Positions 1-43,049 of a stretch of 43,049 nt of DNA are shown in pieces (positions within the stretch are counted from its first letter, which is position 1; every line of letters begins with the position of its first letter). The notes beneath the pieces are model-generated. The model was not told the DNA's origin. It ran no database searches and worked only from the letters and a program-made list of their open reading frames with translations. Position numbers and translations under genes: made by a program. The stretch covers positions 1 through 43,049 of the forward strand of contig JAITND010000012.1 of assembly GCA_031290625.1 (NCBI GenBank), given 5' to 3'. This DNA comes from Endomicrobium sp. (GTDB lineage: Bacteria > Elusimicrobiota > Endomicrobiia > Endomicrobiales > Endomicrobiaceae).

Positions 1-855
1 GTTTGCTTCTTTTTCTTCTACTTCTCTACGTACTACTGCTAGGGCTGCCTGTACTTCTGATAGTTTTTCTTCTGCTGCACGCGACTCTCCCTGCACTCTT
101 TCTAGGTCTGCCTGTAATCCTTCTACTTCTTTTTTTGTGTCTTGTAGGGATATCCCCATATTACTTCTCTTTTTTGTTCTTCTTCTTTGTCTTTCTCTGT
201 CCGTAATCTTCGCATTTCTGTAAATGTTCTTGCTAGGTCTCCCTGTGCTTTTGCTAGGTCTACTTTATATCGGTTTACTTCTTTTTTTGCTTCTTTTTTT
301 GCTTCTTCTTTTTCTTCTTCTGCTCGGCGAAGGGATGCACTTTCTTGTTTTAGCCGCTTGATATTATCATCAAGAAACGTCTGAAATTCTTCCGATCTAG
401 CGTTTGCTTCTCTCTGTATTTTTTTTTGAAGTTTCTTCTAGTTTTCTAGTCTTTTCTTCTAATTCTTCTTTTGCGCGCGCTTCTCTTCTCTTTGCTTTTT
501 TGGCTACTCTGTCTCTTTCTGCAGCAGATGCTTCTCTACGCACTCTTTCTACTTCTCCCGCGTCTTTGTTTCTTTCTTCTTTTTCTGTGCGCGCTCTTGT
601 TTCTGCGGTTCCTTTCTGTAATCTTTCTAGCGCTTTTGCCAACCTGTCTCTTTCTGCTGCTACTGCTTGTTCATTTTCTGCTGATACTCTAACTATTTTG
701 GTCATCGCTTCTGTCATTTCTGTCCGTTCTTTTATTAGTTCTCTCTGCGCTGCTTCTAGTTCTTCCCGGGTTTTTTCACCAAGAGAATCGCCGTTAAATA
801 AAACTAGCGCAACCAGCGCTATCAGTAACTTGATCTTTAATAATTTTGTTATCAT
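1..855 (-). pseudogene. secreted coiled-coil protein, two frameshifts, 3' end beyond window
   Basis: Starts at an ATG (853-855) with a GGGGGA ribosome site 8 nt upstream. The first 27 residues form a signal peptide or membrane anchor (MITKLLKIKLLIALVALVLF), followed only by charged heptad-like sequence rich in E, K, R and A. The first frame stops at 397, just after an A9 tract (419-427). Removing one A restores a coiled coil that runs to about 125, where a second shift near an A6 tract (about 171-176) is needed; adding one A there restores coiled coil to the left edge. Imperfect repeats of the type DLA(K/R)/DLE recur every 20-30 residues. I recognise no family. Long low-complexity coiled coils of this kind can be structural or host-interaction proteins, but no function can be assigned. 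It could be a pseudogene, a slippage-expressed gene, or contain homopolymer sequencing errors. Confidence 0.6.
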
Positions 856-1208
856 ACTTGTCCCCCATAATAGTTATTTAAGTCTAGTATCATTAATAGT
901 TTACTATTTTTCTCTTTCTTTTCTTTGAAAATTGTGATTTTTTGTAAAAATGTAAAAAGTTAGATAAACGCATTTTGAAGTGTTACAAGATAAAAGAAAG
1001 AATTTTGCCAGTATTAGAAAAAACATAACGTTAAGATTGCTTTGTGTGGATTTTGATACAGAAATTTTGCTTAGACCTTTCATAGAACTTCTAACCTATT
1101 AATAAAAATTTGTAAAAATTTATGATATAACAACCATGCGAGTTCTAGCTGGATTGTTAGCTAAGATATCAAAATGCAAGTATTTGGCAAGATGTTTTAG
1201 AGGAATGA
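856..1208. other. 353-bp AT-rich intergenic region between divergent genes
   Basis: This gap separates the minus-strand coiled-coil gene from plus-strand nadE, so it should hold both promoters. Only the nadE-side extended -10 near 1123-1131 looks convincing. No ORF with a plausible start and ribosome site was seen. Confidence 0.5.
1123..1131 (+). promoter_or_regulatory. extended -10 promoter candidate for nadE
   Basis: The sequence TGATATAAC gives a TG dinucleotide one base upstream of TATAAC, an extended -10 element. The spacing to the nadE start leaves a leader of about 70 nt. No good -35 lies 17 bp upstream, as is usual for extended -10 promoters. Sequence match only. Confidence 0.4.
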
Positions 1209-3098
1209 ATGAAATACGGATTTGTAAAAATTGCGGCGGCGACGCCGAATGTCATCGTTGCGAACCCGCAAGAAAATGCGTCTGAAATAGTGAAGCTTAT
1301 AAAGCAAGCAAACACAAGTTTGGTTGAGCTTTTAGTTTTTCCCGAGCTTTGCGTAAGCGGATATACATGCGGGGAGTTGTTTTTATCCGACGTTGTAAAA
1401 GAATCGGTCTACAAAGCTTTAGATATAATACGTAAATCTACTGTTGGAAAGAAGTCTCTAATTTTTGTCGGATCGCCGACATGGAGAGAAGGTAAACTTT
1501 ATTCTTGCGCCGTCGCGTTTCAAAACGGAAAAGTTTTAGGCGTTGTTCCTAAAACGTATCTTCCTTCTTATTCAGAATTTTATGAACTTCGTCATTTTAC
1601 TTCCGGAAAGAATATATCCAGCTTTATTAAACTTTGTGGGCAAGACGTTCCATTTGGAACGAATATAATTTTTTCAGCGAAGAATAACGAAAATATAAAA
1701 ATATCTGCGGAGATATGCGAGGATATGTTTACGGTATCTCCGCCGTCTAATAGTCACGCTCAAGCCGGCGCAACCGTAATAGCAAATCTTTCGGCATCTA
1801 ACGAGCTTATAGGAAAAAGCGATTACAGAAGGACGTTAATAAAAGCGCAAAGCGGGCGTTTGTCTTGCGGATACGTGTATGCTTCCGCGGGAAGTAGCGA
1901 GTCTGTAAGTGATATAATATTTTCAGGGCATCGTATTATTGCAGAAAACGGAGTTATTCTTACAGAAAGCGGGCTTTTCAAAGAAGGTCTTACTATAAGC
2001 GAAATAGATACTGAAAGACTTGCTTACGAACGTCGTCGGCTAAATGTTTTTGAAACAAATTCTGAAGGGTATCTTAATGTGGAATTTGATTTTAATGAAA
2101 CGGGAGAAAGTCTTACAAGGTTTGTTTCTCCGTTGCCGTTTGTTCCAAACGATGCAGATTCTTTATCAAACCGCGCGGAATTGATATTAAAAATTCAATC
2201 GCAGGCTTTGGCGGAAAGATTAAAATTTACTGGGCTTAATGCAGTTATAGGTATTTCTGGAGGGCTGGATTCTACTCTTGCTTTGCTTGTAATATTGCGA
2301 AGTTATGAAATACTCGGCAAAGACAAGAAAGATATTATAGCTGTTACTATGCCGGGACATGGAACAAGCGAAAGAACTTTAAAGAATGTGGGAAAGTTGA
2401 CTAAGGCTGTAAATGTACATATTAGAGAAATCTCAATAACAGAATCTGTTGATAAGCATTTAAAAGATATTAAACATAAAGGCGGTAAAGACATAACATA
2501 TGAAAATGCTCAAGCCCGCGAACGTACGCAGATATTGATGGACATAGCCAACGCTGAGAACGGATACGTAATAGGCACGGGCGATTTGTCCGAAAATGCT
2601 TTAGGTTGGTGTACCTATAATGGCGATCATATGTCTATGTATGCGGTAAATTCTTCGGTCCCTAAAACTCTTGTAAAGCATCTTGTTTCTTACGAATCTC
2701 AAAGAGTTAAAAAATATAAAGAAGCTTTGATGGATATTTTAAATACAGACATAAGCCCTGAACTTCTTCCGTTAAAATATGGAAAAATTTCTCAGAAGAC
2801 AGAAGATATAATAGGACCTTACGAATTACACGACTTCTTTTTATATTACACTGTCCGCTTCGGACAAAAACCTGAAAAAACGCTTTTTCTGGCAACAAAA
2901 GCATTTAACAAAACTTATTCCAAAGAGAATATAGAAAAACATTTTAGGACTTTTTTAAAACGTTTCTTTTTCAGTCAATTCAAAAGGAATTGTTGTCCTG
3001 ATGGAATTAAGATAGGAACAATTTCTCTATCGCCCCGAGGATATTGGAGAATGCCAACTGAAAGCAGCGCAGTTGCTTGGCTTAACGACATATATTAG
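1209..3098 (+). CDS. nadE: glutamine-dependent NAD+ synthetase
   Basis: Makes NAD+ from nicotinate adenine dinucleotide, ATP and glutamine, the last step of NAD synthesis in the cytosol. The 629-residue protein has the two-domain form. An N-terminal nitrilase-type glutaminase domain (about 1-290) carries the Glu in FPEL (E46), the Lys in VVPKTYLP (about 114) and the Cys in AEICEDMF (about 170). The C-terminal synthetase domain carries the SGGLDST pyrophosphate loop (about 350) and GTGDLSENALGW (about 456). Length matches the long bacterial class. The ATG at 1209 follows GAGGA closely; an ATG at 1205 is out of frame. It is intact, stands alone and is followed by an IS relic. The glutaminase domain implies that glutamine rather than free ammonia is the nitrogen donor. 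Confidence 0.95.
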   Translation: MKYGFVKIAAATPNVIVANPQENASEIVKLIKQANTSLVELLVFPELCVSGYTCGELFLSDVVKESVYKALDIIRKSTVGKKSLIFVGSPTWREGKLYSCAVAFQNGKVLGVVPKTYLPSYSEFYELRHFTSGKNISSFIKLCGQDVPFGTNIIFSAKNNENIKISAEICEDMFTVSPPSNSHAQAGATVIANLSASNELIGKSDYRRTLIKAQSGRLSCGYVYASAGSSESVSDIIFSGHRIIAENGVILTESGLFKEGLTISEIDTERLAYERRRLNVFETNSEGYLNVEFDFNETGESLTRFVSPLPFVPNDADSLSNRAELILKIQSQALAERLKFTGLNAVIGISGGLDSTLALLVILRSYEILGKDKKDIIAVTMPGHGTSERTLKNVGKLTKAVNVHIREISITESVDKHLKDIKHKGGKDITYENAQARERTQILMDIANAENGYVIGTGDLSENALGWCTYNGDHMSMYAVNSSVPKTLVKHLVSYESQRVKKYKEALMDILNTDISPELLPLKYGKISQKTEDIIGPYELHDFFLYYTVRFGQKPEKTLFLATKAFNKTYSKENIEKHFRTFLKRFFFSQFKRNCCPDGIKIGTISLSPRGYWRMPTESSAVAWLNDIY

Positions 3099-3119
3099 AA
3101 ATGATGCGTCGTCTCTTAT

Positions 3120-3318
3120 GACGACCTGACCTTCCCGCCGAAAAAGCGGGCAAATAGAAATTAGCGAAAAATGGAAAAATACAAAAAGGGAAGGTAGAGG
3201 TATGAAAAGAAGCAAGTTTAGCGAGGAACAGATTATTGGCATATTAAATGAAGCTGAAAGAGGCGTAAAAGTACTAGATTTGATTAGGAAATATGGGATC
3301 GCGGCATATTTCGCCTAA
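3120..3318 (+). mobile_element. IS3-family (IS407-like) relic: left end plus OrfA start
   Basis: From 3202, behind a good AGAGG ribosome site, 38 codons read MKRSKFSEEQIIGILNEAE and then KVLDLIRKYGI. This is the classic N-terminal helix-turn-helix of IS3-family OrfA transposases (IS407/IS2-like proteins starting MKxSxFTEEQI). The frame stops at 3318, right after the motif where SxxTFYxW would follow. Upstream, GACCTGACC at 3123 resembles the outer end of such elements, and CCCGC...GCGGG forms a small hairpin near 3134-3150. OrfB and the right end are absent, so this is a dead remnant of about 200 bp. Confidence 0.75.
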
Positions 3319-3334
3319 CTTATTATTGGCTTAT

Positions 3335-3343
3335 GGGGGGGGG
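3335..3343 (+). promoter_or_regulatory. G9 tract acting as ribosome site of the SemiSWEET gene
   Basis: Nine G residues end one base before the ATG at 3345. No purine-mixed Shine-Dalgarno exists, so the run itself is the only candidate; it can pair with the anti-Shine-Dalgarno using G-U wobbles. Homopolymeric G runs are slippage-prone, so its length could alter translation. The tract also lies in frame after an alternative ATG at 3333. Compare the G15 tract upstream of the gene at 18395-18826. Confidence 0.4.
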
Positions 3344-3344
3344 C

Positions 3345-3629
3345 ATGATAGAATACGTAAAGTTTTTTGTGGAGTTATGTTTTGGGTTGGGTATGTTTAT
3401 AAACGCCGTTCTTTTTACTCCTCAGATAGTTAGTCTGTTCAAAACTAAAAATTCCAAAGGACTTTCTTTAACTACTTTCATCGGGTTTAATATTATCCAG
3501 ATATTTAGTCTTTTACACGGCTATATTTATAATGATTATGTTTTTATGTTTGGAATGTTATTAAGTTTGATGTTATGCGGATGCGTTACTTTTTTGATTA
3601 TTCTGTACAGATTTAAACCCCGAGTTTAA
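3345..3629 (+). CDS. SemiSWEET / PQ-loop small membrane transporter
   Basis: A 94-residue membrane protein with three predicted helices (about 5-25, 38-58, 62-88). The motif LFTPQIVSLFKTKNSKGLS is the PQ-loop signature at the end of helix 1 of the MtN3/SemiSWEET family, half-size transporters that dimerise to move sugars or related small solutes. Length is typical for bacterial SemiSWEETs (85-100). I chose the ATG at 3345 because the G-tract lies just upstream; starting at 3333 would add MGGG by reading through the tract. It follows an IS3 relic and precedes the polyamine genes, with no obvious functional link. The substrate cannot be told from sequence. Confidence 0.8.
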   Translation: MIEYVKFFVELCFGLGMFINAVLFTPQIVSLFKTKNSKGLSLTTFIGFNIIQIFSLLHGYIYNDYVFMFGMLLSLMLCGCVTFLIILYRFKPRV

Positions 3630-3673
3630 AAAGATAATTTTTGCGAGTGAAAAGAAGCAAAAAAGGGAATATG

Positions 3674-3691
3674 CAAAACAGTTCTGTTTTG
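3674..3691. promoter_or_regulatory. 18-bp palindrome, operator-like or weak hairpin
   Basis: CAAAACAG-TT-CTGTTTTG is a perfect 8-bp dyad with a 2-nt centre, lying between the SemiSWEET gene and nspC. The tiny loop and absence of a following T-run argue against a terminator, so a protein-binding dyad upstream of nspC is possible. No regulator is identified. Confidence 0.3.
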
Positions 3692-3778
3692 GCTAGAGGA
3701 TAGCATTGTTCAAATATAGAAGACTTTATAAGATTTATTTGGAAGACGTCCCGTTGTTTATTAAGGAGAGAGTGGTAA

Positions 3779-4885
3779 ATGGTTAAAAAGATAGAAACGC
3801 CTTATTATCTGATTGACGAAAAGAAACTATTAAAGAATCTCAAAAAAATTGAATATGTAAGAAATTTCAGCGGAGCTAAGTCAGTATTGGCGTTGAAATG
3901 TTTCTCTACGTGGTCTGTTTTTGATTTGATGAGCAAATATATGGACGGCACTACAAGCAGTTCTTTGTACGAAACAAAACTTGGTTACGAACAGTTTGGC
4001 AAAGAAACGCATGCATTCAGCGTCGCTTATTGTGCCGAAGACATCAAAGCTCTTAAAAAGATTTCAGACAAGATTATATTTAATTCTGCGTCTCAGCTGA
4101 AAATGTTTTATAAAGAAGTAAAGCATATAGATATAGGTTTAAGAATAAACTCCGGAATTAGTTATTCTCATTTTGATTTGGCAGATCCTGCTAGAAAATA
4201 TTCCAGACTTGGCGTAATTTTTATTAAAGATATCATGTCCGTTTTGGATAAACTGAGCGGGGTGATGTTTCATTATAATTGCGAAAACGACGACTTTGGC
4301 GCCTTTAGCAAAATGTTGGACAAAATAGCTTCAAAATACGAGAAAATCCTTCATAAAGTTAAGTGGGTCAGTTTGGGCGGGGGATTGTATTTTACAAAAG
4401 AAGGCTATCCCTTAGACAAGTTTTGCGAGAAATTAAAAAGTTTTAGCGAACAATACGACGTGCAGGTTTATTTGGAGCCGGGAGAAGCGGCAATTACTAA
4501 AAGCTGCGAGCTTGTTACAACTGTTTTAGACATTGTAAAGAATGTAAAAGATATAGCTATAGTCGACGCCTCTATTGAAGCCCATATGTTAGATCTTCTT
4601 ATTTACAGGACTCCCGCTAAAATGGAATCCGATGCGGGCAAACATAAATATATAGTTGCGGGACGTTCTTGTTTAGCAGGCGATGTTTTTGGGGAATACA
4701 AGTTTAAGAGCAAATTAAAAGTTGGTTCTACAGTATGTTTTGCCGACGCTGCAGGGTATACAATGGTCAAGAAAAACTGGTTTAACGGTATAAAAATGCC
4801 GTCTATTGCGCTAAAGAGGCTTAATGGAAAGGTGGAAATTATCAAACAGTTTTTATATAACGACTTCCTATCCGATTTGTCGTAA
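3779..4885 (+). CDS. nspC: carboxynorspermidine/carboxyspermidine decarboxylase
   Basis: A PLP enzyme of the alanine-racemase-fold (fold III) decarboxylases that converts carboxy(nor)spermidine to (nor)spermidine in the cytosol. The 368-residue length is typical. The PLP lysine is in SVLALKCFS (K40). Later motifs are LGGGLYFTKEGYPLD, the phosphate-binding LEPGEAAI (about 240) and the partner-subunit GRSCLAGDVFGEY (about 300) that brings the catalytic Cys. AAGGAGAGAG precedes the start. The next gene is the matching carboxy(nor)spermidine dehydrogenase, so both steps of the aspartate-semialdehyde route to triamines are present; the asd gene making that semialdehyde lies at 8621-9640. Whether the product is spermidine or norspermidine depends on the available diamine and is not visible here. 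Confidence 0.93.
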   Translation: MVKKIETPYYLIDEKKLLKNLKKIEYVRNFSGAKSVLALKCFSTWSVFDLMSKYMDGTTSSSLYETKLGYEQFGKETHAFSVAYCAEDIKALKKISDKIIFNSASQLKMFYKEVKHIDIGLRINSGISYSHFDLADPARKYSRLGVIFIKDIMSVLDKLSGVMFHYNCENDDFGAFSKMLDKIASKYEKILHKVKWVSLGGGLYFTKEGYPLDKFCEKLKSFSEQYDVQVYLEPGEAAITKSCELVTTVLDIVKNVKDIAIVDASIEAHMLDLLIYRTPAKMESDAGKHKYIVAGRSCLAGDVFGEYKFKSKLKVGSTVCFADAAGYTMVKKNWFNGIKMPSIALKRLNGKVEIIKQFLYNDFLSDLS

Positions 4886-4964
4886 ATTTTGTTTTAAGCT
4901 TGAAGTCGTTTGATGTTATTGCGAAGGGGGTGGGTAATGTTTTTTTCTTTCGTGATGATGTCTT

Positions 4965-5032
4965 TTGGTATTTTAAATAAATAAGAAAGAGGGACAGATT
5001 GGTATTTTAAATAAATAAGAAAGAGGGACAGA
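4965..5032 (+). repeat. perfect 34-bp tandem repeat, two copies
   Basis: Two identical 34-bp units (4965-4998 and 4999-5032), each beginning TTGGTATTTT and ending AGAGGGACAGA, fill the gap before the dehydrogenase gene. The second copy ends 16 nt before its start codon. Each unit contains AGAGGGA, a Shine-Dalgarno-like stretch. A recent tandem duplication is the simplest explanation; an effect on the leader of the next gene is possible. Confidence 0.95.
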
Positions 5033-5048
5033 GAGGAATTTATAGGAA

Positions 5049-6278
5049 ATGGAAAAAAGGAATGTGCTGATTGTAGGGGCCGGCGGCGTTGCCCATGTTG
5101 CCGCTCATAAGTTTGCACAGAGCAATGATTTGTTTGAAAATATTTATTTAGCTTCGCGTTCTTTGGGCAGCTGCGAGCAAATAATAGAAGGTATAGAGCG
5201 TAAAAATAATTATAAAGATCCTGCCAAAAAAATACAAATCAAACAGATAGACGCCCTAAACGTTCCTGAAATGATTAAGTTAATGAAAGATCTGAAAATT
5301 TCCATTACTGTAAATTTAGCGTCGGCTTTCTGCAATATGTCAATTTTAGAAGCTTGTATAGAAACGGATTCGGCATATATAGATACTGCAATCCACGAAG
5401 AACCAAATAAAGTTTGTGAAAATCCGCCATGGTACGCCAACTATGAGTGGAAACGCAAGGACAGATGTCAAGATAATGGCATAACGGCAATTTTGGGTTC
5501 TGGTTTTGATCCCGGAGTAGTAAACGCTTATGCAGCGTACGCTAAAAAGCATTTCTTTGATACTATAGACACAATAGATATAATGGACGTAAATGCAGGC
5601 AGTCACGGCAAGTACTTTGCCACAAATTTTGACCCTGAGATAAACTTTAGAGAATTTGTAAAAGTTTGGACTTGGATAGACAAACAGTGGGTTTGCAAGC
5701 CTGTTCATTCCGAAAAACAAGCATATGACTTTCCAGTAGTAGGCAAACAAACCGTATATTTAACAGGACATGATGAGTTACATTCCCTTTCAAAGAATAT
5801 TGATGCAAAGTCAATAAGATTTTGGATGGGTTTTAGCGATCACTATATAAATTGCTTTAATGTGCTTAAAAACATAGGTCTTTTGTCTGAAAAGTCTGTA
5901 AAAACAGCTGAAGGGCTAGAAGTAGTGCCTTTAAAAGTAGTCAAAGCATGTTTGCCAGATCCTAAAACGCTTGCAGCCAATTATACTGGCAACACATGTA
6001 TAGGCGATTTGATAGTAGGTACTAAAGGCGGTCGTAAAAAAGAGCTGTTTATATATAATGTATGCGATCATAAGGCTTGCTATGAAGAAGTTGAATCGCA
6101 AGCTATAAGCTATACTGCTGGCGTCCCTGCGGTTGCAGCGACTATTTTAGTAGCTAGAGGAGAATGGGACGTTAAAAAAATGGTAAACGTTGAAGAGCTT
6201 AATCCAGATCCTTTTATAGATCTTTTAAAGGATATAGGACTTTCTACAGAAACCATAAAAGTAAGCTATTCAAAATAG
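5049..6278 (+). CDS. carboxynorspermidine/carboxyspermidine dehydrogenase (saccharopine dehydrogenase family)
   Basis: Reductively joins aspartate semialdehyde and a diamine (putrescine or 1,3-diaminopropane) to give carboxy(nor)spermidine, using NADPH. The 409-residue protein starts with the Rossmann motif VLIVGAGGVAHVAAHK (7-22) and contains GSGFDPGVVNAYAAYAKKHF (about 155-175), typical of this saccharopine-dehydrogenase branch. True lysine-pathway saccharopine dehydrogenases differ in these regions, and the nspC neighbour supports the polyamine role. GAGGAA lies about 10 nt before the start. The 34-bp tandem repeat separates it from nspC. Intact, with no truncation seen. Genes of this kind are often annotated only as saccharopine dehydrogenase. 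Confidence 0.9.
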   Translation: MEKRNVLIVGAGGVAHVAAHKFAQSNDLFENIYLASRSLGSCEQIIEGIERKNNYKDPAKKIQIKQIDALNVPEMIKLMKDLKISITVNLASAFCNMSILEACIETDSAYIDTAIHEEPNKVCENPPWYANYEWKRKDRCQDNGITAILGSGFDPGVVNAYAAYAKKHFFDTIDTIDIMDVNAGSHGKYFATNFDPEINFREFVKVWTWIDKQWVCKPVHSEKQAYDFPVVGKQTVYLTGHDELHSLSKNIDAKSIRFWMGFSDHYINCFNVLKNIGLLSEKSVKTAEGLEVVPLKVVKACLPDPKTLAANYTGNTCIGDLIVGTKGGRKKELFIYNVCDHKACYEEVESQAISYTAGVPAVAATILVARGEWDVKKMVNVEELNPDPFIDLLKDIGLSTETIKVSYSK

Positions 6279-6459
6279 TATAGTTTTGTTAATTTTAATT
6301 TAAAAAGCTTTTATCGTTGTTACCTCCCCTCCCCCTTAAAAAACAATCTAATCGCAATAATATCATTTTGTAAATATTTAATAAATTGTTTTATAGCTCT
6401 ATAATATGTTTCTATAGAAAAGAAAAATACTCTATACGAATAAACAATAAGGATGAACA

Positions 6460-6579
6460 ATGAAAATACCAGTAGTAGCGCCTTCAGAAATTTTACGAGA
6501 GGAATTTTTAACACCTTTCCAACAATTGGGTGTTGGAACAAAAAAAGAGTCTCCCGAATGGGAGTATTTTAAACGATAA
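6460..6579 (+). pseudogene. HigA-type antitoxin N-terminal fragment
   Basis: Behind an AAGGA ribosome site, 39 codons begin MKIPVVAPSEILREEFLTPF, matching the opening of HigA/VapI antitoxins (PGEILREEFL.PL). The helix-turn-helix that should follow is missing; the reading continues QQLGVGTKKESPEW and stops. No HigB toxin is recognisable in the 180 bp upstream. It is best read as a dead remnant of a toxin-antitoxin locus or phage regulator. Confidence 0.55.
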
Positions 6580-6656
6580 CCATATAATTAGTCTAGGCAA
6601 ACTGCTTGAAATAAAAGTAAAAACAGAGCAAAATCTAGGTTTTACCTTATTATAAC

Positions 6657-6943
6657 ATGAATGGGGCGGAAGCGAAAGAATGCATCAACGCCAACCCGGG
6701 TATATATTTTCAAGAGGCAAAGAAAACGGGATATGTATTTGTATGTTCTATATGTGAAAACGGAAGCGGAAGGGACGGTGCGGGAATAACGGAAAATCCG
6801 CAAAATAAAGGGAACTATAAGCGCTTTAAGCGCGGGGAGTCTGGCGACGCGTTGCATTTTATTGGAAGTTGCATTTTATTGGAAAAGAATTCGGATTAAG
6901 CGATTTTAATAATGGCGCATGCGGAGCTGAACGATTATCATAA
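6657..6943 (+). pseudogene. phage-type DNA primase zinc-finger fragment, frame broken by duplication
   Basis: The frame opens MNGAEAKECI and contains YVFVCSICENGSGRDGAG, then NYKRFKRGESGDALHFIG. This is the layout of the N-terminal CHC2-like zinc finger of phage and plasmid primases (CPxCGxGxxxxGDG...YxCFxCGxSGDxxxxIG). The second metal pair, normally CFxC, reads RFKR: both Cys codons TGC appear as CGC. A perfect 17-bp tandem duplication (6851-6884) then shifts the frame, giving a stop at 6899. Skipping one copy restores HFIGKEFGLSDF, the expected continuation, to a stop at 6943. No TOPRIM or helicase domain follows. It is clearly inactive. Confidence 0.6.
6851..6884 (+). repeat. perfect 17-bp tandem duplication inside primase relic
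   Basis: GTTGCATTTTATTGGAA occurs twice head to tail (6851-6867, 6868-6884). Seventeen is not a multiple of three, so it frameshifts the host gene. Deleting one copy restores the expected protein sequence, so the duplication is the inactivating lesion or an early one. Confidence 0.95.
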
Positions 6944-7131
6944 CACATAAACAGAGCGTTTCCGCCAAATGTAGCGAGACAATAGGCAATGTCCGCGTTG
7001 GAGTATAGGCTACGTTCTCCTAGATCAACTGTTGAGAAATATACGGATTTGAGGCGAGTACAGTTGTTTTAATTTTAGTTGGGGGTTCTTGGGTGTTTGT
7101 TGTAAGTTGTAAACAGAGGAGGACTTTTTCT

Positions 7132-7470
7132 TTACCGTTTCCGTTTGTCTTTGATATATTGCTTGGCTTCGTCTAGTGACGGAGAAATAGAATTGCGGCG
7201 TTAGATGGGGCTATTACGTCAGCCTCTCTTTGCTCCTCTTCGTTAAAGATAACCTTTGCCGCCAACGAGCTTCATTGGACGCATTAAGCATAGCCAAACG
7301 GACACCTGCCTCGTAGGGTGCCGCACGTCGGTTAGGGTGCCGCACGTCGGTTCTGTCGGATGGCTCCTGAGGCTGAAACCGCCCACTTAAGTTCGCTGAT
7401 TTGTTCTTCAGAATAATTACGAGCACCTAGAATTTGGCGAAGTCTTGCAGGTGAAATTGCCCCATTGATT
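7132..7470 (-). pseudogene. unidentified gene relic, multiply frameshifted
   Basis: Read on the minus strand, the open pieces are GAISPARLRQILGARNYSEE, then WAVSASGAIRQNRRAAP, then (past a 19-bp tandem duplication at 7314-7351) YEAGVRLAMLNASNEARW, then in another frame VIFNEEEQREADVIAPSNAA, and finally PSLDEAKQYIKDKRKR before a stop at 7132. Removing one 19-bp copy joins pieces two and three. Base composition is richer in G+C than the flanks, suggesting foreign origin. I do not recognise the family; the position beside a primase and a HigA relic suggests a phage or plasmid gene. Confidence 0.4.
7314..7351. repeat. perfect 19-bp tandem duplication
   Basis: TAGGGTGCCGCACGTCGGT is present twice in direct succession (7314-7332, 7333-7351). 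It shifts the frame of the minus-strand relic; deletion of one unit rejoins two plausible coding pieces. Confidence 0.95.
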
Positions 7471-7739
7471 TAAGTGAAATATGGGTGTCCGATAATAATT
7501 ATTATGTTAAGTACAAGTGGTTTTACACAGTGTTGTTAACAGTAAAGTTGATTGTTATTTTCTTGTAATTTATGCTTATAAATATAAATAATTTAAAATT
7601 AAATTATATTTTACTTTAAAAGTTATCAATTATCGCTCGCAGTTTTGTGGATAATTTAACTTTTAGATTATTAAATTTTTTAGTGTTTTATTGGAGCAAA
7701 TTTGCTATTATTTATTATTAATTTTTAAAGGAGGACGCG
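7471..7739 (+). promoter_or_regulatory. very AT-rich leader of the amidase gene with two DnaA-box matches
   Basis: The segment 7493-7730 is strongly AT-rich and gene-free. It contains TTTTACACA (7521-7529) and, in the opposite direction, a perfect TTATCCACA (read as TGTGGATAA at 7646-7654). A strong AAGGAGGA ribosome site at 7729-7736 serves the amidase. A promoter must lie here, but no clear -35/-10 pair stands out. Two box matches in AT-rich DNA can occur by chance. Confidence 0.35.
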
Positions 7740-8534
7740 ATGCGCCGCTTTTTTACCGCTGTTACTGTGACAATGACAATTTTTCTACTTATTACTATTT
7801 TTGCGCCTGATTTCTCTTTTTCCGAGTCTGAGAATGAGTTGTTTAAAAATCTTGATAAAGTAAAACTACAAACCCCGCCAACCGCTGGGGATCGTTCAGT
7901 ATTAAAGGATAAAATTATATGTATAGACCCGGGACATCAAAGGGTTGGCAATAAAGAGCAAGAGCCTATATCCCCAAACAGCCAGAATACCAAACCGAAG
8001 GTTGCGCCGGGAGCTAAAGGCGTGGTCAGCGGCGTCCCCGAATACGTAATTACCCTAAATATAGCCGAAAAATTAAAAGGATTGCTTAAAGATAAAAAAG
8101 CTGTAGTCGTTATGACGAGAAAGACTCATGATGTAAATATTAGTAATGTTGAAAGGGCTTTAGTTGGCAATATGATTGGCGGTGAAATTATGGTGCGTAT
8201 ACATGCCGACAGTTCTTTGGATAGTTTAAAAAGAGGCGTTTCTGTGCTTATTCCTTCAAAAAAAAGCATAAATAACCCCATTTTAGCGGCTAAAAGTAGA
8301 AAAGCAGGTGAAATTATCCTTAAAGAAGTGTTAGAAATTACAAATGCTGATGACTTAGGAATTGTTGAAAGAGATGATTTAAGCGGGTTTAATTGGTCTA
8401 AAATCCCCGTAGTTCTTATAGAAACTGGATTCTTAAGCAATCCAAAAGACGATAAGTTGTTAAATTCAAACAGCTACCAATATAAGTTGGCTAAAGGTAT
8501 TTATAACGGATTAATAGAGTATTTTAGAAATTAA
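7740..8534 (+). CDS. N-acetylmuramoyl-L-alanine amidase (Amidase_3)
   Basis: A zinc amidase that cuts the amide bond between MurNAc and the stem peptide, acting in the periplasm. The 264-residue protein starts with a signal peptide (about 1-30, ending near FSFSES). The Amidase_3 domain follows directly: CIDPGHQ (first zinc His, about 66), Glu in VPEYVITLN (about 101), the second His in VRIHADSS (about 152) and the catalytic Glu in LIETGFLSNPKDDKLL (about 226). It has no SPOR, SH3 or AMIN targeting domain. AAGGAGGA precedes the start with ideal spacing. The presence of both metal His and the catalytic Glu indicates an active enzyme. Minus-strand envC (19273) encodes an EnvC-type activator that could control it, which is an inference. 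Confidence 0.9.
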   Translation: MRRFFTAVTVTMTIFLLITIFAPDFSFSESENELFKNLDKVKLQTPPTAGDRSVLKDKIICIDPGHQRVGNKEQEPISPNSQNTKPKVAPGAKGVVSGVPEYVITLNIAEKLKGLLKDKKAVVVMTRKTHDVNISNVERALVGNMIGGEIMVRIHADSSLDSLKRGVSVLIPSKKSINNPILAAKSRKAGEIILKEVLEITNADDLGIVERDDLSGFNWSKIPVVLIETGFLSNPKDDKLLNSNSYQYKLAKGIYNGLIEYFRN

Positions 8535-8620
8535 AAACTAGTATGTAAAAGCAATATTGGACGCATTGGACGACGCTTTGTATATAATTGCTAGAACAAA
8601 TCGGCTTTAACAAACAAACT

Positions 8621-9640
8621 TCATACAAGATTTTGTTTAACGAGCGTTTCGGCTATTTGGACTGCATTTAGAGCAGCGCCTTTTAGTAAATTGTCAGAAA
8701 CTATCCAAAATGTTAAAGCGTTATTTTTTGTAGAAATATCCGAACGAATTCTGCCTACATACGTTGTCTGCATGTTTTCTGCAAATAAGGGCATAGGATA
8801 CTTTTTACTTTCAGGTTCGTCCATCAATTGAATGCCTTTAGCTTTTGAAAGCAAATCTTTAGCCTGTTGCGGCGAAATAGGCTTTTCTGTTTCAATCCAC
8901 ACATTTTCAGAATGGGAACGGAATACAGGGACTCTTACGCATGTAGCGCTTACTTCTATGGAATTGTCCCCAATTATTTTCTTAGTTTCATTGGTCATCT
9001 TCATTTCTTCTTTTGTATAACCGTTTTCTGTGAAAACATCTATTTGCGGTATTAAATTGAACGCAATTTGATACTGAAACTTATTGGCTGCAGGAATAGA
9101 TTTTCCTTTAGCCCAAGCTTTAACCTGTTTAGTAAGCTCATTTATTCCTTTTTGACCTGCTCCTGAAACAGACTGATATGTTGAAACTATAATTCTTTTG
9201 ATTTTCGCAAAATCATGTAGAGGTTTTAAAGCTACAACCATCTGGATTGTTGAACAATTAGGGTTTGCTATAAGTTTTTTGTCCTTTTTTAAATCATGAG
9301 GGTTTACTTCAGGCGTTACCAATGGAATGTCTTTTTCCATTCGCCAAGCGCTGGAATTATCTATTACAAAACACCCGTCTGCTGCAAAAAACGGCGCAAA
9401 CTCTTTAGAAACGTCAGATCCTGCGCTAAAAAGAGTTATATCTACTCCTTTGCCGCTGTCTTTAGCGAGCAATTCAACGGTTACTTCTTTACTGTTATAT
9501 GTTAACTTTTTGCCTACAGAACGTTCCGAAGCTAAAAGTTTTATACTTTCAACAGGGAAATTCCTGCTTTCAAGCATTTTAATCATTTCAAGACCAACTG
9601 CGCCTGTCGCGCCGACAATTGCTAATTTGAATTTTCTCAT
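8621..9640 (-). CDS. asd: aspartate-semialdehyde dehydrogenase
   Basis: Reduces aspartyl phosphate to aspartate semialdehyde, the branch point to lysine/diaminopimelate, threonine and methionine. The 339-residue length is typical. The NADP-binding start is LAIVGATGAVGLEM (6-19), the catalytic Cys is in ANPNCSTIQMV (about 129), and the substrate region is RVPVFRSHSENVW (about 240) with its His. Here the product could also feed the carboxyspermidine pathway at 5049-6278. It lies 34 bp after leuB and likely shares its transcript; its 3' end faces the amidase gene with an 86-bp convergent gap and no clear terminator hairpin. Confidence 0.95.
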   Translation of the reverse strand: MRKFKLAIVGATGAVGLEMIKMLESRNFPVESIKLLASERSVGKKLTYNSKEVTVELLAKDSGKGVDITLFSAGSDVSKEFAPFFAADGCFVIDNSSAWRMEKDIPLVTPEVNPHDLKKDKKLIANPNCSTIQMVVALKPLHDFAKIKRIIVSTYQSVSGAGQKGINELTKQVKAWAKGKSIPAANKFQYQIAFNLIPQIDVFTENGYTKEEMKMTNETKKIIGDNSIEVSATCVRVPVFRSHSENVWIETEKPISPQQAKDLLSKAKGIQLMDEPESKKYPMPLFAENMQTTYVGRIRSDISTKNNALTFWIVSDNLLKGAALNAVQIAETLVKQNLV

Positions 9641-9674
9641 CTTTTTTCTTAACCTCTATCTAGCGCGGCAAAAC

Positions 9675-10736
9675 TTATACATAAAACGCGATTAAATCGC
9701 CGACTTCTGTTGTTGAAAGTCCCATTTTACCTGCAGACATGCTCTTAATTTTTCCTGATTCTAAGGCTTTGATTACTGCATTATCTATTTCTTTTGCGGC
9801 TTTAGCCTCGCCAAGCGCGTCCAACATCATTGCTCCAGCGTTAATTGCCGCTATAGGATTGATAATGTTTTGCCCTGTATATTTTGGCGCAGAACCACCC
9901 ATAGGTTCAAACATGGATACGCCTTTTGGATTGATATTCCCCCCTGCGGCTACGCCCATTCCGCCTTGAATCATCGCGGCAAGATCTGTAATAATGTCGC
10001 CAAAAAGGTTGTCGGTAACTACTACGTCAAACCATTCTGGATTTTTTACAAGCCACATGCATATTGCGTCGACGTTGGCATAATCGCCTTTTATTTGGGA
10101 GTATTCTTTTGCTATATCGTTAAAAGCGCGATGCCACAAATCTGAAGCATAAGTTAAAACATTGGTTTTTCCGCAAAGCGTAAGTTTATTGTTTTTTGCT
10201 CTCTTTTTTGTCAATTCAAAGGCGTAACGAATGCATCTTTCAACGCCAAATCTAGTGTTTATAGATTCTTGCGTAGCCACTTCGCGAGGCGTATTTTTTC
10301 TTAAAAAACCGCCTGCTCCAGTGTACAGTCCTTCAGTGTTCTCACGGACAATTACCATGTCTATGTCTGAGGGCTTCTTATCTTTTAGCGGCGTTTCAAC
10401 ATTAGGATATAGTTTAACCGGACGCAAATTTACGTATTGGTCCAAGTCAAAGCGAAGTTTTAAAAGAATTCCTTTTTCAAGAATTCCGGGTTTTACGCCA
10501 GGGTGACCTATCGCGCCAAGGTACATTGCGTCAAACTTCTTAAATTCTTCAATCATGCTTTCCGGCAGTACTTCGCCAGTTTTTAGGTATCTTGCTCCGC
10601 CAAGATCATAATTTACAAACTCAATTTTAAAATTATTCTTATTTGCAACGGTTTCAATAACTTTTACACCTTCTCTTATTACCTCAGGACCTGTGCCGTC
10701 GCCAGGTAAAAGAGCTATTTTATAAGTTTTAGACAT
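9675..10736 (-). CDS. leuB: 3-isopropylmalate dehydrogenase
   Basis: Oxidatively decarboxylates 3-isopropylmalate, the third leucine-specific step. From the ATG at 10736 it has 353 residues: [12 protein letters not shown] near the start, the substrate/metal region [15 protein letters not shown] (about 130), [16 protein letters not shown] (about 235) and the cofactor motif [20 protein letters not shown]. The frame extends upstream to a TTG at 10757, but AAGGAA lies 8 nt before the ATG at 10736, so I prefer that start. The start overlaps the end of a 23-codon ORF by 8 bp, suggesting translational coupling. Related isocitrate and D-malate dehydrogenases share these motifs; the leuACD genes nearby support leuB. 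Confidence 0.92.
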
Positions 10737-10800
10737 TAGCGTATTCCTTTTCTTCAATTTTCTTATGCAGCAAAAGTTTTTTATCTTTTTTATTCGTCAT
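10729..10800 (-). CDS. 23-codon ORF with three consecutive Leu codons, overlapping leuB
   Basis: Reads MTNKKDKKLLLHKK and continues to KEYANV. GGAGGA lies 11 nt upstream, embedded in the last codons of the preceding gene. It ends 8 bp inside leuB, so ribosomes finishing it are placed at the leuB start. The codons CTT TTG CTG are consecutive Leu codons; Leu runs occur in leu-operon leader peptides. No antiterminator/terminator pair is visible between it and leuB, and the overlap leaves no room for one, so coupling by stalling or reinitiation is more plausible than classical attenuation. It may also be chance. No family recognised. Confidence 0.4.
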   Translation of the reverse strand: MTNKKDKKLLLHKKIEEKEYANV

Positions 10801-10807
10801 AATTGTT

Positions 10808-10984
10808 TTATCCTCCAAACAAATTGTGATAAAGTTTTTTTTGGTCTGTTTTTTCTAGTTCTTTGAAAAGTTTTTCGCGCTTAGCGTCTTCTTCGGCTTT
10901 TTTCTTTTCCTTTTCTTTCTTCGCTTTTTCGATTTTATTGTCTCGCCTCTGGAGATCGGTTTGATATTGATATTCTTTTAGCAT
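10808..10984 (-). CDS. small lysine-rich helical protein
   Basis: A 58-residue protein beginning MLKEYQYQTDLQRRDNK, with a strongly charged middle rich in K and E and a C-terminus KKLYHNLFGG. It is probably one long helix or coiled coil. The start at 10984 follows GGGGCGG, and its ATG overlaps the stop of the upstream mini-lipoprotein by 7 bp (ATGCTAA). Its final GGA GGA TAA doubles as the ribosome site for the next small ORF. I recognise no family. A longer in-frame reading from 11071 would overlap the lipoprotein gene and is less likely. Confidence 0.5.
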   Translation of the reverse strand: MLKEYQYQTDLQRRDNKIEKAKKEKEKKKAEEDAKREKLFKELEKTDQKKLYHNLFGG

Positions 10985-11139
10985 GGATCCGCCCCGCTCC
11001 CTTGCACGTTTAATTTTGCTTGCTGCTCTTTGGCAAAACGCAACGTCATATAATCGGTTCGGTCGGAACAACCTGTGAAACAGAAACTAAAAATCAAATA
11101 AACGCCGACATATGCTTGGGAGTTTCCTTTACTTGGCAT
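10978..11139 (-). CDS. predicted mini-lipoprotein, 53 residues
   Basis: Starts MPSKGNSQAYVGVYLIFSF and continues CFTGCSDRTDY. A short polar N-terminus, a hydrophobic stretch and FTGC form a lipobox, predicting a lipoprotein with a mature part of about 30 residues. AGAGGA lies 8 nt upstream inside the end of the preceding gene, which it overlaps by 11 bp; its stop overlaps the next ORF by 7 bp. The tight overlap suggests a co-translated set. Function unknown. Small lipoproteins beside membrane proteins occur in lysis and envelope-stress modules, but no such family is recognised. Confidence 0.45.
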   Translation of the reverse strand: MPSKGNSQAYVGVYLIFSFCFTGCSDRTDYMTLRFAKEQQAKLNVQGSGADPC

Positions 11140-11809
11140 AATCGTAATCCTCTTTATTGTCATGATTATATGATTGAATTTCATTGTATGATAGCTTTAA
11201 TGGTTCTTTCATCTTGTCAATTATTTTCTCTTCAGAAATTTTAGTACGGTTCTCGCAAACTTTTTTAAACTTATTTTCTATATTTTCAGCAGTTTGCGGT
11301 AGACTGATAACATAATCACGTATTTTTTCTACATACTCAACAATTATCTCGCTTATATTCAACGGATAACAAAATTCAGATAATTTAATAATATCTAAGT
11401 CTTCTTTTAAGCGTTCAATTATCGTTATTGAGTATAGAAAATCATTTGTTTTATCATTTTCTTTCTCCTTTATATTTTGAGGGAATAATAAATTTATAAG
11501 AATTCCTCTTCTAGAAAGAGGAATAACACAACCGTTAGGTGTTTTTAGAGGTTGTATATCTTCTTTTTTATAAATTTTTATTACTTCAAATGCTGTAAAG
11601 TATTTAATAAAACACGCATACACTTTATACCTTTTATCAAAAAGCATTATCTTGAGTTCTAACTCTTTAGATTTTTTATCATAATTTACTATTTCTTCTT
11701 GTAGTTTTCTTTGCTTTGAAACAATATAGAAAAGCAAAATAATAGAACCTATAGCTTCAATGGCAACCCAACCTTCCCAACAAAAAACTGAATTTACTAA
11801 TTTATGCAT
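11129..11809 (-). CDS. hypothetical membrane-anchored protein, 226 residues
   Basis: One transmembrane helix near the N-terminus (about 12-31, AIEAIGSIILLFYIV), followed by a K/E-rich region to about 60 and a mainly helical cytosolic-type domain of about 160 residues with several Tyr and Cys. It begins after GGAAAG with an ATG at 11809 and overlaps the mini-lipoprotein gene at its end. I recognise no family. Low G+C and codon use resemble neighbouring genes, so it is not obviously a recent import, yet it sits in the middle of an otherwise ordinary leu cluster. Confidence 0.6.
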   Translation of the reverse strand: MHKLVNSVFCWEGWVAIEAIGSIILLFYIVSKQRKLQEEIVNYDKKSKELELKIMLFDKRYKVYACFIKYFTAFEVIKIYKKEDIQPLKTPNGCVIPLSRRGILINLLFPQNIKEKENDKTNDFLYSITIIERLKEDLDIIKLSEFCYPLNISEIIVEYVEKIRDYVISLPQTAENIENKFKKVCENRTKISEEKIIDKMKEPLKLSYNEIQSYNHDNKEDYDYAK

Positions 11810-11839
11810 ATAATACTTTCCAAAAAATTAATTTTTTCA

Positions 11840-12162
11840 TCATTTTATAATCATTTTATATTTTTTCATACTGTTTTCAGTCTCTTCTGCGGGTACATCA
11901 GTTTTATTTGTAACGCTTCTTTTCTCGATCATCCAAATCATCCACATCCCATACCCGCATCCAAAAATTAAACCGAGTAGACGCTGCGCGTTGCCTTAGT
12001 CTTAGGTCGCATAAGAACTTCACATTGGTCGCTGAGCAAATCGGCATAGCCAAAAAATGTTGGATTTCCGCTATAACTCCTCATACTCGCGCCCTGTACT
12101 GTCATCATTTGCGAACACATCAATGTAAACGCTAACACCATAACAACAATTTCCTTTAACAT
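11840..12162 (-). pseudogene. secreted/membrane small protein, probably frameshifted
   Basis: Behind AAAGGAGC, the frame begins with a clear signal peptide (MLKEIVVMVLAFTLMCSQMM) and continues for 64 residues to a stop at 11968. Just before that stop another frame opens into LLGLIFGCGYGMWMIWMI, a transmembrane helix, and a hydrophilic tail ending MKKYKMIIK at 11840. One indel near 11975-12000 would join the two into a protein of about 105 residues with a signal peptide and a membrane anchor. It lies 30 bp upstream of the 226-residue membrane protein. Function unknown; it could also be expressed as the 64-residue form. Confidence 0.4.
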
Positions 12163-12283
12163 TGCGCATCTGCTCCTTTTTCTTTACCCCGCCCCCTCCC
12201 CGCTGAAAACACTGCCGTCCTGTTTCGCCTTTTCTTTGTTCATTTCGGTAATTCTCTCACAGGTTCCATCCTTTTCTTGTCAT

Positions 12284-12300
12284 TGCGGGCTTGACCCGCA
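12284..12300. repeat. palindromic repeat, GCGGGCTTGACCCGC type
   Basis: TGCGGG-CTTGA-CCCGCA is a perfect 6-bp hairpin within CATTGCGGGCTTGACCCGCA. Motifs of this sort (CATTGCGGGCTTGACCCGCAATC) are known to recur as dispersed palindromic elements in several bacterial genomes. Here it occurs once in the window. Confidence 0.5.
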
Positions 12301-12342
12301 ATCTATTGTAAATATCTTTTCTTTCGCGTAACTCTTCTTTCA

Positions 12343-12367
12343 GACGCTCAATCAAGTTCGGCATGAC
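12343..12367. repeat. dispersed dyad repeat, copy 1
   Basis: GACGCTCAATCAAGTTCGGC followed by ATGAC. A near copy (GACGCTAAATCAAGTTTAGC followed by ATGAC) lies at 42009-42033. Both have an imperfect or perfect hairpin around TCAAG, and differing arm bases partly compensate each other. Confidence 0.5.
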
Positions 12368-12773
12368 GAAACTGCGCAGGAATATGCATGCTCTATCTTG
12401 CCTTGATTATACAATTTCTTAACATAATGCCCAAATTGAGCGCAAGCATGTTCGGTAAACGTCCTGCAAGCGGCTTGCGCAGATCTAGCTTTGCCTTCTT
12501 TATGAACGTTAAACATATCTCGGGCAACGTTTCTCCTGCCGTTCTATTTTTGCAGCGCCAAATTTGCTACCGAGCGCAGCTGCACTCTTGCGTGAGATTA
12601 TCTAAATGCGGCCGCTTTAGTTTTAATTAAAACGCTACGCCATTTAATTTACAGATAAAGCGCCGCTACTTGCAATCGTTGCGGCAATATCGTTAATCAT
12701 GTCTTGCTTTTTTATTGTAGTTCATTTTTGCCTTGTTGTCATATAAGAAGTGAAATATGTTAATGTTACACAC

Positions 12774-13265
12774 TTACTTCTTTATATACTTTAATAACCC
12801 GCCGGCTTTTATGATTTTTTGCATAAATTCAGGGAATGGTTGAGATTGATACGTTTTATTTTGCGTTATATTATGTATAGTTCCTTTATTTAAGTTTATT
12901 TCTATTTCGTCGCCGTCTTTTATTGATTTTACAGCTTCTTCGGATTCCAAAATAGGAAGACCTATATTTATTGAGTTTCTAAAGAATATTCTTGCAAAAG
13001 AATTTGCTATTACAGCAGACACGCCTGCGGCTTTAATTGATATAGGAGCATGCTCTCTTGAAGAACCGCAGCCAAAGTTGTTTTCAGCTACTATTATGTC
13101 TCCCGGTTTAACATTTTTAACAAAGTCTTTATCAATATCTTCCATACAATACTTTGCAAGTACTATGGGATCTGTTGTGTTTAAGTACCTTGCGGGTATT
13201 ATTTCATCTGTATTTACATTTGAGCCGTATTTATGAACTTTACCTTTTAATATTATGTCTGACAT
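12774..13265 (-). CDS. leuD: 3-isopropylmalate dehydratase small subunit
   Basis: Small subunit of isopropylmalate isomerase, which with LeuC interconverts 2- and 3-isopropylmalate. The 163 residues match the compact archaeal/thermophile-type LeuD. Motifs are [14 protein letters not shown] (about 17-30) and the conserved [13 protein letters not shown] swivelling-domain signature (about 62-74). It starts 23 bp after leuC stops and is surely co-translated. Intact. A homoaconitase small subunit has the same architecture, but the adjacent leuA with full regulatory domain favours leucine synthesis. Confidence 0.93.
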
Positions 13266-13287
13266 ATTTTTTCTCCCGATAATACTG

Positions 13288-14553
13288 CTATTTTATTTCG
13301 TCAGGCGTTGCGATATATCCTTTTATTGCCGACGCTGCGCTTACTGCAGGATTTGCCAAAAATACTTGAGACTCAACATGTCCCATTCTGCCCACAAAGT
13401 TTCTGTTGGTAGTGGAAACGCACTTTTCGCCAGAAGCAAGAATACCCATATGTCCGCCTAAGCAAGGACCGCACGTAGGGGCTGAAACAACTGCTCCTGC
13501 GTCCATAAATATCTTAAGCAAGCCTTCTTCCAACGCTTGAGAATAAATTGCAGGCGTTGCGGGAATTACTATAGTTCTTACATTAGGATTTACTTTTTTC
13601 CCTTTTTTTATGATTGAAGCCGCAATTCTTAAATCTTCAATTCTGCCGTTGGTGCAAGAGCCTATTACAACTTGGTCTATGTAGGTTTTCTTAACGTCTT
13701 TAACTGCTTTTGCGTTAGACGGCAAGAAAGGCAACGCAACTTGAGGAAAAATTTTGCTGCAGTCTATTTCATAAGTTTTCAAGTATTTTGCGTCCTTATC
13801 GCTTTCGTAAAACTTATATTTTCTTAACGCTCTTTTTGCCGCATATTTTTCCGTTATTTCATCAGGCGCAAATATACCGTTCTTTCCGCCGGCTTCTATA
13901 GCCATGTTTGCTATTGTAAATCTGTCAGCCATAGTAAGCTTTTTGCATACAGAACCCGTAAACTCCATAGAATTATAAAGCGCTCCGTCTACGCCAATGA
14001 GACCTATTATATATAGAATAATATCTTTTCCGCTTACCCACTTGTTCAATTTGCCCTTTAAAACAAATTTAATTGAGTTTGGAACTTTAAACCAAACTTT
14101 TCCCGTAGCCATTGCCGACGCCAGATCCGTTGATCCTACTCCAGTTGAGAATGCTCCCAAAGCGCCATATGTGCAAGTATGCGAATCTGCGCCTATTATT
14201 ATGTCTCCGGGAATCGCTATGCCTTTTTCAGGAACAATAGCGTGTTCTACGCCTACGTTTCCACCTTCAAAGTAATGTTTTATCTTTTGTTCTTTTGCAA
14301 ACTCTCTTACAAATTTAACGTGTTCTGCAGATAAAATATCTTTGTTAGGCGTAAAATGGTCCATAACTAGGGCTATTTTATTCTTGTCAAAAACTTTTTT
14401 TACGCCCGATTTTTTAAACTCTTTTATCGCTAAAGGAGCGGTAACGTCGTTACCAAGCGCTATGTCAACTTTTGGTTCTATAAATTCACCAGGCTCAACT
14501 ACTTTTTTACCGCAATGCGCCGCTAATATTTTTTCCGTTATTGCGCTTCCCAT
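13288..14553 (-). CDS. leuC: 3-isopropylmalate dehydratase large subunit
   Basis: Carries the 4Fe-4S active site of isopropylmalate isomerase. From the ATG at 14553 the protein has 421 residues, the size of the HACN/archaeal-type LeuC. Cluster ligands are in [13 protein letters not shown] (about 305) and [13 protein letters not shown] (about 365); the N-terminal DHFTPNKD and [11 protein letters not shown] motifs are present. The frame extends to a TTG at 14577 inside leuA, but AAGGGGAAAT just before 14553 makes the ATG the better start. The leuA stop lies one base upstream (TAATATG), so the pair is coupled. Confidence 0.93.
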
Positions 14554-14554
14554 A

Positions 14555-16099
14555 TTATTTCCCCTTTCTTGTTTCAAAAGATTTCGCTTTGTTTAGCGCT
14601 TGTATGTAAGCCTTAGCTCCGGCTTCTATTATATCTATTGAAGTTCCTTTTACAGAATAAATATTTCCTTTATATTTTACTTTTAAAAAAACTTCCCCCA
14701 ACGCGTCTTCGCCTGAAGAAACTGCCCTAAGCGAAAACTCCGTAAGAGTAATATTCATTTTTACTATTTTATCTATAGCTTTGTACACTGCGTCAATGGG
14801 TCCGCTTCCGCAAGCCGCTTCTTGGAATACTTCAAGTTGAACATTTTTACCGTCTTTCCTCTCTGATATTTTAACGGTTGCCGTAGGTATGCCTGCGCCT
14901 GAGGTTACGTTTAGGTATTCAAGAGTAAATATTTTATTGCTAGCCGTCGAGTCTTCTTCAATTAGCGCAATAATATCTTCATCAAAAACCGACTTTTTCT
15001 TGTCGGACAAAACTTTGAATTTATCAAATAAATTTTCGGAGGCTTTAGCGTTAAGTTTATAGCCTAAATCTTTTGCTTTTTTAAAAAAAGCGTGTCTTCC
15101 GGAGTGTTTTCCTAAAACCAAAGAACTTTCAGTTACGCCGACATCCACAGGACGCATAATCTCGTAAGTTTCTCTAGCTTTAAGCATTCCGTCCTGATGT
15201 ATGCCTGACTCGTGAGCAAATGCATTTGCTCCAACTATGGCTTTATTTACTTGTACCGCTATACCAGTTAAACGAGACACTAACTTGCTTGCATTATACA
15301 ATTCTTTTGTTTTGATTGAATGCGCAACATTATAATAATGCGGTCTTACTTTTAATGCCATAGCAAGTTCTTCAAGGGAAGCGTTTCCAGCTCTTTCGCC
15401 TATTCCGTTAATAGTACATTCAACTTGTCTTGCGCCGTTTTCTATTGCGGATAAAGAGTTTGCTACCGCAAGACCCAAATCATTATGGCAGTGAACGCTG
15501 ATAATTGCCTTATTAATATTAGGCACTCTTTTTTTGATTTCAGCTATTTTTGCACCGAACTCTACGGGAGTCGCATATCCTACGGTATCTGGAATATTAA
15601 CTGTAAAAGCTCCAGCATCTATAACAGCTTCTACAACTTTACACAAGTAGTCTATGTCAGATCTTCCCGCGTCTTCCGCTGAAAATTCAACGTCTTTGCA
15701 CAAACTTCTTGCATATTTAACGGCTTTAACAGCCATTTCCAAAATTTGAGACCTTGTTTTTTGAAGTTTTTTTTCAATGTGAAGGTCGGAGGTAGCCAGA
15801 AATGCGTGTATTCTTGGCTTTTTTGAGTATTTTACCGCGTCCCAACATATTTTTATGTCTTTTTCTGTTGAACGGCATAAACCTGCTATAGACGAGGTTT
15901 TAATTTGCTGCGATATAGTTTTTACAGCTTCAAAATCTCCCGGGCTTGACACCGGAAAACCTGCTTCTATAACGTCTACGCCTAAAACTGCAAGCTGATT
16001 TGCAACAAGCAGTTTTTCTTTTAAATTTAAACTTGCGCCGGGCGATTGCTCGCCGTCCCTTAATGTCGTATCAAAAAATATTACTTTATCTTTCTTCAT
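14555..16099 (-). CDS. leuA: 2-isopropylmalate synthase
   Basis: Condenses acetyl-CoA with 2-oxoisovalerate, the first committed leucine step. The 514-residue protein has the TIM-barrel catalytic domain with [14 protein letters not shown] (8-21), the metal ligands SVHCHNDLG (about 200) and [11 protein letters not shown], followed by the linker and a complete LeuA allosteric domain (about 370-510) containing [10 protein letters not shown], so leucine feedback inhibition is probably retained. GGAG precedes the ATG. Citramalate and homocitrate synthases are relatives; the neighbouring leuCD and full-length regulatory domain support leuA. Upstream lies an ISXO2 relic, so the operon promoter must be within or after it. 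Confidence 0.94.
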
Positions 16100-16182
16100 G
16101 TTAACTCCAATAAATAATTTTTTTATTTAAAATTATTTATTAACTAAGTCACCAGCGTCCTAATTACCGATTGATAATATTT

Positions 16183-16325
16183 TTAGGAATTATCCCTTAA
16201 AATGTTTATAGCATAAAACCACTTTCTTAAACCCGTGTCTGACTTCTCAAATATCGTCTCCTTATCGCATCCACATCGCTTCGTGAACGTATTGTATATT
16301 AAAACGCCTTGCTTTGCAATGATTC
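16183..16325 (-). mobile_element. ISXO2/IS1595 transposase N-terminal fragment
   Basis: On the minus strand an open piece reads YNTFTKRCGC, then TIFEKSDTGLRKWFYAINI, and stops. This matches the zinc-ribbon end and following segment of IS1595-family (ISXO2-like) transposases, where TGTIFExSxxPLRKWFxAIYL is characteristic. In another frame just upstream HCKARRFN could be the first half of the zinc ribbon. The DDE domain is absent. It lies between dus and leuA. A second relic of the same family, holding the complementary C-terminal part, is at the right edge (42573-43049). Confidence 0.6.
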
Positions 16326-16331
16326 TGTTCT

Positions 16332-17291
16332 CTATATTGTTTTTATAAGTTCGTTGAAGTCTTCTAAAGTAGTTATACTATTTATTTTTTCGCGGATTTT
16401 GGCGGCGTTAGGCGCGTCTTTAACGTAATAATGCGCTACTTTACGCATCAAGATAAGACCCTTTTTTTCGCCATAGAACTCAGTAGAATATAGGGCGTGC
16501 TGTTTAAGCCATTTTACTTTTTCTTTTTTTGAAGCCGGCGGAACTTTAACGCCTGTTTTAAAAAATTCTTCCAGTCTTTCAAATATTGAATAGTTGCCTA
16601 CAGCGCCTCTGCCTATCATAATACCGGAACAATTTGGAGTTTCTAAGAAAGCTAAAGCCGTTTCTTCGTCAACTATGCCTCCATTGCCGATAATTGGAAT
16701 TTTTGCGCCATTACAAGCTTGGGCAAACGCATTTAAATCTGGGGCGCCTGAATGTCCTTGAGATGCCGGTCTTGCATGTACGGCAACCATTTTTACGCCG
16801 CAGTCTTGAGCTATTTTTATAATTTCAGGCGCTACGTTTTGTCCGGGTAAAAGCCCTATGCGGATTTTAATTGTTACGGGGATTTCAACGCTTTTTACCA
16901 CTAATTCTAAGATTTTTGAAACCAATTTTTCATTTGCAAGTAATTTTGCTCCCGCTCCCGCTTTTGCAACTTTTCTCACAGGACATCCGAGGTTGACGTC
17001 TAAAATATCTGCCCCTATATCTTGTACAATTTTTGCGGCTTCAGACATACTGTGGATATCTCCGCCAAAAATTTGAGCTGCAACAGGACGCTCTTCATCT
17101 AAAATTGTCAAAAGTTTTTTTGTTTTTTCGTCGCCATAAACGAGAGCTTTTGCCGACGCCATTTCAGTGTATACAAGTCCTGCTCCGCCTTGTTTTGCGA
17201 GCCGTCGCAACGGCAAATCCGTTAATCCCGCCATAGGAGTTAGAAGAATATTATTCTTAAGTTTTATATATCCGACGGTTAATTTGTTCAT
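16332..17291 (-). CDS. dus: tRNA-dihydrouridine synthase
   Basis: An FMN enzyme reducing uridine to dihydrouridine in tRNA D-loops. The 319-residue protein opens with LLTPMAGLTDLPLRRL (FMN-binding start of the TIM barrel), carries AAQIFGGD, the catalytic Cys in DVNLGCPVRKV (about 100), IKIRIG, VHARPASQGHSG and IIGNGGI, and ends with the short helical tRNA-binding domain. It is closest in style to DusB. It follows tsaD with a terminator hairpin between, so it may be transcribed separately. Intact. Confidence 0.92.
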   Translation of the reverse strand: MNKLTVGYIKLKNNILLTPMAGLTDLPLRRLAKQGGAGLVYTEMASAKALVYGDEKTKKLLTILDEERPVAAQIFGGDIHSMSEAAKIVQDIGADILDVNLGCPVRKVAKAGAGAKLLANEKLVSKILELVVKSVEIPVTIKIRIGLLPGQNVAPEIIKIAQDCGVKMVAVHARPASQGHSGAPDLNAFAQACNGAKIPIIGNGGIVDEETALAFLETPNCSGIMIGRGAVGNYSIFERLEEFFKTGVKVPPASKKEKVKWLKQHALYSTEFYGEKKGLILMRKVAHYYVKDAPNAAKIREKINSITTLEDFNELIKTI

Positions 17292-17310
17292 AATATTTTA
17301 ATTTCCAACC

Positions 17311-17352
17311 AAAAAACAGACGCTGCGACTTTGCGCATGGCAAAGTCGCAGC
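17311..17352 (-). terminator. rho-independent terminator after tsaD
   Basis: A perfect 13-bp stem (GCTGCGACTTTGC pairing with GCAAAGTCGCAGC) with a 5-nt loop at 17322-17352, followed on the minus strand by TCTGTTTTTT. It lies between the tsaD stop and the dus start and is the clearest terminator in the window. Confidence 0.8.
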
Positions 17353-17369
17353 CGCGGCGATGATAAAAA

Positions 17370-18392
17370 CTACCAGTTTTCTAAAGGTAGAGAAGGGTTG
17401 GTCTTTAACTGGATATTATTATAATTCAACTCGCGTTTCTTTTGTTTTAAATATGCCGCGCAGCCTATCATTGCGGCGTTATCCGCGCAATAAATGAGCG
17501 AGGGTATAAAGATTTTTATTTTGTTTTTTTTGCCTTCTTGCATAAACATATTCCGTATAAGGGAATTTGCGCTTACCCCTCCCCCTAAAACAATTTGTTT
17601 TAGACTAAATTTTTCCACAGCTTCAAAAGCTTTAAAACAAAGAGTTTCCGCTACGGCTTGTCTGAAAGAAGCGCAAATATCGTTTAAATGTCGCTCGTTT
17701 TTAACGGGATTGACTTTAAGATAGTTTAGAAGAGCCGTTTTTATGCCAGAAAAGGAAAAGTCCCAACTTCCCTTTAAATAAGGTCTCGTAAACTTGATTG
17801 CATTAGGGTTTCCTTTTTCCGCTCTTTTGTCTATTACGGGACCTCCGGGATATTCCAAACTCAACATTTTTGCGGCTTTATCGAAAGCTTCCCCCGCCGC
17901 ATCGTCCCTAGTGCGGCCAAGCGTTTTATATTTCCCAAAATCCTCAACTATTATAAGCTCTGTGTGTCCGCCTGATATTATTACGCCTAAAAAAGGAGGT
18001 TTTATTGATTTGTTTTCAATAAAAGCGGAATATAAATGTCCTTCCAAATGGTTGACAGGTATTAAAGGCTTTTTATAAATGGCCGCCATTGTTTTTGCGG
18101 CAATTGCTCCTACAAGTAAAGCGCCTGAAAGTCCAGGACCTACTGTAACGGCTATAGCGTGTATCTTTTTGGGAAAATCGGAAAAAGTTATGCTTGCCTT
18201 TTTTAAAGTTTTTGCTATTACAGGATTTATATTTTCTATATGGGCGCGGCTTGCAAGCTCGGGAACTACGCCAAAATATTTAGCGTGTATTTTTATTTGA
18301 GACGAAATAACTACAGACTTTACTTTTGAGCCGTTTGAAACTACCGAAGCGGAAGTTTCATCGCAGGAAGTTTCCAGAGCGAGTATATTCAT
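17370..18392 (-). CDS. tsaD: tRNA N6-threonylcarbamoyladenosine transferase
   Basis: Transfers threonylcarbamoyl to A37 of ANN-decoding tRNAs as part of TsaBDE. The 340-residue length is typical. It starts MNILALETSCDETSASV, has the metal-binding HLEGHLYS (about 111-115), VIISGGHTELI, RTRDDAAGEAFDK and GGGVSANSLIR. It begins 2 bp after the upstream hypothetical gene ends, so the two are coupled, and is followed by a strong terminator. Essential in most bacteria; intact here. Confidence 0.95.
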   Translation of the reverse strand: MNILALETSCDETSASVVSNGSKVKSVVISSQIKIHAKYFGVVPELASRAHIENINPVIAKTLKKASITFSDFPKKIHAIAVTVGPGLSGALLVGAIAAKTMAAIYKKPLIPVNHLEGHLYSAFIENKSIKPPFLGVIISGGHTELIIVEDFGKYKTLGRTRDDAAGEAFDKAAKMLSLEYPGGPVIDKRAEKGNPNAIKFTRPYLKGSWDFSFSGIKTALLNYLKVNPVKNERHLNDICASFRQAVAETLCFKAFEAVEKFSLKQIVLGGGVSANSLIRNMFMQEGKKNKIKIFIPSLIYCADNAAMIGCAAYLKQKKRELNYNNIQLKTNPSLPLENW

Positions 18393-18394
18393 AT

Positions 18395-18826
18395 TTATTT
18401 GCGACCTTTTATCCGCAGGAAAGTAATATTTGAATAAGTTCTGTTTGGAGAATAAAATTTATAAGTTACAGAGCCGTCGGAATTGTCTAGTCTGCTTAAT
18501 CCTATTTTCATGGAACGAGCAAGACTTCTGAATGATTCTTCAAAATCTTTGATTTTTGCAAATCTGTTAAGTTTTATTGTTTTGTGAAACTCGTTCCACT
18601 TCGCCGAGTTAAAAGTTCTTTCTCTTATAAATTGTTTTACAATGTTTTCTTGTTTTATTTTGCGAGAGACAAGAATATCAACTATTTTTTTATCCAAAAC
18701 AACGTCAGTCGATATTTTTTGTTTGTTTAAAGGCTGAATTGTAAGCCAAATAACTACGCCGCAAATAAACAAAAATATTAAGTATATTTTAATCCAAACG
18801 CTTTCTTTTTTATTTTTACCCGACAC
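18395..18826 (-). CDS. hypothetical single-pass membrane protein, 143 residues
   Basis: An N-terminal helix (about 12-31, IYLIFLFICGVVIWLTI) anchors a basic periplasmic-type domain of about 110 residues ending TFLRIKGRK. No family recognised. The start is GTG (18824-18826); no ATG is available nearby. In place of a Shine-Dalgarno there is a run of 15 G ending 5 nt before the GTG. It is directly coupled to tsaD downstream, so the run could also affect tsaD expression. The preceding gene is the wrecked ctp protease of an ftsX-envC-ctp cluster, so this protein may once have belonged to an envelope operon. Confidence 0.65.
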   Translation of the reverse strand: MSGKNKKESVWIKIYLIFLFICGVVIWLTIQPLNKQKISTDVVLDKKIVDILVSRKIKQENIVKQFIRERTFNSAKWNEFHKTIKLNRFAKIKDFEESFRSLARSMKIGLSRLDNSDGSVTYKFYSPNRTYSNITFLRIKGRK

Positions 18827-18831
18827 GTATT

Positions 18832-18846
18832 CCCCCCCCCCCCCCC
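18832..18846 (-). promoter_or_regulatory. G15 tract in ribosome-site position
   Basis: Fifteen consecutive C on the plus strand (G15 on the coding strand) end 5 nt upstream of the GTG start of the 143-residue protein. The position matches a Shine-Dalgarno site, and G-U pairing with the anti-Shine-Dalgarno is possible. Tracts this long are unstable in replication. Confidence 0.5.
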
Positions 18847-18850
18847 TGCT

Positions 18851-19256
18851 CTACTTCTTCTTTAAGGCTTTAGAAGATTCTATTGCTTCTTTAATTTTGT
18901 TTTCTTTTATAATTTCTACGGCTTTGTTTAAAGCTTTGTCTTCAATTATATTTTTATATTCAGTTTTAGTATCTTTATCTTTTGAAAAAATTATATCGCT
19001 TTGAGCATATAGTTTGATTTCTTCCTCAATAGTTACGGGAATATCAATATCTGGAGTTATGCGCCATTTTTAGCGTTTTTTTCATTTGAGCGATTTATTG
19101 GTCTCCCCGAAGGAATAGGCGATCCTACCATAACGTCTATCATAAGTTTCAGTTTTTCATAAGCTTCATTGACGGCGGCATGCGCCTGTAGATTAAAAAA
19201 ACGGATATAGAAAATAACAAAACGATTTTTTTAAATACAGTCGTTAAATTCCCCAA
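18851..19256 (-). pseudogene. S41 C-terminal processing protease, internal deletion relic
   Basis: The minus strand keeps both ends of a Ctp/Prc-type S41 protease but not its middle. At the N-terminus a hydrophobic signal (FKKIVLLFSISVFL) is followed, one frame away, by AHAAVNEAYEKLKLMIDV, the usual start of the mature protein. This runs straight into PIPSGRPINRSNEKNAKNG, which belongs after the catalytic domain, and, after another shift, ITPDIDIPVTIEEEIKLY and a helical tail ending at 18851. The PDZ domain and the Ser/Lys dyad are gone. Position after envC and ftsX matches the common ftsE-ftsX-envC-ctp arrangement. Confidence 0.7.
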
Positions 19257-19272
19257 AGTATAAAGTTATAAA

Positions 19273-20403
19273 TCACTTGCCGCGCAACCATAAAAGAGGA
19301 TCGTCAGGCATATTGTTTTGTCTTATTTCAAGATACAAGACGGCGTCTTTTCCGCTTCCAATATCAGCGATAAGCGCTTCTTTGGACACTTTTTGACCTT
19401 CTTTAACGTATATTTTATTTAGAAAACCATAAATGGAAAAAGTCGCATTTTTGTGGTCTATTATAACAACTTTTCCGTAAGAACGAAAAGATCCCGTAAA
19501 AACTACTTCGCCTGAATCTATGCTTTTAACTTTAGAAAAGTCCGTAGCGTCTATTTTTATTCCGTTGTTTATTATGTACGTATCTAGTTCAGCGTGTTTA
19601 GTTTTGCCAAAATAAGAGATTACTTTGCCGACAACAGGCCAAGGCAACGATTTTTTTCTTTTTATCCGCTGTCGCGGATGATGCGTTGTTTCTCTTTTTT
19701 TAGCATTTTCAGAGTTAATTTTATTTATTGACGCTTGCAGAGCTTTTGCGCTGTTGTTTAAAGCTCTTATTTCTTTTTCCGCGTTGCGTCTTTTACCCGC
19801 AGTCGTTTTAAGAACTTTGTTTTTTTGTTCCAATAAATTCTTGTTTTGAGTTACAAAATCGTTTTCTCTTTGTTTTATAGTTATAAAATTTTTCTTTGAT
19901 TTTTCCAATTTTTGCATGTTTGAAGCCAAGTTTTCGGCTGACTTTTTTTCTTTTTCAAAATTATTTTTATCGTATTCTAAGGATTTTAGTCTTAATTTAT
20001 ATTCTAAAGGATCTTTAGCATAAGACTTTGCAAATGTCATTTTATAAAAAAGGTTCAACTCTTCAAGCGCAGTTTTATGCCAACTTGAACTTCTCAAAGA
20101 AGCGGAATTATAATCTTTTGCCGATTTTTTGAAGTTTTTTAGAGCGGATTCTATATCTTTTGAAACTTGTTCTAATTTTTTTTCAGTTTGTCCTATGGTA
20201 TCGTTAATAGCTTTTAACTCTTTTTGGCAAATCTTTTCCTGTAAAACAAGCTTATCTTTTTCAATCTCTTTTGTTCGTATGGATTGCGTTATATCGGAAA
20301 GTCGTTTGGCTGTAGATTTTGACTGTTGCGCATAAATTGTGTAGACAAAGACGTTAAAGATAAACGTTGCGGCGATAAAAAATTTTAAAAAATTATATAT
20401 CAT
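19273..20403 (-). CDS. envC: EnvC-like murein hydrolase activator (coiled coil plus degenerate LytM)
   Basis: A 376-residue periplasmic protein: signal peptide (about 1-25, ending TIYAQQ), long coiled coil (about 30-240), then a C-terminal M23/LytM domain (about 255-376) beginning LPWPVVGKVISYFG. The catalytic motifs are degenerate: the HxxxD region reads NNGIKIDATDFS and the YGHL motif reads IYGFLNKIYVKEGQKV, so zinc ligands are missing, as in EnvC. This predicts an amidase activator rather than an enzyme. ftsX lies immediately upstream (8 bp), fitting the FtsEX-EnvC system that triggers septal amidases; the amidase at 7740 is a candidate target. It looks intact although the neighbouring ctp gene is dead. 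Confidence 0.82.
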   Translation of the reverse strand: MIYNFLKFFIAATFIFNVFVYTIYAQQSKSTAKRLSDITQSIRTKEIEKDKLVLQEKICQKELKAINDTIGQTEKKLEQVSKDIESALKNFKKSAKDYNSASLRSSSWHKTALEELNLFYKMTFAKSYAKDPLEYKLRLKSLEYDKNNFEKEKKSAENLASNMQKLEKSKKNFITIKQRENDFVTQNKNLLEQKNKVLKTTAGKRRNAEKEIRALNNSAKALQASINKINSENAKKRETTHHPRQRIKRKKSLPWPVVGKVISYFGKTKHAELDTYIINNGIKIDATDFSKVKSIDSGEVVFTGSFRSYGKVVIIDHKNATFSIYGFLNKIYVKEGQKVSKEALIADIGSGKDAVLYLEIRQNNMPDDPLLWLRGK

Positions 20404-20410
20404 TTGAAGA

Positions 20411-21208
20411 TTACTCTATGTCGTCTATTTTGTCAAACATAACTCCAAGCGCGCAAACAAACGGTAGTATTAACGTTACTGCTGTTTCCGATATTAGCAA
20501 ACTGTAGCGCGCGCGCTTGCATGCAATCCAAAACAATAAAAAGCCCAAAGACGACGATAAAAGGTATAAAGAAAGCCTTTTTACATTTTTTAGCATATCC
20601 GCTCCGGCAATGCGCGACAGAACAAATTTCAAAAGCAAAAACGCAAAAAAGACTGAAATAACAATAAAAAACATCTTTTTATATAATAACAATTGGTTTT
20701 GAATTTTTGCATAATGGAGAAAATCCGATACGTCAAACACTACTTCGTCGACGCCGTTAATTTCTTCAAGAGTATTTTTCATTTCAAGCAGAAAATCGTT
20801 GTCTGGTATAAATTTGGGCTTAATAATAGCGTAAGCTTGTATAGATTTTGCGTCGTTAGGCAGAGAAATATTGCTTAAAAGCGGATTTTTTTCAACTGTT
20901 TTTTTATAGGCTTGCGTAGCATTTACATATTCCTTTACCAAAACAGAACTTGCTGAATTTATATTTTCCAATATTTTTTTATCATCGTTTGAATTTTTAT
21001 CAAAAAATACAAATATATTAAGTTCTTCATATAAAGTCGCGGCATAATTTTTAATCTGATAATAGTGATTTACAATAAAAACAAAGAAAACGCCTAAAAA
21101 CGCTAATGTAGACAATTTCAGCGATTCTGACGCAATTCTTGCTATTTTTTTCCCATTCTTCATAGATGCGCTCCATATCTTTCTAGCTTCGTATAAAAAT
21201 ATTTTCAT
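20411..21208 (-). CDS. ftsX: FtsX-like cell division protein
   Basis: A 265-residue membrane protein with one N-terminal helix (about 30-48), an extracytoplasmic domain of about 120 residues carrying ELNIFVFFDKN and INGVDEVVFDVSDFLHY, then three C-terminal helices (about 175-260). This is the FtsX layout, with divergent sequence. FtsX normally pairs with the ATPase FtsE, but no ftsE lies next to it: the upstream sequence is a glgA remnant. The start at 21208 overlaps the glgA stop and has no clear ribosome site. An internal ATG at 21163 has GGAG 9 nt upstream, but the residues before it (YEARKIW) look like the normal FtsX N-terminus, so I keep the longer form. ftsE may be elsewhere or lost. 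Confidence 0.75.
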   Translation of the reverse strand: MKIFLYEARKIWSASMKNGKKIARIASESLKLSTLAFLGVFFVFIVNHYYQIKNYAATLYEELNIFVFFDKNSNDDKKILENINSASSVLVKEYVNATQAYKKTVEKNPLLSNISLPNDAKSIQAYAIIKPKFIPDNDFLLEMKNTLEEINGVDEVVFDVSDFLHYAKIQNQLLLYKKMFFIVISVFFAFLLLKFVLSRIAGADMLKNVKRLSLYLLSSSLGFLLFWIACKRARYSLLISETAVTLILPFVCALGVMFDKIDDIE

Positions 21209-21520
21209 TTTGTTTATTTAAAACCGTTATATTATACATTTTTTCGTACTCAACGGACGACTTATTCCATGAGAAGTTGCTTTTAAAAGCGTTTTGGATT
21301 AAAGCGTTCCAATTTTTCTTATCTTTAAATATTTTTTCGGAATTTAATATTGTTTGTACAAAATTTTCGCCGTAAGTTATATTAAACATAAAACCGTTCC
21401 CTTCTTTTGTGAAACGGTTGTAATAGGTTGTCGTGTCGGAAAGCCCTCCCGTACGGTTAACAATAGGCGCAGTTCCATAAGCTAACGCTATCATTTGGCT
21501 TAAACGAGGAATTTTTAATA
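21183..21520 (-). pseudogene. glgA: glycogen synthase C-terminal remnant
   Basis: The frame reads LSQMIALAYGTAPIVNRTGG then LSDTTTYYN and NGFMFNITYGENFVQTI. This is the conserved GT5 starch/glycogen synthase C-terminus (GLxQMxALRYGTxPIVRxTGGLxDTV). About 100 of the usual 480 residues remain. The bases just upstream read KIPR, a contraction of the expected P(S)xxEPCGL. Everything N-terminal of it is gone and a G8 tract (21526-21533) marks the break. The remnant overlaps the start of ftsX. Confidence 0.75.
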
Positions 21521-21548
21521 CCTTTGGGGGGGGTATTAGGAGCAGAAT

Positions 21549-21884
21549 TTATAAGTTCAATCTGATTTTTTTCAACTCTCTTATATTAAGACTAACGCCT
21601 GAAACTTTTCCTGTAATTTCAGTAAAATCTTTTTCTTTTTCCTTTGAATAATGGGAATATATAAGCGTTATAGCAACTGCCGCCGCCGCTATAAACAACG
21701 CAATTACAAAAAGGCGTATAATAATGCGGGAATTTTTAGCTTCTTTTGGAAGAGCGATTGCAAAAAATTTTGCAAAATCAGATAAAAGTTTATCTTCAAA
21801 TAAATATTGTTTTTGGGAATTGTCGCTAAGCGTCGCGATCGTATTTTCATAATTTGCAATTGGAAATCGTTTATTTTTTCTATT
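21549..21884 (-). pseudogene. start-less open frame with one membrane helix after scpB
   Basis: About 105 open codons overlapping the end of scpB read RFPIANYENTIATLSDN, then FAKFFAIALPKEAKNSRI, a strong helix IIIRLFVIALFIAAAAVAI and a short extracytoplasmic tail, stopping at 21549-21551. No ATG, GTG or TTG start exists before the helix. It looks like a real protein that has lost its start by an indel, perhaps near the scpB stop. Family not recognised. Confidence 0.4.
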
Positions 21885-22474
21885 TACAGTATTGTTTCCG
21901 CATTAAAAGGAAGTTCGGGGTCTGGCAGATTATCCGTATGTTGCATTTCTTTGGGCATGTCTTCAATAAGAGGAAGTTCGCTTAAATGAGCAAGTCCGAA
22001 ATGTTTTAAGAAGTCTTGAGTAGTGCCGTAAAGCAAAGGTCTGCCAAGAGCTTCTTTTCTTCCGACTATTTTTATTAGTTTTCTTTCAAGAAGAGTGTCT
22101 ATTACGCCGGAAGATTCCACTCCTCGTATATCGTCAATTTCCGCTCTTGTTATAGGTTGTTTGTAGGCTATCATGGCAAGGGTTTCCAATGCTGATGGAG
22201 ATAATTTTAAAACGGTTTTTTCTTTTAAAAGTTTTTTTATCCAAGGATAGTATTCAGGCTTTGTGGCAAATGTCCAACCGTCGGCGACAAATTTAATCTC
22301 ATAAGGTTTATTTAAATTAGCGTACTCGTCTTTCAATTCATTTAAAATATTTTCCAAATTAGAAACATCGGTAAAATCCGTTTTTATTATATCTTTCAAC
22401 TCTTTTAAACTCAAAGGTCTTTCCGAGACAAAAAGCAGTGCTTCTAAAATTTTTTTAACTTCAGATATTTCCAT
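21884..22474 (-). CDS. scpB: segregation and condensation protein B
   Basis: Kleisin-associated winged-helix protein of the SMC-ScpAB condensin, needed for chromosome compaction and segregation. The 196 residues carry two winged-helix domains; EALLFVSERPLSLKEL (10-25) opens the first, and LETLAMIAYKQPITRAEID (about 108-126) then IRGVESSGVIDTLLERKLI mark the second. GGGGAAGAAG precedes the ATG. It follows scpA after about 100 bp; that gap includes a 30-codon frame (MEKTWSIPNPKLELV...) overlapping the scpB start, possibly just a leader or a shifted ScpA tail. Confidence 0.92.
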   Translation of the reverse strand: MEISEVKKILEALLFVSERPLSLKELKDIIKTDFTDVSNLENILNELKDEYANLNKPYEIKFVADGWTFATKPEYYPWIKKLLKEKTVLKLSPSALETLAMIAYKQPITRAEIDDIRGVESSGVIDTLLERKLIKIVGRKEALGRPLLYGTTQDFLKHFGLAHLSELPLIEDMPKEMQHTDNLPDPELPFNAETIL

Positions 22475-22574
22475 CTTCTTCCCCTTGAATCGTAATGTCA
22501 GTTTCAGGAACTAATTCCAATTTTGGATTCGGAATGCTCCACGTCTTCTCCATTTTCAACAAACTCAAAAGTAT

Positions 22575-23303
22575 TTATATTTTCATTATTTTTTCTAATC
22601 CTCGTTCGTTATTATAAACTTTATAAATTCTAATTTCCGAGAATAATTCCGATTGTTTTGCAACGATTTGTTTATTTTTTACAAGTTCTAAAATAGCCAT
22701 AAAACAAACTATAAGAGACAGCTTTGTGTTTTGCAACTTTAATATTTCGGTAAAAGAAACGTATTGTTTTCCCTCTAAAATATCAAGAATTTCCCTGATT
22801 TTGTTTTCAATGGGAATTTCCTGATACATTATTTCTTTTATGTCGTCTGGCAGAGCCGTCAGCGCGTCGCGGAAACTGCTCATCAAATCAAAAATAGTAG
22901 CATCTAAAACAAAATCTTGTTTGCTTATAACGGGAGCCGGTCTATAATAAACTTGAGAATTTTCAGTAATCTTGTAAGATAAAAGTTTCCCGACTTCTTT
23001 ATATTTTTGATATTCAAGTAATTTGTTTTTTAGTTGATCAAAAGAATCGTCTTCTTCGCCGTCTTTCCCACTCTCTGAAGGAAGCAAAGATTTTGCCTTT
23101 ATCTGCATAAGAGTGGAAGCCATAACAAGAAATTCGCCAGCGACGTCTATGTTAAATTCCTTCATCAAATCAAGATAAGAGAGATATTCGGCTGTGATTT
23201 CGGCTATTTTTATCTCGTTTATCTCTAAATCATTCTTCTTTACGAGATGAAAAAGGAGATCTAAAGGTCCTTCAAAAGCATCAAGGTGAATGTCATATAC
23301 CAT
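22575..23303 (-). CDS. scpA: segregation and condensation protein A (kleisin)
   Basis: Kleisin subunit of the bacterial condensin, bridging SMC heads together with ScpB. The 242-residue protein begins YDIHLDAFEGPLDLLFHLVKK, the diagnostic ScpA start, followed by EFLVMASTLMQIKAKSLLP (about 62-80), a variable acidic linker and the C-terminal winged helix (about 165-240, FTEILKLQN then VCFMAILELVKNKQI). It begins 9 bp after trpS ends, so trpS-scpA-scpB is one transcript. Intact and of normal length. Confidence 0.92.
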   Translation of the reverse strand: MVYDIHLDAFEGPLDLLFHLVKKNDLEINEIKIAEITAEYLSYLDLMKEFNIDVAGEFLVMASTLMQIKAKSLLPSESGKDGEEDDSFDQLKNKLLEYQKYKEVGKLLSYKITENSQVYYRPAPVISKQDFVLDATIFDLMSSFRDALTALPDDIKEIMYQEIPIENKIREILDILEGKQYVSFTEILKLQNTKLSLIVCFMAILELVKNKQIVAKQSELFSEIRIYKVYNNERGLEKIMKI

Positions 23304-23312
23304 AACAATCCT

Positions 23313-24305
23313 TTAAAATTTCAGCGCCTTGTGGATTTCAGTCATAGTTTTATGAGCGCATTCCTCAGCTTTTTTGCCGCCTTCTATTATCACTTTCTCC
23401 AAATAAGCCTTGTCGGAGATAATAGTTTTTCTCTTATCAGCTAACGGTTTCATAAACTCAGAAAACATTTCAATCAACTGCTTTTTGCATAAAGAACAAC
23501 CTATAGTTCCTGCTTTGCAGTTCGCTTCCCTCTGGTCAAATTTTGGATATTTGTCCGAACTTTCCGAAAATATCTTATAGAACTTTATAACTACGCAGCC
23601 GTCGGGGCGTCCGGGATCGGCTATTTTTATCTTTAAAGGATCCGTAAACATATTTTTTACTTTTTCTTTTATTGCATCATCGCTCTCGCCAAGAAATATA
23701 GAATTTCCATAAGATTTTGACATCTTTCTTCCATCAATGCCCGGTACTTTTGCGGCTTCAGAAAGTTTAGCTGCAGGCTCAATCAAAACTTCGCCATAAA
23801 AATTGTTAAATCTTCTAGATATTTCGCGCGTAAATTCCAAATGCAAAAGTTGATCTTCCCCTACAGGCACTAAGTTTGCCTTATAAAGAAAAATATCCGC
23901 AGCCATAAGCACAGGATAACCCAAAAAACCGTAATTGTTTAAATCTTTATTGTTTATTTCTCTTATTTGGTCTTTATACGTCGGGCATCTTTGAAGCCAC
24001 CCTAAAGGAGTTATCATTGAAAGTATTAAAAATAGCTCGCTATGCTGATGAACGGCGGACTGCTTGAAAATTACTGATTTCTTTGGATCTACCCCTACTG
24101 TAATCCAGTCAGCTATCATTTCAAAAGTATTTTCGCTAATTTTAGACGTGTCGGCATACTCTGTAGTTAAAGCATGCAAATCCGATGCCGTATAGTAGCA
24201 ATCATACTCATCTTGAAGTTTAACCCAATTGCGAAGCGTCCCAAAATAATGACCCAAATGAAGCCTTCCGGTCGGACGCATGCCGGACAATACTCTCTTT
24301 TTCAT
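23313..24305 (-). CDS. trpS: tryptophanyl-tRNA synthetase with probable 4Fe-4S motif
   Basis: Class I synthetase charging tRNA-Trp. The 330-residue protein has the HIGH-type motif RLHLGHYFG (14-22) and the KMSKS loop GIDGRKMSKSYGNS (about 195). In the C-terminal domain four cysteines are spaced C-x25-C-x6-C-x2-C (DGC at about 233, then EANCKAGTIGCSLCKK). This resembles the C-x22-C-x6-C-x2-C cluster motif of Thermotoga-type TrpRS, where a 4Fe-4S cluster sits by the anticodon. I infer a similar cluster; the first gap is three residues longer. It lies 20 bp after the M50 protease gene and leads the scpAB genes. Confidence 0.94.
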   Translation of the reverse strand: MKKRVLSGMRPTGRLHLGHYFGTLRNWVKLQDEYDCYYTASDLHALTTEYADTSKISENTFEMIADWITVGVDPKKSVIFKQSAVHQHSELFLILSMITPLGWLQRCPTYKDQIREINNKDLNNYGFLGYPVLMAADIFLYKANLVPVGEDQLLHLEFTREISRRFNNFYGEVLIEPAAKLSEAAKVPGIDGRKMSKSYGNSIFLGESDDAIKEKVKNMFTDPLKIKIADPGRPDGCVVIKFYKIFSESSDKYPKFDQREANCKAGTIGCSLCKKQLIEMFSEFMKPLADKRKTIISDKAYLEKVIIEGGKKAEECAHKTMTEIHKALKF

Positions 24306-24325
24306 GTGTTGTACTCGTTTAAAAA

Positions 24326-24976
24326 TTAGTAGGGAAATCCGCTAAAAGTTACGACAAAAAAACTAATGACGGGATATAACAAACTCCACGCCGCGCCGGA
24401 AGATAATAGTAAAAGCAGCGCTATTAAACAAATAAAAGAATTGAGATTCATATATTTTGTCGCTACATCTCTTGGCATGAAATAAGTTGCAACTTTTGAT
24501 CCGTCTAAAGGAGGTATAGGTATAAGATTTATTATTGCAAGAATAACGTTTATGACAAGCATTATATACAAGAACGACTGTATTGCGCTTGTGGCGACAA
24601 AGCCCGCTTCAAAGCTAGGAAACATTCCTATAAGGCGAATTCCAAGCCCTGAAGCCAAAGCAATCAACAAATTTGCAATTGGTCCCGCTAAGGAAACAAG
24701 AGGTATGTCTAATTTCGGCTTTTTAAAATTTCTATAATCTATCGGAACAGGTTTTGCCCAGCCGAAAAGAATTGGAGATTTTAAGAACAAAAGCATTGCT
24801 GGAAGAATAATGCTTCCAAACAACTCTATGTGAGACAAAGGATTTAAAGTAATACGTCCCATAAGTTTTGCACTATCATCGCCTCTTAAATGCGCGACAT
24901 ACCCATGGGAAATTTCATGAATAATAGCAGCGAAAATAAAAACCACAACATATATGAATACGTTTAGTATAGTCAT
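24326..24976 (-). CDS. M50-family membrane metalloprotease (site-2 protease, YwhC-like)
   Basis: A 216-residue multi-pass membrane protein with the zinc motif FAAIIHEISHGYVAH (about 12-26) and the third-ligand motif NLIPIPPLDGSKV (about 150-162), including the conserved Asp. About five to six membrane segments; no PDZ or CBS domain. This is the short M50 subfamily often annotated site-2 protease family; the substrate is not known. The frame extends to an ATG at 25015, but AAGGATAACA directly before 24976 makes that the better start. A good promoter at 25033-25061 lies upstream, so this gene probably heads the M50-trpS-scpA-scpB operon. Confidence 0.88.
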   Translation of the reverse strand: MTILNVFIYVVVFIFAAIIHEISHGYVAHLRGDDSAKLMGRITLNPLSHIELFGSIILPAMLLFLKSPILFGWAKPVPIDYRNFKKPKLDIPLVSLAGPIANLLIALASGLGIRLIGMFPSFEAGFVATSAIQSFLYIMLVINVILAIINLIPIPPLDGSKVATYFMPRDVATKYMNLNSFICLIALLLLLSSGAAWSLLYPVISFFVVTFSGFPY

Positions 24977-25032
24977 TGTTATCCTTACAAATCTAAATAA
25001 TTGTTGAAATATCAATAAAATCTTGACATATA

Positions 25033-25061
25033 ATTTTACGATTTTAGCAGCTTTTTGTCAA
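25033..25061 (-). promoter_or_regulatory. sigma-70-type promoter for the M50-trpS-scpAB operon
   Basis: On the minus strand TTGACA (25056-25061) is separated by exactly 17 bp from TAAAAT (25033-25038), one mismatch from TATAAT. The predicted start is near 25026, about 50 nt before the M50 protease ATG. The -35 is a perfect consensus match, the best in the window. Confidence 0.7.
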
Positions 25062-25191
25062 TTTCTCATAACATAATTGTTTGCTTTCAAATATTCGCTA
25101 GCGTATCCTTTAATTTCGCTCCCGTCGTTCATCCCTGGTTGTTGATTGTAATAAGTTTGTAAAATAATTAACTAGTAGCATATTTTTTTAG

Positions 25192-26265
25192 TCAAATAAT
25201 AAGCATGGAGTCTCCGTATGAGAAAAATCTATATTTCTCTTTTACGGCTTCATTGTAGGCTTTAAGCATGAGTTCTCTTGACGAGAATGCGCTTGCCATC
25301 ATGAGAGGAGTAGATTTTGGGAGATGCAAATTTGTTATCAAAGTATTTATTATTTTAAATTTATATCCAGGATATATAAACTTTGACGTTTCTCCCGAGC
25401 GCGCTTTTATCAGAGTTTTTCCGCCTTCTTCAAACCCGACGGCATCAGCAGTTGATTCTAAAGCTCTGACAGAAGTAGTGCCTACGCCGGTAACTTTTTT
25501 ATTGTTTATAACCGCGTTATTTATTATTTCCGCATTTGTTTCGTCTATTTCAAAATGTTCGGGCAACATATTGTGATTATTTAGATTTTCTACTGTTATC
25601 GGTTTAAAAGTACCCCGCCCTACGCGCAGCGTTAAAGTTGCGATATTTACGCCTTTTTCTTTAAGTTTTGAAAATATCTCTTCAGTAAAATGAAGACCAG
25701 CTGTGGGAGCAGCTATTGCGCCTAAAGCCTTAGCATAGACAGTTTGGTATCTTTGCCTGTCAAAGTCAGATAGTTCTTGAGCAAGTCCCCCTTTTCTGTT
25801 TATATAAGGAGGCAGAGGCATAATTCCATGCTTTTGTAAAAAGTTCAAAACATCTGGTTTGTTAAATTTGACTATCGTTTCTCCTCGCTCGGTTTTTGAT
25901 AACGCCTCGCACTCATAGTCGTTGTCAAAATATACTTTTTTGCCAATTTTTATGAAAGGTTTCATTAAAACTTTATAGTTGTCGTCTTTTTGGCACGGAT
26001 CAAGAAACAAAAGTTCAACTTTTCCACCGCTTACTTTTTTTCCAAAAAGTCTTGAAGGGACAACTTTAGTCGTATTAATTATTAAACAATCCCCAGAATT
26101 GAAGTAATCCGTAATGTCGTAGAATTTTTTGTGGTAAAATTGTCGAGATATTTTGTCTATAACAAAAAGCCTTGATTCTTGTCTATTTTCAACAGGTTTT
26201 TGAGCAATAAGTTCTTCCGGAATTTCGTAAGCGTAATTACTCAGCATATTGTCTTGTCCGGTCAT
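25192..26265 (-). CDS. queA: S-adenosylmethionine:tRNA ribosyltransferase-isomerase
   Basis: Moves the ribosyl group of SAM to preQ1 in tRNA, making epoxyqueuosine. The 357 residues begin (after MTGQDNM) with LSNYAYEIPEELIAQKPVE, the standard QueA start, and contain CLIINTTKVVPSRLFG (about 54-70), GAIAAPTAGLHFTEE (about 180), TLRVGRGTFKPI and LPKSTPLMMASAFS. Two starts are possible: ATG 26265 behind AAGGAC, or ATG 26247 behind GGACA. The downstream position of spoIID and queH on the other side (toward higher coordinates they precede it) suggests one transcript queH-spoIID-queA. Together with queH it supplies the last two steps of queuosine synthesis. Confidence 0.94.
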   Translation of the reverse strand: MTGQDNMLSNYAYEIPEELIAQKPVENRQESRLFVIDKISRQFYHKKFYDITDYFNSGDCLIINTTKVVPSRLFGKKVSGGKVELLFLDPCQKDDNYKVLMKPFIKIGKKVYFDNDYECEALSKTERGETIVKFNKPDVLNFLQKHGIMPLPPYINRKGGLAQELSDFDRQRYQTVYAKALGAIAAPTAGLHFTEEIFSKLKEKGVNIATLTLRVGRGTFKPITVENLNNHNMLPEHFEIDETNAEIINNAVINNKKVTGVGTTSVRALESTADAVGFEEGGKTLIKARSGETSKFIYPGYKFKIINTLITNLHLPKSTPLMMASAFSSRELMLKAYNEAVKEKYRFFSYGDSMLII

Positions 26266-26277
26266 TAAATCTAGTCC

Positions 26278-27411
26278 TTATTTGTACTTTACAGTTTCTT
26301 TTTTTGTTTTGGGATAGAAGTAGACAAGAATCTTAGAATATGTTTTTCCCTTTTCAGCCATGCCTTTTGCTCCGCGCTGGCATAAGCCCGCCTTATGTCC
26401 CCACCCTTTACCCTTGAAACAAATTTTATCATCTTTAACTTTTATAGAATCAAAGAAGTGACTTTTTATCTTCCATGCGTCAATATTAAGACGAAATTTA
26501 TAAGCGTTTAATATACATTTTCCATTTGAATGCGTTATCTCCAATTCTTTTGCAGCTCCGGAAGATGTTTTTCCTTTAATTTTAATATTTTTTATTTTTC
26601 CGATGGTATTATCTTTAAGTTTAGTTCTTATAAAATTTTCGTCTAAAGACTGTTCCCACTTTGCATGCGGACTATTGCAACAATAGCGACATTTTACGCC
26701 TTTCAAATACGGAGGAGTTTCTTTCCAACCCCAAATGTATTTGGGGTCTTCCGTACGACCTCCGCATGCGGCGTGGAAAACTGTTTGGGCTGGTTTTCCT
26801 TGATATGTTAAGACTTCTCCCTTTGTTTCTAAAACTGCTTGATTTGTGTTTTTAGTTTCCGCGCCCAATCCCCCGTAAACTTGGCAATGGGTTGTTGAAC
26901 ACAAGTCAAAACCTTGCGAGGAATGGCTGTTTAAGTTGGATATAGCATAAGTTCTGCTTATAACAGCTTGAGTTTTTAACGCTTCCATATGCCAATCAGC
27001 TCCAATTTCTTTTGGCAAAACGCCTTTAATATAATCTTCTATATCTAAAACGTTAATAATATTCATTTTGTCGCCTGATTTTTTTAATACCAAATAACCT
27101 CTATATGGCTTAGAATTTGCAAAAACCGCGCCGTTTGAAGGTTCTATCCTTACCGGAAGAGACAAATCGTATTTGCCTATACGCGCGCCTATTTGCGAAC
27201 GATAGATGTTAACTGTTCCCTTTGTAAGTTTAAATTTTTTATTTGCCGAGTCGTAAACAAAAAAATCTTTTGAACTTCCCGCTGTAAAAGATGATGCGTC
27301 AAGAATAACGCTTACCATTATATTTTTTTGAACATTGTCCAAAGCGTAAGCGTTGGACAAGGAAAAAGAGATTGCAAATACTACTATTTTTAATAAATTT
27401 ATCTTCTTCAT
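26278..27411 (-). CDS. SpoIID/LytB-domain peptidoglycan lytic protein
   Basis: A 377-residue exported protein: signal peptide (about 1-24, ending NAYALD), then a SpoIID domain. The region DIEDYIKGVLPKEIGADWHM (about 122-142) carries the Glu that in SpoIID is the catalytic acid of a lytic transglycosylase acting on stem-peptide-free glycans. TVFHAACGGRTEDP and GVKCRYCCNSPHAKW are the conserved Cys-containing metal-site region, and GWGHKAGLCQRGAKGMAEKG (about 335-355) is the C-terminal signature. It overlaps queH by 4 bp (ATGA) and precedes queA by 12 bp. In a non-sporulating bacterium this type acts in cell-wall remodelling or division. Confidence 0.88.
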   Translation of the reverse strand: MKKINLLKIVVFAISFSLSNAYALDNVQKNIMVSVILDASSFTAGSSKDFFVYDSANKKFKLTKGTVNIYRSQIGARIGKYDLSLPVRIEPSNGAVFANSKPYRGYLVLKKSGDKMNIINVLDIEDYIKGVLPKEIGADWHMEALKTQAVISRTYAISNLNSHSSQGFDLCSTTHCQVYGGLGAETKNTNQAVLETKGEVLTYQGKPAQTVFHAACGGRTEDPKYIWGWKETPPYLKGVKCRYCCNSPHAKWEQSLDENFIRTKLKDNTIGKIKNIKIKGKTSSGAAKELEITHSNGKCILNAYKFRLNIDAWKIKSHFFDSIKVKDDKICFKGKGWGHKAGLCQRGAKGMAEKGKTYSKILVYFYPKTKKETVKYK

Positions 27412-27953
27412 ACGTCGCTAAATCTTTCCTTATAAGATTTACCGCATGCGCAATACTTTTGCATATAATAACCTTTTTGCCTTAACGAGTTTTTACCTTC
27501 ATAAAAACCCGATCTAAAATCATAATATAAAAACTCTACCGCATATTTATATGCCAAAGTGTCGGCAATCTGTTTTATCAAGTCATGTTTTTGATACGGA
27601 CTTGAAAGCAATGAAGTCGTAAAAAAATCAAAACCATTATCTTTTGCAAAGATAGCTGTTTTTTCAAGTCTAAAATTATAACAAAGATTGCACTGCTCGC
27701 AACTTCTGTCTTTCCACTCTTTATAATTATATAGAAAATCCAAATCTTGGCGGAAACGAACGCCTAACTCTTTGGCGTATCTTATCGTTGACTCTTTTCT
27801 GTTTTTGTACTCTTTTTCGTCGTAAATATTGGGATTATACCAATAAAAATATATATCGTAAATATTTTGCAAAATTTTTACGGCGGAAGCTGAGCATGGA
27901 GCGCAACAGATATGTAATAAAACTTTCTTTTTGGTATCAAGAGATTTATTCAT
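27408..27953 (-). CDS. queH: epoxyqueuosine reductase QueH
   Basis: Reduces epoxyqueuosine to queuosine in tRNA; the cobalamin-independent alternative to QueG. The 181-residue protein starts with KVLLHICCAPCSA (adjacent Cys pair, about 11-20), has YWYNPNIYDEKEYKNR, the second pair in SCEQCNLCYNFRLEKTA (about 84-100), FDFFTTSLLSSPYQKHD and YCACGKSYKERF at the C-terminus. These Cys ligate the 4Fe-4S and adjacent iron sites known for the family. It starts 8 bp after ruvB ends and overlaps spoIID. The pairing with queA confirms the function well. Confidence 0.93.
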   Translation of the reverse strand: MNKSLDTKKKVLLHICCAPCSASAVKILQNIYDIYFYWYNPNIYDEKEYKNRKESTIRYAKELGVRFRQDLDFLYNYKEWKDRSCEQCNLCYNFRLEKTAIFAKDNGFDFFTTSLLSSPYQKHDLIKQIADTLAYKYAVEFLYYDFRSGFYEGKNSLRQKGYYMQKYCACGKSYKERFSDV

Positions 27954-27961
27954 TAGTCTTT

Positions 27962-28981
27962 TTAAAGCAGCTCTTTTTGAAAGTTTTTTGGCGTTTCAAC
28001 ACCGAGATGTTTATATCCGGCTTCGGTAACCACTCTGCCTCGCGAAGTTCTTGCGATGAAGCCGGATTGTATAATATATGGTTCGTAGACGTCGGTTATT
28101 GTATCTGATTCTTCCAAAACCGCAACTGCAATCGTGTCAATACCTACAGGTCCTCCGCCAAACTTTTCAATCATAACTGTAAGAATAAGCCTGTCCATCT
28201 TATCAAGTCCCGCATTATCAACTTCTAAAGCCTTTAATGCCGCTTTTGCTATATCCAAAGTAATTTTACCGCCTTCTAGTTCGGCAAAATCCCTTACTCT
28301 TTTTAATAGTCTGTTTACAATTCTGGGCGTACCTCTTGAACGTCTTGCTATTTCTTCGCTTGCTTCATCGTCAATTGCTATATTCATAATAGACGCAGAG
28401 CGCTTAACTATATGCGTCAAGGCTTTTATTCCGTAAAAATCTAAATGTTCTATAATGCCAAATCTATCCCTCAAAGGGCTTGATAAAAGTCCCGCTCTAG
28501 TCGTAGCTCCTATTAGAGTAAAACGCTCTACAGGGAGTTTAATGGTTTTTGCAGAGGGACCCTGACCTATTATAATGTCAAGCTCAAAATCTTCCATAAC
28601 TGGATACAAAGACTCTTCAACAAGATGGTTCATTCTATGAATTTCATCTATAAAAAATATGTCGCCTTCAGAAAGGTTTGTAAGAATTGCGGCTAAATCG
28701 CCTACTCTTTCTAATACTGGTCCGGACGTCATTCTAAGATTGCCGCCCATCTCTTTTGCAATTATATGGGAAAGAGTTGTTTTTCCAAGACCCGGCGGAG
28801 CATAAAACAAACAATGGTCCAAAGCTTCTCGTCTGTTTTTTGCCGCTTCTATAAAAACTTTAAGATTGTTCTTAAGCTTATCTTGACCTATAAAATCGTC
28901 AAGGCTTTGAGGTCTTAAAGAGTTTTCTATCCTGTCTTCCTTAGATGTTTTAGCGGCTTCTATTCTTTCCATTTCATCCAT
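27962..28981 (-). CDS. ruvB: Holliday junction branch migration ATPase RuvB
   Basis: AAA+ motor that drives branch migration with RuvA. The 339-residue length is standard. Walker A is [14 protein letters not shown] (about 64-77), Walker [12 protein letters not shown] (about 110), sensor [18 protein letters not shown] (about 158-175), and a C-terminal winged helix with [15 protein letters not shown] and [16 protein letters not shown]. It begins 3 bp after ruvA ends. The ruvCAB set plus yebC is complete here, so resolution of recombination intermediates is retained despite extensive genome decay. Confidence 0.96.
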
Positions 28982-28984
28982 TGT

Positions 28985-29599
28985 TTACAATTCCTGCAAG
29001 GATTTAGTTATTAGATTTTCTAAAGTTATATTTTCGTTTTGTTCGCATACTTTATTTACTACAGCTCTTACTTGCTGCTCTTTGTATCCTAAAGATATAA
29101 GCCCTTCTATAGCTTCTAAAATCAATTTATTTTCAGTTAAATTTACACTAGCCCATTTCTCCTTACCTGATACTTTTACGCTTGCTATTTTGTCTTTTAA
29201 AGCCGCTATAAGCTTATCTGCAGTCTTTTTTGTAAAACCAAATACAGCGTGCAGCATGGACGGATTTTTTGAAATTATGGCAGTTTTAAAATCAGCAAAA
29301 GACTTGGAAATTTTGTCCATGTATTCCATTGTCTTCTTGGCGCCCGTTCCTGGAACTTCATCTTTTATTAAAAGGTACATATCCCTTTCTTCTTTAGTTA
29401 GAAAACCGTATAAATATACAACCCCGCCATACATTCCCGAGACACTTTCAACAACATATAGTTTTACTTGGCTGCCAATTTCATGAAGCTTAGAAAATGA
29501 AGACAAAGCGACAGAGACCTCGTACCCTATGCCGTTGACGTCTATCGTAATACTATTTGTTGATTTAAACTCCAAAATACCGGAAATGTAATCTAACAT
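28985..29599 (-). CDS. ruvA: Holliday junction DNA helicase subunit RuvA
   Basis: Tetrameric four-way-junction binding protein that loads RuvB. The 204 residues carry the N-terminal OB fold (MLDYISGILEFKSTNSITID, then VYLYGFLTKEERDMYLLI), two helix-hairpin-helix motifs (KDEVPGTGAKKTMEYM at about 78-93 and VFGFTKKTADKLIAALKD at about 118-135) and a C-terminal RuvB-binding domain (about 155-204, EGLISLGYKEQQVRAVV). The hairpin motifs are more divergent than usual, FGFTKKTA replacing GIGKKTA. It lies between ruvC and ruvB. Confidence 0.93.
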   Translation of the reverse strand: MLDYISGILEFKSTNSITIDVNGIGYEVSVALSSFSKLHEIGSQVKLYVVESVSGMYGGVVYLYGFLTKEERDMYLLIKDEVPGTGAKKTMEYMDKISKSFADFKTAIISKNPSMLHAVFGFTKKTADKLIAALKDKIASVKVSGKEKWASVNLTENKLILEAIEGLISLGYKEQQVRAVVNKVCEQNENITLENLITKSLQEL

Positions 29600-29669
29600 A
29601 ATATCCTTTGAAATGCGTATTACAAATGATCGCAGTTTTTTAACGCAAAAACTTAAAAGACAAGATACC

Positions 29670-30152
29670 CTATCGTCGCCATTTTATTGTGCTAATATGA
29701 CATATCGCCATTGCCAACGCATCTGCGGTATCGTCGGGTTTTGGTATTTCTTTGAGCTTTAAAAAAGTCTTGACCATATGTTGCATTTGATGTTTGTCCG
29801 CCGACCCATAGCCTGTAAGGGCCATTTTTACGCATCTGGGGTTGTATTCAAATAAAGGGATTTTATTCATTGAAACGGTTAGAACGATAGCTCCTCTCGA
29901 CTGTCCTACGGACGCCGCGCTCTTAGACGCTTTTAAAAAAAACAATTCTTCTATAGCGACGACTTCAGGTTTATATCTGTTTATAATAAATTGAAGTTCG
30001 TCATGAACTATCTGAAGCCTTTCTATAAGAGGAGCGGGAGGCATTGTCTTAATACAACCATGCTGTATGGGGTTAATTTGATCTCTGGAAAGAGCCTCAA
30101 CAACCCCCCAACCTGTAAGGGAAAGACCCGGATCAATTCCAAGAACTATCAT
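29670..30152 (-). CDS. ruvC: crossover junction endodeoxyribonuclease RuvC
   Basis: Resolves Holliday junctions. The 160 residues start VLGIDPGLSLTGWG with the first catalytic Asp (D7), continue with VVAIEELFFLKASKSAASVG (second acid, about 66) and end KPDDTADALAMAICH with the last acidic pair (about 140). All catalytic acids are present. Its ATG shares one base with the yebC stop (TAATG), so the two are translationally coupled. Confidence 0.95.
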   Translation of the reverse strand: MIVLGIDPGLSLTGWGVVEALSRDQINPIQHGCIKTMPPAPLIERLQIVHDELQFIINRYKPEVVAIEELFFLKASKSAASVGQSRGAIVLTVSMNKIPLFEYNPRCVKMALTGYGSADKHQMQHMVKTFLKLKEIPKPDDTADALAMAICHISTIKWRR

Positions 30153-30907
30153 TACTCTTCTATTTTCTCCATTTCCTCAGAAGAAATATCAAAATTTGCA
30201 TACGCATTCTTAACGTCGTCGTGTTCTTCCAATGAATCCATAAGTTTTAACATACGTTTTGCATCGTCGCCTGAGAGATTTATTTGCGTCTGAGGGATCA
30301 TTGAAATTTCATCGGAAACAACGTCTATATTTTTTTCTTTCAAAGCTTTTTTTACATTTTCTAAGTCTGAAACAGCAGTTATAATTTCGTACGCGTCGCT
30401 GTCAGCTTCGCTTTTAAAGTCTTCAGCGCCCGATTCCAACGCTGCGTTCATAACTGTTTCTTCATCATTTCCGACTTTGTTTACAGCGACGCATCCCTTT
30501 CTGTCAAACATCCAGCCTACGCAGCCCGTTTCGCCTAGATTTCCTTTATGACTTGAAAACATTTTTCTTATCTCTGAAGCTGTTCTATTTTTATTGTCTG
30601 TAGTTACTTCAACTATCAAAGCGACGCCTGCAGGTCCATAACCTTCGTAAACCATCTCTTCGTAAATCGTCCCAGGTATTTCTCCGTTGCCTCTTTGAAT
30701 AGCTTTTTTTATATTGTCTTGAGGCATATTTACTTCTTTAGCGTCTTCAATAGCCTTTCTTAGACGAGCATTGTTTTCAATCTGAGCGCCGCCTTCTTTT
30801 GTAGCAACGACAATTTCCCTTATAATTTTTGTAAATACTTTGCCTTTTTTTGCGTCTGTTACCGCTTTTTTGTGTTTAATACTCGCCCATTTATTATGAC
30901 CTGACAT
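30152..30907 (-). CDS. yebC: YebC/PmpR-family protein
   Basis: Belongs to the YebC/TACO1 family, described as a DNA-binding transcription regulator and, more recently, as a translation factor easing proline stretches. The 251-residue protein begins MSGHNKWASIKHKKAVTDAK, the family signature, with IENNARLRKAIEDAKEVNMP (about 41-60) and YEGYGPAGVALIVEVTTDN (about 90-108). The gap after atpC (91 bp) contains no strong promoter; a GGGAGG site precedes its start. Adjacent ruvC is the usual neighbour. Confidence 0.95.
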   Translation of the reverse strand: MSGHNKWASIKHKKAVTDAKKGKVFTKIIREIVVATKEGGAQIENNARLRKAIEDAKEVNMPQDNIKKAIQRGNGEIPGTIYEEMVYEGYGPAGVALIVEVTTDNKNRTASEIRKMFSSHKGNLGETGCVGWMFDRKGCVAVNKVGNDEETVMNAALESGAEDFKSEADSDAYEIITAVSDLENVKKALKEKNIDVVSDEISMIPQTQINLSGDDAKRMLKLMDSLEEHDDVKNAYANFDISSEEMEKIEE

Positions 30908-30998
30908 AGGTTTGTTCCTACCTCCCGCTATGAAAATAATTTATATTTCTATAATTTCAATAATTATAAATTGCTTCGTTGCCGTACTCTCACATGGC

Positions 30999-31415
30999 TT
31001 ACGTACCTTTACGCTTGATCCCTATTCCTGATTTTAATTCTGCGACAGATTTTTTCAATTCAGTTTCTATAACGGACATATCAACAAAATCCTTTCTCTT
31101 TTCTTTCATTTCTTTGGCAAGTTTTACAGCCTGCGCTATCTTGTGTTTATTAGTCTTATCAGACTGCGCGGCAAACTCCGCTATTACATTAATGTTTTTG
31201 TTTATAATCTCGGCAAAACCGCCTGTTACAGTTATCTTTTTTACGACGTTTACAGAGTCAAGTATTATTTCGCCGTGCGTTAACTTAGTTACAAGCCCCT
31301 CATGTCCGGGCAAAACCGTTATTATGCCGCTTGTCGTAGGAAAAGAAGCAGAACGTATTTCCCCTTTAAAAACAAGCCCTTGCGGCGATAAAATCTCTAT
31401 TTTAAAATTATTCAT
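30999..31415 (-). CDS. atpC: F-type ATP synthase epsilon subunit
   Basis: Central-stalk subunit and internal inhibitor. The 138 residues start FKIEILSPQGLVFKGEIRSA (beta-sandwich) and include PTTSGIITVLPGHEGLVTKL (about 28-47), followed by TVTGGFAEIINKNINVIAE and a two-helix C-terminal domain. It is the last gene of the operon, 15 bp after atpD. Full length, so regulatory inhibition could be retained. Confidence 0.93.
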   Translation of the reverse strand: MNNFKIEILSPQGLVFKGEIRSASFPTTSGIITVLPGHEGLVTKLTHGEIILDSVNVVKKITVTGGFAEIINKNINVIAEFAAQSDKTNKHKIAQAVKLAKEMKEKRKDFVDMSVIETELKKSVAELKSGIGIKRKGT

Positions 31416-31430
31416 ATTTTCCTACTTTTA

Positions 31431-33676
<2,246 letters not shown>

Positions 33677-33702
<26 letters not shown>

Positions 33703-35218
33703 AGTTGTTTACACTCTTAAATTCATTAATTTCTTTTTCAAGTTCAGCTTTCAGCGCATCGTCTATCTTTGCGCCTGTTGACAGTTTGTTTACGGTCTCC
33801 GGATAGGTTTTCTTAACGTAATCTATCATTTGATGTTCGACTGTTGCGACTTTATCAACGTCTATATTGTCAAGAAGACCCGACGTTACGGCAAAAATTG
33901 ATAATATTTCAGAGATTTCATCATAAGGTCTGTATTGAGGCTGCTTAAGAATTTCAGAAATTCTTTTTCCTCTTTCAAGGCGTTTTAGAGTATCTTCGTC
34001 TAAATCGCTCCCAAACTGCGTAAAAGCCTGAAGCTCTCTAAACTGGGAAAGTTCAAGCCTTACCGGACCCGCCAACTGTTTCATTGATTTGGTCTGCGCC
34101 GCGCCGCCTACGCGGGACACAGAAAGACCGACGTTAATAGCGGGACGCATGCCTGAGTTAAACAAATCTGCTTCTAAATATATCTGTCCGTCGGTAATAG
34201 AAACGACGTTTGTAGGGATGTACGCCGATAAATCGTTTCCCTGAGTTTCAATAATCGGCAAAGCCGTGAGAGATCCTCCCCCTCTTTTGTCAGACATCTT
34301 TGCAGATCTTTCAAGAAGCCTTGAATGCAAATAGAAAATATCGCCGGGATAAGCCTCGCGGCCTGCGGGTCTTTTGATTAATAATGAAATCTGTCTGTAC
34401 GCCCAAGCATGTTTTGTTAAATCGTCGTAAACAACCAAAACATTCTCGCCTTTATCCATAAAATATTCGCCGATTGCGGAAGCCGCAAGAGGCGCAATAT
34501 ATTGCATTGAAGCAGGGTCAGAAGCAGTTGCGGCCACAACTATGGCGTAATCCATAGCGCCTTCTTCTTTTAACTTTGCAACTAGTGACGCTAAGTTAGA
34601 CTGTTTCTGTCCTATTGAGCAGTATATGCATACGACTCTTTTTAAGCCCATATCAAGCTTTTTTTGATTTATTATGGCATCTACGGCTATGGCAGTTTTT
34701 CCCGTGCCTCTATCGCCTATGATAAGTTCTCTCTGACCTCTTCCTATAGGCGTCATAGCATCTATGGCTTTAATTCCTGTTTTCAAAGGGGTATCGACCG
34801 GACTTCTTTCAATAATTCCGGGCGCTATTTTTTCAACTGGATAATAGGATGGATTATCATGCTTAAGCTCGTTTCCGTCTATAGGCTCTCCAAGCGCGTT
34901 AACAACCCTTCCTATAAGTTTGTCTGAAACAGGAACATTCAAAACTTTTCCAGTCGACTTTACCTTCATTCCGCGCGAAACGCGACCAGTATTTTTAATT
35001 AGAATAATTGAAACAAAATCTTCGTCAATGTTTAATACAAACCCTACGGAACCATCATCAAATTCTATTTCTTCATAATATCCCGCGTTAGAAAGCCCTG
35101 AAGCTTTTACAATTTCGTCGCCTATACTCTCTACAACTCCAAAATTTACAAGTTCAGGATTTGTTTGCGCGGAATATAACTCTTTTTCAATTTTTTGTAT
35201 TATTTCTTCCGGGTTCAT
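33677..35218 (-). CDS. atpA: F-type ATP synthase alpha subunit
   Basis: Regulatory nucleotide-binding subunit of F1. The 513 residues include Walker A LIIGDRGTGKTAIAVDAI (about 166-183), VCIYCSIGQKQSNLA, VLVVYDDLTKHAWAYRQISL, SLTALPIIETQGNDLSAYIP and the arginine-finger segment NVGLSVSRVGGAAQTKSMKQ. The start codon shares a base with the atpH stop (TAATG). Sequence is complete and normal in length. Confidence 0.96.
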
Positions 35219-35574
35219 TATAATCTCTCTTTTATGACATTTAAGATTCTTCTTGCTATCCCTGAAACGCTGTAATCTAAAATGAAATCGCTATATTCAA
35301 AACGCACGCCGCCGGCGACAGCCGCATCGTCGCGTTTAAAAGTAATCTTTTTACCGGGAAACATCGCTTCTATTTTACTTTTACTAGCGCCGCTAAGTTC
35401 TCCGGCAAAAGTTGCGAGAACATTCTTATCTTTTATTTCATTAGACAACAAACGAACAAATGTTTTAAGATCTTGCCTTGAAAGATTTGAATAAACCCAA
35501 TTTAAATCTTTTTCCGACAACTCGTCGTATTTCGCTATTGATTTTGCAAGTTCTTTAATTTGCGATCTTTTCAT
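35218..35574 (-). CDS. atpH: F-type ATP synthase delta subunit, short form
   Basis: Links F1 to the peripheral stalk. At 118 residues it is well below the usual 170-180. The recognisable part is the C-terminus, RDDAAVAGGVRFEYSDFILD then YSVSGIARRILNVIKERL, equivalent to DPxLIGGxxxxxGDxxxDxSVxxRL. The N-terminal helical domain that contacts alpha is shortened. The overlap with atpF (20 bp) and atpA (1 bp) and the clean frame suggest a functional compact form rather than decay. Confidence 0.82.
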   Translation of the reverse strand: MKRSQIKELAKSIAKYDELSEKDLNWVYSNLSRQDLKTFVRLLSNEIKDKNVLATFAGELSGASKSKIEAMFPGKKITFKRDDAAVAGGVRFEYSDFILDYSVSGIARRILNVIKERL

Positions 35575-36064
35575 CTATTCTTTCCAAAGCGCGAGACATT
35601 AACTTTTGTTTTTCTTCTTCAGTAAACAAATCTGATAAAACTCTAGATAAAATTTTGCTTGAAATATCAACGGACATTTTACCTATTTGCTTATTCATGT
35701 TTTCAAATTCGGCGGAGGCTTTATTCTTTGCTTCTTCTATAATTTGCTGCGAACGAAACTTTGCCTCAACTAGCGTTTTCTCTTTTGTTTCGTCGGCAGA
35801 CGTCTTAACCGACGTCATTAGCTTGTCGGCGCCAACTTTAGCGTCGGTAAGAATCTTTTTCCTTTCCCGTCCTGCATTTTCCAAAGCTGCTTTTGCATTT
35901 TCAGCGTCTTGCAAAGATTGCTCTATCTTGCGTTTTCTCTCGTCAAGCATTTTCTTTAAAGGTTTAAACAAAAACTTTTTAAGAATAAACGCTATGATAA
36001 GAAAATTTATTAGCTGAAACAAAAACAACTTAGTTTCTAAACCAAATTTTTGTATTATTTCCAT
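35555..36064 (-). CDS. atpF: F-type ATP synthase b subunit
   Basis: Peripheral stalk. The 169 residues have a single N-terminal membrane helix (about 10-30, LFLFQLINFLIIAFILKKFL) followed by KPLKKMLDERKRKIEQSLQD and a long charged coiled coil to the end. A single b gene is present, with no b-prime homologue. The 3' end overlaps atpH by 20 bp; the start follows atpE by 15 bp. Confidence 0.93.
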   Translation of the reverse strand: MEIIQKFGLETKLFLFQLINFLIIAFILKKFLFKPLKKMLDERKRKIEQSLQDAENAKAALENAGRERKKILTDAKVGADKLMTSVKTSADETKEKTLVEAKFRSQQIIEEAKNKASAEFENMNKQIGKMSVDISSKILSRVLSDLFTEEEKQKLMSRALERIDEKIAN

Positions 36065-36079
36065 TTTTGTCTCTTTGAA

Positions 36080-37017
<938 letters not shown>

Positions 37018-37018
37018 A

Positions 37019-38996
37019 CTAGTTCCTCGTTTTCGTTTCTTTATTCGCGTTTCGCACTCGAGTATATTTTATCGCGTCTTTGTCGTTAGGATTTATGCGA
37101 TAAACTTCAATCCACTGTTGTCTTGCTTTATCTTTTTTACCTAATCCGCCGTAAAGCAAGGCAAGATTTTTTCTAGCATTTATGTTATGAAAATTCAAGT
37201 CTAGCGCTTTTAAGTACATAGCTTCCGCTTTATCAAATTTCTTTTGAGCTATATACGAAAATCCAAGTTGATTATAGGTCTCGGAATAATCATCTTTTCG
37301 TCTAAAACTCCAATCTTCAACCCAAAAATTATGAGGATAATCCCATAGTTTTTTAGGATACTCTAAATGAGCTAGCAAAATTTTTTCAGAATTTTCAAAA
37401 TCGCCGACTTGAGCATATAATGACGATAGACCATAATACAACGTTGGAAATATCGGATCTATTTCAATGTATTGCTTGTAATACTTCTTACAGCTGTTGA
37501 ATGCGTCGGCAACGGCTTTTTCCTGTTTAACAATAGCGTCTCTTGGCTTGCCTTCTTCAATATACTTCTGTAACAAAAGTTTATTATCGTTAAACAACCT
37601 TAGATACATCATACCATTTAGATTGTACAAAATTCGGAGACATATTCCAAAGCTCTTCAAAAGTTTTTTCCGCCAAAGCCGCTGTTTGCAGTATTTCCGC
37701 GTTTTATAGAGTTTGCGCTTATGGATAAAGTTAGTCCTATCAAAAGCCAAAACATAACCCCTGAAGACACAAACTTTAACGAAACGCATACTAAGCCATG
37801 GACAAGTTACGCGGCAAAAGCCGATATAACGCCAAGCTGCAAATACAGCATAGGTTCGTTTTTAGGAGTTTTGTTTGTATGCAAAAATAATATATTTTTG
37901 TATCCTAAAACCAATACATAAATAACAAGAACTAGAAAAATTGTAAGTCCCACTATGCCTTCGTCGTACCATACTTCAAGATATTCATTTTCAGGATGGT
38001 CGCTTTCCGTGTTATGTTTACCTTCAATAAAAAATATCTGAGGTCTTCTCCAAGACGGGTAAGTTAGATAAAATGTCCCAGTTCCCGTACCTAAAACAGG
38101 GTTTGTATTTATCATTTCCCAAGTTGAGAGCCATGTAAATACTCTGAAGGAAGCGCTGTCGGTTCTTTCCCGAGTTTTACGATATATAGCAAAAACTGCT
38201 AAAGATGAAACAATCAACATACATACCGCCAATATAGTTAGCAATTTCTTGTTGATTTTATTTTTTAAAAATACAAACGCGTACAGCGCCGTAAAAACGA
38301 CAACGCCTAAAGCAAACCCAAGCCATGTTCCTTTTGACATTGTGTAATAAGAACATATTACAATCGTAAACCATAAAACAGCAAGATAAAGTTTCTTTTT
38401 ATACATGAATAAAGCTAGGGTTATGGAACTCATGATAATCAAGAAATCGCCAAAAAAGTTGGGATTGACAAAACTTGACATTATCCTGTCGTAAAACGCT
38501 TGCCTCCAAGCAAAAGGGTCTAAACCTGACAAGAATGCTTCTTTAGGGTAAATGCGATAGTCAAATATCTGCAATATGCCCGTACGCGCACACGGCAAAC
38601 GCCGCCGCAGTAAGCCAATTTTTTAGACGTAATATTTTCTTGTCATCATCAAATTCGTCGACTAACATAAAAACTATGCCGCAATATATAAATCTTCTAA
38701 GAAATTCGTTTAAACTGGCAAGCTTAGAAAGGAGAAATAGAAAGAGAAACTGCTCCAGATAATAAGAACAAAACTATAGGTAAAATGTAGACAAATTTGT
38801 TTTTAAGCAGAGAAAACCGCCCCTCTTCTATTTGCAGAAGAAGCCAAGTCATTATCAAAAACAAACCGCCTATGTGAAAAATTGTGATTTTTATTTGAGA
38901 CGAATCATACGTGCCAAGATAAAAAGATACCGCCATCAAAAAGTAAAAAACAGGAAGACCAAAAAGAAGCGTTTTTTTAAGAGCTTTCTGAGTCAT
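37019..38996 (-). pseudogene. O-antigen ligase (Wzy/WaaL-type) with C-terminal TPR domain, multiply broken
   Basis: One former gene read from an ATG at 38996 (GAGGT 11 nt upstream). Piece 1 (to 38724) has three membrane helices and stops after SLSISPF; one frame away the text resumes SKLASLNEFLRRFIYCGI. After another shift the main piece (38598 to 37807) contains the ligase-domain signature region FVNPNFFGDFLIIMSS, SKGTWLGFALG and PVLGTGTGTFYLTYP then HPENEYLEVWYDEGIVG. A TAA at 37807 interrupts AFAA*LVHGLVC in frame, and after two more shifts a TPR domain follows (about 37640-37019: YYGLSSLYAQVGDFENSEKI, YNQLGFSYIAQKKFDKAEAM, ARKNLALLYGGLGKKDKARQ). At least five lesions. Loss of O-antigen polymerisation or ligation is implied. 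Confidence 0.85.
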
Positions 38997-39752
38997 AATA
39001 GGATTTTACCTCGCAATTGAAAGATCGCAACGATCGGTATTGTACCTAATTATTCAAACCTCGGTCAATAATTTTTACTATTGGCATATAGGAAATTTGC
39101 AGCCCGTATTTTGTATAAAAAGAGTAACGCCTATGGAAATATCTGTTTTTGGAAGCGGTTGCGAGCATTTAAAATTTCCCAAAAAGGAAACAGAAATGTG
39201 ATCGTCATATTTTGGGGCGAGTCCAAACTTGCTAAATTTGTTCAATCAGAAACATTTTTAGATATAGCCTTCAATATAGATTAACGGAAAGAAGCGACAA
39301 TAAAACAGCTCAGTTGCGCGTATTAGATATAAAAACTATAATTGCCGAAACAAAAGAAGACGTTTTGTTTTCAAATCAATTGAAGAAATAAATTTTCGTT
39401 TTTAAGCATATCTTAAGTATCGGCAACATATTCTGGGCGTATCGAAATCGTACTTCGATAATAATTGTCTTCAACCTCGCAAAATCGCACCTATCTGCGC
39501 CTAAATCCAATTATCAAACTGTCTCGCCGCAACCGCTTTTCCTTTAAATCTATCCCAAGTCGTCTCAGGTTTATTGTAAGTCTCCCTTTAAGAAGCCGAC
39601 ATATTAAAAGAATGCAGATAAACTTTTGATAGATTGCGCGAAATGTTCACAATTATTTCACATCTTGTTGTTCAAAAAAGAAAAAAATATTATATGTTTA
39701 CTATAAGCGGCGGGTAGGATGTTTTTTTACAGAATTTAACTAAGGAGCATAT
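38997..39752. other. 756-bp decayed region between divergent blocks
   Basis: No intact gene. On the plus strand MEISVFGSGCEHLKF then PKKETEM (39133-39201) resembles the start of small thioredoxin-like proteins (MxIxVxGTGCxxC), but the second Cys is Leu and the frame stops. Another open stretch, TAQLRVLDIKTIIAETKED (about 39310-39390), is unidentified. On the minus strand 39508-39590 holds the ETTW fragment listed separately. Minus-strand transcription of the ligase pseudogene and plus-strand transcription of the 39753 gene diverge here. Confidence 0.45.
39508..39590 (-). pseudogene. fragment of the ETTW small-protein family
   Basis: On the minus strand an open piece reads YNKPETTWDRFKGKAVAARQ then FDNWI. 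It parallels the plus-strand gene at 39753-40340, which has KKSETTWQRVKRKTHDAY. The DNA matches too: CTGAGACGACTTGG occurs at 39853-39866 and, inverted, at 39555-39568. It appears to be a broken paralogue in opposite orientation. Function unknown. Confidence 0.45.
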
Positions 39753-40340
39753 ATGAAGAAAATAGCGAGTATGTTGTTAGTATTTGTGTTGTTGGTTTCG
39801 CCCATGAAATTAGCTTTTGTAGATGGGGAGTGAGATGGAACTTGCAAGAAGTCTGAGACGACTTGGCAGAGAGTTAAAAGAAAAACGCATGACGCGTACT
39901 GTTGGTCGCGCGACCACAAGATAGAACTTCTTTTGAGCGGACTTATCGTCGTTGTTGCCGCTCTTACCGTGGACATATATAGGTGGCGAATAGATATAGA
40001 TAAGAATATTAACGAACTTGACGCTGCTTTGATCATGTTTAATCAAATTCGAGATGAACTTCGTAGGAGTATGCTAAGTGTAGGCGAGTTGGCTCATATT
40101 GGAGTAGAAAGAGAAGAGTCTCTATATATGATTGGGCACGTTTTAGGCGTCAACAGACAATACATACTTGGAATAAGAAATTTACGACGCGAGAACGTCG
40201 GCATAAGTGTCCCGGAATTGCCTGAACCATTGCCGGGGTTCGGGTGCATGCCTCCGAATAACCCGCCGTTACAGCGATTAGCCGCTTTTCCAGATCTCCA
40301 GCCGCTCCAGCCGCAAGGAGCAAGCCAAGAAGAGGAATAG
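39753..40340 (+). pseudogene. secreted membrane protein of the ETTW family, interrupted by one TGA
   Basis: AAGGAG lies 5 nt before an ATG opening a signal peptide (MKKIASMLLVFVLLVSPMKL then AFVDGE). Codon 27 is TGA (39831-39833). The same frame then continues unbroken for 168 codons: DGTCKKSETTWQRVKRKTHD, WSRDHKIELLLSGLIVVVAA (a membrane helix, about 65-80), a helical part (RDELRRSMLSVGELAHIGVE) and a proline-rich tail ending GASQEEE. A single nonsense change, for instance from GGA, explains it. Downstream TTG (39933) could give a shorter product. Family unknown. Readthrough or selenocysteine is not supported by other evidence. Confidence 0.5.
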
Positions 40341-40381
40341 GTTTTTAAATCTCTTACATTAGGTTTTTTCTCTTCAAGAAG

Positions 40382-40612
40382 CTAACGGCAGTAGTAATGG
40401 CGGTGGCCTAATAGGAATATATTGACGCCGTCGTTAGTAAAATCAGAGAGCGCCGTAGATATGCGTCCGATAGTAAGTTGATTTAATAATGCTCTCGTTT
40501 TAGAAAAAATTTCTTTTATCAATATATCTTCATATTCATTTGCTATTGCCTGAGAGAGTTTTATTTGAATTTTAGTTTTTTTATCGCTTATCTTTTTTAT
40601 GTCCTTTTCGTC
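40382..40612 (-). pseudogene. unidentified open frame without start
   Basis: On the minus strand 76 codons read DEKDIKKISDKKTKIQIKLS, then ANEYEDILIKEIFSKTRALL, then GRISTALSDFTNDGVNIFLL, ending at 40382. No start codon is in frame; an ATG one frame off (MRRKGHKKDKR) lies just upstream, so a frameshift after about 10 codons is likely. The sequence looks like a helical soluble protein, but I recognise no family. The rest of 40341-40894 shows no gene. Confidence 0.35.
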
Positions 40613-40894
40613 TCATTATACTAACTACTTTCTTTGTGTCCTCAAATAAGCGGCTGTGCATAATTTACAGATATATTTTTATGCAAGTTAAAAAATATCG
40701 TTATCTTGTAAGATATACCCGTTCTTCTTATCTTCTTATAGTCTTGGGCGTTATAAGCAATCTTTAAAAGAAATTTCGTTGTTTTAAATATCTGTTAATG
40801 TGATAACTCTATATCCGCCGTTTTTATAATCTATTATTATTAGCAAATATAGTTGCCCCGACGAAAATGCTCTATGTAACGTCGGCAAAAACTT

Positions 40895-40903
40895 TGATAT
40901 AAT
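40895..40903 (+). promoter_or_regulatory. extended -10 promoter of the cyclophilin/PfpI pair
   Basis: TGATATAAT combines a TG with a perfect TATAAT one base later, ending 34 nt before the start codon at 40938. No good -35 is present. An AGAAAGGA ribosome site follows. Confidence 0.6.
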
Positions 40904-40937
40904 CAATCTGTCCATATCGTAGAAAGGATATGCGTCA

Positions 40938-41426
40938 ATGAATGCTGTAATTAAAACTTCAATGGGAACAATTAAAATTAAACTTCTCCACGAAAACGTT
41001 CCTCTAACGGTATCTAATTTTGTAGAGCTTGCCGAAGGAACCAAAGAATTTACAGATGCAAAAACAGGAAAAACTGTAAAAAGAAAATTTTATGAGGGGT
41101 TGGTTTTCCACAGAGTAATGCCTGAATTTATGATTCTTGGAATGGGAACCGGCGGTCCGGGGTACAAATTTCAAGATGAAATAGACCCTTCTCTAAAGTT
41201 TGATAAGCCCGGAATTTTGGCTATGGCTAACTCAGGACCTAATACGAATGGTTCGCAATTTTTTATAACTGAAGTTTCCACTCCTTGTCTTAATGGAAAC
41301 CACACAATATTTGGATAACTTGCAGAAGGTTTGAATGTAATAAAAAAGATAGCAAGAACTGAAGTCGATTTTTCAGACAAGCCAGTTGATCCTGTTGTAA
41401 TTGAAAGCATTAAAATTGAAAAATAA
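40938..41426 (+). pseudogene. cyclophilin-type peptidyl-prolyl isomerase, nonsense codon and small deletion
   Basis: Reads as a compact cytosolic cyclophilin: [65 protein letters not shown] and [14 protein letters not shown] (41316-41318) then interrupts, but the same frame continues LAEGLNVIKKIARTEVDF to VVIESIKIEK and a stop at 41426, the normal C-terminus. Also, FMI is followed directly by LGMGTGG where the family has FMIQGGDPxGxGTGG, so about five residues including the active-site Gln are deleted. Both lesions together make this a pseudogene even if the stop were read through. Confidence 0.8.
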
Positions 41427-41435
41427 GGATTTTAG

Positions 41436-41942
41436 ATGAAAAGAGTTGTTTTTATAACTGCTCCTGAAATATTTAGGGATGAAGAGTACTATAAACCTAA
41501 GGAAATTCTTGAAAAAGCAGGAATAGAAGTAATAACCACAAGCGTAAAAATTGGAGATTTGACCGGTCGTTTTGGATACAAAACAAGTAGTTTTATTTTA
41601 ATTTCAGAGATTGTTTCAATAAATTTTGACGCCATAGTTTACGTTGGCGGCGTCGGGTCAAGCGTATTTTTTGAAAATAAGGATGCTTTAAGACTTGCAA
41701 ACGAATTTTTCAAACAAAACAAACCTGTTGCCGCAATATGCATTGCAGGCGTTATTTTGGCAAATTCTGGAATATTGAAAGGCAGGAAAGCGACCGTTTA
41801 TGTTGATGGTAAAGAAGCTCTGCTAAGAGGCGGCGCTGATTACACAGGCAATTCTTTGGAAGTTGACGGAAATATCATTACTGCAAACGGTCCCGACGCT
41901 GCGGAAGACTTTGGCAAAGCAGTCTTAAATATTTTGCAATAG
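41436..41942 (+). CDS. DJ-1/PfpI-family protein
   Basis: A 168-residue single-domain protein of the class I glutamine-amidotransferase fold. The nucleophile elbow AAICIAGVILANSG (about 100-113) carries the conserved Cys; FITAPEIFRDEEYYKPKEIL opens the domain with the Glu (about 11-15) that pairs with it, and NIITANGPDAAEDFGKAVL closes it. Members act as glyoxalases/deglycases, chaperones or proteases, and the specific activity cannot be assigned. It starts 9 bp after the broken cyclophilin and probably shares its promoter. Intact, while its neighbour is dead. Confidence 0.85.
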   Translation: MKRVVFITAPEIFRDEEYYKPKEILEKAGIEVITTSVKIGDLTGRFGYKTSSFILISEIVSINFDAIVYVGGVGSSVFFENKDALRLANEFFKQNKPVAAICIAGVILANSGILKGRKATVYVDGKEALLRGGADYTGNSLEVDGNIITANGPDAAEDFGKAVLNILQ

Positions 41943-42240
41943 TCTGAGCTTAATAACGACAAAAACTTGACAACTGGATTGTGCAACTGAGCCGCAAGCT
42001 GTTTCTGAGACGCTAAATCAAGTTTAGCATGACGACAAAGGTAAAGACCATAACAACAGCCGTAACGACAGATACAAAAACATAAAAAAACTGGACATTT
42101 TAAATATCCTGCTTTTTAATTATATTTACATTCGGAATTATCCTCTAGCATACTGAGAAATATTCTTTGAAAGCGCAGTAGCATAGAGAAAGTATTTGTA
42201 AAATGAGATCATACTAGTAAAACAAAAACAAGGAAGGAGT
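41943..42240. other. gene-free gap after the PfpI gene
   Basis: Holds the dyad repeat at 42009-42033 and a strong AGGAAGGAG ribosome site (42231-42239) for the next frame. No other coding piece with a start and ribosome site was found. Confidence 0.5.
42009..42033. repeat. dispersed dyad repeat, copy 2
   Basis: GACGCTAAATCAAGTTTAGC then ATGAC, with a perfect GCTAAA/TTTAGC stem (42012-42028). Matches the copy at 12343-12367 at most positions. No T-run follows, so a terminator role for the PfpI gene is doubtful. Confidence 0.5.
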
Positions 42241-42538
42241 ATGAGTTTAAAGGTTGAAGATATAGATTTAGCAGGAACAGAGCGCGAATAATGAAATAAA
42301 GGATTTTAGAGCTAGAGAGGAAAGAAGTAGTGTATCTAATGAAGAGCATTACTTGATTACATGGAAAACAAGAAAGCAAGAGACAGAAATGAGCCAAAAC
42401 GACGCTTTAACATATAGCGTTTGTCCTAGCGAAGAAGTAATTATGCTAACTAAATCGGAATTAGAAGTAATTGTCTCCTGCTATGATAGCGCTGTTTGTG
42501 GTCGGAGCAGGGTTAGTAGTTTTGTAAATATTTGGTAG
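42241..42538 (+). pseudogene. small protein gene, frameshifted, with possible C-terminal membrane helix
   Basis: A very good AGGAAGGAG site precedes an ATG, and 16 codons (MSLKVEDIDLAGTERE) end at a stop at 42289-42291. One frame away the reading continues NEIKDFRAREERSSVSNEEH, then EVIMLTKSELEVIVSCYD, to 42538. Near the end a third frame gives PAMIALFVVGAGLVVL, a membrane helix that would make sense after LEVIVS. Two indels would thus restore a protein of about 95 residues with a charged N-part and a tail anchor. No family recognised. Confidence 0.4.
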
Positions 42539-42572
42539 AGATATGGTGATAAATGCCGTATATAATACACGT

Positions 42573-43049
42573 TTAGGCAATGCCCAAAGATTCAATGCCG
42601 CTGGTATGAACGTTGTTTAAGTTAGAGAATTGACACATAGAATGATTGACAGATAAACGAATGAAGTTGTTAGCAGTTTTGCGGTCAAGTATGGTGTAAT
42701 CTGAGAAGTCGTTGGTAATGATTGTAGTATCGTCTTTGCAGACTTTATCAAGTATGTTGAAAAGTTGTTAGCCTGTTGGAGTTTTGTCGTAGGCATTAGG
42801 CAAAGAGACGGCAGCGTAAACGCGTTTGGAATTGCGTTTTTAATACCGACAATAGGCGTTTTACGAGTTCCACGTCCGCGGGCGGTTTAGGGAAGTTGTT
42901 GTCGTCGTCGCTATGATTGTCTTTGCGAGACTTACCGCCGACGTAGGTTTCGTCAATTTCAACGATAGCCTCAAAGGTTTTGGACATATCGGTATTGCCC
43001 GTAGCGGAGCGAATAAGTTTAAGCATACGCCAAGCAGTTTTGTAAGTAA
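42573..43049 (-). mobile_element. ISXO2-like (IS1595 family) transposase relic, 5' part beyond window
   Basis: On the minus strand, from the right edge, [14 protein letters not shown] leads to [19 protein letters not shown], the first DDE Asp with the EIDETYVGG signature. One frame off follows [20 protein letters not shown], then [11 protein letters not shown] interrupted by TAA, and QLFNILDKVCKDDTTIITND with FSDYTILD, the second DDE Asp region, and VNHSMCQFSNLNNVHTSGIE where the last catalytic Glu belongs. It ends at 42573. At least one frameshift and one nonsense codon. The N-terminal zinc ribbon would be outside the window; a fragment of that part of the same family is at 16183-16325. Confidence 0.8.

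Follow-up and report, generated by a model that had tools for sequence, protein, structure and literature searches.

A probable recombining family of exported or membrane-anchored proteins in an Endomicrobiellum-type bacterium, with decayed members on one contig

The 43,049-nucleotide stretch of DNA analysed here (the window), which is the whole of contig C49 of genome G000 (1,182,413 bases, 55 contigs, 89% complete), contains a dead member of a gene family with many other copies in the same genome. Judged from sequence comparison, this is probably a lineage-specific, recombining family whose proteins are exported or anchored in a membrane, in a bacterium of the Endomicrobiellum type, and the window probably holds its debris. 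Genes of this family are assembled from a few alternative 5' flanks, a common signal-peptide-like leader, a basic core of the ETTW type, and a hydrophobic helix, with tails that mostly differ. The leader would direct the tail out through Sec to an anchored position in the envelope or beyond, where it would face the flagellate host, and recombination would be the source of new tails. Members of one promoter class may be turned on and off singly by slippage of a poly-C run next to a -10-like box.

A decayed family member in the window

The initial annotation had described a gene at 39753-40340 that is cut by a single in-frame TGA at codon 27 and is followed by 168 open codons, and its coordinates were exact: the frame begins with an ATG at 39753, is open from 39834 to 40337, and stops at 40338-40340 (Table 1). 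The signal-peptide-like start and the membrane helix that it had described fit the hydrophobicity of the protein, as the 19-residue Kyte-Doolittle means reached maxima of 2.21 at the start and 2.32 at the second helix. Members of the family share a layout of a signal-peptide-like start, a variable stretch, the ETTW core, a hydrophobic helix, and mostly differing tails. The stretch after the signal peptide varies in length among members, and codon 27 does not have a one-to-one match.

Table 1. Features of the leader family and of the duplicated block in the window
Feature	Coordinates	Strand	Evidence or remark
Third leader remnant (MLKEIVVMVLAFTLMCSQMMTVQGAS)	12081..12162	-	resembles start of C34 gene
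Dead 3' end of recJ	39090..39334	+	alignment to C7: 9 mismatches in 245 aligned bases, with 8 gap columns
Inverted remnant of another family core (ETTWDRFKGKAVAAR)	39516..39590	-	translation, both profiles, blastn, repeat arms
5' flank type B, common to C7, C10, C37, C38, C20	39624..39752	+	DNA comparison
AAGGAG, ribosome-binding-site-like	39742..39747	+	ends 5 nt before ATG; read from sequence
Decayed ETTW leader family member (pseudogene)	39753..40340	+	reading frame, leader and core profile matches
Signal-peptide-like start (MKKIASMLLVFVLLVSPMKLAFV)	39753..39821	+	frame, leader profile, hydrophobicity; no predictor used
In-frame TGA, real stop, codon 27	39831..39833	+	frame, genome stop usage
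ETTWQRVKRK core motif	39855..39884	+	frame, core profile
Second hydrophobic helix (IELLLSGLIVVVAALTVDI), residues 57-75	39921..39977	+	hydrophobicity
Mid-frame stretch, 55/109 aligned bases differ from C7 copy	39990..40104	+	DNA alignment
Proline-rich tail	40209..40337	+	read from frame
3' flank common to C7 copy, end of duplicated block	40341..40457	+	DNA comparison

TGA is an ordinary stop codon in G000 and is not read as a residue. The 116 open stretches of at least 200 codons found in 207 kb of this genome ended in TAA (73), TGA (22), or TAG (21), and past the TGA of those 22 the distance to the next in-frame stop had a median of 10.5 codons and never exceeded 49. The window copy is therefore a pseudogene. 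That the TGA is instead read through or recoded, so that the window gene is alive, could be argued from the 168 open codons beyond it and from the TGAs also present in the closest paralogue (on C7), but that paralogue carries a frameshift as well, and given the stop usage of the genome the proposal was rejected as having next to no probability.

The window protein gave nothing below E 0.1 against PADLOC or PHROGs, and against Pfam it matched only Tcp11, at E 0.25. Relatives of the family were absent from the plasmids searched (E up to 0.01), and none of the 119 stretches that matched the pattern in IMG/VR viral contigs was confirmed. A tRNA scan of the window found none, and Rfam gave no match at the gathering score. 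An AlphaFold model of the read-through window protein together with one relative was uninformative (mean pLDDT 43.7).

Two further remnants of the family lie in the window. The inverted ETTW fragment upstream of the gene, noticed in the initial annotation, is real: the arms of the inverted repeat (39525-39581 and 39840-39896) are 57 nt long and 77% complementary, with a 14-bp identity visible inside. The likeness exceeds chance, as in searches across G000 the leader profile matched the fragment at E 1.7e-4 and the core profile at 7.3e-5. In addition, it matched 39 of 40 nt in a gene of another genome that bears a DUF1810 tail (G012:C25; blastn on fetched loci, E 1.5e-13). By this match, the fragment is a copy of another core type and not of the window gene. 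At the third remnant, the stretch 12081-12215 has 81% identity to the beginning of the C34 gene, which is intact and encodes 288 aa.

Elsewhere in the window, a cyclophilin-type peptidyl-prolyl isomerase (40938-41423) is cut by an in-frame TAA at 41316-41318; its Pfam match ends at position 125 of 159, and by eye the frame seems to be resumed past the TAA. Window segments 3127-3310, 6362-6415, and 42121-42473 are repeated in C7, C38, C48, and C24 at 73-96% identity.

Duplication of a recJ-linked block

The closest paralogue of the window gene was the copy on C7, with 60% identity across 168 residues. Whether any copy has a sense codon in place of the TGA had been raised in the initial annotation, and C7 does have one there, although a frameshift and two TGAs at other places interrupt its frame. 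Immediately upstream of the C7 gene is an intact recJ (677 aa; NCBIfam recJ, E 7.5e-148), and the block common to the window and C7 consists of the end of recJ, the gene, and about 117 bases of 3' flank. From the alignment, this recJ-linked block is present twice in G000, and the window copy was made, along with the recJ end, from or together with the C7 locus, whose gene is likewise broken. The C7 locus, where recJ is retained, is the likely source of the duplicated block.

Divergence between the two copies was uneven: 12.5% in the 5' flank, 10.5% from leader to helix, 50% in the mid-frame stretch 39990-40104, 16.7% in the C-terminal part, and 15.8% in the 3' flank. Recombinational replacement of the middle would explain this pattern best, with fast divergence of the middle as a possible alternative. 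The dN/dS ratio between the window copy and C7 was 1.56 from leader to helix and 2.54 in the C-terminal part. The excess over 1 did not reach significance (pooled Fisher p 0.08) and agrees with relaxed constraint; diversifying selection is not claimed.

Size and distribution of the family

Two profiles were used to find family members, a leader profile (A1) of six rows, five of them from G000, and a core profile (A2) of 16 rows, nine from G000. The leader profile gave 33 matches in G000 at E up to 10, with 28 at E up to 0.01 that fell in 25 places. Ten of the 25 matched solely in the first 44 of the 101 positions, which is the signal peptide, and are weaker members; unrelated signal peptides could also give such matches. 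The core profile identified 14 places at E up to 0.05, five of them outside the profile rows (C7, C26, C27, C28 at 35.3 kb, and the inverted window fragment). Eight of the 14 were open through leader, core, and helix: C9, C10, C13, C28 at 34.7 kb, C34, C37, C38, for which the open frame runs off the contig, and C48. The other six were broken or fragmentary (C7, C26, C27, C28 at 35.3 kb, and both window places). The member on C52 is open too, and its core is too divergent for the core profile. Contigs end inside or beside family genes on C31, C34, C38, C39, C43, C45, and C50; the family thus probably breaks the assembly, and its membership may be larger than counted.

Among 41 genomes of the genus including G000, ten matched the leader profile at E up to 0.1. 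G012, taken as Ca. Endomicrobiellum porotermitis, had 23 matches, G024 had one at 1.1e-13 with a TAG inside, G064 had one at 7.4e-4, and matches in the other genomes were 0.01 or weaker. The core profile matched nine of the 41 at E up to 0.05, and scored below 1e-5 only in G000, G012, G024, G064, and G025, each of which had supplied profile rows. A search of 59 relatives with the 168 residues of the window gene matched five at E up to 0.1, namely G000, G012 (1.8e-4), and three others with E of 0.018-0.08. Of 167 stretches that matched a pattern in the GTDB contig collection, two were confirmed, both from E. porotermitis. In the other 39 genus genomes, many of which are incomplete drafts, the family was rare, weak, or not found. 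According to a genus-wide study, the genus Endomicrobiellum holds all of the flagellate endosymbionts characterised so far (PMC11257099).

The initial annotation had spoken of a small family that was apparently expanding and decaying, and had proposed a search for more ETTW proteins in related genomes. Further copies were found in G000 and G012, and the counts of leader places and matches in these two genomes, together with the open and broken core places, agree with both expansion and decay; the word small was wrong, as the family extends far beyond the two pieces then noted. In searches against other collections, the six leader rows gave a best E of 0.011 against NCBIfam, with one member each, and the leader profile a best E of 0.13 against PDB. 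The C9 member matched one PHROG of unknown function at E 0.018.

Modules with different histories

Flank, signal peptide, and core were compared separately among ten members, for which shuffled sequences gave baseline identities of 58%, 59%, and 61%, respectively. C9, C48, and C52 were alike in the flank (89-93%) and the signal peptide (88-95%), and the core of C52 differed (67-71%); for the pair C9-C52 the three values were 91, 95, and 67. A second flank type was found in C10, C37, C49, and C7, with 69-83% identity in the flank and 84-87% in the signal peptide when the duplicated stretch of C7 was left out. Within this group C10 was 69-70% identical to the other three in the flank and 84-86% in the signal peptide, and its core matched those of C9 and C48 at 89%. 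Synonymous differences followed the same modules: in the signal peptide C9 and C10 differed at 9 of 14 sites, and their cores at none of 14 (Fisher p 0.0006), and C9 and C52 differed at 0 of 15 in the signal peptide versus 6 of 16 in the core (p 0.018), each pair having been picked from 21. On the strength of these comparisons, flank, signal peptide, and core have different histories within the same genes, and the genes are mosaics recombined between loci.

Repeats trouble assembly, and with several contig ends inside or beside family genes, the mosaics could in principle be chimeras made by a short-read assembler that joined similar repeats. This is improbable, as the C10 leader ends at about position 587 and the core begins at 624, which places the switch within about 40 bases and inside one read, and the modules are 10-30% apart in DNA. 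Furthermore, the separately assembled E. porotermitis also joins such a leader to more than one core type.

A palindromic 3' repeat, AGGTTCTGAA-x-TTCAGAACCT, was found in seven places at E < 1e-10, with one copy one base different at the ends. Six of the seven places are 3' of a family gene or a leader remnant (C9, C10, C16, C37, C38, and C50), and the seventh is on C6. Just upstream of the C52 family gene there is also an internal repeat of about 2.7 kb with 70% identity (G000:C52:11000-20000, 1-4221).

Tails of family members

Tails mostly differ among members, with C49-C7 and C34-C26 as related pairs. The tail of the G012:C25 protein is a DUF1810 domain, matched in Pfam at E 3.9e-45 (153.5 bits, cut-off 25; model positions 2-136 of 136). 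The tail also matched Rv1873 (PDB 2jek; PDB E 9.1e-29) along the full domain; in G012:C25 the domain differs in standing behind an export-type leader and helix, and only this member has it. The statement in the initial annotation that there is no recognised homologue thus held for the window protein (Pfam, PADLOC, PHROGs, and plasmids) and for the leader (NCBIfam and PDB), and failed for the tail of this one relative.

By motif, the C13 tail is weakly OTU-like, below the Pfam cut-off. OTU (PF02338) was matched in one of eight members with C13-type tails, at E 0.02 and 15.8 bits against a cut-off of 23.3, Colicin_D (PF11429) matched two of the eight with a best E of 0.018, and a PDB profile search gave a best E of 0.28. 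The proteins with OTU-like tails (for example G000:C13:47910-48698) have a GDCGLYA domain and are exported or lipoprotein-like.

A common leader with differing C-terminal parts, one of them weakly OTU-like and one a DUF1810 domain, is also what would be expected if the leader exported short toxic tails against competitors or the host, in the manner of polymorphic toxins. This seems very improbable: no known toxin domain was found, the sole OTU match among the eight members was below the Pfam cut-off, and PADLOC gave no match for the three proteins scanned.

Topology and possible role in the envelope

In each of the seven sequences tested, positive charge was higher in the 15 residues preceding the second helix than in the 15 following it, with a difference of 1 to 4 charges. 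This bias conflicts with a cleaved signal peptide followed by a stop-transfer helix. If both hydrophobic stretches were inserted, the tail would face the cytoplasm.

At E up to 0.001, the OTU-like tail family was present in 10 of the 41 genomes. Reading by eye placed it behind a lipoprotein-like signal five times (twice in G008, twice in G031, and once in G034) and behind a signal peptide with helix in G000, G012 (with a TAG), and G025; in G032 there is a plain signal peptide, and the remaining copies have no readable start. The leader of the family may do for OTU-like tails what lipid anchoring does elsewhere, and the occurrence of these tails behind lipoprotein-like signals elsewhere in the genus fits a role of the leader in the envelope. 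The family most likely consists of envelope or host-interface proteins that are shuffled and partly switchable, and the host-directed or envelope role proposed in the initial annotation is plausible.

Poly-C runs upstream of family leaders

On C9, C16, C48, and C52, a run of 12-17 C is followed directly or after two bases by AGAATAA[CG]TATAAT, and the leader starts 226-240 bases past the run. A search of the 41 genomes for the pattern C8+ N0-9 AATAANTATAAT, which was drawn from sites already seen, found seven sites, four in G000 and three in G012, of which only G012:C2 was new; the reversed control found none. All seven are upstream of a family leader, and the arrangement was found nowhere else in the 41 genomes. 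At six of the sites the leader is 142-224 bases beyond the box, and at G012:C2 the leader match (E 0.003) lies about equally far away. Open genes are behind four of the seven sites (C9, C48, C52, and G012:C21) and broken frames behind three (C16, G012:C11, and G012:C2). The lengths of the C runs were 8, 10, 12, 14, 14, 17, and 19, as read from one consensus per genome, in which assembled homopolymer lengths are unreliable.

Runs of C are common in G000 generally, with 22 runs of nine or more observed versus about 0.45 expected from composition, and 18 of the 22 are without the AATAANTATAAT arrangement. About 155 bases ahead of the start of the C10 gene there are 12 G in a row that lack the box, and the window copy has no such arrangement of poly-C and box. 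Contig C22 has a run of 22 C at its very start (G000:C22:1-900). Within the window, 15 C at 18832-18846 (15 G on the sense strand) are located five bases before the GTG of a minus-strand ORF, 18395-18826 (143 aa, with no Pfam match), at the place of a ribosome-binding site, and translational switching of this ORF is possible.

In several pathogens, a homopolymer in the promoter is the mark of phase-variable contingency loci for surface proteins. The sites described here resemble these loci, since C runs of unequal length adjoin a -10-like box ahead of several members of an exported family, and this suggests that they are phase-variable promoters that switch by slippage. They differ in that the organism is presumably an endosymbiont of a protist, and in that the lengths come from a single consensus per genome.

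Host interface or eroding repeats

A further reading of these data, tentative and itself rather doubtful, is that an intracellular symbiont of termite-gut flagellates has a contingency system at the host interface, in which a modular leader of signal peptide, basic ETTW core, and short helix would be shuffled onto new tails, some of them enzymatic, and expressed stochastically from poly-C promoters. An unlikely though not far-fetched alternative is neutral: a repeated 5' segment of promoter and signal peptide would spread in an eroding genome and be fused by accident to other sequence, and most of the products would have no function and decay. Genome erosion in the genus is documented (PMC11257099), and several results are as this alternative predicts, including the broken core places, the broken frames behind three poly-C promoters, and the type B flank on C38, which with about five codons leads into an unrelated short frame. 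In addition, no significant purifying selection was found on the core except for the pair C38-C28a (p 0.04 among 21 pairs). However, the majority of the core places are open through leader, core, and helix, ETTW and the basic residues persist in two species while the tails turn over, and one tail is a complete DUF1810 domain, all of which argue against accidental fusion.

The closest likeness in build may be sought in other host-dependent bacteria. The signal-sequence family of the secreted proteins of phytoplasma sequence-variable mosaics (SVM), which is a Pfam model, was absent from a Pfam scan of ten family proteins at E up to 5. No sequence relation was found, and the Endomicrobiellum family differs in its second conserved part, the ETTW core and helix after the leader. 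The SVM genes, partly described in PMC5379588, are likewise present in many copies and join a conserved signal-peptide leader to differing mature parts, in a repeat-rich bacterium that depends on its host; the conserved leader and differing mature parts found here are a likeness of build and not membership. For another endosymbiont of termite-gut protists, from the Clostridia, possible host-directed proteins are likewise predicted to leave the cell through Sec, and the passages concerned describe eukaryotic-like genes rather than a shared leader or a recombining family (PMC10579323).

Passages of the genus-wide study treat flagellate symbionts as metabolic partners (PMC11257099), and in its main text the terms effector, secret, ankyrin, signal peptide, and pseudogene do not occur. 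Nor do effector, secret, ankyrin, signal peptide, ubiquitin, and hypothetical occur in a single-cell study of such symbionts (PMC8809381). Searches of the open-access literature, which leave subscription journals mostly outside, found nothing on phase variation in Endomicrobia or protist endosymbionts, on effectors or signal peptides in elusimicrobial flagellate symbionts, or on a multigene family with a conserved leader in protist endosymbionts. On/off switching in such a partner of a protist would be unexpected. If the host-interface reading is true, the bacterium would be evading or manipulating its protist host and not only feeding it. A family of exported proteins that recombines and may be phase-variable would offer a way to study how such a bacterium meets its host cell.
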